Shown: positions 1-64,000 of the stretch, in pieces
Position numbering within the stretch: the stretch's first letter is position 1
How the letters are laid out: each line of letters opens with the position of its first letter
Assembly: GCA_001314545.1 (NCBI GenBank)
Contig: LIHN01000019.1
Span: 1-64,000, forward strand
Direction of reading: 5' to 3'
DNA from: Bacteroidetes bacterium HLUCCA01
Lineage (GTDB): Bacteria > Bacteroidota > Rhodothermia > Balneolales > HLUCCA01
DNA: 64,000 nt
Notes under the pieces: model-generated
The model's database searches: none
What the model was told of the DNA's origin: nothing
The model's input: the letters and a program-made list of their open reading frames with translations, nothing else
Position numbers and translations under genes: made by a program

Positions 1-1326
1 AATACGTTCTCTGTCATGAGTTGTGAGTCTTTTGTGTGTTGCCATAGGTCGAGTTTAGCATTAAACTCAACGTGTTGCATTAAAAACTTGAGACCGCCAA
101 GTCTTCTAAAGGAGGTTTTAAATAGCAGAGTCGACTTTTTAATCACTGAGGATAAGGGCATTCATAGGAAGGCAAAATTCTTAGGCATTGCCGACAAAAT
201 TTATAAGATTGACGCTTTCATTGACAAATGCACTTCTGAAAATCCTGATTTAAAAGATTATAAAGTACTTTCCGTCAAGAAAGATTACTTTGGAAATATA
301 AATTTAAAAGATGAATTTTTCCAATCGTTTTTGGAAGATTATGGCGAATTTGAGACTTGGTTTAATAAGAAAGCCGACAATATTTCTTATGTGTGTATTA
401 CTGATGGTAATGTAAAAGCTTTCTTGTATCTGAAGATTGAAAATGCAGGCAGCGAGAGTTATGCAGATATTAAGCCTGCATTCGACCAAAAAAAGAGATT
501 AAAAATTGGCACATTCAAAGTAACTTCCACAGGATATAAATTAGGTGAACGATTTTTGAAAATCATTTTCGATAATGCGATTGCCAATATGGTTGATGAA
601 ATTTATGTCACTATCTTCGATAAGAGAGATGAACAAAGAAGATTAATTGCCCTTTTGGAAGAATGGGGATTCAAGTATTGGGGGGAGAAAGAAACAAAGA
701 ATGGAAGCGAAAGAGTTTTTGTGAGGGATTTTACAAAGAAAGTCCTCGAAAATCCGAGAGAGTGTTTTCCTTTTGTAAAAAGAAGTTCACGTGTTTTTTT
801 AAATCCGATTTGGCCAGATTATCATACTGAACTGTTTCCAGACTCATATCTGAATAATGAATCTCCTTTGGATTATGTTGAAAATGCACCCCATAGGAAT
901 GCATTAAAGAAGGTTTATATTTCTCGTTCATTCTATAAAGACTTGGTTCGAGGGGATATTATACTATTTTATAGAACAGGTGGCTATCATGAAAGTGTTA
1001 TATCTACCATTGGCGTTGTAGAAAGTGTAATAACGAATATTGATAGTGAGGCTGAATTCATAAGACTATGCAGAAAACGAAGCATATTTAAAGATGATGA
1101 GTTAAGTCATTGGTGGAATTACAAAAAATACAACAGGCCTTTCATTGTTAACTTTCTTTACATAGATTCCTTCCCAAAACCGAAGGTTAATTTGAAAAGA
1201 CTAATAGAGATGGGGATAATAAACTCAATAAAAGACGCACCACGTGGATTTGTGCAAATTGGAAATGATAAATTTGAAGAATTTTTAAAAGAAGCTAGAG
1301 CAAATGAATATTATATTGTCGATTAA
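1..1326 (+). CDS. PIN-remnant / GNAT / EVE-like multidomain protein, 5' partial
   Basis: The frame is open to the left window edge. The first in-frame ATG (base 16) is followed by an odd Cys/Ser-rich stretch, so the gene probably begins upstream, or its 5' part is broken. From about residue 28 there is the C-terminal half of a PIN-like domain (FLITEDKGIHRKA). About residues 85-245 look like a GNAT acetyltransferase fold, and about 265-430 look like an EVE/PUA-like domain (GDIILFYRTGG, PRGFVQIG). Proteins of this architecture occur beside ASCH-domain genes and are thought to be RNA-directed or toxin-like, but I know of no established activity. The coding region is AT-rich compared with the chromosomal genes to the right, which fits horizontal transfer. 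It overlaps the next gene by 23 bases. The domain calls are by eye; the GNAT part is the firmest. Confidence 0.7.
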   Translation, partial: NTFSVMSCESFVCCHRSSLALNSTCCIKNLRPPSLLKEVLNSRVDFLITEDKGIHRKAKFLGIADKIYKIDAFIDKCTSENPDLKDYKVLSVKKDYFGNINLKDEFFQSFLEDYGEFETWFNKKADNISYVCITDGNVKAFLYLKIENAGSESYADIKPAFDQKKRLKIGTFKVTSTGYKLGERFLKIIFDNAIANMVDEIYVTIFDKRDEQRRLIALLEEWGFKYWGEKETKNGSERVFVRDFTKKVLENPRECFPFVKRSSRVFLNPIWPDYHTELFPDSYLNNESPLDYVENAPHRNALKKVYISRSFYKDLVRGDIILFYRTGGYHESVISTIGVVESVITNIDSEAEFIRLCRKRSIFKDDELSHWWNYKKYNRPFIVNFLYIDSFPKPKVNLKRLIEMGIINSIKDAPRGFVQIGNDKFEEFLKEARANEYYIVD

Positions 1327-1690
1327 ACCAGAGTTTGCAAACAAGATTTTTGAAGGAGATAAAAAATTCGAATTCAGAAGAAGCATCTTTAAGAATAAAA
1401 ATGTTTCGAAAGTCATTGTTTACGCATCCTCTCCGATAAGTAAAGTTATTGGAGAGTTTGAAATTGGGGAAATTCTCTTCAAAGACCTAAATACACTTTG
1501 GGACGAAACTAAAGAGTATTCAGGAATTACAGAAGACTATTTTTACGACTATTTTGTCGGCAAGGAAAATGGATTTGCCCTTGAAGTTAAAAGAGTTAAA
1601 AGATATAAAAAGGAACTTTGTATAAAGGAATCCTTCGGAAAAGTACCGCCACAATCTTTTGCATACTATGAAGAAAGCACGATGCCCTAA
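1304..1690 (+). CDS. ASCH domain protein
   Basis: This is a 128-residue protein opening with SIKPEFANKIFEGDKKFEFRR-type sequence, the ASCH-family start (a PUA-like beta-barrel that binds RNA or modified bases). The conserved basic cluster KKFEFRR lies near residue 20 and the barrel strands continue through FALEVKRVKRYKK. The ATG lies inside the end of the preceding PIN/GNAT/EVE gene (23-base overlap), so the two are translationally coupled and probably act together. ASCH proteins bind RNA, and some members are nucleases or cytidine-analogue hydrolases; the substrate here is unknown. The stop codon lies at the first edge of an attC-like inverted repeat, as in an integron-like gene cassette. 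Confidence 0.8.
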   Translation: MNIILSIKPEFANKIFEGDKKFEFRRSIFKNKNVSKVIVYASSPISKVIGEFEIGEILFKDLNTLWDETKEYSGITEDYFYDYFVGKENGFALEVKRVKRYKKELCIKESFGKVPPQSFAYYEESTMP

Positions 1691-1816
1691 CATCACCTAT
1701 ACGCAAGCAGGGGTTTCGTGCTTCGTAGGAAAGGGAAGTGGTAAATTTAAAGTTCAGTTCTTCTTAGGAAGATCAGTTGTAAAATCCCTGCCTGCGTATA
1801 GCTGAGAACCGTTCAT
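1685..1816 (+). repeat. attC-like long inverted repeat after the ASCH gene
   Basis: CTATACGCAAGCAGGG at 1697-1712 pairs with CCCTGCCTGCGTATAG at 1786-1801, 15 of 16 positions, around a 73-base centre. The outer ends read CCCTAAC (containing the ASCH stop codon) and AACCGTT, which resemble the R''/R' ends of integron attC sites. Similar repeats follow cassette-like genes in Bacteroidota genomes (recalled, not searched). The ends do not match the canonical seven-base attC core exactly. Confidence 0.5.
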
Positions 1817-1861
1817 TTTTTTTATCCTAAACTACTTCATATAACTCAGTTCACTTCTACC

Positions 1862-2155
1862 ATGTCAAAAAAAAATAAAACATCAACAGAGGCCCGTTGG
1901 ACCAAATATCAGGACGAGTACCCAGAGGTTCTGAATCGTGAGCAATTGTACGCGCTTGTAGCACGTCGAATTGGTTGTTCCAGGAGTACGGTGATTCGAC
2001 ATTTTCGAAAATATTTTCCGTTGTATGCTTACGCAGTCGATCACTCATCGGCCAGCTTTACTCAGCTTGGTATTGGATTTATTGAAGCAAATATCATTAT
2101 TGACAAGATTGTGAATAAACCCAAGCTGATTTCGCCAGCGGAAGTTGAACTGTGA
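1862..2155 (+). CDS. Small helix-turn-helix protein, hypothetical
   Basis: This is a 97-residue basic protein. Residues about 26-50 (REQLYALVARRIGCSRSTVI) have the pattern of a helix-turn-helix: an LARRIG-like helix, a turn, then SRSTVIRHF as a recognition helix. The C-terminal part (LGIGFIEANIIIDKIV) is hydrophobic and not recognised. There is no clear ribosome binding site, which is common in this group. It stands alone between the cassette-like repeat and the DUF6577-type gene. It may be a small transcription regulator of the island; this is inferred only from the HTH-like segment. Confidence 0.5.
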   Translation: MSKKNKTSTEARWTKYQDEYPEVLNREQLYALVARRIGCSRSTVIRHFRKYFPLYAYAVDHSSASFTQLGIGFIEANIIIDKIVNKPKLISPAEVEL

Positions 2156-2505
2156 GAGCAAAATATTCCATGTCTTTCAAAGTAGCCCCCCCTACCCAAT
2201 TATATCGTTAAATAGTGGTTTTTAGCACCCTATTTTTCTAAGACAATAACCGCCATAATAAGAATATACGGGCCGTTTTCGCTTGTAATACTGTATGCAT
2301 CCGTTTCATTCTGTTCCAATAAATTTCAAGATTAGTCCACAAATATCCTAAAATTCGAGAAAATGGATGAAACTGTATTAAATTGTAGAAAAAGTTTTCC
2401 AACAAACGGATCTAACGATTACTTTTTAACAAAGCTATCTCCTTGTTATCTCGACGAGCCAGTTTTTAAAAACGATATTTTCTTCTCGTAAATAATTGGC
2501 ACTAA
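2156..2505. other. 350-base AT-rich intergenic stretch
   Basis: This is an AT-rich gap between the small HTH gene and the DUF6577-type gene. It contains a C-run (2187-2192) and a 43-codon open frame at 2363-2491 with no recognisable content. No hairpin, promoter or RNA gene could be supported. Confidence 0.4.
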
Positions 2506-3273
2506 ATGATCGATAAACCGTCTATATCCCAAAAAGTCTTTAACCATTTCAAAGATCAATCGCATTTCACCAGAGGGGAACTCCATGATTTTCTACGCAA
2601 GGAGAACCCCGGTCTGAGCGATGGTACGTTCGGATGGAGAGTAAACGATCTCAAGAAAAAGAATATCATCCAACAGGTTAAAACCGGGATATATACCGTC
2701 CATGTAAAAATGGAATTCCATCTTCAACAAGAGAAATCGCTATGGCGATTTTTATTTAACTTCGGAAAGGATGCGGGTTACCCCAAGCTCTGTATCTGGA
2801 ACACGCAAGTGCTCGAACGACTATCAAAGAATCACAACCATAAAAATCACATAATCCTTGAAGTTAAGCCTACCGCCATAGAACAAATCTACAATTGTCT
2901 TAGTAAGACTACAGAATACATCCCGTACATCAACAGAATAGATGCTTCAGCTCCTACATATGAGGATGCATCCAAAAACCCGGTAGTAATCAAACGATTA
3001 ATACCCCGTTCCCCTATCAAAACTATTTACTGGGACTTAATTCACTTCCCATTTCCAACCCTCGAGAAAATTCTGGTCGACATCCTCATGGAGACCAATA
3101 TCAAAGACGAGCTTCAGCGGACACACCTCATCGGGCTGTTCGATAATGCCATAAACAGCTATGTCATTGATTTTAGCAAGTTGTATAACTATGCAGATCG
3201 GAGGGGCAAACTAGATGATATAAGGCATTTCATTCACGTATATCTCCCCCATCACAATGCGTCACTGTTCTGA
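2506..3273 (+). CDS. DUF6577-type / AbiEi-like winged-helix protein
   Basis: The protein has 255 residues. Residues 1-65 form a winged-helix-like N-terminus (a helix with FTRGELHDFL, then WRVNDLKKKNIIQQVKTGIYTV), as in the AbiEi family of type IV antitoxins. The remainder (LCIWNTQVLERLSKN, LVDILMETNI) resembles DUF6577, whose function is unknown. In AbiE systems this kind of protein is paired with a nucleotidyltransferase toxin; no such gene follows here, only hsdR after a 158-base gap. It may be an orphan antitoxin or a regulator of the downstream restriction operon. No Shine-Dalgarno sequence is visible before the ATG. Family assignment is moderate. Confidence 0.6.
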   Translation: MIDKPSISQKVFNHFKDQSHFTRGELHDFLRKENPGLSDGTFGWRVNDLKKKNIIQQVKTGIYTVHVKMEFHLQQEKSLWRFLFNFGKDAGYPKLCIWNTQVLERLSKNHNHKNHIILEVKPTAIEQIYNCLSKTTEYIPYINRIDASAPTYEDASKNPVVIKRLIPRSPIKTIYWDLIHFPFPTLEKILVDILMETNIKDELQRTHLIGLFDNAINSYVIDFSKLYNYADRRGKLDDIRHFIHVYLPHHNASLF

Positions 3274-3431
3274 TAACTACGCAAGCACATCCTTACGATA
3301 TTCAAGCAATCCGACTGCGAGAAAAGATATTTTTAGACTATTTTAAACACTTAATAAATGAGGTAAATCTCGCAGGTCATTACGCTGCTAAATAGGACGC
3401 AAATACTTCACATCACTGAAAATCGGGTTGA

Positions 3432-6398
3432 ATGACAAAAGAACATCAAATAGAAGAGAACTTAATCAAGCAACTCACCGAACTTAAGTACATTCATCGC
3501 CCCGACATCGTCGACAGAAGAACGCTTGAAGTCAATTTTAAGGCGAAATTTGAAACCCTGAACCGGGTACAGCTCACCGACAGTGAATTCCTGCGACTAC
3601 GTGAGCAAATCATTGAGCCGGATGTATTCAAGGCATCCAAGAAACTGCGCGAACAACAGTTTTTCCAGCGCGAGGACGGCACTCCCCTGCACTATACCCT
3701 GGTCAACAACAAAGACTGGTGCAAAAACGACTACGAAGTGGTGAGTCAGCTGCGCATGAACACCGAAAACAGCTCGCAACGCTACGATATCATCCTACTA
3801 ATTAACGGACTCCCCGTAGTGCAAATCGAGCTGAAACGGCTGGACATCTCCCCTCGCAAGGCCATGCAGCAGATTGTCGACTATAAAAACGAACCGGGCA
3901 ACGGCTACGGCAACTCCCTGATGTGTTACATGCAGTTGTTCATCGTCAGCAACCGGTCCAATACCATTTATTTCGCCAACAACCAAAAGCAGCACTTCCA
4001 ATTCAATGCCGACGAGCAGTTCCTGCCCATTTACCACCTGGCCGACGAAAAGAACAAGAAGATCAAGCATCTGGAGGATTTCAGTGACCGCTTCCTGAAA
4101 AAATGCACACTTGGTGAGATGATCAGCAAGTACATGGTCCTGGTAGAAACCGAGCAGAAACTTCTGGTCATGCGACCATACCAAATCTATGCCGTTAAAG
4201 CCATCGATGAGTGCGTGCGACAAAACCGAGGCAACGGATTCGTCTGGCACACCACCGGAAGCGGTAAAACCCTCACGTCTTTCAAAGCCTCTACCCTGCT
4301 CAAAGACAATCCGGATATCGACAAATGCTTGTTTGTGGTTGACCGAAAAGACCTCGACCGTCAGACCCGTGAGGAATTCAACAAGTTTCAGGAAGGCAGT
4401 GTGGAGGAGAACACCAACACGGAAGCCCTCGTTAAACGGCTCATTTCAACGGATTACGCCAACAAGGTCATCGTGACCACCATCCAAAAACTCGGACTCG
4501 CACTCGACGGCACCAACAAGCGCAACTACAAAGAGCGACTGGAGCCCCTGCGCGATAAACGCATGGTGTTCATTTTCGATGAGTGCCACCGCTCCCAATT
4601 CGGGGAAAACCATAAGGCCATTAAGGAGTTCTTCCCCAATGCTCAGCTCTTCGGCTTCACCGGAACCCCCATCTTCGACGAAAACTCCACTCAGAAAATC
4701 CGGGAAGATCAGTACGAGTCGTACAAGACCACCGAAAGCATTTTCGAAAAGCAGCTCCACGCCTACACCATCACCCACGCCATCGAGGACCGCAACGTCC
4801 TGAAATTCCATATCGATTATTTCAAAGGCGAGGGGTCCATACAAGCCAAGCCCGGAGAAGCGATTGCCCAGCAAGCTGTAGTCGAAGCCATTATCGCCAA
4901 GCATGACACCGCCACCAATCACCGAAAGTTCAATGCTGTATTGGCAACGGCATCCATCAATAACGCCATCGAATACTATCGCCTTTTCAAGGGAATTCAG
5001 AGGCAAGAGCAGGATGAAAACCCCGACTACCTCCCTCTTAACATTGCGTGCGTGTTTTCTCCACCGGCTGAGGGAAACAAAGACATCCTCCAGATACAGG
5101 AAGATCTAGCCCAGGAAAAAGAAGACAACAAGCAGAATCCGGAGGAGAAAAAAGCGGCCTTGACGGAGATCATGGCGGACTACAATGCCCAATTTGGCAC
5201 CAATCACGACATCAACAACTTCGATCTGTACTATCAGGATGTGCAGTCCCGCATCAAGAATCAGAAATACACCAACAAAGACCTCGCCCGTAAACACAAG
5301 ATCGACATCACCATTGTGGTCGACATGCTGCTGACCGGATTCGACAGTAAATTCCTGAATACCCTCTACGTAGACAAAAACCTGAAATACCACGGACTGA
5401 TTCAGGCTTTTTCGCGCACCAACCGCGTACTCAACGACACCAAGCCCTATGGTAACATTCTGGATTTTCGGTCCCAACAGGATGCGGTGAACAAAGCCAT
5501 TACCTTGTTTTCGGGTGAAGAAGGCGCGAAAGCCAAGGAAATCTGGATGGTGGATCCCGCCCCGGTTGTCATCGACAAATACCATGAAGCGGTGACAAAG
5601 CTGGGGGATTTCATGAAGGAGCAGAACCTGACCAACGAACCGGCTGAGGTGTACAATCTGAAGGGGGATGCGGCCCGCATTGCATTCGTGAAGAATTTCA
5701 AGGAAGTCCAACGACTCAAAACCCAGTTGGACCAATACACCGATCTTAATGATGAGCAACAACAGGCCATTGAATCCATCCTGCCGAAAGAAACCCTGCA
5801 GGAGTTTCGAAGCTCGTACCTGGAAACGGCCAAGCAGCTGCGCTCGATTCAGCAGAAAGAAGGCGACGATGTACCCGACGACATTCAGCAGTTAGACTTT
5901 GAATTCGTCCTGTTCGCTTCTGCGGTAATTGATTACGATTATATCATGGGGCTGATTGCCGAGAGCACCCAGAAGAAGCCGTCCAAGCAGAAAATGACCA
6001 AAGCACAAGTAATCAGCCTACTCAAGTCCAACGCCAACTTAATGGACGAGGAAGAAGACCTCACAGAATTCATTGAGCAGGTGGATTGGAGTGTTGGTCA
6101 GACCGCCGAAGAGCTGAAAAACAATTACGAAACCTATAAAATCGATAAATACGATAAGGAACTGGCGGCTATCGCCAATAAACACGGCTTGCAAACAGCA
6201 GAGCTGAAAACCTTTGTCGAGTCGATCATGAATCGCAGGATCTTCGACGGGGAAAAGCTCACTGATTTATTAGTCCCATTGGAATTGAGCTGGAAAGAAC
6301 GTCGGAACAAAGAACTGTCCCTGATGGAAGACCTGGTTCCTCAGTTGCACAAACTCGCCCAGGGACGCGAAATATCGGGATTGGCCGCTTATGAGTAA
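3432..6398 (+). CDS. hsdR: Type I restriction endonuclease subunit R
   Basis: This is the motor and nuclease subunit of a type I restriction-modification enzyme. It translocates DNA with ATP and cuts away from the unmethylated target. The N-terminal nuclease motif is D119 ... E133-L-K135 (RYDIILLI, VVQIELKR). The SF2 helicase motor has Walker A TTGSGKT at 274-280, the DECH box at 383-386, GFTGTP (motif III) soon after, and motifs V and VI (DMLLTGFDSK, QAFSRTNRV) near residues 635-670. The C-terminal helical region (to 988) would bind the methylase core. The length is normal and no frame defects are seen. It starts a same-strand cluster; rhuM1 follows after 42 bases. Confidence 0.96.
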   Translation: MTKEHQIEENLIKQLTELKYIHRPDIVDRRTLEVNFKAKFETLNRVQLTDSEFLRLREQIIEPDVFKASKKLREQQFFQREDGTPLHYTLVNNKDWCKNDYEVVSQLRMNTENSSQRYDIILLINGLPVVQIELKRLDISPRKAMQQIVDYKNEPGNGYGNSLMCYMQLFIVSNRSNTIYFANNQKQHFQFNADEQFLPIYHLADEKNKKIKHLEDFSDRFLKKCTLGEMISKYMVLVETEQKLLVMRPYQIYAVKAIDECVRQNRGNGFVWHTTGSGKTLTSFKASTLLKDNPDIDKCLFVVDRKDLDRQTREEFNKFQEGSVEENTNTEALVKRLISTDYANKVIVTTIQKLGLALDGTNKRNYKERLEPLRDKRMVFIFDECHRSQFGENHKAIKEFFPNAQLFGFTGTPIFDENSTQKIREDQYESYKTTESIFEKQLHAYTITHAIEDRNVLKFHIDYFKGEGSIQAKPGEAIAQQAVVEAIIAKHDTATNHRKFNAVLATASINNAIEYYRLFKGIQRQEQDENPDYLPLNIACVFSPPAEGNKDILQIQEDLAQEKEDNKQNPEEKKAALTEIMADYNAQFGTNHDINNFDLYYQDVQSRIKNQKYTNKDLARKHKIDITIVVDMLLTGFDSKFLNTLYVDKNLKYHGLIQAFSRTNRVLNDTKPYGNILDFRSQQDAVNKAITLFSGEEGAKAKEIWMVDPAPVVIDKYHEAVTKLGDFMKEQNLTNEPAEVYNLKGDAARIAFVKNFKEVQRLKTQLDQYTDLNDEQQQAIESILPKETLQEFRSSYLETAKQLRSIQQKEGDDVPDDIQQLDFEFVLFASAVIDYDYIMGLIAESTQKKPSKQKMTKAQVISLLKSNANLMDEEEDLTEFIEQVDWSVGQTAEELKNNYETYKIDKYDKELAAIANKHGLQTAELKTFVESIMNRRIFDGEKLTDLLVPLELSWKERRNKELSLMEDLVPQLHKLAQGREISGLAAYE

Positions 6399-6440
6399 CA
6401 TGATTTCAACCGTCTTGGCCATATCAACAAAGACAACACG

Positions 6441-7346
6441 ATGAGCAACGAAATTATATTATATCAGGCTGATGAAGTGCCGGAACGCATAGAAGTCCGA
6501 CTGGAAAATGAAACAGTTTGGCTTAATCGTCAGCAGATAGCCCTGCTATTTGGAAGGGATGTGAAAACCATTGGAAAGCATATCAACAATGTTTTTTCGG
6601 AAGGTGAACTATCGAAAGACGCAACTGTCGCAAAATTTGCGACAGTTCAAATCGAAGGTAGTAGAAAGATTGAACGGCAAATCGAATTTTACAATCTGGA
6701 TGTTATCATATCCGTTGGCTACCGGGTGAAGTCAAAGCAAGGAACCCAGTTCAGAATATGGGCAACCAATGTGCTGCGCGATTACCTACTCAAAGGCTAT
6801 GTGTTAAATCTGCGTATGAATCGAATTGAGGATAATATGGAGCACCTGACGAAGAAGGTGGATGCTATTGCCTTGAAGATACAGTCGACTGAAATCCCGA
6901 ATCAGGGTGTGTTCTTTGACGGACAGGTATTTGATGCCTACGAATTGGCATCAAAAATCATCCGATCTGCACGGAAAAGCATTGTACTGATCGATAACTA
7001 CATCGATGAACGCACCCTTGTGCATCTGGCCAAGAAAAGTGAAGGCGTACAAGTTCGCATACTTTCAAAGATAATTCCCAAGCAGACGTCATTGGATATC
7101 AGAAAAGCCAATGAGCAGTACGGTGGTATCACAGCAAAGGTCTTCACCAAAAGTCACGACCGGTTTCTGATTATTGACGATGTGGAAGTCTATCACCTCG
7201 GGGCTTCGTTGAAAGATCTGGGCAAAAAGTGGTTCGCTTTTTCGAAAATGGACAAAAGCTCGGTGGGAAGCATACTTCAAGCGATTGGGAGTAATCCATC
7301 AATTAATCAAGGAAGTCACACTAAGCACCGTGCGAATAATGAGTAA
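6441..7346 (+). CDS. RhuM family protein with C-terminal PLD-like domain (rhuM1)
   Basis: Residues 1-125 match the RhuM/ORF6N-like domain often found in type I RM loci (VWLNRQQIALLFGRD, FYNLDVIISVGYRVKS, GTQFRIWATNVLRDYL). A short coiled linker follows. From about 155 to 280 there is a phospholipase-D-like module with one HKD-type motif in which Lys is replaced by Arg (H239-D-R241-F-L-I-I-D246). The function is unknown; RhuM domains probably bind DNA or act as accessory factors. Codons near 61-70 contain a perfect 12-bp inverted repeat (6623-6647). The end overlaps hsdS by 8 bases, so the two are translationally coupled. Confidence 0.85.
   Translation: MSNEIILYQADEVPERIEVRLENETVWLNRQQIALLFGRDVKTIGKHINNVFSEGELSKDATVAKFATVQIEGSRKIERQIEFYNLDVIISVGYRVKSKQGTQFRIWATNVLRDYLLKGYVLNLRMNRIEDNMEHLTKKVDAIALKIQSTEIPNQGVFFDGQVFDAYELASKIIRSARKSIVLIDNYIDERTLVHLAKKSEGVQVRILSKIIPKQTSLDIRKANEQYGGITAKVFTKSHDRFLIIDDVEVYHLGASLKDLGKKWFAFSKMDKSSVGSILQAIGSNPSINQGSHTKHRANNE
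6623..6647. repeat. Perfect 12-bp inverted repeat inside rhuM1
   Basis: AACTGTCGCAAA (6623-6634), a single A, then its exact reverse complement (6636-6647). It lies in the variable segment of the RhuM domain. The second rhuM gene has an equally perfect 12+1+12 palindrome at the same place (11705-11729) but with other bases. Confidence 0.9.
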
Positions 7347-8592
7347 AGAGAAGAAACAAACCCAAACCGGTGTTGTTGGTTTAGTACCGGAATTGCGATT
7401 TCCAGAGTTTCAAAATGATGGGAATTGGGTGGAGAAGAAACTTGGTCAGATTGGAGAACCTCAAATGTGCAAAAGGGTTTTCAAGGAGCAAACAACTTCA
7501 AATGTAGTAAATGGAATCCCATTTTATAAAATTGGGACATTTGGGAAAATTCCTGATTCTTACATCACAGTCGAATTATATGAAGAGTTTAAGTCGACAT
7601 ATAATTTCCCTAATAAAGGTGATATTCTAATCTCAGCTTCAGGCACTATTGGACGACTTGTAATTTATGATGGAAAACCAGCATATTTCCAAGACTCGAA
7701 TATTGTTTGGTTGGGTCATAGTGGGTCTGAGATATTAAACGAACTTCTATACTATTGCTATTCTATTTTAAATTGGCAAACATCAGATGGTGGTGTAATT
7801 AAACGCCTTTACAACTCAGACCTTAAGGCCATTTCGATTAAGTTCCCCAAAAATAAATCAGAACAACAAAAAATCGCCTCATGCCTCTCAAGCTTAGATG
7901 AGCTCATAGCCGCCCACAACGAAAAGCTCGAAGCCCTCAAAGACCACAAAAAAGGCCTCATGCAAAACCTCTTTCCCCAGGAAGGCGGAACCATCCCCAA
8001 ACTCCGTTTCCCAGAGTTTGAAAATGATGGTGAGTGGGTGGTGAAAAAGCTAGGTGATAAGAGGGTTTCAAGCATCATTAATGATAAAATTGAGAGTAAT
8101 GTACTGACGTTAGATAATTACGTCAGTACTGATAATATGCTTCCTAATTATTCGGGTATTACAAAAGCATCAAAACTTGCTCTTAATTCAAAAGCAACAA
8201 AGTTTATTAAAGGCGACATTTTAATTTCAAACATCAGACCATACCTAAAAAAGGTATGGAAATCTGACAGAATTGGCGGTGCATCTAATGATGTTATAGT
8301 ATTTCGTTCGGGTACTAGTGTTACTAGTGAATTTTTAGTGACACTTCTAAAAAATGATTCCTTTATTAATTATGTAATGAAGAGCGCAAAGGGGGTCAAA
8401 ATGCCACGCGGTGATAAGGATACAATAGTGAAATATCCTGTGTTGCTACCCAAACATCAAGAACAACAAAAAATCGCCTCATGTCTTTCAGACGTAGACG
8501 AACTCATCAGCGCGCAAACCCAAACGCTCGAAGCCCTCAAGACCCACAAGAGAGGCTTGATGCATGGGCTTTTTCCAACAACGCAGGAATAA
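7339..8592 (+). CDS. hsdS: Type I restriction-modification specificity subunit S
   Basis: This is the DNA-target recognition subunit, 417 residues from the ATG at 7339. That start is preferred over the ATG at 7285, which would overlap rhuM1 by 62 rather than 8 bases. It has the usual two-fold layout: a lead (ELRFPEFQNDGNW), target-recognition domain 1, a conserved helix (EQQKIASCLSSLDELIAAH), a repeated lead (KLRFPEFENDGEW), target-recognition domain 2 (NIRPYLKKVW) and a second conserved helix (EQQKIASCLSDVDELISAQ). The recognition domains are much more AT-rich than the conserved helices, as expected of exchanged modules. The stop is one base away from the sir2 start. Confidence 0.94.
   Translation: MSKEKKQTQTGVVGLVPELRFPEFQNDGNWVEKKLGQIGEPQMCKRVFKEQTTSNVVNGIPFYKIGTFGKIPDSYITVELYEEFKSTYNFPNKGDILISASGTIGRLVIYDGKPAYFQDSNIVWLGHSGSEILNELLYYCYSILNWQTSDGGVIKRLYNSDLKAISIKFPKNKSEQQKIASCLSSLDELIAAHNEKLEALKDHKKGLMQNLFPQEGGTIPKLRFPEFENDGEWVVKKLGDKRVSSIINDKIESNVLTLDNYVSTDNMLPNYSGITKASKLALNSKATKFIKGDILISNIRPYLKKVWKSDRIGGASNDVIVFRSGTSVTSEFLVTLLKNDSFINYVMKSAKGVKMPRGDKDTIVKYPVLLPKHQEQQKIASCLSDVDELISAQTQTLEALKTHKRGLMHGLFPTTQE
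7861..8580 (+). repeat. Direct repeat of the HsdS conserved region
   Basis: The DNA coding for the two conserved helices (about 7861-7975 and 8461-8575) is near-identical at its start (GAACAACAAAAAATCGCCTC in both) and similar for about 115 bases. The preceding lead segment is also repeated (about 7387 and 7996). Such repeats allow recombination that swaps target-recognition domains and so changes the methylation target. Confidence 0.75.
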
Positions 8593-8593
8593 T

Positions 8594-9772
8594 ATGGACT
8601 CAGAACAAATATTAGTATCTGAAGCAGCACAACTAGACGACCTTGCTCCACTAAGAGTGCCAGCTTTCGCAAAGGCACTCGACGATCTCGATGACCTTTT
8701 AACTCAAAATAGTAAAGCGTTCTTGATTGGTGCGGGTTGTAGCAAGTGTGCGGGTCTACCTCTAATGGAGGAACTCACAAAAAAGACCCTAGCGAGCACA
8801 AAGTTGAGCACCACGACAAAAAGCATTCTCTCCGTCATAGAAAGGCTCTTCGCAGGTGCAAACACCGCAAACATAGAAGACTATCTAAGCGAGTTGGTAG
8901 ACCTTGTCGCAATCGCAGAACGACGCGGTATCCGTGGTGCTACGAGCCAAATGGCTACTCTCGGTGGAGTCGATTACACTGCAGAGAAACTCAAAGATTC
9001 TGTGGACGAAATCAAGTCGGCGATTGTAGAAGTAATCGATGTGCCTGTATCGATGGAAGTTCATTTGAAGTTTATCCAAGCGATTCACCGCCCATCCAGA
9101 CCTGGCAGAATGGTGGCGACTCGCCCTGTCGATTATCTGCTATTGAATTACGACGCTCTTATTGAAAGTGCGCTTGCCCTTCAAAAGTTGCGTTATGCCG
9201 ACGGAATGAACGGGGGTAGTACCGCTTGGTGGGACCTATCGACTTTCAATGCAGAAGGTCTTTCGGCCCGTGTCATAAAACTCCATGGCTCAATTGATTG
9301 GAAGGAGATGTCTGGACAGCCACTGCCACGGAGGGTAGAAAAGAATCTCAATTTGCCCACCGGCATCGAACAAAAAGTTTTGATTTGGCCAGCATCTACT
9401 AAATATCGAGAAACCCAGCGGGACCCGTATGCCCAACTATCGAGCCTTGCACGCAGCGCTCTTCGGCCACCATCTGGATGTCAAACTGTGCTGACGATAT
9501 GCGGATACAGCTTCGGCGATTCTCACATCAACATCGAAATTGAGCAGGCACTCCGGGAGTCAAAAGGGGAATTAACACTCGTCGTGTTTACTTTCGACGA
9601 GGAGCCGGTAGGTTTTCTTAAAAAGCTTCACGAAGACAAGGCCATCAGCGATCAAATCCGAATTTACGCCCGCAAAGGATTCTTCCATGGTTCAACTGTT
9701 TTCAAATCGGAAGAAGATTTACCATGGTACAAATTTGAAAATATAACCCGAATAATGGGAGGAGAACGATGA
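8594..9772 (+). CDS. SIR2-family NADase, SIR2-HerA defence pair
   Basis: This is a 392-residue SIR2-like protein from the ATG at 8594, one base after the hsdS stop. The NAD-binding glycine motif is GAGCSKCAGLP (46-56). The catalytic asparagine lies in LLLNYDAL (N185) and the catalytic histidine in KLHGSIDW (H231); a late LTICGYSFGDSHIN motif closes the Rossmann fold. SIR2 proteins in anti-phage systems hydrolyse NAD+ on infection. It overlaps the HerA gene by four bases (ATGA), which matches the two-gene SIR2-HerA defence system. Its odd place is inside a type I RM operon. I am confident of the family; the trigger is unknown. Confidence 0.9.
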   Translation: MDSEQILVSEAAQLDDLAPLRVPAFAKALDDLDDLLTQNSKAFLIGAGCSKCAGLPLMEELTKKTLASTKLSTTTKSILSVIERLFAGANTANIEDYLSELVDLVAIAERRGIRGATSQMATLGGVDYTAEKLKDSVDEIKSAIVEVIDVPVSMEVHLKFIQAIHRPSRPGRMVATRPVDYLLLNYDALIESALALQKLRYADGMNGGSTAWWDLSTFNAEGLSARVIKLHGSIDWKEMSGQPLPRRVEKNLNLPTGIEQKVLIWPASTKYRETQRDPYAQLSSLARSALRPPSGCQTVLTICGYSFGDSHINIEIEQALRESKGELTLVVFTFDEEPVGFLKKLHEDKAISDQIRIYARKGFFHGSTVFKSEEDLPWYKFENITRIMGGER

Positions 9773-11475
9773 TCACAGAATCCCACAATCCGAATGAACC
9801 CATTGAAAACCTCGCCATAGGGACCATTATTGAGGTTGATGGTTCTCACATCGTGGCGGAATTGAAACCTGGTATCACCGAACTGTCACGCGTCTTTGGT
9901 GGCGACACATACCCTATTGGGCAGTTCGGATCAATCGTGAAGATACATTTTGGCCGAAGAATTATCTTTGCATTCGTTGGGCGACTGCGAATGAAGGCGG
10001 AATACGAACTAGAGCGTGGCATTGCACCACAGGCAGCAAGTGACGAGCGCGTGATTGAAGCTGACCTATTTGGGGAAGGTGAGTGGCTACGAGACCCGAC
10101 TGTATCACCTGTTGACTGGGAGCTTAAGTTCGACCGTGGTGTCGCAACGTATCCCCTCCCCCAACAAACTGTTTACCTTACACCAAAACGCGAACTACGT
10201 TTCATTTACGGCCACGGAGAAGGCCCATCTGTTCTACTCGGTGAACATGTTGGGACAGGCGGAACAAAGTGCTATGCCGAGATGAATGAACTACTAGGAA
10301 AGCACACGGCTATTCTTGGCTCAACAGGAGCGGGTAAATCCGGCACTGTTGCTGCAGTTCTGCACAGTCTACTTGAAAGGGGTGCTGAGTTCAGTTTGGC
10401 CAATTGGAAGCCACGCATTGTCGTGCTCGATCCGCATAATGAGTATGGGGATGCATTTCCGGGTCATCAGAAGCTTTCGACGGATGATGGTTCATTGGTG
10501 TTGCCTTATTGGCTCTTGAATTTCTCCGAGACCATAGCGCTTATTATTGGCAAAACTGAGTTTGTTGCGACTTCGCAAGCCAACATCGTAAAGACAGCAT
10601 TGTTGAAGGCGAGGGTCGAGGGTGCTTCAGTTTTGGGTCTAGATGCCACTAAAATTACGGTTGATTCGCCCGTACCATACAAACTTGAAACTTTCAAAGC
10701 AGCGGTTGAAGCCGACAAACCAACACAAGCCAGCAAGCAAGACTCCCACAATTCTATCTTAGAGAAGCTTGATAACTTGATTCGCGATGCACGAGTGTCA
10801 TTCATGATGAGTGAATGGGACGGAACTAAAGATGATCCATTTCCGGCGATATTGTCTCAACTTGTGAGTGATGAAGCACAACCTAAAATCGTCGATCTTT
10901 CTGGAGTTCCAAACGAGGTTGCTGGTGTTTCGAGTGCTGTAATTGCAAGAACACTCTTTAACTTGAAAGTGTGGCAAACCGCAGACGAACGCCAAAATGA
11001 CCCTATTTTACTCGTCTGTGAGGAAGCACACCGTTACGTCCCCAATCGTGGCGAGGCTCAATACGAAGCTGCGCAAGAGGCGATACGAAGGATTGCTAAG
11101 GAAGGGCGTAAATATGGAATCGGACTTTTGTTGGTATCACAGCGTCCAAGTGAAGTCGAAGCAACGGTTCTATCCCAATGCAACAGTTGGATCATTCTCC
11201 GGATAACAAATGATTCTGATCGTGAACATGTCCGAGCAATTCTCCCCGACTCAATGTCAGGACTAACCAAAATGTTATCGGGGTTACGTCGTCAAGAGGC
11301 AATATTTGTTGGCCAGGCTGCAATTCTTCCTTCAAGAATTCTTATTCGAACCTTGACTAAAGAACAGTTGCCACGGTCAAACGATATCGATTTTGATAAG
11401 GGATGGCAAGGGAAAAGTATGACCGCCACAGAACTAGGCGTAATTGCGAACAGATGGCGTTTTCAAAAAAAATAA
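9769..11475 (+). CDS. HerA-like hexameric ATPase, SIR2-HerA defence pair
   Basis: The protein has 568 residues. Residues about 15-80 form the HAS-barrel that HerA/FtsK-type ATPases carry. Walker A is GSTGAGKS (184-191), followed by VVLDPHNEYGDAF (219-230). Walker B is ILLVCEEAH (413-421) and the sensor region is LLVSQRPSEVEATVLSQC (454-471). HerA ATPases form DNA-translocating hexameric rings; in the SIR2-HerA system the ring assembles with SIR2 subunits to give an NAD-depleting, and reportedly DNA-degrading, complex. Four-base overlap with sir2 supports fixed stoichiometry. A 50-base gap precedes rhuM2. All ATPase motifs appear intact. Confidence 0.9.
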   Translation: MITESHNPNEPIENLAIGTIIEVDGSHIVAELKPGITELSRVFGGDTYPIGQFGSIVKIHFGRRIIFAFVGRLRMKAEYELERGIAPQAASDERVIEADLFGEGEWLRDPTVSPVDWELKFDRGVATYPLPQQTVYLTPKRELRFIYGHGEGPSVLLGEHVGTGGTKCYAEMNELLGKHTAILGSTGAGKSGTVAAVLHSLLERGAEFSLANWKPRIVVLDPHNEYGDAFPGHQKLSTDDGSLVLPYWLLNFSETIALIIGKTEFVATSQANIVKTALLKARVEGASVLGLDATKITVDSPVPYKLETFKAAVEADKPTQASKQDSHNSILEKLDNLIRDARVSFMMSEWDGTKDDPFPAILSQLVSDEAQPKIVDLSGVPNEVAGVSSAVIARTLFNLKVWQTADERQNDPILLVCEEAHRYVPNRGEAQYEAAQEAIRRIAKEGRKYGIGLLLVSQRPSEVEATVLSQCNSWIILRITNDSDREHVRAILPDSMSGLTKMLSGLRRQEAIFVGQAAILPSRILIRTLTKEQLPRSNDIDFDKGWQGKSMTATELGVIANRWRFQKK

Positions 11476-11525
11476 AACCTGTGATACCCAAAAGTTGAGC
11501 ACCACACAACCAGTAAATCTACACG

Positions 11526-12536
11526 ATGGATCAGATCATTATTTATATCACTGAAGACGGACACAGCCAGATCATGCTACGGGCCAAGGACCAAACGGTA
11601 TGGTTATCCCAGCGTGAAATGGCTCATCTATTTGACGTTAGCACGGACAATGTGGGATTACACCTCAAAAACATCTATGAGGACGGCGAACTCAGCCGAG
11701 AGGCAACTACCGAGGATTCCTCGGTAGTTCAAATTGAGGGAGGGCGAGAAGTACAACGTACGATTACCCTCTACAATCTGGACGCTATTTTAGCTGTGGG
11801 CTATAGAGTTCGATCACCACGTGGTGTGCAGTTCCGTCGATGGGCTTCCACCATATTGAAGGAATACCTGCAAAAGGGTTTCGTGATGGACGACGAACGT
11901 CTCAAGAACCCTGATGGCCGCCCAGATTACTTCGATGAGATGTTGGAGCGCATCCGAGAAATCCGGGCCTCCGAGAAACGATTTTATCAGAAGGTTCGTG
12001 ATCTCTTTGCTTTGAGTAGTGACTACGACAAGACCGATAAGGCTACACAGGTTTTCTTCGCCACGGTACAGAACCTGCTCATTTACGCCGTGACGCAGAA
12101 AACGGCTGCCGAACTGATCACCGCTAGGGCTAATCCCGCCGATCCCCATTTCGGACTGCACGTTTGGAAAGGCAACAAGGTGCGCAAAACCGACATAGTT
12201 GTGGCCAAAAACTATCTTACAGAGGATGAAATCGACACCCTGAACCGGCTGGTGGTCATCTTTCTAGAAACTGCCGAACTTCGAGCCAAAAGTAAGCAGG
12301 AGACGCGTTTGGCCTTCTGGAAACAGAATGTAGATCAGATCATCACCTCCAACGGTTTCCCATTGCTTACGCATGCTGGCTCCATCAGTCATGAGCAGAT
12401 GGAAGAGCGTACAGCCGAGCTTTATCTCCAATTCGACAAAGACCGCAAAACGCGTGAAGCAATTGAAGCCGATCAACAAGACGAAGCCGACTTGAAGGCA
12501 TTGGAAACCAAACTTAAACAACGTCCGAAACAATGA
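11526..12536 (+). CDS. RhuM family protein (rhuM2)
   Basis: This 336-residue protein has the same N-terminal domain as rhuM1 (VWLSQREMAHLF, LYNLDAILAVGYRVRS, GVQFRRWASTILKEYL) and the full-length RhuM C-terminal part (KATQVFFATVQNLLIYAVT, then a charged helical tail). RhuM was named as a Salmonella pathogenicity-island protein; many copies sit in type I RM loci and none has a defined activity that I know of. The last codons overlap hsdM by four bases (ATGA), so rhuM2 and HsdM are made together. A perfect 12-bp inverted repeat lies at 11705-11729, at the position matching the one in rhuM1. Confidence 0.88.
   Translation: MDQIIIYITEDGHSQIMLRAKDQTVWLSQREMAHLFDVSTDNVGLHLKNIYEDGELSREATTEDSSVVQIEGGREVQRTITLYNLDAILAVGYRVRSPRGVQFRRWASTILKEYLQKGFVMDDERLKNPDGRPDYFDEMLERIREIRASEKRFYQKVRDLFALSSDYDKTDKATQVFFATVQNLLIYAVTQKTAAELITARANPADPHFGLHVWKGNKVRKTDIVVAKNYLTEDEIDTLNRLVVIFLETAELRAKSKQETRLAFWKQNVDQIITSNGFPLLTHAGSISHEQMEERTAELYLQFDKDRKTREAIEADQQDEADLKALETKLKQRPKQ
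11705..11729. repeat. Perfect 12-bp inverted repeat inside rhuM2
   Basis: AACTACCGAGGA (11705-11716), a single T, then its exact reverse complement (11718-11729). Its frame and flanks (GC before, CAAAT after) match the palindrome of rhuM1, but the arm sequence differs after AACT. Confidence 0.9.
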
Positions 12537-14143
12537 CCGACACCAATCAGAAACAGCTGGGCAACACGCTCTGGAAAATTGCCGATAATTTGCGCGGATC
12601 TATGAACGCGGATGATTTCCGGGATTATATGCTCTCGTTCCTGTTCCTGCGCTATCTCTCCCATAATTACGAAGCATCGGCCCAAAAAGAACTGGGGACC
12701 GATTACCCTGTGCTGTCCGATAGCGATGGTCGCACCGCATTAGGACTATGGTATTCATCCAACGAAATCGATGTACCCGAGTTCGAAAAGCAGATGCGCA
12801 GAAAAGTGCATTATGTCATCAAGCCCGAACATCTGTGGAGCAACATCACCGAACTGGCACGTCGACAAGACAGCGACCTCCTCATCACCCTGGAAGAAGG
12901 ATTCCGCTACATTGAAAATGAGTCCTTCGACAACTCGTTTCAGGGCCTCTTCTCTGAAATCAACCTGAACTCCGAGAAACTTGGACGCACATCGGTCGAC
13001 CGAAACAAAAAGCTGTGCACCATCATCCAGAAAATCTCCGAGGGAATAGCCGACTTCTCCACCGATTCCGACACCCTGGGCGATGCCTACGAATACCTGA
13101 TTGGTCAGTTTGCTGCAGGTTCGGGCAAGAAAGCCGGAGAATTCTACACCCCTCAGCAAATATCCACCATCCTTTCGGAAATCGTCACCTTAGACAGTCA
13201 GGATCCATCTGCAGGCAAAAAAGGCAAACTCGACAACGTGCTCGACTTCGCCTGTGGATCGGGGTCCCTCCTGCTGAACGTACGCAAGCGCACCAAAGAC
13301 AGTGGCGGAACCGTGGGTAAGATTTACGGACAGGAAAACAACATCACTACGTACAACCTGGCCCGGATGAACATGCTCCTGCACGGCATGAAAGACACCG
13401 AGTTCGAAATCTACCACGGAGACACCCTGAAAAATCAGTGGGATATCCTCAACGAGATGAATCCGGCCAAGAAAACGGAATTCGATGCCATTGTTGCCAA
13501 TCCCCCTTTTAGTCTGCGATGGGAACCCAACGAAGCCATGGGAGAAGATTTCCGGTTCAAGAGCTATGGATTAGCCCCTAAGTCGGCTGCGGATTTTGCC
13601 TTTCTGCTGCACGGATTTCATTTTCTGAGTGCTGAAGGAACCATGGCCATCATTTTGCCCCATGGGGTACTGTTTCGCGGTGGTGCAGAAGAACGCATTC
13701 GGACCAAACTGCTCAAAGACAATCACATCGACACGGTTATTGGTCTGCCGGCCAACCTTTTCTACTCCACCGGAATACCCGTTTGTATTCTCGTGCTGAA
13801 AAAATGCAAGAAAGAAGATAATGTGCTGTTCATTAACGCCAGTGAGCACTTCGAAAAAGGGAAACGCCAAAACACCCTGAACGAGGCGAACATCGCGAAC
13901 ATAATCGACACCTACAAATACCGACAGGAAGCCGAGCGCTACTCACGGAAGGTCTCCATGGAAGAAATTGCAAACAACGGCTACAATCTGAACATCTCGC
14001 GATACGTCAGCACCACCGAAGAAGAAGAACAAATAGATTTGGCTGAAGTAAACCAGCGCCTAACCTCCATCAACGAACGGATTCAGGGCAAAACCGCCGA
14101 GCATAATGCTTTTTTGCGGGAGTTGGGTTTGAAGGAGATATGA
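12533..14143 (+). CDS. hsdM: Type I restriction-modification methyltransferase subunit M
   Basis: This is the N6-adenine methyltransferase of the type I enzyme; with HsdS it methylates the target and with HsdR it restricts. The 536 residues include an N-terminal helical domain (NTLWKIADNLRGSMNADDF), GEFYTP (202-207), the S-adenosylmethionine motif DFACGSG (238-244) and catalytic NPPF (323-326). All key motifs are intact. It is the last gene of the cluster hsdR-rhuM1-hsdS-sir2-herA-rhuM2-hsdM; the usual hsdM-hsdS adjacency is lost because sir2, herA and rhuM2 lie between them. The next gene runs in the opposite direction. Confidence 0.96.
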   Translation: MTDTNQKQLGNTLWKIADNLRGSMNADDFRDYMLSFLFLRYLSHNYEASAQKELGTDYPVLSDSDGRTALGLWYSSNEIDVPEFEKQMRRKVHYVIKPEHLWSNITELARRQDSDLLITLEEGFRYIENESFDNSFQGLFSEINLNSEKLGRTSVDRNKKLCTIIQKISEGIADFSTDSDTLGDAYEYLIGQFAAGSGKKAGEFYTPQQISTILSEIVTLDSQDPSAGKKGKLDNVLDFACGSGSLLLNVRKRTKDSGGTVGKIYGQENNITTYNLARMNMLLHGMKDTEFEIYHGDTLKNQWDILNEMNPAKKTEFDAIVANPPFSLRWEPNEAMGEDFRFKSYGLAPKSAADFAFLLHGFHFLSAEGTMAIILPHGVLFRGGAEERIRTKLLKDNHIDTVIGLPANLFYSTGIPVCILVLKKCKKEDNVLFINASEHFEKGKRQNTLNEANIANIIDTYKYRQEAERYSRKVSMEEIANNGYNLNISRYVSTTEEEEQIDLAEVNQRLTSINERIQGKTAEHNAFLRELGLKEI

Positions 14144-14217
14144 GAATGAAAGTTGCTGATAAAGCGACTGATTCCGGAGATTTAAGATACACTTTTGGGG
14201 AAACTATCAAGCCTCTT

Positions 14218-14868
14218 TTATGCATCGTCAAATCTATTTGGTGTTGCTTGAATTCTCAAATCTGGGTTCTCAAAATCATAAATATTGAGTTTAACCCCAA
14301 GTTTGAGCCAATAGATCAAAGCATCTGCTGATCTGAAGTCAAATGTATCAGTAAATTCATACAGCACTTCAGTGTCTTTGTAGTGCTTTGACACTTCATT
14401 CATGTAATCACTTATAAGATTCAACAAATTTGTGATCTTGATTTTATTCACTGTAAATTCTGCCACAGAACCATTTTGTTTGAAAAGATTGTAATCTAAA
14501 TGTGCTAAGTATTTACTCCTTAGAGCTCGTATATAAGTAGCGCTTACGACAATTTCAGATCTTAACTGCTCCAGTTTTTTCTTTAATAATTTATCTTTTT
14601 CAGGTATTTGCAGAACTAAAATATGAAGGCTCAAATTCCTATTACTGCCAACCTTATGGTTATCAACTAGCTGAGATATTGAGATTATAATGTCTTTAAG
14701 TAATGAGTGGCTCACGACGGCAAAGAACGTCGACGCAGTGTGATTCAAAAAATCGATTCTTTTCTGGTCTTTCAGAAACAGCGACTGGAAAATATTCCAT
14801 TTCAAATAGAGACCAGATATAAATTGTTCTAGCTCAAAATATTCTTTTTCTATGGTTTTGGGGAACAT
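14218..14868 (-). CDS. AbiU2/HEPN-like protein
   Basis: This is a 216-residue, mostly helical protein. The segment RALRSKYLAHLD (114-125) has the R-x-K-x2-A-H-x-D pattern of HEPN/AbiU2-like proteins, in which a related motif forms an RNase centre or a degenerate copy. AbiU2 was found as part of a lactococcal abortive-infection system. It is encoded opposite to, and directly after, the RM cluster, which fits a further defence gene. No partner nucleotidyltransferase is present. The gene is AT-rich. The family call rests on the one motif and the all-helical pattern, so it is tentative. Confidence 0.55.
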   Translation of the reverse strand: MFPKTIEKEYFELEQFISGLYLKWNIFQSLFLKDQKRIDFLNHTASTFFAVVSHSLLKDIIISISQLVDNHKVGSNRNLSLHILVLQIPEKDKLLKKKLEQLRSEIVVSATYIRALRSKYLAHLDYNLFKQNGSVAEFTVNKIKITNLLNLISDYMNEVSKHYKDTEVLYEFTDTFDFRSADALIYWLKLGVKLNIYDFENPDLRIQATPNRFDDA

Positions 14869-14902
14869 ACTTGTAGAAGTTGTGTATACAAATTTACCTG
14901 GT

Positions 14903-15514
14903 CTAGTTATTGACTTTGTTTAAAAGCTCATGAACTACTATTTGTTCTTTTTTAAAGCTGTAACCAAATGATGAAGGATGAGATACGTTTCCTAAAACGA
15001 TAGCTGATCCACATTGTAGGTTTACCAATGCAAATCTTCCATCATCTGATGTTTTTTTTACATCTAAACCCTGAATTACATACCACCATAGCTCTTTACC
15101 TAAAACTATGACGACTTGAGGATTGAGGGAATCAATTACGGATTGAAAAGGTATTATTGCTTCTTTCCACATTAATTCACTTGGGCGTTGCCGTGGTCTA
15201 TCCCCTACTAATTTTTGGATATAGTTATAGAATGCGATTGATTCGTATAGCTCTTCACGTTCAGAGTCAGGTAACCAACCATAGTCAGCTGTTGGTATGA
15301 TTGTTTTTGCCAATGACGTAAAGAAACGATTACGTTGTTTAATACCCCATTTTTCAACTACGAATTGCGTAAAATCAAAGCGATTATCTACAAGTCCACC
15401 ATAGTGAGATTCTCCAAGGACGAGGGTTCTTATTTTCAGAATTCCACCTGATTTATAATTTTTACCTATCCATGGCTTAAAAAAAACACTTCTATGATAA
15501 GATTGTTGTTTCAT
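14903..15514 (-). CDS. Uracil-DNA-glycosylase-superfamily-like protein
   Basis: The 203-residue protein carries LVLGESHYG (31-39) near the N-terminus, FYNYIQKLVG in the middle, PQVVIVLGKELW, and a late NVSHPSSFGYS. This order (a Gly-x-Ser/Glu active-site loop, an Asn-rich loop, a VVxLG strand and a His-Pro-Ser loop) is that of the uracil-DNA glycosylase fold. The usual catalytic GEAPG sequence is replaced by GESHY, so the activity may differ. It lies 34 bases upstream of the AbiU2-like gene on the same strand, so the two may be co-transcribed. Possible roles are base excision or nucleotide sensing in defence; this is inference. Confidence 0.55.
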   Translation of the reverse strand: MKQQSYHRSVFFKPWIGKNYKSGGILKIRTLVLGESHYGGLVDNRFDFTQFVVEKWGIKQRNRFFTSLAKTIIPTADYGWLPDSEREELYESIAFYNYIQKLVGDRPRQRPSELMWKEAIIPFQSVIDSLNPQVVIVLGKELWWYVIQGLDVKKTSDDGRFALVNLQCGSAIVLGNVSHPSSFGYSFKKEQIVVHELLNKVNN

Positions 15515-15580
15515 AATAGTTTTTTAAATGACATTTTCCCATATCTGATATTGCTCAAAAGTAGAATTTTCGAGAGTTAG

Positions 15581-15835
15581 TTAGTGGGTATGAATAAACT
15601 CTTCCGGAGTTAAATATCCTAAAGAACAATGTGGCCTGAGGTGATTGTAAACCCACGTCCATTGGTCAACTATTTCTTGGGCGTGTTCGAGTGATAAAAA
15701 CGAATTTACCGACAAATACTCATCTCGAAACTTTCTATTGAATGATTCAACATACGGATTATCAGCGTGTTTTCCCGGTCTTGAGAAATCCATTGCTACG
15801 TTATTCTGGTAGGCCCACAGGTTATGATACTCCCC
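15581..15835 (-). pseudogene. IS3-family transposase (OrfB) C-terminal fragment
   Basis: The reverse strand reads NLWAYQNNVAMDFSRPGK, then NPYVESFNRKFRDEYL and YNHLRPHCSLGYLTPEEF. This is the C-terminal third of an IS3-family DDE transposase with the catalytic Glu in VESFN. The two Asp residues and everything before them are missing. Homology seems to stop near 15,835, and no terminal inverted repeats were found. It is a dead remnant that marks past insertion into the island. Confidence 0.85.
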
Positions 15836-16084
15836 ATCTTTACACCGTGGCCCTAAGATTGGGGAGTATTATACCACGCCCTATTCTACCTTTGGTTGAA
15901 AAGGCTTTAGTCCAGAATAAATTTTCATCAAGAAAATCAGTCAGGCCAATCTCATATTCAAGTGGTGAACTGAGTTGTTTGCTTCCAGAAAATAATTGAC
16001 ACAGTTAATGAATCGTGCAAACGAATTATGAATTTCCGTGCGACAAAGTGAGCATTTCTTTAGGTTGGTGCCTTTTTTCATTAC

Positions 16085-16921
16085 TTAAACTTTGATGAAG
16101 AGTTTTTCAATTTTATCAGCAATTTTTATCACCATCTCATAACTGAATTGGATTAAATCATTTTCGCTTTTTATATAACCAGCAATATATTCCGCAGATT
16201 GTGCTTCAATTCCAATTTTTTTACAAATCAAATAGCTTACTGTTTCAGCTTCAAGCTCAGCAGCAGATTTACTCAATATACGCTGTGGTAGAGTTATAGA
16301 ACTTTTTGTTTCATCGTTTAGAATCGATTTATGGCCTGTATGACCAAGAAATAAATGAGCTAACTCATGGATTAATACACAAAATGCTTCTGATTCCGAT
16401 AAACCCTTTTTTAGAGCTATCTCCAGTCGCCCTGAAAAAATAGTTGTTACATGCCCTCCTTTGAAATAGCTAAATGGCTCTTGACTAACCTTTATTCCCC
16501 ATTTTTTAGTTTCGAGTAATACCCGTTGATAAACCCTACCATCAACGATTCCATTTACAGCACTCAGCTTTCGACCCAACCCTTTTTCCAAGAAATCTTC
16601 AGGAGACAAATATCCCTTTGTATCAAATAAATCGTAGACAAGAACTATCGGGCCTTTTGGCGCAAGAATAATGTAGGGTCTTGCATCTTCTGACACTGTC
16701 CGTCCAAATTTTTTCTTCCAAAATGAAGCGCTACCAAAAAAGGTTACATCCTGATTCTGGATGTAAACAAGTATCGTATTAAACCGCGAGTAATGATTAA
16801 AACGAGTGATAAAGTTGACAATCTTAATAAATTCCTTTGACCCTCTAAACCGCTTGCCCCTATATAGTAGTTCATCTATTGCAAGCCTATCAGTCAGGTT
16901 GACAGTTTCTTCAAATATCAT
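16085..16921 (-). CDS. ArdC-like zinc metallopeptidase (antirestriction-type)
   Basis: The 278-residue protein has an N-terminal segment (YSRFNTILVYIQNQ, GSASFWKKKFGRTV, RPYIILAPKGPIVLVYDLFD, about 44-100) that follows the ArdC single-strand-DNA-binding pattern. A zincin domain follows, with H185-E-L-A-H189 and a downstream Glu in ELEAET (about 222-226), the layout of ImmA/IrrE/ArdC peptidases. ArdC proteins protect incoming plasmid DNA from restriction; ImmA-type peptidases cleave repressors. Within an island that carries a type I RM system, an antirestriction role is attractive but not shown. The zinc ligands are intact. No co-directional neighbour lies within 400 bases. Confidence 0.65.
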   Translation of the reverse strand: MIFEETVNLTDRLAIDELLYRGKRFRGSKEFIKIVNFITRFNHYSRFNTILVYIQNQDVTFFGSASFWKKKFGRTVSEDARPYIILAPKGPIVLVYDLFDTKGYLSPEDFLEKGLGRKLSAVNGIVDGRVYQRVLLETKKWGIKVSQEPFSYFKGGHVTTIFSGRLEIALKKGLSESEAFCVLIHELAHLFLGHTGHKSILNDETKSSITLPQRILSKSAAELEAETVSYLICKKIGIEAQSAEYIAGYIKSENDLIQFSYEMVIKIADKIEKLFIKV

Positions 16922-17169
16922 AAGTCACTTTCACAGTAATAGATAAGTAGAACCAAATTGGTATAATCGTCAAATATATGTTTCCATCCAAGCAACTACA
17001 TAGATGATTTGTAATTAGCTGCATGGATACAGTTCTGTAGTATTAACGAGGGAGCGTCGCGGCCTCGGCCTTGCTGGTAATCTAACAGTACACTGCGTGA
17101 GAGCGGACGGTAGTACACCCAGTAATACCCCTGATGGGTAGAACTCTTTTTCTCGGATTCCAGCACTGA

Positions 17170-17599
17170 TTACCAATAAACTCGTTTAGATAGTGGCAAA
17201 ACCAGTTGTAACAGTATCCATCGGGGTTTTGCTGACGGTGTTCCTCCCACAACAATTGACGAGTAACATGCCTTTTATTAAGTTCGCCGCCATGTTCTTG
17301 TATCCATCGTTGTAAGATCAGCGAACGCTGTGGATGAAACGCTGAAGGGGTATCTTATTGCCGGCATAGATCCCATAGGTTAGCATCGTTCAAAGCGAGT
17401 GCCTGTTCCAGGGTGTGGCCACTTTGCTCAATTTGGCGAAGGTTACCGCGTACGTTATTGCCCGATATCCCTGTATCACGTGTATACGTCGCCGGGATAC
17501 GCCACTGTGGGCTTTTTGGAGAATAATTCGAATATGATCCATAGTAATCGGGTTTGCTGCCATATGCCTTCGCTTTGGTGAAATAAAGCAAAGGTACAA
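17170..17599 (-). pseudogene. istA: IS21-family IstA transposase remnant, frameshifted
   Basis: The reverse strand begins MAANPITMDHIRIILQKA in one frame, then continues in another with DTGISGNNVRGNLRQIEQSG and TLEQALALNDANLWDL, the N-terminal HTH of IstA. A further stretch reads VTRQLLWEEHRQQNPDGY and FCHYLNEF, again IstA-like. At least two frame changes and a stop break it, the catalytic core is absent, and no istB follows. Four 24-bp repeats of the IS21 end type lie just outside its start codon (17609-17704). The 120 bases left of 17,170 are not explained. Confidence 0.75.
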
Positions 17600-17608
17600 T
17601 GCTCCGAG

Positions 17609-17704
17609 GGGTGGGTCAGCTTCGAGTGAAACGGGTGGGTCAGTTTACACTGAAACAGGCGGGTCACTTTCTAGTTAAATGGGTGGGTCAGTTTGCACTG
17701 AAAT
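17609..17704. repeat. Four tandem 24-bp repeats, IS21-like terminal array
   Basis: Exact 24-base spacing: copies start at 17609, 17633, 17657 and 17681, all of the form GGGTGGGTCAGTTTNCACTGAAA, with the third copy the most diverged. Multiple GGGTCAGTTT-type repeats are typical transposase-binding ends of Bacteroidota IS21 elements (recalled knowledge). The fourth copy recurs exactly, inverted, at 19041-19064. Confidence 0.85.
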
Positions 17705-17710
17705 TGTCAG
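17677..17710. repeat. Left arm of 34-bp perfect inverted repeat
   Basis: These 34 bases are the exact reverse complement of 19035-19068. The pair brackets the PIN-toxin operon and nothing else, so the enclosed 1.3 kb has the form of a non-autonomous mobile cassette. Confidence 0.85.
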
Positions 17711-17726
17711 AAAGTTTACAAAAGTA

Positions 17727-18209
17727 TCACAACTCCAACAACCCAAATGCCTCATTATACGGCACTGAAATGTCTTGAACAGTGAACCGAGGTCTTATAT
17801 TATTGGACAACATAGCAAAGGTGCGCAAAGATCTTGTATCAGAGGTCACAAAATGCGATATGGATTCTTCGATATCCGCCTGTGCAAAAAGTTTGGAATC
17901 GTTTGGTATGATTGGCCTGGGATTGAGCTCGATGCCTGATAGCTTCTTTTCCCGAAATATTATATCGGCAAACTCGCCTGCCCTTACTGCATGAGTAATG
18001 TTAAATGGTAAAATCTTTAAGTTTCGAAGTGGTAGCTCATTAATTGTACCTCGCACACAGTATTCTGCGACCGAAATCGTCGAAATCTGACAGTCTACTC
18101 CCGTCTCGAGATAGTGCTTGTAGTAGCCCACTGCATTTTTATGAAGCGGATCCTCATCGTTCAAAAGCCGGATGAAAAAACTGGTATCCAGCAGCACACT
18201 AAGCTTCAT
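17727..18209 (-). CDS. PIN-domain ribonuclease, probable toxin
   Basis: The 160-residue protein has all four PIN acidic residues: D8 (LLDTSFFIRLL), E49 (ISVAEYC), D104 (PNDSKLFAQA) and D124 (VTSDTR). PIN proteins are Mg-dependent ribonucleases, most often VapC-like toxins. The ATG at 18209 is chosen over 18227 because AGAGGAG lies eight bases before it. It overlaps the upstream 259-residue gene by 11 bases, the usual antitoxin-first layout. The pair lies between inverted IS21-like end repeats. The domain is certain; a toxin role is inferred from context. Confidence 0.85.
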   Translation of the reverse strand: MKLSVLLDTSFFIRLLNDEDPLHKNAVGYYKHYLETGVDCQISTISVAEYCVRGTINELPLRNLKILPFNITHAVRAGEFADIIFREKKLSGIELNPRPIIPNDSKLFAQADIEESISHFVTSDTRSLRTFAMLSNNIRPRFTVQDISVPYNEAFGLLEL

Positions 18210-18978
18210 AGTCTCCTCTGATTTCACTCAGCCATTCATCTGGGTCTACATCGGCCCATCGTGATTTTGCTTTTTTAATGAGTGAATTGAGATAGGTTTG
18301 ATCGAACTTTGGGCTGTAATCGATTAACTCAAGCAAAGTCAATGAACTCTTATCCAAATCGCCTGTTTCAATATTTTGCTTTCCGAGAGCCCTAACACCG
18401 TATTTTTTATATAGTATGTTTTCTTCCTGATCCATAATAAAACCCTTATCGGTGCTTAAGGTAATAGATCCGAATTCTTCGGTATCAAGGTGTATGTTTG
18501 CCTTGTTCTTTCCGCCTGCATTCGTAAGTGTACCGTAAAAATACATTTCTACATCCACGAGGATATTGTTCGTTCGGATGTACTGCGATTCGGGTGAGAT
18601 AACCAACCCAATCTTATCGGTGGCTGAAGTAAGAATCTCAAAGGCGTAATTCTTCTGGTACGCCACTTGTTGCAGCTGTTCGATTGCATTGGCCGTTCGG
18701 TATTCCAGGAAATCGATTGAGCCGGAATACTGAATTTCTCCCATAATTGCACTAAAACCAATAACAGCCTGCATACTAGTTTTGAATAGGTGCCGTACAG
18801 ATCCAGCCTCAATGTCATAAGAAATTGTGGGTCTATCTTTCTTTACCAAAGGGTACAGTAGATCCTCGATACTATTTAGTATTACGCTGATTTCCTTGAT
18901 ATCGTAATTGTCCGGGGTGAGGTCGAATTGACCCTTCTTCCCTGTCACACGAATTTCTAATGTTGCAAGCTTTTCCAT
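18199..18978 (-). CDS. Hypothetical protein upstream of PIN gene, possible antitoxin
   Basis: This is a 259-residue protein with no family I recognise. It is mixed alpha/beta, with short strands (LATLEIRVTGKKGQFDLT, TDKIGLVISPESQYI, FGSITLSTDKGFIMD) and an acidic C-terminal tail WADVDPDEWLSEIRGDYE. That tail resembles the short C-terminal peptides with which antitoxins plug PIN active sites. It overlaps the PIN gene by 11 bases and both are enclosed by a 34-bp inverted repeat. It is much larger than usual VapB antitoxins, so it may be another type of partner. Antitoxin function is inferred from the layout only. Confidence 0.6.
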   Translation of the reverse strand: MEKLATLEIRVTGKKGQFDLTPDNYDIKEISVILNSIEDLLYPLVKKDRPTISYDIEAGSVRHLFKTSMQAVIGFSAIMGEIQYSGSIDFLEYRTANAIEQLQQVAYQKNYAFEILTSATDKIGLVISPESQYIRTNNILVDVEMYFYGTLTNAGGKNKANIHLDTEEFGSITLSTDKGFIMDQEENILYKKYGVRALGKQNIETGDLDKSSLTLLELIDYSPKFDQTYLNSLIKKAKSRWADVDPDEWLSEIRGDYEA

Positions 18979-19034
18979 AATCCAATTTAATTGATAATCA
19001 CGAGACTTAGAAATTTATGGATTTCAATTTCTCG

Positions 19035-19068
19035 CTGACAATTTCAGTGCAAACTGACCCACCCATTT
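19035..19068. repeat. Right arm of 34-bp perfect inverted repeat
   Basis: This is the exact reverse complement of 17677-17710. Only one copy of the 24-bp unit is present here against four on the left. It ends 12 bases before the integrase stop codon. Confidence 0.85.
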
Positions 19069-19079
19069 CATTCATAAGC

Positions 19080-20264
19080 TTACCGCATCGCATCCATCTT
19101 TTGATACAACCGCTCTGCAGTTAGATGGGTATATCCTTCCGTTACCGTGATGGAGCTGTGACCTGCCATAATTTGGGCTTCAGCGGTGTTAAAGCCTTGC
19201 TCAATCCAACTGGTTACCGCACTATGCCTCATGCCGTGTAAGGTTCGTGTGGAGGGTATTCCGGCGATTTTCAGGTATTTATTGAAGACTTCATATACCT
19301 TTTTGGCACGTACAGGTTCACCTTTGTACTGGCCGCCATTGTAGACAAAGACATAATCGCCCGGATATATTGTTCCCCGTTGTTTCAAATACGGCTCCAG
19401 GTACTCTCTGAGCTTCGGAGAAATGGGTACAATACGCTCAGTTCGACCTTTTGTCGGGGGTAGTGCTATGAATTTAAGTGTCCCGTTTTGATAAATCAGG
19501 TTTTCTGCTTTTAATCCGGAATAACTGATTTTGCCGTCATAGGCTACTTCGCTTCTGCGCAGTCCGGCAAAGAAGTACAACGAAATCAGTGGAATGAACC
19601 AGTTCTGCACCAGGCTTTTGTCGTACGAGTAGGTACTTTGCTTTCGCTCCAGATCTTTTTCGAAGGTCTCGATCAAAAGTTCAAACTCTTCACTGGTCAG
19701 CATCTTAGGTCTTGTATTGTCTCTCTTCTGCGGTATTTGTTTTTTAAGCGGGCTGACCAGGTCAGTTTTTGCTATACCCATTGCCAGCAGGTAGGTCCAT
19801 AGACTCTTCATATGGCGGTAGTAATGATGCATGGTGGTTGCTTTGATACCTTTACGAAATATCGCCGGTCTGATATGAGCAGCCTGAAGCGAACGAACCG
19901 GTTTGTTCTCGACGTCTCCAGTGTTTAACCAATACTCAAGCACATGCTTATAGGTTTTCATGGTCTGGGGAGTCCAAAGCGAGCTTTTGTACTCATAGAA
20001 TGCGTTAACCGCTTCCCTGCATGTCCGCACCCGAACCGTAGACTTGGGTTTATCTTCCTTAGCAAGTAAGGATTTGATATCCAGGGATGGATCGTTGTAC
20101 TCAAATTCACCCATATCATGCAGACGGGTGAGCTCATTGAGCATCTTCGTTGCAATATCTTTGTATCGGGTACCTAGTGACCGCGCCTTGGTCATTGGTT
20201 TACCGTCTACATACTCTATCCAACGTACATAAAAGACCTTATTTATTTTTTTCAAGTGTGCCAT
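19080..20264 (-). CDS. Tyrosine recombinase / island integrase
   Basis: The 394-residue site-specific recombinase has an N-terminal arm-binding region (1-75), a SAM-like core-binding domain (about 80-180) and a catalytic domain. The catalytic residues are R236 (GLRRSEV), K272 (PTKGRTER), H343-x-x-R346 (HGMRHSA), H369 (MAGHSS) and nucleophile Y378 (EGYTHL); all are present. GGAGAG precedes the ATG. It lies 261 bases from the 3' end of tRNA-Leu, with three 12-bp direct repeats in between. That is the standard layout for an island inserted into the 3' end of a tRNA gene. It is very likely functional. Confidence 0.95.
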   Translation of the reverse strand: MAHLKKINKVFYVRWIEYVDGKPMTKARSLGTRYKDIATKMLNELTRLHDMGEFEYNDPSLDIKSLLAKEDKPKSTVRVRTCREAVNAFYEYKSSLWTPQTMKTYKHVLEYWLNTGDVENKPVRSLQAAHIRPAIFRKGIKATTMHHYYRHMKSLWTYLLAMGIAKTDLVSPLKKQIPQKRDNTRPKMLTSEEFELLIETFEKDLERKQSTYSYDKSLVQNWFIPLISLYFFAGLRRSEVAYDGKISYSGLKAENLIYQNGTLKFIALPPTKGRTERIVPISPKLREYLEPYLKQRGTIYPGDYVFVYNGGQYKGEPVRAKKVYEVFNKYLKIAGIPSTRTLHGMRHSAVTSWIEQGFNTAEAQIMAGHSSITVTEGYTHLTAERLYQKMDAMR

Positions 20265-20334
20265 ATTCTCTCCGATCTAGGTGATCTTGATGTTTTTTCA
20301 ACTGCGTAGCGACGCGCTTTTTTGAATATAGAAA

Positions 20335-20370
20335 AATACTACCCTTAATACTACCCTAAACACTACCCTG
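20335..20370. repeat. Three tandem 12-bp repeats, possible integrase arm sites
   Basis: AATACTACCCTT, AATACTACCCTA and AACACTACCCTG follow one another without gaps at 20335, 20347 and 20359. Their place between the integrase start and the tRNA target fits arm-type binding sites for the integrase N-terminal domain or for an excisionase. Confidence 0.7.
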
Positions 20371-20450
20371 TAAAGTAGGATGATGTAGACTTTGAACAGT
20401 GAAGATGAGCGCCACTTTTTTCTATCTCAGCGAAATGATTTCCCATCGAT

Positions 20451-20471
20451 TTACTAACAAAGTGTTAGTAA
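20451..20471. repeat. Palindrome TTACTAACA-N3-TGTTAGTAA near att site
   Basis: Nine-base perfect arms around AAG. It lies between the arm-type repeats and the tRNA terminator, and could bind a recombination factor or repressor. Confidence 0.55.
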
Positions 20472-20477
20472 ATGGCA

Positions 20478-20513
20478 CAAAAAAAGCCATTTTGGACAAA
20501 TCCAAAATGGCTT
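20478..20513 (-). terminator. Rho-independent terminator of tRNA-Leu
   Basis: On the - strand the stem AAGCCATTTTGGA pairs perfectly with TCCAAAATGGCTT around a four-base loop and is followed by a run of T. It is placed 12 bases after the tRNA 3' end. Confidence 0.85.
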
Positions 20514-20525
20514 AGATGATGCCAG

Positions 20526-20607
20526 TACCGGTGATCGGAGTCGAACCGATACTCCCGAGGGAACACGATTTTGAGTCGTGCGCGTCTACCAATTCCGCCA
20601 CACCGGC
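20526..20607 (-). tRNA. tRNA-Leu (anticodon CAA)
   Basis: The 82 bases on the - strand fold as a class II tRNA: acceptor GCCGGTG with CACCGGT (one G-T pair) and discriminator A; D-arm with GGAATTGGTAGAC; anticodon stem CACGA/TCGTG with loop CTCAAAA; long variable arm TTCCCTCGGGAG; and T-arm ATCGG-TTCGACT-CCGAT. CCA is not encoded. Its 3' end faces the integrase, so it is the probable attachment gene of the island. Confidence 0.95.
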
Positions 20608-20656
20608 ATCAAGACTACAAATATACGGCCAGAGCGGTACCTATTGCAAACCTATT

Positions 20657-22396
20657 TCAATTTCTGGTCCCGGAGCCAGCCCGTAGCCGGATCTGAAAGC
20701 GGCTGCCACCACCCTGCCTGGCCGTATATTCCAGCTGTGCATTAAGTTGCTGCGCCAGGCCCAAAATGAGGGAGCTGCCAAGCGTAGTACCACCTTCCAG
20801 CGAAAAGTCTGAAGGCAAACCAACCCCATCGTCGGCAATTACCAGCTCAACATACCCATCGCCGGAAGTTAACTCTACGAAAATTTCGCCGTGTTCTCTA
20901 CCCACAAAGGCATGCTTATAGGCATTGGTGAGCAGCTCATTGGCGATTAAGGAAAGCGGAATAGCACGGTCGATGTCCAGGGCAATGTGCCCGGTTTTCA
21001 GCCGAACTTCCACCTGCTGGCGACTATTGGAAAAGCCCTCGTGCAAGATCCGGGTGAACTGACTCAAAAAGTCATCAAAATGCAGACTGGCAAACGATTC
21101 CTGCCGGTAAATCAGCTCATGAATAAGGGCCATGGACTGTACCCGGTTCACGCTCTCCACCAGCAGCGAGCGGATCTCTCCATCAGCTATATAATCAGTC
21201 TGCAATTGCAGCAGACTGGAAATGATAGCCAGATTGTTTTTCACCCGGTGATGCACCTCCGAAAGCAGCACATCTTTGTCGTGCAGGGAGCGCTCCAGTT
21301 CCAGCTGAACCGTCTTGAGCTCCGTTATGTCAATATTAACCCCCTTCAGTCGGACCAGCTTATCTCCGTCAAAGACGGGTTCGATAGTGTTTTTAAGCCA
21401 TTTTATGGAACCGTCAGGAAACACCAGCCTAAACTCCAATTGCTTGGTGTACGGACTGTGCTGCATATACTCCGTATCCAGATCAAATTTATGCAGGTCG
21501 TCTGGATGAACCCTGCTGAAAAAAAGGTCGTTATCCGGCGGCACGCTGAAGGGTTCCAGTCCCAGAAGTCGGTAATAATTCTCCGACCAATGCAGCTGTT
21601 GTCCGTAAATCGTTGCCTCCCAGCTGCCCATGCGCGCCAGTCGTTGGGCGTAATTCAGATTCGCCTCATTATCTTCGAGTTCCCGCTGAATCCGGAGTCG
21701 TTCCGTGACATCCCTGACAATGGCAAATCCACCGGTCACCCGACCATCTTCGTTCAACGGGGAAAAAAAGCAGTTGACATCCACCTCTTTGCCGGAAGTA
21801 ACCGACTTATATTTCAGGAAAACGCGCACTTTCTCGCCTCGAAGGGAATATTCAACTGCATTTCGGACGCGTTCATCCGGCAGGCTGAAAATTTTCAGGC
21901 CGATGAGCTTCTCACGCGTACTGCCCATGATGTCCACAAAGGCATCGTTGGCTTCAATAATGACGCCGAAAGCATCATAGCGGAATATGCCCAGCTGACT
22001 ATTTTCAAAGATGAGCTTGTATTGACGCTGGTACGACTGCGATTCGTTCTTTTTTTTACGGGCCCCGGTGATATCCTGCAGCAACAGTACGATGTGTTTG
22101 GCATCGGGTGCAAGTATTTCACAACGTACCCATTTTCCGACCGAAGGCACGTACACTTCGCTATTTTCATGGTAACCCTCACCGGACGCTGCCCATTGGC
22201 GGACCAAATCATCAAGTGCCGGAGGCAGAAAAGGAGGCTGCAAGCTTGCAGAATCACCATCGGTCAGATTCGTATACCAGGCCGAATTGGTATATACAAT
22301 TCTGAATGCCCCCCCGGGGTCATCTTCGTCAGAAGTCAGAATGGCGCATCCCTGACGTGATTTCTCCAGGGATGCAGCCAGTACATCAGCAAGCAT
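20657..22396 (-). CDS. Multi-PAS sensor histidine kinase (HisKA_2 type)
   Basis: The 579-residue protein has no membrane segment and is likely cytosolic. PAS-like domains lie at about 10-110, 122-235 (FENSQLGIFRYDAFGVI) and 255-360 (GSWEATIYGQQLHWSENYY, then VHPDDLHKF). The HisKA_2 dimerisation helix holds EVHHRVKNNL, with H383 as the likely phospho-acceptor. The HATPase domain (about 470-575) shows NELLTNAYKHAF and ADDGVGLP. Kinases of this subfamily often signal to stress or chemotaxis-like responses; no response regulator is adjacent. It lies downstream of the TonB receptor (81-base gap, same strand). Confidence 0.93.
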   Translation of the reverse strand: MLADVLAASLEKSRQGCAILTSDEDDPGGAFRIVYTNSAWYTNLTDGDSASLQPPFLPPALDDLVRQWAASGEGYHENSEVYVPSVGKWVRCEILAPDAKHIVLLLQDITGARKKKNESQSYQRQYKLIFENSQLGIFRYDAFGVIIEANDAFVDIMGSTREKLIGLKIFSLPDERVRNAVEYSLRGEKVRVFLKYKSVTSGKEVDVNCFFSPLNEDGRVTGGFAIVRDVTERLRIQRELEDNEANLNYAQRLARMGSWEATIYGQQLHWSENYYRLLGLEPFSVPPDNDLFFSRVHPDDLHKFDLDTEYMQHSPYTKQLEFRLVFPDGSIKWLKNTIEPVFDGDKLVRLKGVNIDITELKTVQLELERSLHDKDVLLSEVHHRVKNNLAIISSLLQLQTDYIADGEIRSLLVESVNRVQSMALIHELIYRQESFASLHFDDFLSQFTRILHEGFSNSRQQVEVRLKTGHIALDIDRAIPLSLIANELLTNAYKHAFVGREHGEIFVELTSGDGYVELVIADDGVGLPSDFSLEGGTTLGSSLILGLAQQLNAQLEYTARQGGGSRFQIRLRAGSGTRN

Positions 22397-22477
22397 GCGG
22401 CAAATTCATGGGGTGTAACAGCAAAACGGTGTATCCAACCCAATATAAAGATTTTGCATGCACTGACCATAGCTTCC

Positions 22478-24679
22478 TTAAAAATCGAGGCTGTAAACCA
22501 GCGAGATATTTCGCGCCGGCATGAACGCTTCACGGTCTTCAACACGGGACAGGTGATCGCGGTAGGTTACATTGAAGATGTTCTCAGCCCGCACTACGAC
22601 CCGACTGAGTACCGAGCTTCCAAAGCGATATCCGGCGTTCAGATTGACCAGCATATAGCCGTCTGTGGCGGCCTCCGCCGGAGCTACACGACCCTGCCGG
22701 GCTGTGTAGCGCGCAACAATGCCTCCCCATAAGCGGTCATGGGTGTAGTCCAATCCTGCCCGGAAGCGAAACGGTGGCATAAACGGAAGCGGCTCGGTGC
22801 TTCCACCCATGCGGGTACCATGCACATAATCAACGCCTGTAGTGAGCGACCAGTCGGGATTCAGACGAAACGCGGCCTGGGCTTCACCACCCATCAAACG
22901 CGCATCCGTACTTTCATAGACGAATACCGGAAACCCGGACGGACCATCAATCTGACCGGTCGGCTGAAATGCGATGAATCCGTTGATAAAATTCACAAAG
23001 GCCGCCACTTCCACCTCAGCGAATCTGGTTCGGTAACGCATAAATGCATCGGCACCGTAACCGATTTCAGGCTGGAGCTCAGCATTGCCAATCTCAAAGG
23101 CACCCGCCCCCAGATGAGCCCCGTTTGAGAACAGTTCCTCGGCCGTTGGATACCGGTGCGCACGCGCCACCTGCCACCCCATTTCAAGCTGGTCGGCCGG
23201 ACGATAATTCAAGCCGAAAGATCCGGCGAGGTTCAGATCGTCACGCGCCTCGTCAATATCGGGATTCGCACTGTTGGTCCGGGCCTGAAGCGTGCGATAA
23301 TCAAGTCGCAACCCCAGCTGCATCCGGACACGCTGTGAAACCGGCACCTCCTGAAACGCAAATAATGCAGGATTGATAAACTGCTCCCCCGGAGTGAACG
23401 CATCCTGTCCGCCGATATCCAATACCCGACCGTTGACGTTGAAACCAATAACCCCACGATCAAACATGCCAGCAGGTTTGTGCTGGAAGTACCCTGAAAT
23501 ACTGTACGCCTGCTGGGCATAGCTCAGGCCAATGGTTTCATCCCGCTGGTTGTTGACCCGGGCAAATTCGACCTCATCCTGATTGAACACCGAGGTATGA
23601 AATTTGAGCTGAATCGCATCGAAGAAGCCATCGCGCTGCAGCTCGAGGTTGCCCTGAACGGCAACACGGTCGAGCCGGATGTCAATCCCCTCTCCCGGAC
23701 CGGCATCGCCTTCCGGAATGCCGTAAACACTTTGAAGTCCGGATATACTGACCCCACCAACCGAGTTGTCACTTGTGAATCCGTATCCGGCGCTCCCTTC
23801 AAAATTTTCCAGGCTGGTACCGGTTAGCCGACCTTTCGGTGTGCGTAAATCGCCACCGGCCCGGTAGGATGCTCTCGCTGTCAGGGCATGATTGCCCAGG
23901 CCATACTGTACCCTCCCATAACCACTGACCATTTCATTGACGGAGGTCAGGCTGCTGCTGACGGTCCCCTCGGCGCCGTCCGACCACTCTGTGGGTATGT
24001 CGTTGGTAATCATGTTGATGACCCCGCCAAGGGCGCTGGTTCCATACAACAGGCTGGCCGGTCCCCGTACAACTTCAAGCCGTTGCAGAGCGTGCGGGTC
24101 CAGTGCCGTGAGGTGATCGGATGACGACTCGGCGATGTCACCCATGCGTTCACCGTTTTCCAGTACCAAAATCCGCTCTCCATCAAAGCCTCGAATAACA
24201 GGTCGGGCCGGCGCCGGACCAAACGACCGCATGGATACACCCGGCTCACCGTCAAGCATCTGAGCGATGGTCACATCCCTCCTTCGGGTAAGTTCTTCTC
24301 CTGAAAAGGCACGATCCGGCTGGTAGGTAGCACCTGATCCCGTTGGTGAGGTGGTAACAATTACTTCGTCAAAGTCGATGATGCTGCGTTGAAGGCGGAT
24401 AGACAGATCGCGTGCCGGAGCCTGAACCGATATCCGGCGTTGAACATAGCCGACTGAACGTACCAGCAAAGCCACCTCCCCCGCACCAGTCAAACGCAGG
24501 GTAAAGCTCCCGTCCAGATCGGCAGCTGTTCCGGTGGTGGTTCCTTCAACAAGAATGGTTGCTCCGGGTAACGGAGAACCGGTCTGATAGTCGGTTACCG
24601 TTCCGGATACGGTCACCGTGCTCTGAGCAAGCGCCGTTCCGTAAACCAATAAAAGCAGTGACAGTAATAAAGTCCGCAT
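22478..24679 (-). CDS. TonB-dependent outer-membrane receptor
   Basis: The 733-residue protein has a signal peptide (residues 1-19, MRTLLLSLLLLVYGTALAQ). Next is a carboxypeptidase-regulatory-like beta-sandwich (about 20-105; VSGTVTDYQTGSPLPGATI), common in Bacteroidota receptors. The plug domain (about 110-230) includes LEVVRGPASLLYGTSALGG, and a 22-strand barrel runs to the terminal aromatic residue (SLVYSLDF). It imports a metal or metal complex across the outer membrane using TonB energy. The plug resembles ZnuD/FecA-type metal receptors. A DtxR/MntR-like palindrome lies 60 bases upstream, so metal-responsive control is probable. The substrate cannot be read from the sequence. Confidence 0.93.
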   Translation of the reverse strand: MRTLLLSLLLLVYGTALAQSTVTVSGTVTDYQTGSPLPGATILVEGTTTGTAADLDGSFTLRLTGAGEVALLVRSVGYVQRRISVQAPARDLSIRLQRSIIDFDEVIVTTSPTGSGATYQPDRAFSGEELTRRRDVTIAQMLDGEPGVSMRSFGPAPARPVIRGFDGERILVLENGERMGDIAESSSDHLTALDPHALQRLEVVRGPASLLYGTSALGGVINMITNDIPTEWSDGAEGTVSSSLTSVNEMVSGYGRVQYGLGNHALTARASYRAGGDLRTPKGRLTGTSLENFEGSAGYGFTSDNSVGGVSISGLQSVYGIPEGDAGPGEGIDIRLDRVAVQGNLELQRDGFFDAIQLKFHTSVFNQDEVEFARVNNQRDETIGLSYAQQAYSISGYFQHKPAGMFDRGVIGFNVNGRVLDIGGQDAFTPGEQFINPALFAFQEVPVSQRVRMQLGLRLDYRTLQARTNSANPDIDEARDDLNLAGSFGLNYRPADQLEMGWQVARAHRYPTAEELFSNGAHLGAGAFEIGNAELQPEIGYGADAFMRYRTRFAEVEVAAFVNFINGFIAFQPTGQIDGPSGFPVFVYESTDARLMGGEAQAAFRLNPDWSLTTGVDYVHGTRMGGSTEPLPFMPPFRFRAGLDYTHDRLWGGIVARYTARQGRVAPAEAATDGYMLVNLNAGYRFGSSVLSRVVVRAENIFNVTYRDHLSRVEDREAFMPARNISLVYSLDF

Positions 24680-24738
24680 AGTGATGATATGTTGGTTATC
24701 GATTTTCGCTATGGGACAAGTATACGACTTTCTACATT

Positions 24739-24754
24739 TTTAGGCTTGCCTAAA
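24739..24754. promoter_or_regulatory. DtxR/MntR-type operator palindrome
   Basis: TTTAGGCTTGCCTAAA is a perfect 7+2+7 palindrome and close to the known DtxR-family operator pattern TTAGGNNNNCCTAA. It lies 60 bases before the ATG of the TonB receptor and just after the end of the DUF1684 gene. Binding of a Fe- or Mn-loaded repressor here would repress the receptor. No dtxR-like gene is in the window. Confidence 0.6.
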
Positions 24755-24756
24755 TT

Positions 24757-25701
24757 TTAAAAGTTTTCAGCTTTATAAGCTTCAGAAGGACGTTTTTCTC
24801 CGCCTTCTACCAAAACAGGCAGGATGTTCTGACGAGGTGGAAACTGACAGGTGGTGTACGGATTGTAGGCGCAGGGTGGATTGTAACTCCGGTTGAAATC
24901 AATGACTGTGTAATCCGAGCCTTCCCCGGGATAATCTACATACAAATAGCGCCCTGCCTGATAGGTCGATGTGCGGTTGGTTTCGTCTCCCAGGATAATA
25001 AACATACGTTCACCACCTTCAAGGGCAATCAAGCTGTATCGCTCGTCGCGAATTTCGAAATGCAGCACACCGGGCGATGGTGTTTGCGATGTTTGTCCGA
25101 GAATATTAACAACCGGTATGGATACGGGCTGTTCATGGGTTTCGAGTCGGGCCTTGACTACAAGCGTTGAATCGGCAGGGTACCGGTCAAACCCGGTGAA
25201 ACGATCGACCCGCTCATTCACCGCATTATACAGCCGTATGCCTACCAGTTCTTCGCGCTTGATAACCGTCCATGACAGCGGACCGTGTTGTGCCATGACT
25301 GGATCAGTGTCCTGGGAAAACATGAGCGCATCGTTCACACGAACACTGTCAATGTACACATCGGTATCGGCATTGACCTGCATGGTTACCTGTTCATTAT
25401 CATAGACAAATACACCAGCCTGCGCGGTAATAAACCCCTGCGGAAAAACTACATCGTTGGCTGCTGAACTCCCGAATGTATTTTCACCGGGCTCCAGCCA
25501 GTACATTCCGGCAAGACGCATCCAACCTTGCGGCTCCTTGAGCCGGTCTACCCGGTTTTGAAAAAAAGATTCTACATCCTGTTGCCATGTATCAGCAAGC
25601 TCGGCACGACCGAGGTCTTCACGGGGCTGGCAGGATACAAATAGTACCGCTGCTAAAGCTAGTACACCAGCATTTCTCATACACACACACGATTTGTTCA
25701 T
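24757..25701 (-). CDS. DUF1684 family lipoprotein
   Basis: A 314-residue protein from the ATG at 25701. Earlier in-frame ATGs would run into the DUF3127 gene. The N-terminus has a lipobox: LALAAVLFVSC, so it is probably lipidated and membrane-anchored. The body shows the DUF1684 signatures: R-x-x-R...PQGWMRLAGMYWLEPGENTFGS, DFNRSYNPPCAYNPYTTCQFP and NILPVLVEGGEK. DUF1684 proteins are widespread and not biochemically defined; the conserved Cys and Asn residues suggest an enzyme. It lies 37 bases downstream of the DUF3127 gene on the same strand, possibly in one transcript. Confidence 0.88.
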   Translation of the reverse strand: MNKSCVCMRNAGVLALAAVLFVSCQPREDLGRAELADTWQQDVESFFQNRVDRLKEPQGWMRLAGMYWLEPGENTFGSSAANDVVFPQGFITAQAGVFVYDNEQVTMQVNADTDVYIDSVRVNDALMFSQDTDPVMAQHGPLSWTVIKREELVGIRLYNAVNERVDRFTGFDRYPADSTLVVKARLETHEQPVSIPVVNILGQTSQTPSPGVLHFEIRDERYSLIALEGGERMFIILGDETNRTSTYQAGRYLYVDYPGEGSDYTVIDFNRSYNPPCAYNPYTTCQFPPRQNILPVLVEGGEKRPSEAYKAENF

Positions 25702-25738
25702 AAAAAAAGGCCATGTCTGAAGACGATGGCCTGTAACC

Positions 25739-26092
25739 TTAGAACGGCAAAACGTCATCGTCATCAAATGCGTCATCAGGCTGATCCGGCACGCTATTGT
25801 TTTGAACAGGTCCGGCAGAAGAATCCGTTCCGTCACGATCAATTTTCCAGGCCTTCACGTTAGTATACCACCTGCCGTTCCACTCCCGACTCTCAATATT
25901 GATGGAAGCCGTAACTTCTTCACCCTCTTTGGGAAGCATTTCATCAATCTTGTCACCCCATATTTCCATGCACACTTTCTTGGGGTACTGATCGGTGGTT
26001 TCAATGACAAATTCCTGCTTGCGCCAGGTTCCCCTGGTCGACTCGCCGCTTTGTTCAGGCAGTATCGCAACTACCCGTCCCTTAATTTCCAT
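25739..26092 (-). CDS. DUF3127 OB-fold (SSB-like) protein
   Basis: The 117-residue protein has an OB-fold (EIKGRVVAILPEQSG, KQEFVIET, VCMEIWGDKID, EWNGRWYTNVKAWKI) and a linker ending in the acidic tip DDDDVLPF. That tip is the hallmark of single-stranded-DNA-binding proteins, where it recruits repair partners. DUF3127 proteins are found in Bacteroidota beside a separate, canonical SSB; here that gene is at 57.5 kb with the near-identical tip DDDDLPF. The role is probably accessory DNA binding or repair and is not established. Confidence 0.88.
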   Translation of the reverse strand: MEIKGRVVAILPEQSGESTRGTWRKQEFVIETTDQYPKKVCMEIWGDKIDEMLPKEGEEVTASINIESREWNGRWYTNVKAWKIDRDGTDSSAGPVQNNSVPDQPDDAFDDDDVLPF

Positions 26093-26201
26093 GTTTCAAC
26101 TGTTGGTTTGAGATTATCAAGCTGATTCCCGGTCCGTCTAATATGACTGTGGATTCGGGAGTCTTTAAATTACCTGTGAAGATACAAACTGAGTGCCCCA
26201 T

Positions 26202-28511
26202 TTAAAACGGGTTTTCCAGCAGGTGACGTACGAAGTATTCCCAGCTGATGCGCTGGTGGTAGGGTTCGTTGAAATAGCCATGACCCCGGTTCGGAAAGAC
26301 CATTAAATCAAAGTCGCGGTCGTTGCGAATCAATTCATTGATCAGCTGGAGGGTGGTGTTGGGATGCACATTGGTATCCATGGTACCATAGGTTATGAGC
26401 AGTTTACCCTGCAGGTTAGACGCCTTCAGATGGAGCGCCTGGTTGGCAAAGGTGTCAGAATCACCATCCACAATTCGCTGACCATGATACTTTTCGCCCC
26501 AATAATAGGTATATCCACGATTATCCATATTACCGGCACTGGCTACGCCCACTTTAAAAAAGTCCGGCATGGTCAGCAGCGCCGCCGCGGTGGCAAATCC
26601 ACCGCCTGAGTGCCCGTAAATTCCAGCCCGGTCTATATCAATCCAGTCGTACTGCCGGGCGAGCTGACGCATAGCGGCCGCCTGATCGGGCAATCCGTTA
26701 TCGGCCATATCCCCGTAGTACGCCGTGTGAAACGACTTCGAGCGCAACGGAGTACCCATCGCGTCTACCTGAACCACGATGAATCCCAGCTCAGCCAGCG
26801 ACTGCGGGTTGCCACGCCGGCTCACGGAAAAACCCGGGGTGTTGATACTGCCTACCTGCGGACCAGGATAGATGGAATTGATTATCGGGTATGATTTGGT
26901 CTCATCGAAATTGGAGGGTTTGAACATGATACCGTACACATCGGTCACCCCATCGCGACCCTTGGCAACAAAAGGAACTGGTAAAGGGAAACCGGTCTGA
27001 AGCAGTGGCCCGATATCGGCCTGACCAAGATGATGGATAATTTGCCCGTTCAAATCACGGACAACCGTTGTCTTGGGCGTGGTATAGTCGCTCCAGGTAT
27101 CCAGAAACAACCCATGTTCGGCCGAAAAATTTATTTCATGGTGACCCTCCTCAGGGGTAAGCAACTGCAGGTCGGTTCCGTCCATGTTGACAGCGTACAG
27201 GTAATGCTGATACACATCCCTGCCCTCTTCCTTTCCCGCAGCCGTAAACCATATTCTGCTTGATTTGGTATCTACATGCAACAAATCCACTACGTTCCAG
27301 TCGCCCCGGGTAATGGGGTTAATCAGCACGCCGCTGTCCAGGTCATGCAAATACAGATGCCCCCACTCACTTTTGCGGGTGAACCAGATAAATTCGTTGC
27401 TGTCAAACAGTACCTGCCAGTTGGGTACGCCACGTGAAGTAAGGTTGGATTCAAAAAACGGATGGTCTGTTTCCTGGTAGATTTCACGAACCTCACCGGT
27501 TTTAGAGTCGGCCATTTTCAGGGTGACGGTGGCATAATCACGACTGGTTGATACAAACGCCAGCTGACTTCCGTCCTCGTTGAACTGATTGTCGGCCCAC
27601 TGGCTTCCGCGGGTCAGACCGCAGCAATTGGAGGTGCGCTGATGATCCGGTTCGGTCTGCAGCCAGGTTACATCACGACTGGTCAGGTCAATAACGATGC
27701 GATGATGCAAGGGCACAATGGTGTCGCCGGGCAGTGCATAGGGCCAGGAAGTGAGTTCCGGCCGTCCTTCGGCCGTGCGCAGGATATGCATGGTTCCAAC
27801 GCCCCGCTCATCCAGCCGGTACGTGGACAGGTGGGTTTCATCGGGCGACCATGCCACAATGGGCGTGGCAGACCGTGACCACCCCTGGGAGTTCGAAGCA
27901 TAGGCCCAGAGTTCTTCTCCATCGTCTGTGAGCGGGACGTCTTCACCCGTTACCATATTGCGAACCCGCAGGTTGTGCCCACTGCGGTAGGCAGCCCATT
28001 TTCCGGAAGGTGAAAGTACGGACGAGGCTGGTCTGGTAATTTCAGGCTGATATTCATGGAGTTCACGGGCATCGGTGAAAAACTCCCAGGTTTTACCCTC
28101 GAAGAAAAATCGGACGCTTTGCAGGGTTTCATCAACCTGCAGATTGCGCAGCACGAGGGAATCTGCACGAACTCCCCTGCCGGTTACCCGGGTAAGTTCG
28201 CCGGCCAATCGATCGTGATCAAAAAGCTCGGATATCTCCCCGTCGGCCAGACGGATCCGATTGAACCTGATGCCCGTCTCGTGCTGGGTCTGATACACGG
28301 CAAACGTATCATTGACCCATTGCCAGCTCTGAATGTCATTGTAAACCAGTCCGGACAGGGCTGCAGGCAGGAAACTGCGGGCACGTTGGAAGTCCTCGGC
28401 AGAAACCGCGGGGGTGGATTCAGTTTCGGGCAGCTCAGCAATGGATGCACACCCTGTTAACGTAAGGAAAAGCGCCGGCATGAAGAATCTGCGCAAAATA
28501 TTTGTTGCCAT
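26202..28511 (-). CDS. S9 family peptidase, dipeptidyl-peptidase IV-like lipoprotein
   Basis: The 769-residue protein starts with a lipobox signal (residues 1-21, LFLTLTGC), so it is exported and lipid-anchored. Residues about 80-500 form the DPP-IV N-terminal beta-propeller (repeats such as SPSGKWAAYRSGHNLRVRN and WSPDETHLSTYRL). The alpha/beta-hydrolase domain has the catalytic triad S635 (GHSGGG), D712 (TMDTNVH) and H744 (NRGHGY). Such enzymes remove dipeptides, often X-Pro, from peptides in the periplasm. The fold is complete. It stands alone between the DUF3127 gene and a 477-base gap. Confidence 0.93.
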   Translation of the reverse strand: MATNILRRFFMPALFLTLTGCASIAELPETESTPAVSAEDFQRARSFLPAALSGLVYNDIQSWQWVNDTFAVYQTQHETGIRFNRIRLADGEISELFDHDRLAGELTRVTGRGVRADSLVLRNLQVDETLQSVRFFFEGKTWEFFTDARELHEYQPEITRPASSVLSPSGKWAAYRSGHNLRVRNMVTGEDVPLTDDGEELWAYASNSQGWSRSATPIVAWSPDETHLSTYRLDERGVGTMHILRTAEGRPELTSWPYALPGDTIVPLHHRIVIDLTSRDVTWLQTEPDHQRTSNCCGLTRGSQWADNQFNEDGSQLAFVSTSRDYATVTLKMADSKTGEVREIYQETDHPFFESNLTSRGVPNWQVLFDSNEFIWFTRKSEWGHLYLHDLDSGVLINPITRGDWNVVDLLHVDTKSSRIWFTAAGKEEGRDVYQHYLYAVNMDGTDLQLLTPEEGHHEINFSAEHGLFLDTWSDYTTPKTTVVRDLNGQIIHHLGQADIGPLLQTGFPLPVPFVAKGRDGVTDVYGIMFKPSNFDETKSYPIINSIYPGPQVGSINTPGFSVSRRGNPQSLAELGFIVVQVDAMGTPLRSKSFHTAYYGDMADNGLPDQAAAMRQLARQYDWIDIDRAGIYGHSGGGFATAAALLTMPDFFKVGVASAGNMDNRGYTYYWGEKYHGQRIVDGDSDTFANQALHLKASNLQGKLLITYGTMDTNVHPNTTLQLINELIRNDRDFDLMVFPNRGHGYFNEPYHQRISWEYFVRHLLENPF

Positions 28512-28598
28512 GGGATATAAAAAAGGTTAGCTGTTCAAAACGGAGAGTATATCTCATTCTATTTAATCGTGCGGTAATACACGGGACGTATATTAGCA

Positions 28599-28635
28599 TA
28601 AATGAAAAAAGCATGCGCGGCCGGCACATGCTTTT
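28599..28635 (-). terminator. Terminator-like hairpin, - strand
   Basis: AAAAGCATG (28607-28615) and CATGCTTTT (28627-28635) form a stem with a GC-rich loop; on the - strand it is followed by TTTTTTC. It would end transcripts coming from the ppc side. Confidence 0.6.
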
Positions 28636-28770
28636 ACAAATGATAATCAACTTTTTTTCTACTGCCGGGCAACAAATTATGTGTCCGGGCGTAATATCAA
28701 TATATGACTAAGACATACTTGTTAAGGTACTGATCTATTCGACACAAAAAGCTAAATGACCTTTGGTTTA

Positions 28771-28806
28771 AAGCCTTTCACCGTGAAACGTGAGAGGCTT
28801 TTTTTA
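28771..28806 (+). terminator. Strong + strand terminator with no + gene before it
   Basis: AAGCCTTTCAC (28771-28781) pairs with GTGAGAGGCTT (28790-28800), 11 pairs with one T-G, followed by seven T. No gene runs on the + strand in the preceding 0.3 kb, so it may end a small RNA or serve as a roadblock. Confidence 0.65.
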
Positions 28807-28860
28807 TTATAACCGATTTTTTGCATTTGACCAAGAAAACAATCATTTAACTGGTTTTTT

Positions 28861-28998
28861 TTACGGTTTTCGAGGAGGTCGCTCATCCAGCATAGCCGTG
28901 TGCCATACAAAGCCTGCAACAATGACGGCGGTGCGTTTCAGGTTTTCCTCCACCAGACGTTCATTTGAGTCCATATTGGAATGGTGCGTCAACCCGTA
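28861..28998 (-). pseudogene. Remnant of an M28-type peptidase C-terminus
   Basis: The - strand frame ending in TAA at 28861 reads LTHHSNMDSNERLVEENLK and then VIVAGFVWHTAMLDERPPRK. This looks like the end of an M28 aminopeptidase (His-His-x-x-x-Asp metal region, then the C-terminal helix). No start codon or upstream domain is present. It overlaps the last codons of ppc in another frame, so only about 45 codons survive. Confidence 0.6.
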
Positions 28999-31778
28999 CT
29001 CTGCATAGCTGCAGCGATTCCATTGATACTGGAAAAAAGCAGCTTTCGTAAAACAGCACGCTCCTGTTCATCGGCCGACTCCCATCGCTGCATCATATCA
29101 ATCTGCAACAGATTCAGTACATCCGTGTATGGATTACGCAAACGTATTGATTTTTGAATAACCGGATTCATCGCGAGCAACTCATCCTGTCCTGTAATTT
29201 CAAGTATCGCTTTTTGTGCCATTTCATACTCCCGAACAATCATAGCATGAAATGGATCCGATGCTTCCCGGGTGTACATTTTGGAGACTGACAGGTTGGC
29301 CCTGGCCATCTCCCGCTGGGCATTATTCAACACAGCCGTGAAGAAACTCCAGTCGCGGTAGAGTTTACGCATCACTTTTTTCACAGAAGCCTGCTGCGCG
29401 AGCTCATCCAGCGCCGTTCCTATCCCATACCATCCCGGAACGTTATAGCGGGGCTGCGTCCAGGCAAAAACCCAGGGGATTGCCCGTAACCCCTCAAAAT
29501 CAACCTCGTCAGACGATTTTCGCGAAATAGGTCGGGATGCAATCGGAAGGTGTGATATGTGGGCGATGGGGGTTGTTTTAATGTACCACGACCAGAAATC
29601 AGGATGATCAATGAGTTCGCGGTAGGCTTTCATGGATCGTTCCGAGAGTGCTTCCATCAGGTCATGGTAGGTATCATCGGGGGCCGGGGCGCGATTGCTT
29701 TGCTGCTTCATGAAAGAGCCCGTTGACTTGATCATGGCATTGACCACCTGCTCAAGGTGTCGCTGCGCAATGGGTTTACTGGCATAACGGAAGGAAATGA
29801 CCTCACCCTGTTCGGTAAATCGGATCCGGCCGTTATGGCATTCCGGAGGCAACGCTGTTACAGCCTGATTGGCACGCCCGCCACCTCTTCCAACAGTCCC
29901 GCCCCTGCCGTGAAACAGACGCAGATCGATGTTGTGTCTGAGACTGACCTGCGCCAGTTGTTTCTGAGCCTTGTGCAGGGCCCAGTTGGCCATCCAGTAC
30001 CCGCCGTCTTTATTGCTATCAGAGTACCCCAGCATAATTTCCTGAAAATAGCCGCGGGCCTTGAGTTGCATTTCATAGATGGGATTGGTGTACAGCTTCT
30101 CCATCAGCGCTCCGGCACGCTGCAAATCGTCAATGGTTTCAAACAACGGAACCACATCTATCATGCTGCGGATGTTTCCTTCATTGTACTCCCACAAGGC
30201 CGTTTCCTTGCACAGCAGCAGGACTTCCAGAAGATGACTCACATCATGTGTCATCGAAATAATCAGACTCCCAATACTCTTTGGGTCGGTCTTCAGTGCT
30301 TTCCGGACCAGGTTCAGGGTATTTAACAGCTCTCTGGACTCATCGGAAATGGGTGCCATAACCCGAATCAATGGTCTTGGATTCGACAACTCGGTCATCA
30401 GCAGATCAATTTTCTGTGCTTCGCGCAGCTGACTGTAGTTACGGGACACCCCGGCGTGGCGAAGCAGCTCTTCCACGGTTTCCCCAAATACTTTGCTATG
30501 CTGACGGATGTCCAGCGCAGTCAGGGAAAAACCGAAGGTGGAGGCCTGTGAGATAAGCCGGTGCAGCACGCCGTTACGGGCAATTTCAGCAAACCCACTG
30601 GCACAAAGCGCATCATGTATGGACTGCAGATCGGCCATAAAATCGTCGGTGGAATAGGCTGCAACCTGCGTTGGCCTGGCATTCGACTGCAGGCGTGCCT
30701 GTTCCAGTTTGATGAGCATGCAGGTAATTTTCATACGAAACGGCTCATGTTTGTACAGGTCGACGGATGCACTATCCGGTTTGCAGGCGGCTACATCCTG
30801 GTCAACTTCCTTCACAAATCCGGCAGGGACAGCAACCTGACGGTCGGATATACTGAGTTCCTGACGGAGTTCCTCCAGGCCTTTTTTAAAGAGCTTGACT
30901 GCCGTTTCCCGCTGTTCGGTCAGGGCAAAACGGGTAACGTCATGGGTAACCTTGGGATTTCCGTCGCGGTCACCGCCAATCCAGGACCGGTATTTAAGGG
31001 GCGCCTTCAGGGTGAAGGGTTTGTCGTAGTAAATCTCACCGGCTTTTTGAATATCCCGCAGAATATCCGGAATAACATCCCAGATGGACGTTGTGAAGAA
31101 GTACAGCCCGTTTCTGACTTCATCCTGCACGGTGATTTCAGAACTGCGTACATCATCGGTATTCAGCAGCAGGGCAATCTGATTGTAGGTCGCATCGATG
31201 ACAGACTCACGCTCAGCCGGGGTGATATCCTGTCGGTTGAGCGTCCGCAGGTGTTCGGTAATCCGCTGCTGTATATAGAGAACACTCCGACGGCGGGCCT
31301 CTGTGGGGTGGGCTGTGAGCGTAGGCTGTATGTCGAGGTCGTCCAGTACCTGCTGGACTTCCTCAAAAGTGAATTTTTGCTTTTTCAGGTACCCCACAGC
31401 CTCCTGAATGGAATCGGCACGAGGGGCATCCGGGGTTTCAGCGGCATCCCGTTCGCGGTTGATTCGGGTAATCTCTTCCTGCTCCGCTTTATTGGCCAGA
31501 TGGAAAAAGGCCTTGAACGAGCGAAGAAGCCAATCCAGTTCGCGGTGCGACAAGCCGGCAATGCTTTCCAACACACGTTCGCGTTCACCGGGGCTGTCAT
31601 TTTGATAGGCATGCTTGAGTTCCTTGCGATAGTACTCAATTTGTTGGTAGATATCATCGCCCGCCTGAATCCGTACTGCGTGGCCAAGCAGACTCCCCAA
31701 CAGGTTTATCTGACGGCTCAATGTGGGTGAAATACCCTCACCCTCTGCCTGGATTTCCAGACCGTTCCATTTATACAT
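28989..31778 (-). CDS. ppc: Phosphoenolpyruvate carboxylase
   Basis: PEP carboxylase adds bicarbonate to phosphoenolpyruvate to give oxaloacetate and so refills the TCA cycle. The 929-residue length is normal. Key motifs are the catalytic His in TAHPTEARRRS (H157), GGDRDGNP, YSDSNKDGGYWMANW, and the glycine loop FHGRGGTVGRGGG. The C-terminus ends in QSTG, like the conserved NTG end that closes the active site, so the protein is complete. The adjoining peptidase remnant overlaps its last codons. Divergent from the patatin gene, with about 90 bases of shared promoter region. Confidence 0.97.
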   Translation of the reverse strand: MYKWNGLEIQAEGEGISPTLSRQINLLGSLLGHAVRIQAGDDIYQQIEYYRKELKHAYQNDSPGERERVLESIAGLSHRELDWLLRSFKAFFHLANKAEQEEITRINRERDAAETPDAPRADSIQEAVGYLKKQKFTFEEVQQVLDDLDIQPTLTAHPTEARRRSVLYIQQRITEHLRTLNRQDITPAERESVIDATYNQIALLLNTDDVRSSEITVQDEVRNGLYFFTTSIWDVIPDILRDIQKAGEIYYDKPFTLKAPLKYRSWIGGDRDGNPKVTHDVTRFALTEQRETAVKLFKKGLEELRQELSISDRQVAVPAGFVKEVDQDVAACKPDSASVDLYKHEPFRMKITCMLIKLEQARLQSNARPTQVAAYSTDDFMADLQSIHDALCASGFAEIARNGVLHRLISQASTFGFSLTALDIRQHSKVFGETVEELLRHAGVSRNYSQLREAQKIDLLMTELSNPRPLIRVMAPISDESRELLNTLNLVRKALKTDPKSIGSLIISMTHDVSHLLEVLLLCKETALWEYNEGNIRSMIDVVPLFETIDDLQRAGALMEKLYTNPIYEMQLKARGYFQEIMLGYSDSNKDGGYWMANWALHKAQKQLAQVSLRHNIDLRLFHGRGGTVGRGGGRANQAVTALPPECHNGRIRFTEQGEVISFRYASKPIAQRHLEQVVNAMIKSTGSFMKQQSNRAPAPDDTYHDLMEALSERSMKAYRELIDHPDFWSWYIKTTPIAHISHLPIASRPISRKSSDEVDFEGLRAIPWVFAWTQPRYNVPGWYGIGTALDELAQQASVKKVMRKLYRDWSFFTAVLNNAQREMARANLSVSKMYTREASDPFHAMIVREYEMAQKAILEITGQDELLAMNPVIQKSIRLRNPYTDVLNLLQIDMMQRWESADEQERAVLRKLLFSSINGIAAAMQSTG

Positions 31779-31874
31779 AGGTTCCCTGAATTATTTCCAA
31801 ATTGTTGCCAGGGTGTATAAATACGCATTTTTTCGCTATCATTTATGAACAATATGCCCCCGGCATTTCTTCCT

Positions 31875-34088
31875 ATGAATGTAAAGAACACGTATCTGCT
31901 ACCCCTGACGGCCCTGTCACTACTGCTGATTCTGCTCGTAGTGCCGCCAGCGGAAGCCACTGATCAGACACCGGTCAGTACCCGGAATGACACAACCGGC
32001 GCAGGTCCCAGAGTTGGGTTGGTACTCAGTGGTGGCGGAGCCAAGGGACTGGCGCATATAAGCATACTCAAGGCTCTGGAGCAGGTTAATATGCCCATCG
32101 ATTTTATCGCTGGAACCAGCATGGGCAGTATCGTTGGAGGGTTGTACGCCATTGGCTACACCCCCGAAGAAATTGAAGACATTGTCTACCAGGCAAACTG
32201 GCCCCGTTTATTTGACGACAGGGAAAGTCGCTGGCTAATCCCGATCGAAGAAAAACAGTGGGATGAAATGTACATGCTCAGTCTTCCGGTTGAAGGGCTG
32301 GGCATCAGTCTGCCAAGTGGCGCCATACGAGGTCAGCAAATCGGAAAAATGCTCTCCAGACTGACCGCACACATGCACCACGTCAACGATTTTAATGATT
32401 TCCCCATTCCCTTCCTGGCTATTGCAACCAATTTGGGCGACGGCAGCGCGATGGTGCTCCGTGAAGGGATGTTGCCGGATGTCCTGCGTGCAAGCATGTC
32501 TATTCCGTCCGTGTTTGAACCCGTGCGAATCAACGGAGCCACTGCCATAGACGGTGGCGTTGCCCGAAATTTCCCCGTACGCGACGTGCTGGATATGGGC
32601 GCCGACTTTGTCATCGGTGTCAATGCTTCCACCGCCTCAAATGAACCCGACACCCTGGATTCATCCCTGCTTTCGGTGCTCAATCAGACCGTGCTTTTTC
32701 ATATATCAAAGACTACACTGGAGCAGTCCGGACTGGCCGACATCGTAATTGACCCTGACATCGGTGATTTCGGCTTGCTGGACTTTGACGATGTTGAAAC
32801 AATTATGAAGGCGTCTGATGCGTATGTCGCTGCACACATTCCGATGCTGCAGGCCACTGCTGATTCCCTTAACGCCTTGCGCTCAGACCCGGGAAAACGT
32901 CACCGCTATCACCCTGAGCGCCCGGAGGAATACAATATTGCGTCCATTGAACTTCAGGGATCCGGAAGTTACAATCAGGAAGTGATTCTCTCCGAACTCA
33001 CACTTTCGCCGGGGAGTACCTACACCATTGAGACTATAGAACGGGCGGTTGACAGGGTTTATAGCCTGCCATACTTCGAACGGGTTACCTATACCTTGAC
33101 TGACGGGGAAGACGGCGGGAAACGACTGATCTTGCGATTTTCAGAGCGGAATATGGATCGCTTCAACATCGGTATGCGCTACGACAATCGACATAAAGCC
33201 TCTATCCTGCTGAGTTTACGATTACGGAACCCAACCAACATAGATGCCTCACTTCGTCTGAGTCTCAGGCTGGGCGAAGAGCCCATGGGAGACATCCAAT
33301 ATTTTTATTATCGTGGATGGAAACCAAAACTAGGGATTAACCTTCAGGCCAATTACACAGCCCGACGGAATTTCGTCTATGATGAACAAGATGTAATAGG
33401 TACTGTGGAAAGTGATGTTTTGTTCAGCGAAGTGTGGATCGGCCCGGTTGTATCCAGTTATTTTCTCATGGGGCTTGGATACCGGACTGAGGTCTTTTAC
33501 CCTAAGCGGGTGGTCGGACTGCCTGAAATTGAAAAGAAATGGCAACACGTAAACCGTGCATTCGCATTCCTGTGGTACGATACACGGGATGCCGTTGAAT
33601 TTCCACAGTCGGGTCAGGAGCTGCGTATGGATGCCAGCAACGCCTTCGACTGGCTGGGAACCTCCAGTGTTTTTCAGCTGTACAGCGCACGGTGGCAATT
33701 CAATATTCCGCTGACCCCTGTGTTAACCGCATCAGGAGCTGCTTATGCCGCGGTGTCAAGCAATGATTACCCCGTACATTATCGGGTAGGATTAGGCGGA
33801 CCCGATAATTTCGGTGGATACTATCTCAATGAAATTCACGATGAATGGATCGCCTCGCTTCAAACCGGACTGCAACTGGAATTTATGGATAACCGGTTTG
33901 TTAAAGTGAAGGGGTATCTGGGCAGAGCCTCCGCCTTCAATAACATCGACCTTCAAGAGTATCCGCTCATCAGCGGGTGGAGTCTGAGCGCAGGGTTAAA
34001 TGGTGTAGTAGGTCCGGTTAGAATCACACTCAGTGGCAGTTCGCGCCACGCGTTACATTATGATTTCAGGATAGGATACAATTTCTAA
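31875..34088 (+). CDS. Patatin-POTRA-barrel outer-membrane phospholipase (PlpD-like)
   Basis: The 737-residue protein starts at the ATG at 31875, which gives a clean signal peptide (YLLPLTALSLLLILLVVPP). An earlier ATG at 31845 adds ten residues. The patatin domain (about 45-330) has the oxyanion loop GGGAKG (53-58), nucleophile S82 in GTSMG and D226 in DGGVARN, a Ser-Asp dyad of phospholipase A type. A POTRA-like domain (about 345-415; LSPGSTYTIETIERAVDRVY) and a C-terminal Omp85-type barrel follow. This is the layout of type Vd autotransporters such as PlpD. It probably acts on lipids at the cell surface. Its stop codon overlaps the amidotransferase tail on the other strand. Confidence 0.92.
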   Translation: MNVKNTYLLPLTALSLLLILLVVPPAEATDQTPVSTRNDTTGAGPRVGLVLSGGGAKGLAHISILKALEQVNMPIDFIAGTSMGSIVGGLYAIGYTPEEIEDIVYQANWPRLFDDRESRWLIPIEEKQWDEMYMLSLPVEGLGISLPSGAIRGQQIGKMLSRLTAHMHHVNDFNDFPIPFLAIATNLGDGSAMVLREGMLPDVLRASMSIPSVFEPVRINGATAIDGGVARNFPVRDVLDMGADFVIGVNASTASNEPDTLDSSLLSVLNQTVLFHISKTTLEQSGLADIVIDPDIGDFGLLDFDDVETIMKASDAYVAAHIPMLQATADSLNALRSDPGKRHRYHPERPEEYNIASIELQGSGSYNQEVILSELTLSPGSTYTIETIERAVDRVYSLPYFERVTYTLTDGEDGGKRLILRFSERNMDRFNIGMRYDNRHKASILLSLRLRNPTNIDASLRLSLRLGEEPMGDIQYFYYRGWKPKLGINLQANYTARRNFVYDEQDVIGTVESDVLFSEVWIGPVVSSYFLMGLGYRTEVFYPKRVVGLPEIEKKWQHVNRAFAFLWYDTRDAVEFPQSGQELRMDASNAFDWLGTSSVFQLYSARWQFNIPLTPVLTASGAAYAAVSSNDYPVHYRVGLGGPDNFGGYYLNEIHDEWIASLQTGLQLEFMDNRFVKVKGYLGRASAFNNIDLQEYPLISGWSLSAGLNGVVGPVRITLSGSSRHALHYDFRIGYNF

Positions 34089-34933
34089 AATACGGTCTCG
34101 GGTTCACCACGAAGGTTAGCAACGGCATTTTGTATAAAGGAAGGGATAAACCGGTCGTAGGTACGTTGCAGGTAATTCGCATCGTCCAGGCGTTTCATAA
34201 TCTGCTCAAATTTTGCCAGACCGTGCTTTTGGATTATACCGTTGCGTTGTGTTTCCTGACTAAAATGATGTGCCATGCCTACCGGATCGGCTTCCGGGTG
34301 AAACTGGGTTCCTACAATCTCCGGGGATATCCGCATGGCCATAACTGCACGCTCCAGAGGTATATGGGGTCTGATTTTCTCCAGCGCCATGATGGAGGCG
34401 CCCAGGCTCTGGATGGATTTCATACGGGGCTGCAGCACCTGCCACTCCCTGAAGTCACCGGCATAGAACGTACGACCCAGTTTGGAAAACAGCGGATCTG
34501 CCTTGCCCGCCTCGGTCAGATGAACGGGCAGAACACCGAAGGAATCGGATTTACGCGGTACCACGTCTGCAATATCAAAATGTCGGCTCATGAGTTGAAA
34601 CGAGTGGCATATTGAAAGAACATACTTGCGGGAACCGGTTGTATTGGTATTGTGATCCCATAGTGCATCCATCCACTTGAAATAGCGATACTCCCACTGC
34701 GACCCCTCCCCGTCAAACGGGCTCCCGGGTCCGCCCGATGAAATGTAGATGTCGAAATCGGTATCTGGTACTTCTGCTTTGGAGCGGACATCAAACTCCT
34801 GCATGATCACCGGCGTATTCAAATAGCGACCGTCAGATTCACTGACAAGATTACGGATACAGCGCATACCCTGGTTATCAACACCATTGTACAGATCAAG
34901 TACAGCAACACGAACCGGTTTTATTGCGGCCAT
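34085..34933 (-). CDS. Class I glutamine amidotransferase-like protein
   Basis: The 282-residue protein has the GATase-I fold with an intact triad: C109 (LSICHSFQL), H212 and E214 (TQFHPEAD), plus the oxyanion-type SSGGPGSP (65-72). It resembles the amidotransferase half of GMP synthase but without a synthetase domain. It would hydrolyse glutamine and give ammonia to a partner, most plausibly the permuted ATP-grasp enzyme encoded immediately upstream, which it overlaps by one base (TAATG). Last gene of a four-gene operon with esterase, ATP-grasp and permuted ATP-grasp. The product of the pathway is not known to me. Confidence 0.88.
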   Translation of the reverse strand: MAAIKPVRVAVLDLYNGVDNQGMRCIRNLVSESDGRYLNTPVIMQEFDVRSKAEVPDTDFDIYISSGGPGSPFDGEGSQWEYRYFKWMDALWDHNTNTTGSRKYVLSICHSFQLMSRHFDIADVVPRKSDSFGVLPVHLTEAGKADPLFSKLGRTFYAGDFREWQVLQPRMKSIQSLGASIMALEKIRPHIPLERAVMAMRISPEIVGTQFHPEADPVGMAHHFSQETQRNGIIQKHGLAKFEQIMKRLDDANYLQRTYDRFIPSFIQNAVANLRGEPETVF

Positions 34934-36291
34934 TATCTTTCGTAACGAAGAATGAATACCGGGAGGGAGCCCCCTCCGGCCGTTACATTGGCCAGATTAC
35001 TGGTTGACGTTCGCACCAGGCACCCTCCCATTAGGGGGCCGTTAATATACGGATCAAGATCGATAACTGTGGGTACGCTTTGCCATCCGCCGGGAGTTTT
35101 CATCAGGAAAGGTTCCTTAGCTATATCCACAACCTCCTGCACCACAAATCCAAACGCTATTCCGGTTTGGATGGCCTTACTCCATTGTGCTTCGGTAGCT
35201 TCAAAGCCCAGCACAACCCCCTTGCCACCGTACTCGTCGTTGGGCTTAATCACGAAATGGGCCCGGTTTCGGCCTACCATTTCCAGAAGGTCCACCATCC
35301 GGCCCCTGTACATGGTCTTGGTATCACGAAGTTTGCGGGTCCAGGGAATGTGATTGCGGATAGCCTGTAATTCAATCTGATTAAGCACATTCGTGTATTT
35401 GGGATCGGTCAGAAATGAAAACAGCGATTTCTTATGTACCAGTTTGGAGCGAAAGGAGTTCAGGTAGCAGGTTTTCTGTTGACGGTACCCTTCTTCATAG
35501 GCCTGACACTCCCCGCGGATTTCCAGAAACTCATTGGTAAGAAGTCTGCGGTACACAATGTCAATCTTTTCCCCGTTGGCATACACCCAACCGTCACGGA
35601 CCTCCAGCTCACGTGGATCCGCAACATGGCATGCATGTCCCCTGCGATGCAGATAGTCCTGAACAATGTGGAACTCATGTATGGTGGGGATGTCCTGGAA
35701 ATCGACAATGCAGAAAGTTGGTTTCTCCTCCCGACCGTCAAATTCTTCATAGTATGTGCGAAGCAGCCCATCAATAAGATGGTCAAGCGGTGAGGCAAAC
35801 CGAACCGGGTGTCTTTTAATAAACTCCCGGAAAACCGGCAGTTCACGGTAAACTTGTGCAAGTTTATGCAGGTATCCTACGCCCGCAGGGCTTTCGGCAT
35901 TCAGCTCCACAAACCGAAATGAGTCGTGCGTCAGAAACGCATCCAATCGGGCCGTGGCTGATAAACGGATTACATTGGTTGGAATGGCGGCCAATTCAAT
36001 TTCTTCGGGCGTCAGACCAAGCTCTTCTACCGCTTCCTTACTGTTGAAATGTGCCGCTGCAATTTTCAAAATAGCCTGTCTGAGCACGTAAACTGCATCC
36101 TGAACCTGCAGATAACTGCTTTCCGTGAGAAAAGCCGGACGCAGACTGTAGGTTAACGGCCGATCGCCAAAAAGCAGTTTCCGGTCTTTTTGAGTCTGCA
36201 CAAAAGCCTCGAGCATCTCCTCGCTGGCATTCAAATTGGAAGCCAGCAGGTGATGATAGTGATCAATGATATGCTGAATACTACCCTGCAT
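34933..36291 (-). CDS. Circularly permuted ATP-grasp-like enzyme
   Basis: The 452-residue protein has an N-terminal region (SYLQVQDAVYVLRQAI, RFVELNAESPAG) and an ATP-grasp core in which the phosphate-binding loop HFVIKPNDEYGGKGVVLGF comes late (about 340-360). This order is that of circularly permuted ATP-grasp proteins related to glutathionylspermidine synthase. Such enzymes join a carboxylate to an amine via an acyl-phosphate. The flanking amidotransferase suggests ammonia as nucleophile. The C-terminal SNLANVTAGGGSLPVF segment may close the active site. It follows the other ATP-grasp gene after five bases. Confidence 0.85.
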   Translation of the reverse strand: MQGSIQHIIDHYHHLLASNLNASEEMLEAFVQTQKDRKLLFGDRPLTYSLRPAFLTESSYLQVQDAVYVLRQAILKIAAAHFNSKEAVEELGLTPEEIELAAIPTNVIRLSATARLDAFLTHDSFRFVELNAESPAGVGYLHKLAQVYRELPVFREFIKRHPVRFASPLDHLIDGLLRTYYEEFDGREEKPTFCIVDFQDIPTIHEFHIVQDYLHRRGHACHVADPRELEVRDGWVYANGEKIDIVYRRLLTNEFLEIRGECQAYEEGYRQQKTCYLNSFRSKLVHKKSLFSFLTDPKYTNVLNQIELQAIRNHIPWTRKLRDTKTMYRGRMVDLLEMVGRNRAHFVIKPNDEYGGKGVVLGFEATEAQWSKAIQTGIAFGFVVQEVVDIAKEPFLMKTPGGWQSVPTVIDLDPYINGPLMGGCLVRTSTSNLANVTAGGGSLPVFILRYER

Positions 36292-36296
36292 CAGGA

Positions 36297-37235
36297 TTAT
36301 TTATGCAGTTGGTCGTTAATGTCAAAATTGGGATATGAACTCCGTTTTTCCAGTGCCTTTTTTACCGCAAATTTTGCAGTGGCAGCCACCACCCAATCGA
36401 AGTTTTCCTGACCTACACTGTTAAAATCGGCATCAGGTGCCGGATTCATAAAATCAATGGCGTAGGGTACCCCATCGCGAACCGCAAATTCTACAGTGTT
36501 CATGTCATACCCCAAAGCATTGCACAAGGCCAGCACATCACGGGTGATTTTTTTCTTGAGTTTCACCGGTACAGCCTGATCACGGACAGAAGCGTAGCGC
36601 AGGTGATGCTCTGCTTTCGGATTGTAGGGCATTACATGCACGTCTTTACGACCAATACAATAACATCGATAATAATCTTCAAAGTCGATGTCTTCCTGCA
36701 GCATCATGCAATCGGTACCGCTCTCATCGTAGGCTTTGAAAAACTCAAGCGGGGAACGCACCTTGGTAACCCCTCGCCATCCGCCGCCGTCATGGGGTTT
36801 GAGGTAGGCCGGAAACCCGATATAATCAAAGGTCCGCTGCCAGTCGATCGGATACTTCAGGTTGCGAAAGGAGTTCGATTTTGTATTGGGCGGATGTTCT
36901 TTTTGGGGCAAAATAGCTGTCTTGGGTACAGCTACACCCGCTTTTTCCGCTATGATATTGTCGATAAACTTGTCATCGGCACTCCACCAGAACGGGTTAT
37001 TGATAATGTACGTACCCTTGATGGAAGCCCATTTCAGAAACGACCGATAGAAAGAAACCTCATGGGAGATACGGTCAATGATGACATCGTAGGCCCGCAA
37101 ATCATCCATGTGGATAGTATCCAGTGCAACGAAGCTGGCCTGAACCTCTTTGGCGGCGTAGTGCGTGTTGATGTGGGCGATGAGCGCCTCGGGGAAGGAC
37201 GACTCCATTCCGCGTAGTATGCCGATTTTTTCCAT
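36297..37235 (-). CDS. ATP-grasp ligase (RimK/D-Ala-D-Ala-ligase-like)
   Basis: The 312-residue protein has a pre-ATP-grasp N-terminal domain (DDLRAYDVIIDRISHEVSFY) and an ATP-binding core with IGFPAYLKPHDGGGWRGV (about 137-155) and a metal-binding end, NTVEFAVRDGVPYAIDFMNP. ATP-grasp ligases of this type make amide or peptide bonds. Two ATP-grasp enzymes of different architecture side by side imply two successive ligations. It lies 13 bases downstream of the esterase gene and five upstream of the permuted ATP-grasp gene, all on the - strand. Substrates unknown. Confidence 0.87.
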   Translation of the reverse strand: MEKIGILRGMESSFPEALIAHINTHYAAKEVQASFVALDTIHMDDLRAYDVIIDRISHEVSFYRSFLKWASIKGTYIINNPFWWSADDKFIDNIIAEKAGVAVPKTAILPQKEHPPNTKSNSFRNLKYPIDWQRTFDYIGFPAYLKPHDGGGWRGVTKVRSPLEFFKAYDESGTDCMMLQEDIDFEDYYRCYCIGRKDVHVMPYNPKAEHHLRYASVRDQAVPVKLKKKITRDVLALCNALGYDMNTVEFAVRDGVPYAIDFMNPAPDADFNSVGQENFDWVVAATAKFAVKKALEKRSSYPNFDINDQLHK

Positions 37236-37248
37236 GAATTACCCCGTG

Positions 37249-37962
37249 TTAAAGTATGTGTTTTTGAATCATGTCCCGCCACCACGGCCAGTCGTGCTTG
37301 GTCTGGTTTCCCCAGATATCCAGCTGATGAGGCACCGATTTACGTTCCAGTTTCCGGGACATATCCACATTGGCATCCAGGCACATATCCCATTCCCCGC
37401 TCACCAGCCTGAGGTCCAGACGGCGTATATCTTCCAGATGCTGATGGTTGTTCAGGTTTGGAACATAATCTACCGGATTATTGAAATACACGTTGTCATC
37501 GTAAAAACCGTCCATGAAACCGCGAATATCAAATTTACCACTCATGGCGATGAGCTTGCCGAAACGCCCCGGATATTTCAGGACGATGTTCAACGCGTGG
37601 TAAGCACCAAAGCTGGCACCCGCACTGACGATAAACTGATTTTCGTTACGGGAGTGGATATAGGGTATCACCTCATCGTTGATATAACTGTCATACTGGC
37701 GATGACGAACGATGCGCACATACGGCGAGGCCTGCGTGTTGTAGAAGCTTTCCTTATCAACCGAGTCCACGCAAAATACCTGATTGTACCCTTCTTCAAT
37801 CTGCCGGCGCAGGGCACTGATCATATGGAAGTCTTCCCACTCATGAAACCGACCCATACTGGATGGAAATACAAGCACTGGAGTGCCGCTGTGTCCGAAG
37901 ACCAGCATTTCCATATCTCTGCCCAGACTGGGACTCCACCATTTCACATATTCCCGATGCAT
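37249..37962 (-). CDS. Esterase, alpha/beta-hydrolase fold
   Basis: A 237-residue cytosolic alpha/beta hydrolase (putative-esterase family). The nucleophile elbow is GASFG with S117; acid candidate in SGEWDMCLD and catalytic His in KHDWPWW near the C-terminus. The N-terminal VKWWSPSLGRDMEMLVFG is typical of this family. It opens the operon with the two ATP-grasp genes and the amidotransferase. It may release or trim the pathway product. A terminator at 38052-38083 separates it from glgC. Confidence 0.87.
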   Translation of the reverse strand: MHREYVKWWSPSLGRDMEMLVFGHSGTPVLVFPSSMGRFHEWEDFHMISALRRQIEEGYNQVFCVDSVDKESFYNTQASPYVRIVRHRQYDSYINDEVIPYIHSRNENQFIVSAGASFGAYHALNIVLKYPGRFGKLIAMSGKFDIRGFMDGFYDDNVYFNNPVDYVPNLNNHQHLEDIRRLDLRLVSGEWDMCLDANVDMSRKLERKSVPHQLDIWGNQTKHDWPWWRDMIQKHIL

Positions 37963-38051
37963 AGCAGTTTGTTACAATATTGTTGATTGGATTTTTCAGG
38001 TCATAACCTACCCGCATAATAAGGCAATTACGGGCTGCCAAACAAATAAAA

Positions 38052-38083
38052 AAAGGATGCATCCCATCGGGAATGCATCCTTT
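38052..38083 (-). terminator. Terminator after glgC
   Basis: AAAGGATGCAT and ATGCATCCTTT form an 11-bp stem, extended by CCC/GGG with one bulge, and on the - strand a T-run follows. It separates the glgA-glgC unit from the esterase operon. Confidence 0.85.
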
Positions 38084-38222
38084 ATATGATATCGAGGAAA
38101 AGAGCATTAACGCTCTGCTATTAAATGAGTTGCATCATCTATTAGCAATCAAGAAGGCTGTTCAAACCTTGCTTTTGCTCAATATAGAAACGTTTGCGTA
38201 TCAGGATGTAACCAAATTGTTA

Positions 38223-39491
38223 TCAGATAACGGTTCCGTCTTTTATTACACTGGACTTGGTAACAATAACGATTCCGTCTACAACGGAGTAGTTGTCATA
38301 ATGACCGTCTTTGAGATGGTCACCGCCGTTGATACGCACATCATTTCCGATACGGGCATTCTTGTCAACGATGGCATTATTAATATAGCAACGCTGACCA
38401 ATACCCACGGGCGGAATTCCGTTTGTAGTTTCCAGTTGTTCCAGCGATGGATAGTAATCATTACCCATTACAATTGCATTGCAAATCGTTGTGCCTCTGC
38501 CGATACGTGACCGAATCCCGATAACGGCCCGTTCAATGCGGCTGGCCTCAATAATCCCCCCCTCGGCTATAATGGTTTTTTCCAGTGTTGTACCCGACAG
38601 CTTTGATGCCGGCAGGAGTCGGGCCCGGGTAAATATCTGCCGTGACTCGTCATACAGGTCGAATTGCGGCAACTCGTTGGTGAGCTCAAGGTTGGCCTCA
38701 AAGAAGGATTTTATGGTACCAATATCGGTCCAGTATCCCTCGTACGTATGGCTGTACACATTATATTCACTCAAGGCTGCCGGAATAATCTCCTTGCCGA
38801 AATCCTTGGCGTCTTCATACTTGTTGAACAGATCAAGTAAGGTTTTGCGACTGAACACATAGATTCCCATGGAGGCCAGATAGACCCGACCCTGATCACG
38901 AAGGTGGTCGGGCACCTCTGAAACCCAGTCAGAGAGTTGATCCAGACCCGGTTTTTCAATGAAGGTAGGAATGGTGCCGTTTGCTTCAGTCTTCATAATA
39001 CCAAAGCCCGTTGCGTCCTCACCATTGACCGGTATTGTGGCAATAGTCAGATCGGCACCGCGCTCAATATGTTTTTCAATAACCGCACGGTAGTTCATCT
39101 GATAAAGCTGGTCGCCACTGAGAATGAGCACATATTCGTAGTCATTGTTTTCCATGTGGTGAATAGATTGGCGCACAGCATCTGCTGTTCCCTGATACCA
39201 CTGCTGTGAGTTGGGAGTCTGCTCGGCAGCAAGAATATCCACAAAACCCTTTCGGTTGAACGAGTCAAAGTGATAGGTATTTTTGATATGGCGGTTCAGT
39301 GAAGCTGAGTTGAACTGTGTCAGCACATAGATCTGCCGCACATCCGAGTGCAGACAGTTGGATATGGGAATGTCAACCAACCGATATTTACCGCCGATGG
39401 GTACCGCCGGTTTGGATCGGCTCTTGGTTAATGGATACAGGCGGGACCCAGCACCTCCGCCCAATATCACTGCAATAGTTTTGTCCATCAT
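38223..39491 (-). CDS. glgC: Glucose-1-phosphate adenylyltransferase
   Basis: GlgC makes ADP-glucose from glucose-1-phosphate and ATP, the first committed step of glycogen synthesis. The 422-residue protein has the nucleotidyltransferase signature GGGAGSRLYPLTKSRSKPAV near the N-terminus, QWYQGTADAVRQS, GIMKTEANG and a C-terminal left-handed beta-helix (IGRGTTICNAIVMGNDYY). The regulatory domain is complete. It follows glgA after a 14-base gap on the same strand, forming a glgA-glgC operon. Two tandem ATGs (39491, 39488) are equally possible starts. Confidence 0.97.
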   Translation of the reverse strand: MMDKTIAVILGGGAGSRLYPLTKSRSKPAVPIGGKYRLVDIPISNCLHSDVRQIYVLTQFNSASLNRHIKNTYHFDSFNRKGFVDILAAEQTPNSQQWYQGTADAVRQSIHHMENNDYEYVLILSGDQLYQMNYRAVIEKHIERGADLTIATIPVNGEDATGFGIMKTEANGTIPTFIEKPGLDQLSDWVSEVPDHLRDQGRVYLASMGIYVFSRKTLLDLFNKYEDAKDFGKEIIPAALSEYNVYSHTYEGYWTDIGTIKSFFEANLELTNELPQFDLYDESRQIFTRARLLPASKLSGTTLEKTIIAEGGIIEASRIERAVIGIRSRIGRGTTICNAIVMGNDYYPSLEQLETTNGIPPVGIGQRCYINNAIVDKNARIGNDVRINGGDHLKDGHYDNYSVVDGIVIVTKSSVIKDGTVI

Positions 39492-39505
39492 GTGATTAGC
39501 TCTCC

Positions 39506-40942
39506 TTATGTATTTAGGCTATGGTATAGTTGATTATATTTATCCGCTGATGCGTACCATGAGAAATCTAAGGCTACAGCACGTTTTTGCAGATTAAGCA
39601 ATTGTTTTTTGTCACTGAATACGGAAACCCCTCTTCTGACCGCTGTCAGCAGATCCTCCACGCTGTAGTGATCGAACCGAATACCGTACCCGTTGTCCAG
39701 GCTCATGTCAATAACGGTATCCTTCAGCCCCCCCACGGCCCGGACAACCGGTATAGTTCCGTAGCGTAAGGCATACATCTGGTTGAGTCCGCAGGGTTCA
39801 ACCCGTGAGGGCATCAGCAGGAAGTCGGCCCCGGCATAAATCTGGTGAGCCAGCTTTTCATTGTACTGCAGGGAAGCATCGAAAAAGCCCAGATGCTCTC
39901 TGCTCATCTCTCTGAAACGGTGCTGCAGTCCGGGATCCCCGGTACCCAGTACCACAAAGTTTGCCTGTCCGCCGGAATTCAGAAACCACGAGATCATTTC
40001 AGGCAGCAAATCTGCCCCTTTTTCACGCACCAGCCTTCCGATAAAAGCGAACGTTGGCAGCTCAGGTTTCAGATTAAAGTAGTTGCACAGAATCTCTTTG
40101 TTCAATGCCTTGCCCTTCTTCAGATCCCTGGCTGAGTAGGTATGCGCAATCAGAGGATCCGTAGCAGGATTCCAGACATCCGTATCAATCCCGTTAATAA
40201 TACCCAGCGATTTCTGGTACTCAGCATTGATAAGTCCCTCCAGTCCGGCGCTGCTGTACTTGAGCTCATCCATGTACGACTGCGAAACCGTTGTGACCGA
40301 CCAGACCGTGCGGATGCCGGCGCTCAGAGCATTCAACCGACCACCCCATTCCATTAGTCCTACCCGGTTTTCGTTGATGTACGGCAGCAGAAAACGCTTG
40401 CCCATGTCATACCAGCCGTGGTATTCACCGTTGTGGATGGTAAGCACGGTAGGGATGGCTCTGAGCTGTTGATAATCCGGACACGAGGTAATCATGAAGG
40501 GTATCAGCGCGGTGTGATGATCATGACAATGTATAATATCCGGTTTTTGGGCAAAGGCACTGATCCAGTTAAGGACAGCCACCTGAAAGGAAGCATAACG
40601 TTCAAATTCATCCCAATAAGGGAAGCCGCTTTCAGGATCTATATAGACGCCAGGACGGTCAAATCTGCCCGGTATATCCACAATGTACAGTGGAAAACCG
40701 AGTGAATTCGATTTTTCCCGTAAAATCTGAAAGGTAAACCAATGTGGACCGATATGGGCTTTGTCTTTATGAACCAGTTCAAATTCATGTTGCTGAATAA
40801 AAGGCACATCGTAGGCCGGCATAACTACCCAGCTGTCTACCCCCTTTTCATTCTGATATTTGGGCAATGCCCCGACCACATCCGCCAGTCCACCGGCTTT
40901 TGCAACCGGATAGCACTCAGCGCTGGTGTGAATTACATGCAT
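39506..40942 (-). CDS. glgA: Glycogen synthase (ADP-glucose type)
   Basis: A 478-residue GT5-family enzyme that adds glucose from ADP-glucose to glycogen. The N-terminus HTSAECYPVAKAGGLADVVG contains the ADP-glucose-binding K-x-G-G-L motif. The C-terminal domain carries FIGRLVREKGADLLPEMI and the catalytic Glu in PSRVEPCGLNQMYALRYG. Length and motifs are complete. It heads the glgA-glgC operon and is divergent from the ABC exporter genes, with 139 bases between. Confidence 0.97.
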   Translation of the reverse strand: MHVIHTSAECYPVAKAGGLADVVGALPKYQNEKGVDSWVVMPAYDVPFIQQHEFELVHKDKAHIGPHWFTFQILREKSNSLGFPLYIVDIPGRFDRPGVYIDPESGFPYWDEFERYASFQVAVLNWISAFAQKPDIIHCHDHHTALIPFMITSCPDYQQLRAIPTVLTIHNGEYHGWYDMGKRFLLPYINENRVGLMEWGGRLNALSAGIRTVWSVTTVSQSYMDELKYSSAGLEGLINAEYQKSLGIINGIDTDVWNPATDPLIAHTYSARDLKKGKALNKEILCNYFNLKPELPTFAFIGRLVREKGADLLPEMISWFLNSGGQANFVVLGTGDPGLQHRFREMSREHLGFFDASLQYNEKLAHQIYAGADFLLMPSRVEPCGLNQMYALRYGTIPVVRAVGGLKDTVIDMSLDNGYGIRFDHYSVEDLLTAVRRGVSVFSDKKQLLNLQKRAVALDFSWYASADKYNQLYHSLNT

Positions 40943-41081
40943 ATAGGCTATAAAAAAACGTTGAAATCAGTATTCTTTGGAAAGTAGGCAGTTTGGCGCA
41001 AAGGGACAAAATTATCACGGCACTTGTCAACAAGTTTGAAAATTTTTCGTACCATGGCGCAAACACTTAAAAAAAGAAGCT

Positions 41082-41984
41082 ATGCCAGTTATTCAGGTAC
41101 AAAACGTCAGTAAAACCTTCGAAAAGACACGAGCCGTACACAACGTGTCTTTTGAAATTCCCACCGGATGCATCTACGGCATTCTTGGACCGAACGGGGC
41201 CGGAAAAACTACGACCATCCGGATGATCAATTCAATTATGATGCCCGATTCCGGCCAGATTCTGATTCAGGGTCGGGTAGCTAGCCCGGAAACCCAGCGG
41301 GTGATTGGATACATGCCCGAAGAGCGAGGGCTGTATAAAAAGATGAAAGTAGGCGAACAGCTCATGTACCTGGCCCGGCTGAAAGGACTTTCACGACAGG
41401 ACGCCAGAACATCCATCAAACAATGGCTGGACAGATTCGAAGCCTCAGACTGGATTGGCAAAGAGATTGGCGAACTTTCCAAGGGCATGCAACAGAAAGT
41501 GCAGTTCATCGCAACAGTTGCCCACGACCCCGAAATTTACATCTTCGATGAACCTTTCAGTGGTCTGGATCCAATCAACAGCGAACTGCTTCGAAACGTA
41601 ATCCTGGAACTGAAATCCGCTGGTAAAACAATTTTGTTTTCTACCCATAGGATGGAACAGGTAGAACAGATGTGCGACTATATCTGCCTGTACAGGAAAG
41701 GTGAGAACGTGCTCAACGGCAACCTCACTGAAATCCGCAAATCATTCGGTCAGAACACGATTATCCTTGAATTTGACGGTGATCACCGCTTTTTAGATTC
41801 ACTGAACGGCGTGCGTTTCAACAATCGCTCCAATCGCTCTGTGGAAATTATCCCCGATTCGGGAACTGATCCTCAGGAAATCCTTCAAACAGCTATCCGG
41901 CATGTTACGGTTAACCGTTTTGAGCGAGTGTACCCATCGCTGCAGGAAATTTTCATTCAAACCATCAAAAATCAACAGGACTAG
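41082..41984 (+). CDS. ABC transporter ATP-binding protein (NatA-like)
   Basis: A 300-residue ABC-2-type ATPase. Walker A GPNGAGKTT (about 38-46), Q-loop region (GYMPEERGLYKKM), signature LSKGMQQK, Walker B IYIFDEPFSGLDP, and H-switch STHR. The DUF4162-like C-terminal extension is typical of NatA/YhaQ-type exporters. The permease gene follows after three bases, so together they form one exporter. Possible substrates include Na+ and organic compounds. No substrate can be named from sequence. Confidence 0.93.
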   Translation: MPVIQVQNVSKTFEKTRAVHNVSFEIPTGCIYGILGPNGAGKTTTIRMINSIMMPDSGQILIQGRVASPETQRVIGYMPEERGLYKKMKVGEQLMYLARLKGLSRQDARTSIKQWLDRFEASDWIGKEIGELSKGMQQKVQFIATVAHDPEIYIFDEPFSGLDPINSELLRNVILELKSAGKTILFSTHRMEQVEQMCDYICLYRKGENVLNGNLTEIRKSFGQNTIILEFDGDHRFLDSLNGVRFNNRSNRSVEIIPDSGTDPQEILQTAIRHVTVNRFERVYPSLQEIFIQTIKNQQD

Positions 41985-41987
41985 ACG

Positions 41988-43277
41988 ATGAACACCGAAA
42001 AGTTTCTACTGATATTCAAACGAGAGTATCTGACCCGCGTGAGAACCAAGGCGTTCATCGTTTCTACGATTCTGGCTCCGCTGGGTTTACTGATACTGAT
42101 TATCATCCCTATAATTCTGAGTTCCTTTGAGACGGAACAGACTCAGAAAATTGGCATTGTTGACCAGACCGGCTCGGTTTATCAACGCCTGAGTGAACTC
42201 AATCCGGACCGCTACACTGAGCCTGACGCCATGCCTGTTGACTCCCTGCGTTCCCTGGTTATAACCGGGGTACTGGATGGATTTATCATCTTGTCGCAGG
42301 CACATATTGACGGAGAGCAAAATCCGGAACTTTTTTATACCGGTACCGGCGGCCTCAGTCTTGTGAGTGAAATTCGAAGTGATCTCAGAACAGTGCTGCG
42401 GGATGAACGACTCGACCGTGCAGCTGTTGGTGAAACCGTCAGAGCTATACTCTCCATGCAAACCAACTTGCAAACCAGGGTTCTCACAGAGACCGGTGAA
42501 GAAGAGAGTGACACACTCAGCCTGTTTTTTGTTGGCTATATCATGTTCTTTATCATCTATGCAGCCATGTTCGGCTACGGTGCGGTCATCATGCGAAGCG
42601 TAATTGAGGAGAAGTCGAACCGGATTATTGAAGTAATCACATCCTCGGTAAAACCTTTTGAGCTTTTAATGGGCAAGGTGATGGGAGTTGGTGCCCTTGG
42701 GCTTACCCAATTTGCTATCTGGAGCGTGACCGGCGCGGGTATCATGGCTGTTGCCGCACCACTGGCTGCCCTGTTTCTGGGTGGCAATGAAACATCTGCC
42801 CCGGACGCCCGGCAGGCTGCAGCTCAGGCCGACCTCCCCTTTTCCATCCCAACGATTGGTGCTGAGGTTTGGGTGGTATTCGTACTCTTTTTCCTGGCAG
42901 GGTACCTGATATACAGTGCGATGTACGCCGCGGTGGGATCCGCCGTTGATTCGGAAAGCGACGCCAATCAGCTTATGATTCCACTGATGATTCCCATCAT
43001 GCTTCCCTTGCTGTTTATCGGCAACATCGCCTCCGACCCCAACTCAACCTTCTCGGTGATTACCAGTCTGGTACCGTTCTTCTCACCTATGCTCATGCCT
43101 ATGCGGGTCGCTATGACGCCCGTTCCGTTCTGGGAAGTAGCACTGGCGCTGGCACTGTGTATACTTACCTTCGTGGCAATAATCTGGGTAAGCTCCCGGA
43201 TTTATCGTGTAGGTATTCTGATGTACGGGAAGAAGGCTTCATTCGCCGAATTGTTCAAGTGGGTACGTTCAAACTGA
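41988..43277 (+). CDS. ABC-2 type transporter permease (NatB-like)
   Basis: A 429-residue membrane protein with one N-terminal transmembrane helix (TILAPLGLLILIIIPIIL), a large outside domain (about 45-170) and five C-terminal helices (SLFFVGYIMFFIIYAAMF; VWVVFVLFFLAGYLI; LMIPLMIPIMLPLLFIG). This matches ABC2_membrane_3/NatB. It partners with the ATPase encoded three bases upstream. It is convergent with the M1-like gene, whose stop is only two bases away. Confidence 0.92.
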   Translation: MNTEKFLLIFKREYLTRVRTKAFIVSTILAPLGLLILIIIPIILSSFETEQTQKIGIVDQTGSVYQRLSELNPDRYTEPDAMPVDSLRSLVITGVLDGFIILSQAHIDGEQNPELFYTGTGGLSLVSEIRSDLRTVLRDERLDRAAVGETVRAILSMQTNLQTRVLTETGEEESDTLSLFFVGYIMFFIIYAAMFGYGAVIMRSVIEEKSNRIIEVITSSVKPFELLMGKVMGVGALGLTQFAIWSVTGAGIMAVAAPLAALFLGGNETSAPDARQAAAQADLPFSIPTIGAEVWVVFVLFFLAGYLIYSAMYAAVGSAVDSESDANQLMIPLMIPIMLPLLFIGNIASDPNSTFSVITSLVPFFSPMLMPMRVAMTPVPFWEVALALALCILTFVAIIWVSSRIYRVGILMYGKKASFAELFKWVRSN

Positions 43278-43279
43278 AA

Positions 43280-45592
43280 TCAGCCGGGTCGCAATGATTT
43301 AATTTTTGCAAGTACCCGTACATCATACTCATTGAACATCATGCGCTCAAGCGTATCTTGCCGCTGACTGCCGGGCAGCATGGAAATTTTGTCAAGGGCC
43401 ATATAACGGACTCGGGGGTCTGCATCGCTGAGAAGGTCCGGAAGTATTTCGGCCCAGTATTCTGGTTCAATTTCCAACGGCAGGAGCGCTGCAAACGCGA
43501 CAGACCGGAGCGTGAACGGATAGGCGGATGTGAGGTAGTCCATCAGATTAGGCGCATACACTTCGCCCTGCCTTGTGGACGTGAGCAGCGGGATGATGGT
43601 TTCAGTGAAGAGCAGGTCTTCGCGGTCTTCAAAAAGCAGGCTCCTGCCCACCGAGTACATTTCCTGTTCGTCTACAATGCGTGCATAAACGTCCAGCGCC
43701 AGATTCACGAATGGAATGTCCTGCGATTGGCTTATAATGCGAAAGACCTGCTGTTCAACAGCTTCATTACCCGAATAATTTGCCAGGGCTTGAAGAGCGG
43801 CAACCCGTACCTCCCGGGACTCATCGCCCAACAAATCAAGAAATCGCTGGTGGGTACCGAACGCGCCGCCTACTATCTGCGAAAGACTCCGTACCAGGGC
43901 TGCCTTGACCGCTGCGTCGGGTTCGTTGCGGATAAGGTCCTGCAGGATGAGCTGAACATCAGGGTCGTTGCGTACACGGCCGAATCCCTCGGCCGACTCA
44001 ATACGTCGTGCCGGGTCAATATCCCTCCTGAGTTGATACAACCAAAAGGCGGCTGGCTTGATCTCATCAAAGTGAACGAGGGGATCATCATTAAATACGT
44101 ACATATTTTCGACATACCCCGAGGTACTCAGGTGAAGCCGGTCACCCAGATTACTGGCCAGAACATCCATTTCGTAGACCGACCCGTCGGAGAACTGTCG
44201 AACTTTAAGGGTGAGATACCGCTGCGGATAGGTATGTTCAGGCACCAGTTCCAGCATGTATTTACCGGTAACTTCGTCGAATTCATAAATGACTGTGTAG
44301 TTTTCGGCAACAGGAATATTGGCTTCATCCACACTCATCAGGGTGGACGGAGTGTTCAGCGAATCCAGCCGGGCAACTTGCTGCCAGTTGACTACGCCGG
44401 CAGGCATGCCGAATACAGCCGGGATCAGGGCGTCAACCTGGTTGAGATAATCACGGTGAGTCTCTTCAAGTAAATCTCGGTTACGGGGGTCAGTGAGTAT
44501 CAGCACCGTGTTCCAGAACCGGGGGTCCAGATGTGTCCACTGCCTGGAAGATGTTGAAATCATATCAGATGGCTTCAATTCATTGACGCTGATACCAGCA
44601 TTTCGGGCGATTTCATGCGCCAGCATAGCCTGCAGGGTGACTATGAAATCCGGGTTTTCAGTGCCGGCAGATATCAGATAGCTTCCGGCCCATTGCTGAG
44701 AAATTCCGCGCAGGAGCTGCGATTCCAGATCCCCTCCGTTTTCAGTGAGTACCACAAGACCCGGTCCGTACGGCGCAAGTTCCCAGTGATGATCGTGCAG
44801 GTAAACCACGTTCAGTCCACCGAACGGAAGTGGTGAGTCGGTAATCTGCCGGGCATGGGATGTCAATGAGCGGATGACTGTGAGCAGACTTTCAGCGTCG
44901 GCGGCAGTCAGGATCCCGGGCTGAACAAAAAGTCGTATAGGCGCTTCCGGCCCCACATCGTCATACTGCTCGAGCAGACCGGAGGTGATACCAATCTGCG
45001 AAACGGGAGCCGGCGTTCTTGTTCTCCAGTGGAAAAGTCGTTGACCTTCTGGCAACAGGATGTTGGCCGTCTGCACACCATTGGCAACCGTTTTCCAGTT
45101 GGATGGAACCAGAACGCGAATATCAACCGGTACCTGCAGGTTTTGGATTGTGGGGGCAGGAAACAGGTTGGCCGTAGCCCCCGGGAGAAACGAAGTTGAA
45201 TACAGCAGGGAATCGGCCCGATGCATGGAAAAGGTAGTCTCAGCCCGGTAGATGATTTCGAGCTTATGCGACACGGAGTCGCGCAGACTCTGCAAAGAAG
45301 TGACCAGAAGCGTGTCGTTTCGAAGGTAGAAATCGGCTGGCTGTTCGTTAATCAGTACGTCATAGATTTCTGTGCGGATAGCATGCAGGTGCAGCTGCAA
45401 TGCATCGCTGTTATTCACAGAAAACTGCCATGCCGCAACACCCCGGATGGTCTGACCTTCCGGACCGGTTTCAACAGTAATCTGCAGGTGATGATAGGTA
45501 ACGGAATCGGGCTGAGTGGATGCCAGCGAAGTGGCTGCCGACATAAGAAAATAAAGCAGCAGAAAACATCCCGCCGTGACAGATAAACGCAT
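43280..45592 (-). CDS. Catalytically inactive M1-aminopeptidase-like protein with HEAT repeats
   Basis: The 770-residue protein has a signal peptide (1-24), so it is probably periplasmic. Residues about 30-210 resemble the M1 N-terminal beta-domain, and 215-440 the thermolysin-like domain. Where M1 enzymes have HExxH followed by QWWG, this protein has LLRGISQQWAG (293-303). Both zinc His residues and the catalytic Glu are replaced (R295, G296, Q299), so it cannot act as an M1 peptidase. The C-terminal 190 residues are HEAT-like repeats (DESREVRVAALQALANYSG, DADPRVRYMALDKI). A binding or scaffold role is likely. The call is by alignment in my head. Confidence 0.75.
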   Translation of the reverse strand: MRLSVTAGCFLLLYFLMSAATSLASTQPDSVTYHHLQITVETGPEGQTIRGVAAWQFSVNNSDALQLHLHAIRTEIYDVLINEQPADFYLRNDTLLVTSLQSLRDSVSHKLEIIYRAETTFSMHRADSLLYSTSFLPGATANLFPAPTIQNLQVPVDIRVLVPSNWKTVANGVQTANILLPEGQRLFHWRTRTPAPVSQIGITSGLLEQYDDVGPEAPIRLFVQPGILTAADAESLLTVIRSLTSHARQITDSPLPFGGLNVVYLHDHHWELAPYGPGLVVLTENGGDLESQLLRGISQQWAGSYLISAGTENPDFIVTLQAMLAHEIARNAGISVNELKPSDMISTSSRQWTHLDPRFWNTVLILTDPRNRDLLEETHRDYLNQVDALIPAVFGMPAGVVNWQQVARLDSLNTPSTLMSVDEANIPVAENYTVIYEFDEVTGKYMLELVPEHTYPQRYLTLKVRQFSDGSVYEMDVLASNLGDRLHLSTSGYVENMYVFNDDPLVHFDEIKPAAFWLYQLRRDIDPARRIESAEGFGRVRNDPDVQLILQDLIRNEPDAAVKAALVRSLSQIVGGAFGTHQRFLDLLGDESREVRVAALQALANYSGNEAVEQQVFRIISQSQDIPFVNLALDVYARIVDEQEMYSVGRSLLFEDREDLLFTETIIPLLTSTRQGEVYAPNLMDYLTSAYPFTLRSVAFAALLPLEIEPEYWAEILPDLLSDADPRVRYMALDKISMLPGSQRQDTLERMMFNEYDVRVLAKIKSLRPG

Positions 45593-45598
45593 GATTAA

Positions 45599-46363
45599 CT
45601 AGCTGAAATGTTGTAGAATTTCGTCTTTCAGTCCGGGCACAACGGAGATACCGTTGCCGGTATGGATATCAGGCTTCCCGTTTACATCCAGGAAATGGCC
45701 GCCTGCGCCCTGCACTACCGGTAATAACGCAGCCGCATCCCAAATATTTAAGATAGGATCAAACATTATATCGGCCCGACCGGTAGCTACCATCATGTGT
45801 CCGTAGGCATCCCCCCATGTACGGTCAACTCGAACTTTTTTCATAAGATCGGAAACCCGTGGCTCAAAACCGTGCTTACGGATGTTTTTGCGGTCGGTAG
45901 TCAGCAGGGTTGCTTCATTCAGATGCCCGCACGACCTTACCCGAACAGTGGATCCGTTCAATCGGGTGCCAAGATCCGGGGCTCCATCGGTCAGTTCATC
46001 CATCGCCGGGGCATAAATTACTCCGGCAACGGGTTTGCCGCCTACCAGCACCCCAATCAACGTGGTATAAAGCGGAATCCCATGAATAAATGAAACCGTT
46101 CCGTCAATGGGATCCAGAATCCATTGTACCGCGGCATCAGGGCGTATCCGACCGTGCTCCTCTCCGATAATGCCATGATCTGGAAACCGAAGTTCAATCA
46201 ACTCGCGTATCAGCCACTCTGCTTCACGGTCGGCAATGGTAACAGGCGACTGATCACCTTTTGTAATGACTTCCACCCCTTTTCTGAAATATTTCAGGGT
46301 GTGTTGTCCGCCAAGACGGGCAAATTCAATGGCATTTTCAAGGATTTCTTCGGTTTTCATCAC
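45599..46363 (-). CDS. hisN: Inositol-phosphatase-family enzyme, probable histidinol-phosphatase
   Basis: The 254-residue protein belongs to the Li-sensitive, Mg-dependent phosphatase family: E in IIGEEHG, metal-binding WILDPIDGTVSFIHG (D-P-I-D-G-T), and the C-terminal WDAAALLPVVQGAGG. Length and motif spacing fit HisN-type histidinol-phosphatase rather than CysQ or fructose-bisphosphatase, but inositol monophosphatase is hard to exclude. No other his genes are nearby. It is divergent from tex with a 66-base shared promoter region. Confidence 0.85.
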   Translation of the reverse strand: MMKTEEILENAIEFARLGGQHTLKYFRKGVEVITKGDQSPVTIADREAEWLIRELIELRFPDHGIIGEEHGRIRPDAAVQWILDPIDGTVSFIHGIPLYTTLIGVLVGGKPVAGVIYAPAMDELTDGAPDLGTRLNGSTVRVRSCGHLNEATLLTTDRKNIRKHGFEPRVSDLMKKVRVDRTWGDAYGHMMVATGRADIMFDPILNIWDAAALLPVVQGAGGHFLDVNGKPDIHTGNGISVVPGLKDEILQHFS

Positions 46364-46429
46364 TTAATTGTTTGTCCGGGGTTGTATATTGAGCGCCTGA
46401 TTAAACCATGCCGAAAATACGATATTATC

Positions 46430-48616
46430 ATGACTGATACCCAGATCTTCCAGTTTATTGCAACCCGACTGAGCCTCACTGCGGCCCAGGTCCAGAAAGT
46501 ATCGACCTTGCTTGACGAAGGTGCCACCATCCCCTTCCTGGCACGATATCGCAGAGAGGTGACCGGTGACCTGGATGAGGAGCAGCTGCGCGCCATACGC
46601 GATGACCTGGATGCTGTGCGACTGCTCGAGGAGCGTCGTAGTGTTGTACTGCGATCTATTTCCGAACAGGGCAAGCTTACCGATGAACTTGAAAAAGCAA
46701 TACGGGCCTGTACCGACCTCAAGACCCTGGAAGATCTTTATCTGCCCTACAAACCAAAACGCAAAACCCGCGCCAGTATGGCCAGGGAGAAGGGACTTGA
46801 ACCACTGGCAGAGATGATATTGAACCAGGAGGTGACCCGCGGTAACCCGGCCGACATTGCTGCCGGCTTCATTGACCCTGAAAAGGGTGTTGAAACCGCA
46901 GATCAGGCACTTCAGGGTGCCAAAGATATCGTTGCAGAGTGGGTCAATGAAAATGCACAAGTCCGTGAAAAGCTCCGGCAGGAATTTCGCAAATACGGGG
47001 CCATAACTGCACGAAAAGCCAGCTCGGTGACCGACCGTACCGTGTATGAAGCGTATTATGAATTCTCTTGTAAAGTCAAATTCCTGAAACCACACCAGAC
47101 ACTTGCGCTGAATCGCGGGGAGCGGGAGGGTATTCTAATGGTTAATCTGGAGGTCTTTGAAGAACAATGCCTCGACCACATTGACGATGTGGTTTTCAAA
47201 ACCGAAGACAGCATTTTTACCGATTATTTACTGGACGCTTCCGAAGACGCCTTCAAACGGCTTCTGTTCCCTGCACTGGAACGTGAGCTTCGTAATGAGC
47301 TCACCGAAGCCGCCGACCAGCACGCTATTGAAACGTTCGCCGAAAATATGGGGAACCTGCTTATGCAGCCACCACTGGCCAATAAGGTTGTCATGGGCAT
47401 TGACCCCGCCTTCAGAACCGGGTGTAAAGTTGCCGTGATTGACCCCACCGGTCGCTACCTGGAGGGCAACACTATTTATCCCACCGAGCCGTTCCGGAAG
47501 GTTGTTGAGGCTGAAGCCATTGTTAATCATCTGATCGATAAACATAAGGTTACCCTGATTGCCATTGGAAACGGTACGGCATCACGGGAAACGGAGGCTT
47601 TCATCGCCGAGCTTATCCAGCGACGTAAAAGTCAGCACCCAACCGAAGAACTTTTTTACCTGATCATCAGCGAGGCCGGAGCTTCAGTTTACTCAGCTTC
47701 ACCAACGGCCCGCGAGGAATTTCCGGATCTGGACGCAGCACAGCGCGGCAACATCTCAATTGCACGAAGAGTACTGGACCCGCTGGCTGAACTGGTTAAA
47801 ATTGACCCTAAATCGGTTGGAGTTGGTCTTTACCAGCATGATGTAAACCAATACAAGCTGTCAAAAAAACTGGACGATGTGGTTGAATCATGCGTGAATA
47901 CCGTGGGTGTAAACCTGAATACAGCCAGCGCGGCCCTGCTTACGCATATTTCCGGTCTTTCAAAGACCATCTCCGAGAACATCATACAATACCGTGAGAA
48001 GAATGGCAAGTTTACCAGCAGAGATCGGCTGTTGCAGGTACCCGGTGTGGGAGCGTTCAAGTACCAGCAGGCAGCCGGGTTTCTGCGGGTAGCGGAGTCT
48101 GATAATCCCCTCGACAATACTGCAATTCACCCGGAAAGCTACGATGCTGCCCGGCAACTGTGTGCGATGTTTGAAATTGATCTGGCTCATCTCTCCGCCA
48201 TGCAGCAGACGCTGTCGCAGAAGTTTCAGCATATTAAGAAATCAGAAGTAGCCGAAAAGCTTGGAATTGGTATTCCGACACTGGAGCTGATCATCGAGAA
48301 CCTGCTCAAGCCGGGTCGCGATCCCAGAGAATCACTTCCCAAACCTATTCTGCGTCAGGACATCCTCAAACTGGAGGATCTCAAACAAGGAGATCAGCTG
48401 GAAGGCACCGTTCGTAACGTAGTTGACTTCGGCGCTTTTGTTGATCTTGGCGTAAAACAGGACGGGTTACTCCACGTATCGCGAATGAGTCTGGACGGAT
48501 CAAGGGTGAAGAGCCCGCACGATGTTGTGTCTGTCGGTGATATAGTAACCGTTGAAGTGGAGACCATAGATATGGAACGTGGCCGGATAGGTATCAGGCT
48601 GGTCGGCAAATCGTAG
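46430..48616 (+). CDS. tex: Tex-type RNA-binding transcription accessory protein
   Basis: The 728-residue protein from the ATG at 46430. The frame extends upstream to 46124, but that part overlaps hisN antisense. Order: N-terminal helical domain (LLDEGATIPFLARYRREVTG), YqgF-like RNase-H fold (MGIDPAFRTGCKVAVID), HhH region (VGVNLNTASAALLTHISG) and C-terminal S1 domain (GTVRNVVDFGAFVDLGVKQDG). Tex binds nucleic acid and affects transcription; it is widely conserved. All domains are present. Confidence 0.96.
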   Translation: MTDTQIFQFIATRLSLTAAQVQKVSTLLDEGATIPFLARYRREVTGDLDEEQLRAIRDDLDAVRLLEERRSVVLRSISEQGKLTDELEKAIRACTDLKTLEDLYLPYKPKRKTRASMAREKGLEPLAEMILNQEVTRGNPADIAAGFIDPEKGVETADQALQGAKDIVAEWVNENAQVREKLRQEFRKYGAITARKASSVTDRTVYEAYYEFSCKVKFLKPHQTLALNRGEREGILMVNLEVFEEQCLDHIDDVVFKTEDSIFTDYLLDASEDAFKRLLFPALERELRNELTEAADQHAIETFAENMGNLLMQPPLANKVVMGIDPAFRTGCKVAVIDPTGRYLEGNTIYPTEPFRKVVEAEAIVNHLIDKHKVTLIAIGNGTASRETEAFIAELIQRRKSQHPTEELFYLIISEAGASVYSASPTAREEFPDLDAAQRGNISIARRVLDPLAELVKIDPKSVGVGLYQHDVNQYKLSKKLDDVVESCVNTVGVNLNTASAALLTHISGLSKTISENIIQYREKNGKFTSRDRLLQVPGVGAFKYQQAAGFLRVAESDNPLDNTAIHPESYDAARQLCAMFEIDLAHLSAMQQTLSQKFQHIKKSEVAEKLGIGIPTLELIIENLLKPGRDPRESLPKPILRQDILKLEDLKQGDQLEGTVRNVVDFGAFVDLGVKQDGLLHVSRMSLDGSRVKSPHDVVSVGDIVTVEVETIDMERGRIGIRLVGKS

Positions 48617-48752
48617 ATCTCACACCTGCGCCCTGCTCCGGACCTTCGGACAGGCTGCCTTGGTATCAGGGTTTCAAAGTACAACACCACGGCATAGGCT
48701 CAATTTGATTACATATCTCAAGACAGTTATGCGCCAGAGGCACCTATAAAAA

Positions 48753-48785
48753 AGGCCGGTACATCACATAGACGTACCGGCCTTG
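48753..48785 (-). terminator. Terminator after class III glutamine synthetase
   Basis: AAGGCCGGTAC and GTACCGGCCTT form a perfect 11-bp GC-rich stem. On the - strand it is followed by six T. It ends the glutamine synthetase transcript 24 bases past its stop codon. Confidence 0.9.
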
Positions 48786-48808
48786 ACAAGGCTTTATAGT
48801 CGAGCTGA

Positions 48809-50986
48809 TTAGCGTACAAACAGCATTTCGCTGTAGGTAGGCAACGGCCAGTAATCATCGGCAACCAGATGCTCAAGCTGGTCGGCATACTTTCTGACAT
48901 CATTCATAGCAGGAAGTACATTTACAAACATGTGCTCTGCTTTTTCAACAACTGATTCGCCACCAAGCTCATGATTCTGCTTACTGAGTTCAGCGTTGGC
49001 AGCAATCAGGCCATTGAGCGCCTGGTTTACTTCCTCAGCCACAGTTTTTGTGCCACTCACGTCAAGACCAATGGACTTGCCGCGATCAACAATGGCTGCC
49101 AGCTCGTTTAAGTACCGAACGGAGGCAGGTATTATCATAGTCCTGGCAATTTTCTCGGTTGTCTCAGCCTCAATATTGATATTCAGAAAATACTGCTCAG
49201 TGAAAATCTCCAGGCGGGAAGCAACCTCTTTGTCATTGAGAACCTCGTACTTGCTGAAAAGCTTCAGGTTTTTGTCGGTACCAAGTTGCGGAAGAGCTTC
49301 GTAGGTAGATTTCAGATTAAGCAACCCGCGTTTGGCGGCTTCCTTCTGCCAGTCATCGGAGTAGCCGTCGCCGTTGAAGATGATCTTGGAACTCTCTTTC
49401 AAGGTAGACTTAATCACCTTGGCCAGTGCTGCTTCAAATTCAGTTCCTTTTTCAAGTTCATTCTCCAGCGCAGTGGTCATGATATCAAGCGCTTCGGCAA
49501 CAATGGTGTTGAGCACAACAATTGGGAATGAAACCGACTGGGATGAACCCACTGCCCGGAATTCGAATTTGTTACCGGTGAAGGCAAAAGGCGATGTTCG
49601 GTTTCGGTCGCCCGCATGTTTGGGCAGGTGGGGCAATACCGGTGTTCCCAGTCCCAATAAACCGCCTTTTTTGGACGATTTTGCGCCACCATTCTGAAGC
49701 TGCTCGTATACATCAGCCAGTTGTTCACCTGTGAAGATGGAAATAATGGCCGGTGGGGCTTCGTTGGCGCCGAGACGGTGGTCATTACCGGCTGATGCCA
49801 CGGCAACACGAAGCAGATCCTGATGGTCGTGGACTGCTTTGATGACCGCTGTAGAGAAGAACAGGAAACTCATGTTGGTATGCGGATCTTCACCCGGCTC
49901 CAGCAGATTGAAGCCGCGGTCGGTTGACATCGACCAGTTCAAGTGCTTGCCGCTTCCGTTCACTCCTGCAAATGGCTTCTCGTGAAGCAATGCAACCAGT
50001 CCATATTTACGGGCCACTTTCTTCAGCGTAATCATCAGCAGCTGCTGGTGATCGGCCGCATGGTTGGCTTTCTCGAAAATCGGGGCAATTTCATACTGGC
50101 CCGGCGCCACTTCGTTATGACGGGTCTTAACCGGAATCCCCAGACGGTACATCTCGTATTCTGCTTCCATCATGAAAGCAAGGACACGGTCTGGAATACT
50201 TCCAAAGTAATGGTCACTAAGCTCTTGTCCACGAGGAGGTACGCCGCCAACAAGCGTGCGGTTTGACTGCATCAGGTCAGGACGACTATAGTAGAACTCC
50301 TGGTCGATCAAAAAATATTCCTGCTCGCAACCGGCCGTTGAGTAGACGCGCTTTGCGTTGGTTATGCCGAAATGGCGGGCTGCACGAAGCGCCTGCTTGT
50401 TAATGGCCTCGTTAGACCGCAGCAACGGTGTCTTATGGTCCAGTGCTTCGCCGGTCCAGGAAGCAAATGCCGTTGGAATACACAGATAGGTACCGTTCTC
50501 GTTATCAACAACAAAAGCAGGTGAGGTTGGGTCCCAGGCTGTATAGCCACGGGCCTCAAAAGTAGGCCGCAGTCCGCCGCTGGGGAAGCTGGACGCATCA
50601 GGCTCGCCCTGAATCAGTTCCTTGCCAGAAAATTCTGCAATGGCACCACCGCCCTTGTTGGGAGTGATAAAACTGTCATGCTTTTCAGCGGTATAACCGG
50701 TCAGTGGCTGAAACCAGTGGGTGAAATGGGTTGCACCACGTTCCATAGCCCAATCTTTCATAACTACAGCCACAGCATCCGCTACGTCACTGTTCAGCGG
50801 CTCACTGTCCGTAATCGTCTTTTTAAGCTCCTTCCATACAGCCTTTGGTAAACGCTCTTTGAGTGTCTCCAGCTGCAGCGTATTCTCCCCGAAAATTCGG
50901 GTAATATTCATTTTCTTTCCGTCGAAAGCGGAATCAATGTTACGAATGGCCGTAACCGGGTTGAACCGGCGATAATTTTTGCTCAT
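48809..50986 (-). CDS. glnN: Glutamine synthetase class III
   Basis: This enzyme makes glutamine from glutamate, ammonia and ATP. The 725-residue length is that of GSIII, much longer than class I or II. Motifs: [68 protein letters not shown] and [22 protein letters not shown] is common in Bacteroidota and cyanobacteria and is not controlled by adenylylation. A 385-base AT-rich gap lies upstream and holds its promoter. Confidence 0.97.
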
Positions 50987-51371
50987 GATAAGATAAGGTT
51001 GTGATTACTTCGTTGGTTCTTGGCGAATTTTTTTTAAGCGTTTTAAACATAAAGCCATATTATTTTAATGTCAAACTTATTATAACAACACTAAATCATC
51101 CAATAATTGAGCACTGACAATCGATATAAAACCGCTTTTCTGCCATATTTAATACTGATAAATACTCCCCAACAACAACATTTAATACACTCAAGCACTT
51201 GACCTGTTAATTTTTTTAACATCTCACCCACCTCACAACAACCAGTAACTCACCTAAATTATTTAGGCATCCACCGGATTAGCAGCCCTAAGACGGTTTT
51301 TGTATTTTTGCTGTTATCCGGGTTTACAATCACTTTGACTGATGTGAGCCCTAACACTATCCAATCCACCC
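50987..51371. other. AT-rich divergent promoter region glnN/menA
   Basis: A 385-base gap between the two divergent genes. It contains A/T runs, the palindrome CCTAAATTATTTAGG (51253-51267) and TATTTTTG (51303-51310), which fits the Bacteroidota -7 box TAnnTTTG for menA. No RNA gene or ORF could be supported. Confidence 0.4.
51303..51310 (+). promoter_or_regulatory. Possible Bacteroidota -7 box for menA
   Basis: TATTTTTG fits TAnnTTTG exactly; about 20 bases upstream is TTAG, three of four bases of the -33 TTTG. It lies 62 bases before the menA start codon. Such short motifs occur often by chance. Confidence 0.3.
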
Positions 51372-52277
51372 GTGTCTGTTACTACTCCCTCTTCCGGTCT
51401 TTCTGCCTGGATTCTGGCATCCCGACCCAAAACACTGGCTGCTGCTTTCATCCCGGTTTGTGTTGGCACAGCCCTGGCTTACCATGACGGCCAACTCAAC
51501 CTGTATGCGGCCGGAATTGCGCTTCTGTGCGCCTTTCTGATCCAGATCGGAACAAATTTTGCCAACGATTATTATGACTTTGTCAAAGGAAGTGATCAGC
51601 AAGATCGTATTGGATTTGAGCGGATGACCTCATCGGGCAGGATTGCTCCGGCAACCATGCTTAAGGCAACCTACCTGACCATGGGGCTGGCTTTTGTAGT
51701 CGGCCTGCTTCTCGTACTGCACGCCGGCTGGATAGTTCTTGTTATCGGTGTGCTCTCCCTGATCTTTGGGGTTGCCTACACCGGCGGACCCTACCCATTG
51801 GGATATAACGGGCTAGGCGACCTCTTTGTCTTTCTTTTCTTCGGGATCATCGCTGTAATGACAACGTATTACATACAAGCTTTGGAGTGGTCGACCGTGA
51901 CGTTCTGGGCCGCATTGGCCGTTGGTGCGCTTGCAACCAATATTTTAGTAATCAACAACCTCCGCGACAGCGAGCAGGACCGGCGTTCGGGCAAAAGAAC
52001 GCTTGGCGTACTCTTTGGTGACACGGCCCTGAAATTAGAATACCTGGCACTCACCCTGCTGGCTTTCGCCATTCCCCCGCATTACTTCGTGGTGGAATCC
52101 TTCGGCTGGCCTGTACTCCTCCCCTTTTTAGCAGCCCCGTTGTTTGTCTACCTGAACATTCAGGTCTGGACCGTGGCCGATAAACGCAGGTTGAACAAAA
52201 CACTGGAGCTGACTGCTGCCGCAATGACACTATTTGGTGTTTTGATGGCTGCGGGTATCGTATTGCAGGCCGGATAA
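51372..52277 (+). CDS. menA: 1,4-dihydroxy-2-naphthoate polyprenyltransferase
   Basis: MenA attaches the polyprenyl tail to dihydroxynaphthoate, the membrane step of menaquinone synthesis. The 301-residue protein has a GTG start (51372), N-terminal ILASRPKTLAAAFIPV, the prenyl-diphosphate motif NFANDYYDFVKGSDQQDR, the second motif INNLRDSEQDRRSGKRT, and about eight membrane helices. It overlaps menC (TAATG). It leads the menA-menC-menE operon. Confidence 0.96.
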   Translation: MSVTTPSSGLSAWILASRPKTLAAAFIPVCVGTALAYHDGQLNLYAAGIALLCAFLIQIGTNFANDYYDFVKGSDQQDRIGFERMTSSGRIAPATMLKATYLTMGLAFVVGLLLVLHAGWIVLVIGVLSLIFGVAYTGGPYPLGYNGLGDLFVFLFFGIIAVMTTYYIQALEWSTVTFWAALAVGALATNILVINNLRDSEQDRRSGKRTLGVLFGDTALKLEYLALTLLAFAIPPHYFVVESFGWPVLLPFLAAPLFVYLNIQVWTVADKRRLNKTLELTAAAMTLFGVLMAAGIVLQAG

Positions 52278-53326
52278 TGCTTCAGCACGAGGTTTATAGC
52301 ATCCCGTTTCGCAAGCCTTTGCACACAGCCGCCGGATCCATAACCCACAGAAAAGGATTCTGGCTCCGGTACCGCACTTCAAAATCCATTTTATTCGCTG
52401 AAGCTGCCCCGTTACCCGGATTTTCGCGACCCGATGATACCCTTGAAACGGTAACGTTCTGGTTAAGCAGGCATCAGGCCATGCTTCAAGAATACCTGCA
52501 ACAGGGCGAAAAGCTTCATCCGGGTGTGCAGGCCGGTGAATTGCTTGACGCCTACCGGTCACTGAGCACGCTGCTTCACCAGGCTCCGGGCGACATTCCG
52601 GCAAGTCTGAACTACGCATTGGATGTCTTGCTGCTGCAGCTTTGGTTGTCTGGGCAACAGCAGGATATGAAACCCGTGAGCCTGAATGCCCTTGCAAACT
52701 CCCGTGACGAGGTGCTTCGCAGCGTTGAACTGGGATATCGTACCCTTAAAGTTAAAATTGCCGTCAATGAAGAGGCCGAATTAAACTTGCTGGACCACAT
52801 CCGCAGGCAGTATCCTCGTGTTCATCTTCGTTTGGATGCCAACCGCGGCTGGGATCCCGGCGAAACCGAACACTGGCTCCCGCAATTCATGGCTTTTGAT
52901 CCCGAGTATATAGAAGAGCCAACCGCTGATCTAAGCACCCTGCAGGATTTGACAAGGCGTTATCCGGGTCAGATCGGAGCGGATGAAAGAGTTCGCAATC
53001 TTGATGATGCGATAGCGGTTCTTGAGCAGCAAACAGCCGATGTGTTTATTATCAAGCCTATGATGTGCATGGGGTTGGCAGATTTTCTGTCCATACTGGA
53101 TGTACTTAAAAGTCGTGAGAAAAAAATTGTGGTTACTTCTGCCCTGGATACAGGGCTGGCCCGACGAAGCTACGCACTGCTCGCTTCCTTGTTTTTAGAC
53201 GAAAACACCTCACACGGACTGGCGACCGGTTCCCTTCTTAAATTTGATGCATGGGATGATATTCATTTAATTCGGAATGCAGTATATTACCCCGAAACAC
53301 GGTCCATCAAGAGTATCTATGTATAA
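52277..53326 (+). CDS. menC: o-Succinylbenzoate synthase
   Basis: A 349-residue enolase-superfamily enzyme that dehydrates SHCHC to o-succinylbenzoate in menaquinone synthesis. The catalytic and metal residues are visible: K in TLKVKI, D in RLDANRGW, E in YIEEPT, D/E in GADERVR, and K in IIKPMM. TSALDTGLARRSY closes the barrel. It overlaps menA by one base and menE by eight bases, so all three genes are coupled. The neighbours support MenC rather than a dipeptide epimerase. Confidence 0.93.
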   Translation: MLQHEVYSIPFRKPLHTAAGSITHRKGFWLRYRTSKSILFAEAAPLPGFSRPDDTLETVTFWLSRHQAMLQEYLQQGEKLHPGVQAGELLDAYRSLSTLLHQAPGDIPASLNYALDVLLLQLWLSGQQQDMKPVSLNALANSRDEVLRSVELGYRTLKVKIAVNEEAELNLLDHIRRQYPRVHLRLDANRGWDPGETEHWLPQFMAFDPEYIEEPTADLSTLQDLTRRYPGQIGADERVRNLDDAIAVLEQQTADVFIIKPMMCMGLADFLSILDVLKSREKKIVVTSALDTGLARRSYALLASLFLDENTSHGLATGSLLKFDAWDDIHLIRNAVYYPETRSIKSIYV

Positions 53327-54632
53327 CAAGACGTTTCTGAAATATCGGGATATTACCGTATCCCGGGATTTGCTTATCGCCCTGGCTGAATTGCATTATC
53401 CTGGTAACAACGAGCCTGTTGCCAGCACGATGGTAATGCATCCGACACCCGAGACCATTATAAAAATTGCCAGCTGCTGGTTAAAGAAAATCCCTTTCGT
53501 AGCTGTGCCTCCGGACGCATCCGAACCGGTCCTTGAACGTGCTCAAAAGCTTGTTGAATCGCAGCAAACAGGTAATACAACGGATGACCAGGGTATCTTC
53601 TGCTATGTCTTCACCAGTGGCACAACCGGCACGCCGAAGATTGTACCCGTTGGAAGAGCACAAGTTCGGGCAGCCGTAGCATCTTCCTCCCATAGCATTC
53701 AACCGGCCCCGGGTCAGTTATGGGTACTCACCCTACCCTTACATCACATCGGTGGCATCAGTATCGTAATGCGGGCCCTGCTGGGTGATTTTGGGGTGTG
53801 GCTCACCGACGACAGGTCGCCTGGTGCAATTGCGCAGCATATACACGCAGATGCGCAGTGCGGCGTAGTATCGCTGGTGCCGACACAGCTGCAAAGGGTA
53901 CTGCCCCATCTTTCCAGCCAACCCCATCGGGAATTTCAGGGTGTGCTGCTGGGAGGCGGACCCCTGATGGCAGAAACTATTCAGCAATGCCGTGCAATTG
54001 GCCTTCCGGTATATCCAAGTTTTGGAATGAGTGAGACCACTGCTCAGTGCCTGGCAGTTCCTCCGGATTTGGTGGAGAGCGCTCCGGCAGGTACCTGTGG
54101 CATGCCTCTTCCCGGTGTTGAGGCAACGCTCCGACCCGACCCGGATGCGCCGGATTTACAGTTGTTATGGGTTCGTGGGGAGCAGGTTTTCAGTGGATAC
54201 GCCAACTCCGGCGAGGCACTTTTTGACCGTGAAGGGTGGTTTTGCACCGGAGACTATGCACGTCGTGACGAAAAAGGCTACTATTTTATCGAGATGCGAC
54301 GCACGGACCGAATTGTCACAGGCGGAGAAAATGTAAACCCGGTTGAGGTTGAGCAAGCCCTGGCAGCTTCCGGTCTTCTGAGTAAGCATTTCGCCGTTGC
54401 TGGTGTTCCCGACCCGGAATGGGGGCAACGTGTTGTACTGGCGGTTTGCAATCAGCAGGCTCCCGCACCAGATGATATTCATCAGGCATTACAACACTTG
54501 GAACGGTTCAAACACCCAAAACAAGTTATTCAGGTCGACCATATCCCGGGCTCTGAATCCGGCAAGATTAACCGTAGAAGCCTGGCTGAATTGCTGGTCG
54601 GTAAAATGATACCGGATCCGGATAGCATCTGA
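53319..54632 (+). CDS. menE: o-Succinylbenzoate-CoA ligase
   Basis: An ANL-superfamily enzyme that activates o-succinylbenzoate with ATP and joins it to CoA. The 437-residue protein starts at the ATG at 53319, eight bases inside menC; an earlier ATG at 53277 is inside the menC frame overlap and less likely. Motifs are FTSGTTGTPKIVPV (P-loop), YPSFGMSETTAQC, and the hinge GWFCTGDYARRDEKGYYF with MRRTDRIVTGGENVNPVEVE. The length is short for the family but complete. Confidence 0.93.
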   Translation: MYNKTFLKYRDITVSRDLLIALAELHYPGNNEPVASTMVMHPTPETIIKIASCWLKKIPFVAVPPDASEPVLERAQKLVESQQTGNTTDDQGIFCYVFTSGTTGTPKIVPVGRAQVRAAVASSSHSIQPAPGQLWVLTLPLHHIGGISIVMRALLGDFGVWLTDDRSPGAIAQHIHADAQCGVVSLVPTQLQRVLPHLSSQPHREFQGVLLGGGPLMAETIQQCRAIGLPVYPSFGMSETTAQCLAVPPDLVESAPAGTCGMPLPGVEATLRPDPDAPDLQLLWVRGEQVFSGYANSGEALFDREGWFCTGDYARRDEKGYYFIEMRRTDRIVTGGENVNPVEVEQALAASGLLSKHFAVAGVPDPEWGQRVVLAVCNQQAPAPDDIHQALQHLERFKHPKQVIQVDHIPGSESGKINRRSLAELLVGKMIPDPDSI

Positions 54633-54642
54633 CAGCGTAGGT

Positions 54643-55938
54643 TTATACCAATCCTACTCTGGCAAAGATTACATCGACCTGCGCCATATGATGCTGAAGG
54701 TCGAATGCGTCTTCAATTTCCTCCCGGGAAAGTTTTCCGGCAAGCATGGGATCAGCCATTGCCAGCTCAAGCAGCGGTCGGCCCTGCTCCCAGGCCTGCA
54801 TGGCAACCGGTTGCACCATATCGTAGCTTTCCTCCCGGGAGATTCCCTTATTAATAAGCTTCAGGAGTAATCGCTGGGAAAAAACCAGTCCGTGGGTTCG
54901 CTGAATATTATCCTTCATGTTTTCCTCGAAAACCACAAGGTTGTCAACAATCTTTGCGAACCGGTCAAGCATATAATCGAGCAGTATCGTTGCGTCCGGT
55001 AAAATGATACGTTCGGCTGAGGAGTGCGAAATATCTCGTTCGTGCCATAGGGGAATATTTTCAAAGGCGGTCAGCATGTAGCCTCGCAGCACCCGTGCAC
55101 AGCCGGTCATGTTTTCAGAGCCAATCGGATTTCGTTTGTGCGGCATGGCCGAGGAACCTTTCTGCCCTTTCATGAAGCGCTCTTCCACCTCCCTGGTCTC
55201 GCTTTTCTGAAGATGGCGGATTTCAACTGCAATTTTTTCGATGGTTGAGCCGATGAGCGCAATAGCCGCCATATAGGCAGCGTGGCGGTCCCTTTGCAGC
55301 GTTTGTGTTGAGATAGGTGCAGGATGGAGTCCCAGATACTCACATACCAGCAATTCTATCTGTGGCGGGATATTTGCAAACGTGCCGACCGCACCGGAGA
55401 TTTTGCCGAACTCGACATCTCTGGAAGCCATCGCAAACCGCTCCCGGTTACGCAGCATTTCTGCATACCAAAGCGCGCACTTAAGACCGAACGTAGTGGG
55501 TTCAGCGTGGATACCGTGTGTCCGGCCCATCATGACCGTATACTTGTGGTCCCGCGCCTTTTGCGCCAGAACATCGATGAGACGATCGATTCCGCTTCTG
55601 ATAATTTCATTGGCTTGTTTGAGTCGGAGTCCCAAAGCGGTGTCAACCACATCGGTGGACGTCAGCCCGTAATGAACCCATTTTTTTTCTTCACCCAGGG
55701 TTTCAGATACAGCCCTGGTGAAAGCAACCACATCGTGTCGGGTCGACTCCTCGATTTCCTTAATTCTGTCTATATCGAACGTGGCTTTTTCGTAAAGCTT
55801 GTCAACATCATCCGGTGGAATCTGTCCGAGTTCACTCCAGGCTTTGCACACGGCCAGCTCAACATCCAACCACGACTGAAATTGGTTTTGTTCGGTCCAT
55901 ATAGCGGTCATTTCAGCTCGGGAGTAGCGTTCAATCAT
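54643..55938 (-). CDS. purB: Adenylosuccinate lyase
   Basis: PurB releases fumarate from SAICAR and adenylosuccinate in purine synthesis. The 431-residue protein shows [16 protein letters not shown] at the N-terminus, catalytic His in [15 protein letters not shown], and the superfamily signature [16 protein letters not shown]. The subfamily is the short, PurB type of Bacillus and Bacteroidota. It is convergent with menE (10-base gap) and is 12 bases downstream of the gldE-like gene on the same strand. Confidence 0.97.
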
Positions 55939-55950
55939 AATCTTACGTAA

Positions 55951-57342
55951 TTAATTTTCGCCGGATTTATCCGTGTTTTCAACTGGCTGCTGCAATTTGG
56001 ATACAACCACTTTGGTTACGCGGTTCTTCTCAACTTTATGAACCGTCAGTACTAAACTTTTGAAGGAAACTTTCTCACCTATTTCAGGAATCCGCTCCAG
56101 AATATGGTAAACAAGACCTCCGAGCGTTTCGTAATCATCATCATCTGAGGTGAGCTCTTCACCGAGAATGTCCGATACATCATCCAGGTCGATTTTCGCA
56201 TCAAAAATATAATCACCGTTCTTACGCCGGGTGTACAGCATTTCCTGGGTTCCGTACTCATCGTTAAGTTCACCGACAATTTCCTCGAGGATATCATCCA
56301 ATGAAACAATGCCATCGGTACCGCCATATTCGTCGACTACGATGGCAAAATGGGTCTTTTCCCGCTGAAAATCGTGCAGAAGGTCGTCCAGTTTTTTTGA
56401 AGGCGGAATAAATAGGGTGCGGCGGGAAAGGCTTTTCCAGTTAACGACCTGATCGGAACTGGTTTTATCAATGAAAGGCAACAAATCTTTGGCATAAATA
56501 ACCCCGACAATATGATCGAGGTCATTTTCATACAGCGGCATTCTGGACAATCCTTTATCACGGATCAGGTCCATGACTTCTGCAAACGTATCTTCAGTGG
56601 AAATTGCCACAATATTTACCCTCGATGTCATTATTTCCCTGACCGTGGTATTACCAAATTCTATGACATTTTCAATGATCTCACGTTCATCACCCTGAAT
56701 AGATCCCTCCTGCTCGCCTACTTCCGCTATAGTACGCAGGTCTTCACTGGATATACTGTCGGTTGGCTTGGGAAGTCGGGCTTCCAGCCCCTTGGCAGAT
56801 GTTGCCAGAAGAACAGACAGAGGCTTGAATAGCAGAAACATGACATATAAAAATCCGCTGAATAAACGGGCAACAGGTACAGCGTGGTTCAATGCCAATA
56901 TTTTAGGCGTTATTTCAGCTAAAATGACGATGACAATAGTCAGTACCACAACCTCTGCGGTGTACACTACATAGTCTGGCAACGTAGTCAGAACAAGTAA
57001 GTCGCCGGTAATAACGGCGGCAATTACAGCCGTTACAATATTACTGATGGTATTGCCGATGAGTATGGTGGCGAGCAGCCTCCTGGGACTCTCAAGCATA
57101 AACAGAATGCGCTGCAATGCTTTATCGGTTTTGGCCAGTTCTCGTTCTTCAGGGCTCATATTGCCACTGAGTGAGAAAACCGCAACCTCGGAGCTTGAGA
57201 AAATGGCCGAAAAGACCAGCCCAGCCAGGACGATCAACCCCAGCAAGAAAAGACGGGGTATATTCAGCTCAGACCAGGCGGATGGTTCGAAGATCACCGT
57301 GGTGGTCAGAAGGTCTGCGATTAATAGAAAGAATGGCTCCAA
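55951..57342 (-). CDS. gldE: GldE-like CNNM/CBS transporter-type membrane protein
   Basis: A 463-residue protein with a DUF21/CNNM membrane domain (about 30-210, LFLLGLIVLAGLVFSAIFSS, FIIVILAEITPKILAL-like helices), a CBS pair (about 225-345; VNIVAISTEDTFAEVMDLI; DKGLSRMPLYENDLDHIVGV), and a C-terminal CorC/HlyC domain (DYIFDAKIDLDDVSDILGEE). In Bacteroidota the copy beside ssb is annotated as gliding-motility protein GldE, and ssb is the upstream neighbour here. Motility itself is not implied. Mg2+/Co2+ efflux is the other family function. Confidence 0.8.
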   Translation of the reverse strand: MEPFFLLIADLLTTTVIFEPSAWSELNIPRLFLLGLIVLAGLVFSAIFSSSEVAVFSLSGNMSPEERELAKTDKALQRILFMLESPRRLLATILIGNTISNIVTAVIAAVITGDLLVLTTLPDYVVYTAEVVVLTIVIVILAEITPKILALNHAVPVARLFSGFLYVMFLLFKPLSVLLATSAKGLEARLPKPTDSISSEDLRTIAEVGEQEGSIQGDEREIIENVIEFGNTTVREIMTSRVNIVAISTEDTFAEVMDLIRDKGLSRMPLYENDLDHIVGVIYAKDLLPFIDKTSSDQVVNWKSLSRRTLFIPPSKKLDDLLHDFQREKTHFAIVVDEYGGTDGIVSLDDILEEIVGELNDEYGTQEMLYTRRKNGDYIFDAKIDLDDVSDILGEELTSDDDDYETLGGLVYHILERIPEIGEKVSFKSLVLTVHKVEKNRVTKVVVSKLQQPVENTDKSGEN

Positions 57343-57396
57343 GAATGTTTATTTATGCTGCAAGCGTAACCGGATTAATGGTCTCATCCAAAAATA

Positions 57397-57434
57397 GGAA
57401 AAGATCAGCACATAAAATGGTACTGATCTTTTCC
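57397..57434 (-). terminator. Terminator or attenuator between ssb and gldE
   Basis: GGAAAAGATCAG (57397-57408) and CTGATCTTTTCC (57423-57434) form a perfect 12-bp stem, followed on the - strand by TATTTTTGG. It lies between the ssb stop and gldE start, and would lower readthrough. Confidence 0.75.
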
Positions 57435-57464
57435 CGGTTTAAAGCATCGCTTTGTAGATAGCTG

Positions 57465-57911
57465 TTAGAACGGCAGGTCATCATCATCACCGCCACTGAA
57501 ATCGGGCGCATCCGATGGTGTCGTTGCAGCGGGTTCTGTTCCCCTGCCGGAAGAGGTTCCGGTGCCGGAGCTTCCCTCCGAACGTGAATCAAGCAGTTGA
57601 ATGGTCAGGGCCTTGATTTCAGTAGTATACCGTTTCTGACCGTCACGATCTTCCCAGGCACGCGTCTGAATCGGTCCCTCAACATATATCTGAGAACCTT
57701 TACGCGCGTACTGCTGCACGATTTCAGCAAGTCGGCCCCAGGCTACAACACGGTGCCATTCAGTGGATTCCTGCAACTCGCCATTGGCGTCTTTGTACCG
57801 CTCTGAGGTTGCCAGGCTTATGGTAGCCACGGCCGTATTTGACTGCGTGTAGCGTACATCCGGATCGGCTCCGAGACGACCAATCAACATTGCTTTATTA
57901 AGATTTCCCAT
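57465..57911 (-). CDS. ssb: Single-stranded DNA-binding protein
   Basis: Canonical SSB: it coats single-stranded DNA during replication, repair and recombination. The 148-residue protein starts at the ATG at 57911 (GNLNKAMLIGRLGADPDVRY); an earlier ATG at 57950 would add unconserved residues. The OB-fold spans about 1-105 (TEWHRVVAWGRLAEIVQQY, GSQIYVEGPIQTRAWEDRDG). A Ser/Gly/Thr-rich linker leads to the DDDDLPF tip that recruits partner proteins. It lies upstream of the gldE-like gene, a common order in this phylum. Confidence 0.96.
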   Translation of the reverse strand: MGNLNKAMLIGRLGADPDVRYTQSNTAVATISLATSERYKDANGELQESTEWHRVVAWGRLAEIVQQYARKGSQIYVEGPIQTRAWEDRDGQKRYTTEIKALTIQLLDSRSEGSSGTGTSSGRGTEPAATTPSDAPDFSGGDDDDLPF

Positions 57912-58140
57912 AGTAACTGATATTAGGTTAATACTTTCGGTATATAACATAGAGAGAGTTCATGGCAATTCCTTACATGATTTTGCACAAATCTCACACC
58001 GAAAGTCGCCCAAATGGCAAAATAAGACGCTGAGGCCTGTTTTTTCAAGATCGCACGAAGCCATTTAGCGGGTTAATAATGATGTAATACTGCCATTTAA
58101 ACCGTACTTTTATCCGAAATTCCAACCTTGGCAATCCAGA

Positions 58141-58680
58141 ATGAAAATATATACCAAAACCGGCGACCACGGCGAAACCTCTTTGTTCGGAGGAGGACGC
58201 GTTTCAAAATCTGCTGCACGCATCGAAGCTTACGGCACCGTAGACGAACTTAATTCGTTCATCGGACTGGCCCGGTCACAGGGTGTAAGTGAACGCGCAG
58301 AGGCCATGCTTCACGAAATTCAGCAGGAACTCTTTGTCCTGGGGGCTGATCTGGCCACCCCGCATGATGCCCGTGTAACCATCCCCCGCATTGAAGAGCC
58401 GCATTTTGCGAAACTGGAAGGCTGGATTGATGAGCTGGATGAGCAAGTGGAACCGCTGCGGTTTTTCATACTCCCGGGCGGAACACCCGGTGCTTCAGCC
58501 CTGCATATCGCCCGTACGGTTTGTCGGCGCGCAGAACGTCGTGTAATCACAGCCAAGGCCAATTCCAGCATCAGCGATCATTGTGTGGTCTACCTGAACC
58601 GGCTGTCTGATTTACTTTTTACCATGTCCCGCTACGAAAATGCGCAAGCCGGTATTGCAGAGTCGAAATGGAAAGCTTAA
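58141..58680 (+). CDS. pduO: Cob(I)alamin adenosyltransferase, PduO type
   Basis: It transfers adenosine from ATP to reduced cobalamin to make the B12 coenzyme. The 179-residue protein has the ATP-binding KIYTKTGDHGETSLFGGGRV, EAYGTVDELNSFIGLAR, and ILPGGTPGASALHIARTVCRRAERR, all PduO-family signatures. No other B12 genes are near, so it probably salvages cobalamin. It is transcribed with the SGNH/TPR gene 17 bases downstream. Confidence 0.95.
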   Translation: MKIYTKTGDHGETSLFGGGRVSKSAARIEAYGTVDELNSFIGLARSQGVSERAEAMLHEIQQELFVLGADLATPHDARVTIPRIEEPHFAKLEGWIDELDEQVEPLRFFILPGGTPGASALHIARTVCRRAERRVITAKANSSISDHCVVYLNRLSDLLFTMSRYENAQAGIAESKWKA

Positions 58681-58697
58681 ACGCATAGTACCACTGT

Positions 58698-60698
58698 ATG
58701 GCTTTAAGTAATCGCGCAAAACAGTATATCAGAAAGAACCGGTCGGCCGGAGCCCGTAATCTTGCAAAAAAACTCAACGCCGACCTGCTTGAAGTACAGC
58801 AGGTCCTGGATGAGCAACCCGCATCCACAGAAACCGAAATCAGCAACCCCGGGTACAACCGTATCTTCACCGTATTTGCCCTGCTCATCCCCCTGGTATT
58901 CTTCGTACTGCTCGAGGCCGGTCTGCGCGTAGGAAACTACCGGGGAAATACCGATCTGTTTATTCCGTTGCATGAAACCGACGATCGGTATACCATAACC
59001 AATCCCAACTTCGCTGCACGTTATTTTTTCTACACTACCGTTATCCCCAATCCACCCCTGGAACCTTTCCTGACTGAGAAACCCGAAAACGGCTATCGTG
59101 TTTTTGTAATGGGTGAATCGTCGGCAGCGGGTTACCCCTATGGTTTCAACGGGGTTCCGGGCAGAGTTGTACAGGATGCCTTGCGTGACATCCTGCCCGA
59201 CCGGCACGTTGAAGTCATTACCGTAGCCACCTCGGCCATCAACTCCTACACCCTGTATGATCAGGTCGATGAAATCCTGGATCACCAGCCGGACGCCATC
59301 CTAATTTACACCGGGCACAATGAATTCTACGGCGCCCTGGGTGCCGGCTCCAATGAAAGCCTGGGCAGTTTCCCTGCCTTTGTACGTTTTTACCTGCGCG
59401 TACAACGACTCAAAACCTTCCTTTTACTTCGCGACCAGATAACAGGTATCGCCAAATGGATAGCCACACGCACGGCCCCCGCCGACCAGGGGCTGAGCAC
59501 CCTGATGCAGCAGGTTGTCCGCGATCAGGCCATCACCCTGGACTCTCCGGTCTATGAACTCGGCAAAATCCAGTTCGAGAGTAATATGAATCAAATACTC
59601 AACAAATTTGAAAAGGCCGGAGTACCGGTACTTCTGGGCAGCCTGGTATCCAACCTGAAAGATCACACCCCATTCGAGTCCGTTCAGACCGATAGCCTTC
59701 CGGGCGCCCGGGACGTATTCGACCAGGCAAGACAGCGCTATGACGAGGGGGACTTTGATACCGCTCGTTTAGCCTTTGAACAGGCCCGGGATCTTGACGC
59801 GCTCAAATTCAGGGCAACATCGGATTTCAACACCATCATCAGAACGCTATCGGACAGGGACGGGGTGTACTACGTACCGGTTGAAGAACACTTTGAAACT
59901 ATTGCTGAGAACGGGATTATCGGTTTCGACCTGATGCTCGAACACCTGCATCCCAATGATACCGGCTATTTTGAGCTGGCCTGGACATTCTACGAGGTAC
60001 TCCGTGACAAACTAAGTGCCACCGGTGCACCCGACCTTTCTGCAGAACGCGACAAAAACGCCTACTTCGAAGCCATGCACCTGACCCAACTGGATCATTT
60101 CATGGTACGGCATCGCCTGCACGTCCTCACCCGAAGCTGGCCGTTTGTCCGCGAACCCCGACGCGACATCTACCGCGACTATATTTTCGAGGGATTTATT
60201 GACTCACTGGCTTTTGATGTGGCACGCAATAATAAACGCTGGGATGAAGCTAAGGTTGAACTGGGCGATTACTACCTGATGCGCGGAGAGCTGGATTCCA
60301 TGCTGGCCGAGTACCGTGGACTCATGCGCGACCAGCCCTTCAACGATTCCCCGTTTCTGATAGCAGCCCAGCAGCTGCTGGACCGGAACCGGCTCGATGA
60401 GGCCTACCCCTACCTGCTCCACGCCCATGAAATTTCACCCAGTGCTTTTACGTACAAGATGCTGGGTGCAATCTATGTTGACCGTCGCGATTTCGAGTCC
60501 GGTATTGTATTCCTGGAGGAATCCCTGAAATTGGCTCCCTCAGACGCGCAGGCTCTGTTTAATCTGTCCGGTGCCTATGCCCAATCCGGAGAGCTTGAAA
60601 AGGCCCTTGATCTGGCCGATGAACTCATCGCCATCAACCCATCCTTCCCCGGAGCGCAGGCATGGAAATCACAGCTGGAATCCATACTGAACCGATGA
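58698..60698 (+). CDS. Membrane-anchored SGNH hydrolase with TPR repeats
   Basis: The 666-residue protein has a basic N-terminal segment (1-45) with an HTH-like feel (NRAKQYIRKNRSAGARNLAKKL), one transmembrane helix (about 55-76), and an SGNH/GDSL hydrolase domain: S141 in MGESSAAGYP, N in IYTGHNEFYGALG, and the D-x-x-H region LEHLHPNDTGY. The C-terminal 130 residues are TPR-like helices (LGAIYVDRRDFESGIVFLEE, LFNLSGAYAQSGELEKALDL). The catalytic part probably faces the periplasm and may trim acyl groups from a polysaccharide. Its substrate is unknown. Confidence 0.82.
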   Translation: MALSNRAKQYIRKNRSAGARNLAKKLNADLLEVQQVLDEQPASTETEISNPGYNRIFTVFALLIPLVFFVLLEAGLRVGNYRGNTDLFIPLHETDDRYTITNPNFAARYFFYTTVIPNPPLEPFLTEKPENGYRVFVMGESSAAGYPYGFNGVPGRVVQDALRDILPDRHVEVITVATSAINSYTLYDQVDEILDHQPDAILIYTGHNEFYGALGAGSNESLGSFPAFVRFYLRVQRLKTFLLLRDQITGIAKWIATRTAPADQGLSTLMQQVVRDQAITLDSPVYELGKIQFESNMNQILNKFEKAGVPVLLGSLVSNLKDHTPFESVQTDSLPGARDVFDQARQRYDEGDFDTARLAFEQARDLDALKFRATSDFNTIIRTLSDRDGVYYVPVEEHFETIAENGIIGFDLMLEHLHPNDTGYFELAWTFYEVLRDKLSATGAPDLSAERDKNAYFEAMHLTQLDHFMVRHRLHVLTRSWPFVREPRRDIYRDYIFEGFIDSLAFDVARNNKRWDEAKVELGDYYLMRGELDSMLAEYRGLMRDQPFNDSPFLIAAQQLLDRNRLDEAYPYLLHAHEISPSAFTYKMLGAIYVDRRDFESGIVFLEESLKLAPSDAQALFNLSGAYAQSGELEKALDLADELIAINPSFPGAQAWKSQLESILNR

Positions 60699-60736
60699 TA
60701 ACCTGATATTCTTAAACATTCTGAACAACTGATTTT

Positions 60737-62083
60737 ATGGCACTTATGATATCTGTCTCGGGAATCCGGGGCATTTTTGGAACAGATCTGAACCCTGAAA
60801 ATCTGGCACGATTTACGGCCGCTTACGGTACCTGGGCCGGTGGCGGAACCATAGTGGTTGGTCGCGACTCACGGGTAACCGGCGAACTGTGCGAACGTGT
60901 AGTGACCGCTGCACTGCAGTCTGTGGGATGCCGGGTAATTTCAGCAGGCATAGTACCCACACCCACTGTTGCCATGGGCGTTCTCAGGCATAATGCGGCC
61001 GGGGGCATAGTGATTTCAGCCAGTCACAACCCGGCGCAGTGGAACGCTCTGAAATTACTGAACAGTCGTTCTGAGTTTCTGGATGCGGAACAGGGAGCCC
61101 GTGTAATGGAAATCGCCAACAGCGCCGGGGGACCGGCCTATGTGGGCTTCGACGCTATCGGACAGGTAGAGCACGATGATGACCTTGCTGACTGGCATAT
61201 TCAGCAGATTCTGAACCTGCCTTATATTCGTCCGGAGGTTATTGCCGGCAAAAACTTCCGGGTTGCTGTAGATGCCGTAAACGGCGCGGGCTCCCTGGTT
61301 GTACCGAAATTACTCAGCAAACTCGGTGTTACTGCTGTTGACACCATCCATTGCACACCGGACGGTTTATTCCCTCACAACCCCGAACCTCTGCCCGAGC
61401 ACCTGGCAGACATCTGCCAGCTGGTTCAGGAGCGTGGGTCCGATCTGGGTGTTGTGGTTGATCCGGATGCAGATCGCCTAGCACTGGTAGATGAACATGG
61501 CCGGTTAATCGGCGAGGAATATACCCTGCCCGCAGCTGTCGACTTCCACCTGGAGAAAAAACCCGGAGATATCGCTGTGAACCTGTCTTCATCGCGTATC
61601 AGTGAAGACATCGCCCGAAAATACGGGGTTACCTGCCACCGGTCTGCCGTGGGTGAGATCAATGTGGTGAAAAAAATGCAGGAAACCGGTGCTGTAATCA
61701 GTGGTGAGGGAAACGGTGGTGTTATCAATCCCGACCTTCACCCCGGCCGGGATGCGCTGGTTGGCATTGCCATGGTGCTGCAAATGCTGGCAGAGCGAGA
61801 CACTACGCTGGGAGCTTACCGCGAGTCCCTCCCCTCATATTTTATCCTGAAATCGAAAGTGGAGCTGGGCAGCGTGAACGCCGATGAGGTCCTGCGCAAG
61901 GTTACCGAAATCTACAAAAACGAAAAAATAACCACCATCGACGGGGTTAAAATCGACTTCGACAACGGATGGGTTCACCTTCGAAAATCCAATACCGAAC
62001 CAATTATTCGTGTATATTCTGAGGCTCGTTCAGCACAGGAAGCCAGGGATCTGGCCGAACCGATTATGAACCAGCTACGATAA
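60737..62083 (+). CDS. glmM: Phosphoglucosamine mutase
   Basis: GlmM turns glucosamine-6-phosphate into glucosamine-1-phosphate for UDP-GlcNAc and cell-wall synthesis. The 448-residue protein has the phosphoserine loop GGIVISASHNP (S96), the Mg-binding VVDPDADRLALVD, the sugar-binding GEGNGGVINPD and the phosphate-binding RKSNTEPIIRVYSEA. Phosphoglucomutase or phosphomannomutase is the alternative; length and motif details favour GlmM. Confidence 0.88.
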   Translation: MALMISVSGIRGIFGTDLNPENLARFTAAYGTWAGGGTIVVGRDSRVTGELCERVVTAALQSVGCRVISAGIVPTPTVAMGVLRHNAAGGIVISASHNPAQWNALKLLNSRSEFLDAEQGARVMEIANSAGGPAYVGFDAIGQVEHDDDLADWHIQQILNLPYIRPEVIAGKNFRVAVDAVNGAGSLVVPKLLSKLGVTAVDTIHCTPDGLFPHNPEPLPEHLADICQLVQERGSDLGVVVDPDADRLALVDEHGRLIGEEYTLPAAVDFHLEKKPGDIAVNLSSSRISEDIARKYGVTCHRSAVGEINVVKKMQETGAVISGEGNGGVINPDLHPGRDALVGIAMVLQMLAERDTTLGAYRESLPSYFILKSKVELGSVNADEVLRKVTEIYKNEKITTIDGVKIDFDNGWVHLRKSNTEPIIRVYSEARSAQEARDLAEPIMNQLR

Positions 62084-62105
62084 TCCATTTCAATTTCCTA
62101 TCTCT

Positions 62106-62987
62106 ATGATTAATTCAATGACCGGCTTCGGTCGCGGTGAGGTTACAACCAACGGAACTACAGTAACGACGGAAATACGTTCGGTAAACAACCGTTTTTG
62201 CGAGGTTTCGCTGAAGCTGCCCCAGCAGATTCAGAATCTGGAAAACGAAGTTCGTGAGTTCATTCAACGCAATGTCAGCCGCGGCAAGCTGCATGTAATG
62301 ATTCGTGTAGACGAGCCGGTTGAGTCGACCGCCAGAATGCATTTCGACCGCGAAGCTGCCCAGCAGTACCTCTCCATGCTGGAAGAACTTCGCTACATGA
62401 TGCGTATTGAAGAGCCGATCACCCTGGACCATGTCATCAGCAATCCGAATATCTTCAAACTGACCGATGATCAGCTTGAACGGGTTGAGCGACTGCGACC
62501 CTTGATTTTATCTTCCGTTGATCGGGCTATCGCTGAACTTAAAAAAATGCGTACCCAGGAAGGGTCCCACCTTATGGACGACTTCCAGAAGCGCCTGGAT
62601 ACCATCGATGAAACGGTTCAGACCATAGCCTCGCACGCCAAAGAACGGGTTCCTGAAGCACGACTCAAGCTGCAGGAACGCATTGCCACGCTACTGGACA
62701 GTGAGAGCTTCGATAAAGAACGGCTGGAGCTTGAAATAGCCATTATGGCTGATAAGCTGGATATCACCGAAGAATTGGTTCGCCTCTCCTCGCACACACG
62801 ATTTTTCCGGGAAGCTATGCAAAACGATGAGTCGGTGGGTCGAAAGCTGAACTTTTTAATCCAGGAAATGCACCGGGAAATTAATACTATCGGCTCCAAA
62901 GCGAGCCACGCCGGTATATCACATCATGTGGTGCAGCTGAAGGAAACCCTCGAAATTATCCGGGAACAGGTTCAAAATATCGAGTAA
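62106..62987 (+). CDS. yicC: YicC family protein
   Basis: This 293-residue protein has the YicC-like N-terminal domain (SMTGFGRGEVTTNGTTVTTE, SVNNRFCEVSLKLP) and the DUF1732 C-terminal domain (DITEELVRLSSHTRFFREAM, GRKLNFLIQEMHREINTIGS). YicC proteins have been reported as endoribonucleases. The order yicC-gmk-rpoZ-coaBC is widely conserved, and the stop overlaps the gmk start (TAATG). Confidence 0.96.
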   Translation: MINSMTGFGRGEVTTNGTTVTTEIRSVNNRFCEVSLKLPQQIQNLENEVREFIQRNVSRGKLHVMIRVDEPVESTARMHFDREAAQQYLSMLEELRYMMRIEEPITLDHVISNPNIFKLTDDQLERVERLRPLILSSVDRAIAELKKMRTQEGSHLMDDFQKRLDTIDETVQTIASHAKERVPEARLKLQERIATLLDSESFDKERLELEIAIMADKLDITEELVRLSSHTRFFREAMQNDESVGRKLNFLIQEMHREINTIGSKASHAGISHHVVQLKETLEIIREQVQNIE

Positions 62988-63559
62988 TGGACGCGGGCAA
63001 ACTGATAATTCTCACAGCACCCAGCGGAAGCGGAAAAAGTACCCTCGCAGCCAGGCTTCTCAGTGATTTTCCCCGGATTAAATTTTCTGTATCAGCTACA
63101 ACCCGTAAACCGCGTGCAGGTGAGATTCATGGAGTGCACTATTTTTTTATGTCCGACGAGGAGTTTCGTCAGCATATTGAGCGGGGCAATTTCCTGGAGT
63201 ATGAAGAGTTTTACGGAGGCAAGCTGTACGGCACACTAAAGTCACATGTTGAACAAGAGCTTAATTCTGGGTATTTTGTTTTGTTAGACATTGAAGTAAA
63301 AGGTGCGTCGAATGTCAAGTCACGGTTTGGCCCGGATTGCCTGAGTATATTTGTTCGTCCCCCTTCGTTGCAGGAATTGGAAAAGCGGCTCAGGGAGCGG
63401 GGAACGGAAACCGAGGAAACCCTTACGCTCAGGCTGGAGCGGGCTCGAATGGAGCTCCATTATGAAAACCAGTTTGATGCCGTGGTTATCAATGACAATC
63501 TTGAACAGGCGTATCTGGACCTCAAGTCCATTGTTGAACCTTATTTAATTACCAGTTAA
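62987..63559 (+). CDS. gmk: Guanylate kinase
   Basis: Gmk phosphorylates GMP to GDP. The 190-residue protein has the P-loop APSGSGKS (11-18), the GMP-binding SATTRKPRAGEIHGVHYFF, and YEEFYGGKLYGTLKSHVEQ. It overlaps yicC by one base and is four bases from rpoZ. It is complete. Confidence 0.97.
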   Translation: MDAGKLIILTAPSGSGKSTLAARLLSDFPRIKFSVSATTRKPRAGEIHGVHYFFMSDEEFRQHIERGNFLEYEEFYGGKLYGTLKSHVEQELNSGYFVLLDIEVKGASNVKSRFGPDCLSIFVRPPSLQELEKRLRERGTETEETLTLRLERARMELHYENQFDAVVINDNLEQAYLDLKSIVEPYLITS

Positions 63560-63563
63560 TCCT

Positions 63564-63848
63564 ATGTCTCTTAAAACGTTAAATGTAGAAAAGCTCCAGG
63601 AAGCTACCGGCAATATCTACGAGTCTATCGTAATCTTGTCAAAACGGGCACGTCAGATTGCCGCTCGTGAAAAAATGGAGCTTGACGAGAAGCTCAAGTA
63701 TTTTGAAGGCTTCGAGGACGAGGAGGAATTTGCGTTCAACGAAGAACAAGAGCGAATATCCAAGGATTTTGAACGAAGACCTCATCCAACACAGCGCGCC
63801 ATTGTGGAGCTTGATCAGGATAAAGTCTCCTTCCGTAAGCCGGAGTAA
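63564..63848 (+). CDS. rpoZ: DNA-directed RNA polymerase omega subunit
   Basis: The 94-residue protein has the RpoZ/Rpb6 pattern: NIYESIVILSKRARQIAAREK, helping assembly of the polymerase beta-prime subunit. The acidic C-terminal half (FEGFEDEEEFAFNEEQERIS, then HPTQRAIVELDQDKV) is typical of the Bacteroidota form, longer than proteobacterial omega at this point. Position between gmk and coaBC supports the call. Confidence 0.92.
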   Translation: MSLKTLNVEKLQEATGNIYESIVILSKRARQIAAREKMELDEKLKYFEGFEDEEEFAFNEEQERISKDFERRPHPTQRAIVELDQDKVSFRKPE

Positions 63849-63893
63849 TACAGCTATTGATGTCGGCGGGCAGAACGTCGCAATCCCTTATAT

Positions 63894-64000
63894 ATGCAAG
63901 GTAAACGTATTTTACTGGGTGTGAGTGGCGGAATCGCCGCTTACAAGTCCGTTTACCTCCTCCGTGAATTACAGCAACAGGGTGCTGAGGTACGCGTGGT
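63894..64000 (+). CDS. coaBC: CoaBC flavoprotein (5' part, cut by window edge)
   Basis: The first 35 codons ([20 protein letters not shown]) match the phosphopantothenoylcysteine decarboxylase domain of CoaBC, which makes 4'-phosphopantetheine from phosphopantothenate and cysteine in CoA synthesis. The rest lies beyond the right edge. It follows rpoZ after 45 bases, as in many genomes. Confidence 0.92.

Follow-up and report, generated by a model that had tools for sequence, protein, structure and literature searches.

The synthesis of glutathione and glutathionylspermidine by GCS, GSS and GspSA is the nearest worked example for the gene set described here. N-acetylglutaminylglutamine amide, a small dipeptide amide, is the joint product of an ATP-grasp enzyme and an amidotransferase. 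Amidoligase neighbourhoods that mix ATP-grasp enzymes, GS-like/GCS2 ligases and peptidases were reportedly collected by Iyer et al. in 2009, many of them as predictions. This amidoligase survey is cited in PMC4431377, and the E-64 ligase Cp1B and YgiC/YjfC are described in PMC12568646. Cp1B is a stand-alone ATP-grasp enzyme that turns a small acid into an amide, after which a second ligase acts (PMC12568646). The original prediction had taken the set for a ligation pathway that a characterised homologous operon with a known product would explain away; our literature search found none that combines a permuted ATP-grasp, an amidotransferase, an esterase and a carboxylate-amine ligase. Iyer et al. 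2009 may list this order, so the neighbourhood was possibly described before, and new here are only the variant and the evidence for an exchange of parts.

The set lies in the window, by which we mean the whole analysed stretch of 64,000 nucleotides, and consists of four genes transcribed in the order EST, ATG, CPG and GAT (Table 1). The gaps are 13, 5 and -1 bases, and the CPG/GAT junction is TAATG, with bases common to both genes. A terminator-like hairpin precedes EST, so that the set is probably transcribed separately from the upstream glgA-glgC. A link to glycogen was rejected: glgA-glgC are set off by this hairpin and adjoin the set in the closest relatives only. Downstream, a patatin-like phospholipase with POTRA domain and Omp85-type barrel (window 31845-34088, plus strand) is convergent with GAT, and the 3' ends of the two genes overlap by 4 bases.

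Table 1 Features of the EST-ATG-CPG-GAT locus in the window
Feature	Position	Strand	Evidence
EST (PF00756-family alpha/beta-hydrolase)	37249..37962	-	PF00756 E 1.3e-12
ATG (ATP-grasp ligase, from predicted structure)	36297..37235	-	predicted structure, Foldseek, HMM alignment, invariant columns
CPG (circularly permuted ATP-grasp ligase, by profile)	34933..36291	-	PF14403, PF04174, profile match to 3n6x
GAT (class I glutamine-amidotransferase fold, by family and triad)	34085..34933	-	PF00117 E 7.4e-7, invariant triad
Terminator-like hairpin, 14 pairs + T tract, between glgC and EST	38052..38083	-	consensus scan + sequence

The candidate catalytic residues of EST, Ser117 (in GASFG), Asp192 and His223, are retained by 90% or more of a set of 66 orthologues and would form its catalytic triad. 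EST has a weak structure match to the esterase 6vh9 and no obvious signal peptide. ATG gave no Pfam match, its family being without a Pfam model, and it falls outside the named RimK-family ligases (TIGR00768, 32 bits against a cut-off of 143.4). Its AlphaFold model, predicted with 40 relatives (pLDDT 91, pTM 0.88), was matched by Foldseek to D-Ala-D-Ala ligase (Ddl), ArgX/LysX and RimK (E ~1e-13, TM 0.6-0.7), which places the modelled protein in the ATP-grasp fold. Lys146, the GGGW loop, Glu249, Asp261 and Asn264 are invariant among these 40 relatives. D-Ala ligases bind metal by an Asp, a Glu and an Asn, and in an HMM alignment to the D-Ala ligase 3r23 Glu249, Asp261 and Asn264 of ATG fall on these Asp, Glu and Asn residues with one inserted residue.

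CPG scores 32.5 bits with PF14403 (cut-off 32, E 5.7e-8) and 27.8 bits with PF04174 (cut-off 23.1), and its profile matches 3n6x, a putative glutathionylspermidine synthase, with an E value of 6.7e-9; on these matches it is classed as a circularly permuted ATP-grasp protein. The triad of GAT, Cys109-His212-Glu214, is intact and invariant in its relatives, and NCBIfam models for stand-alone glutamine amidotransferases match it below cut-off. By triad and family together GAT can be assigned to the class I glutamine amidotransferases. The original prediction had named four same-strand genes with these gaps, the families esterase, ATP-grasp, permuted ATP-grasp and amidotransferase, and an intact Cys-His-Glu triad; the ORF coordinates and profiles bear it out on each point, and active-site residues are kept in all four proteins.

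In a sample of 297 genomes of the phylum, CPG is present in 16, 15 of which belong to the window's class, the window included. Of the other 14 CPG genomes in this class, 13 have the order ATG-CPG-GAT, and EST was also recognised in 9 of these; in the remaining genome EST, ATG and CPG are linked and GAT lies on another contig. This order is conserved far beyond chance. The neighbourhood survey that had been proposed as a check, with lack of conserved linkage as the outcome that would speak against the pathway, thus came out in its favour. All 16 CPG genomes in the sample also carry ATG, as do 68 of the 69 genomes with GAT (Fisher p 1e-37, for 297 genomes that are not independent). Therefore, GAT belongs to the pathway even in those genomes where it is unlinked to ATG; in others, GCS2 homologues are unlinked. 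ATG has a much wider distribution than CPG: among genome contigs we confirmed at least 560 ATG matches, the best 80 of which are from Balneolota, other Bacteroidota, Chlorobiota/Ignavibacteria, Acidobacteriota and one Armatimonadota-type record. The set is patchy nevertheless, since ATG, CPG and GAT are absent from all listed members of f3, which is the largest family within the order that the window belongs to. ATG may also have a function of its own in some genomes, because they carry it alone.

Neighbourhoods were read at 128 loci, each with a different ATG sequence. The window's type, EST-ATG-CPG-GAT, is found at 15 of them, EST-ATG-GCS2-GAT-C4 at 16 (Bacteroidota and Ignavibacteria) and complete EST-ATG-GCS2-M29-C4 at 27, mostly in Acidobacteriota. 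The set in the window is a derived variant, of Balneolia/Rhodothermia type, of this wider conserved module. GCS2 is a carboxylate-amine ligase of the YbdK/PRK13515 type. C4 matches neither Pfam nor NCBIfam models; the best PDB match of its predicted model (pLDDT 91) is 3n6x, the same structure that CPG matches, and further matches are eukaryotic glutathione synthetases, Cp1B, YgiC/YjfC and the glutathionylspermidine synthetase of E. coli (GspSA). The predicted fold of C4 is that of glutathione/glutathionylspermidine synthetases. By sequence, hhalign gives C4 and CPG a probability of 21-40%, which is no more than suggestive of a relationship; the idea that C4 is simply homologous to CPG by sequence was rejected, the profile comparison being too weak and the agreement one of fold only.

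CPG and C4 were found together at none of the 128 loci, and CPG and GCS2 only at one (L100). CPG apparently takes the place that GCS2 and C4 have in other lineages, C4 being predicted to have a fold like that of 3n6x. Except for L100, all loci with CPG group in a single supported clade of the ATG tree, which was built from 128 unevenly sampled sequences by a short search with no bootstrap; at some loci genes are hidden by the end of the contig. A search of the window's genome, which had no positive control, did not find C4.

Several other arrangements were seen. ES9, a second PF00756 esterase, often follows GAT in the class of the window (for example L020:11907-12851), and ES7, a further one, is divergent upstream of the module in Acidobacteriota and other Bacteroidota (for example L082:6117-6980). 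Two acidobacterial loci have genes inserted between EST and ATG, coding for a Ro60-like TROVE/vWA protein and a membrane dipeptidase M19 (L098:6544-7884 and L056:1528-2703). One ATG clade is without EST, GCS2 or CPG (L057, L060, L178, L179, L111, L185 and L186); at L057 ATG is followed by smpB, and at L060 an aromatic amino acid lyase comes second after ATG, behind one other gene. In this clade ATG may work by itself.

The operon position of GAT is taken in Acidobacteriota and some Bacteroidota by an M29-type metallopeptidase, here called M29, a protein of 350 residues that matches PF02073 in part. GAT and M29 share none of the 128 loci, and many loci have neither. The ATG tree of 128 sequences implies three or more switches between GAT and M29; the M29 locus L177, for example, is placed with strong support beside the GAT loci L106 and L157. 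Since a Cys amidase has thus repeatedly been exchanged for a metallopeptidase in one slot, hydrolysis of an amide, for example of a gamma-glutamyl bond, is a more likely role for GAT than the donation of ammonia, although a common slot does not prove equal chemistry. The ammonia donor had been the original proposal. On this reading GAT would be a glutaminase proper and supply one of the ligases with ammonia, and the product would have a terminal amide. Membership in the class I family with an intact triad is in line with this, as are the strict co-occurrence of GAT with ATG by genome and the retention of GAT where GCS2 and C4 are lost. However, a metallopeptidase is not expected to supply glutamine-derived ammonia, and yet M29 fills the slot in many loci and nothing does in others; moreover, GAT carries no fused synthase domain. 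We consider an ammonia donor rather unlikely. Of the ligation pathway as first proposed, the notion of an uncharacterised pathway with conserved linkage stands, whereas the role given to GAT in it is weakened by the M29 slot, the mutual exclusion and the repeated exchanges.

We favour, tentatively and with slightly more doubt than confidence, a cytosolic pathway in which two successive acyl-phosphate ligations of small carboxylic acids and amines are followed by trimming by amidase and esterase. Gene order, conservation, folds, active-site residues and the exchange of parts are what we build on; from these, the chemistry, the substrate and the order of steps would be as follows. ATG and CPG would each convert a carboxylate into an acyl-phosphate and couple this to an amine, giving two amide bonds on a small substrate, probably of the gamma-glutamyl or amino-acid type, and in other lineages GCS2 plus C4 would act in place of CPG. 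GAT, as a Cys-His-Glu amidase, or M29 would then hydrolyse an amide, for example to remove a gamma-glutamyl carrier group, and EST would cleave an ester or thioester, either of the substrate or of the product. It is tempting to speculate that the module makes an unrecognised small amide or gamma-glutamyl metabolite, common throughout Bacteroidota and Acidobacteriota, and that its ligase and hydrolase parts were exchanged between lineages while the product was kept, a possibility that we regard as open to considerable doubt.

A specific form of the two-ligation pathway would be the synthesis of a glutathione- or glutathionylspermidine-like thiol or conjugate. GCS2 would be the gamma-glutamyl ligase, ATG would add the second amino acid and C4 or CPG would catalyse the third ligation, with GAT or M29 serving turnover and the esterase hydrolysing S-acyl compounds. 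That GCS2 is of the YbdK/PRK13515 group, that the folds closest to C4 and CPG are those of glutathione or glutathionylspermidine synthetases and that EST is a PF00756 hydrolase would all agree with such a product, although the true substrates of YbdK-group enzymes are unclear. However, there is no gamma-glutamyl ligase (GCS2) in the operon of the window, and at least eight CPG genomes (G013, G030, G034, G096, G131, G135, G183 and G219) have no PRK13515-type gene over cut-off, from which it follows that CPG does not need GCS2. PRK13515-type genes are present in the CPG genomes G022, G104, G112, G123 and G251 of the class sample and also in genomes of that sample without CPG. In addition, the host has bshC (G000:C7:337616-338695) as well as bshA and therefore probably already makes bacillithiol. 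Taken together, a thiol or conjugate of this kind is unlikely as the product.

In the host genome, a gap of 58 bases separates bshA (TIGR03999, 545 bits) from the PRK13515-type GCS2 gene that comes after it; the pair lies at L120:8261-10598, which corresponds to G000:C17, about 130960-133300. A role of this GCS2 as a substitute for BshC was rejected, bshC being present. In a GCS2 protein tree the unlinked GCS2 of the host is not close to the operonic ones.

The ligases could also act on something larger, the two ATP-grasps modifying a protein or a precursor peptide, as in protein or peptide tagging or RiPP synthesis, and GAT or M29 being the removing peptidases. The modelled ATG fold is indeed also like RimK and LysX/ArgX, which act on proteins, and the 2009 amidoligase survey is said to have predicted peptide-tagging systems. 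However, a gene for a precursor or carrier protein is neither linked nor conserved, and no transporter or protease is constant in the module's neighbourhoods. No conserved small ORF or peptide gene was seen upstream of the set, a region that is itself not conserved, and the gaps between the four genes are too small to hold a peptide gene; a RiPP/graspetide assignment was rejected for want of a linked precursor, with a distant precursor being possible. Modification of a protein or precursor peptide is, in our judgement, very improbable, and we return to the cytosolic pathway with two ligations of small acids and amines.

The core ligase ATG is present in about one third of the sampled genomes of the phylum (107 of 297), often with the same operon partners, and also in many Acidobacteriota. 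A conserved soluble pathway of such breadth with no known product suggests that a common metabolite has been overlooked, and the exchangeable parts of the pathway, GAT for M29 and CPG for GCS2 plus C4, are direct clues to the bond chemistry.

As in the neighbourhoods that Iyer et al. 2009 are said to describe, several amide ligases are found here with peptidases and hydrolases. The genes for N-acetylglutaminylglutamine amide likewise pair an ATP-grasp with an amidotransferase, but there the amidotransferase is of class II and an acetyltransferase fusion is involved, whereas the module has the class I GAT and two ligases. The model of C4 matches Cp1B (9cjn; PMC12568646). Unlike the module, the Cp1B pathway is fungal and its second ligase is adenylating, and GAT, M29 and esterase have no counterpart in it. 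With glutathione and glutathionylspermidine synthesis the module shares the profile match of CPG to 3n6x, the predicted GSS/GspSA fold of C4 and, in its relatives, a GCS2 ligase. It differs in the Ddl/RimK/LysX-like fold of ATG and in the extra esterase and GAT or M29, and because the set in the window lacks a defining enzyme, the gamma-glutamyl ligase, we do not file the module as a glutathione/glutathionylspermidine pathway.
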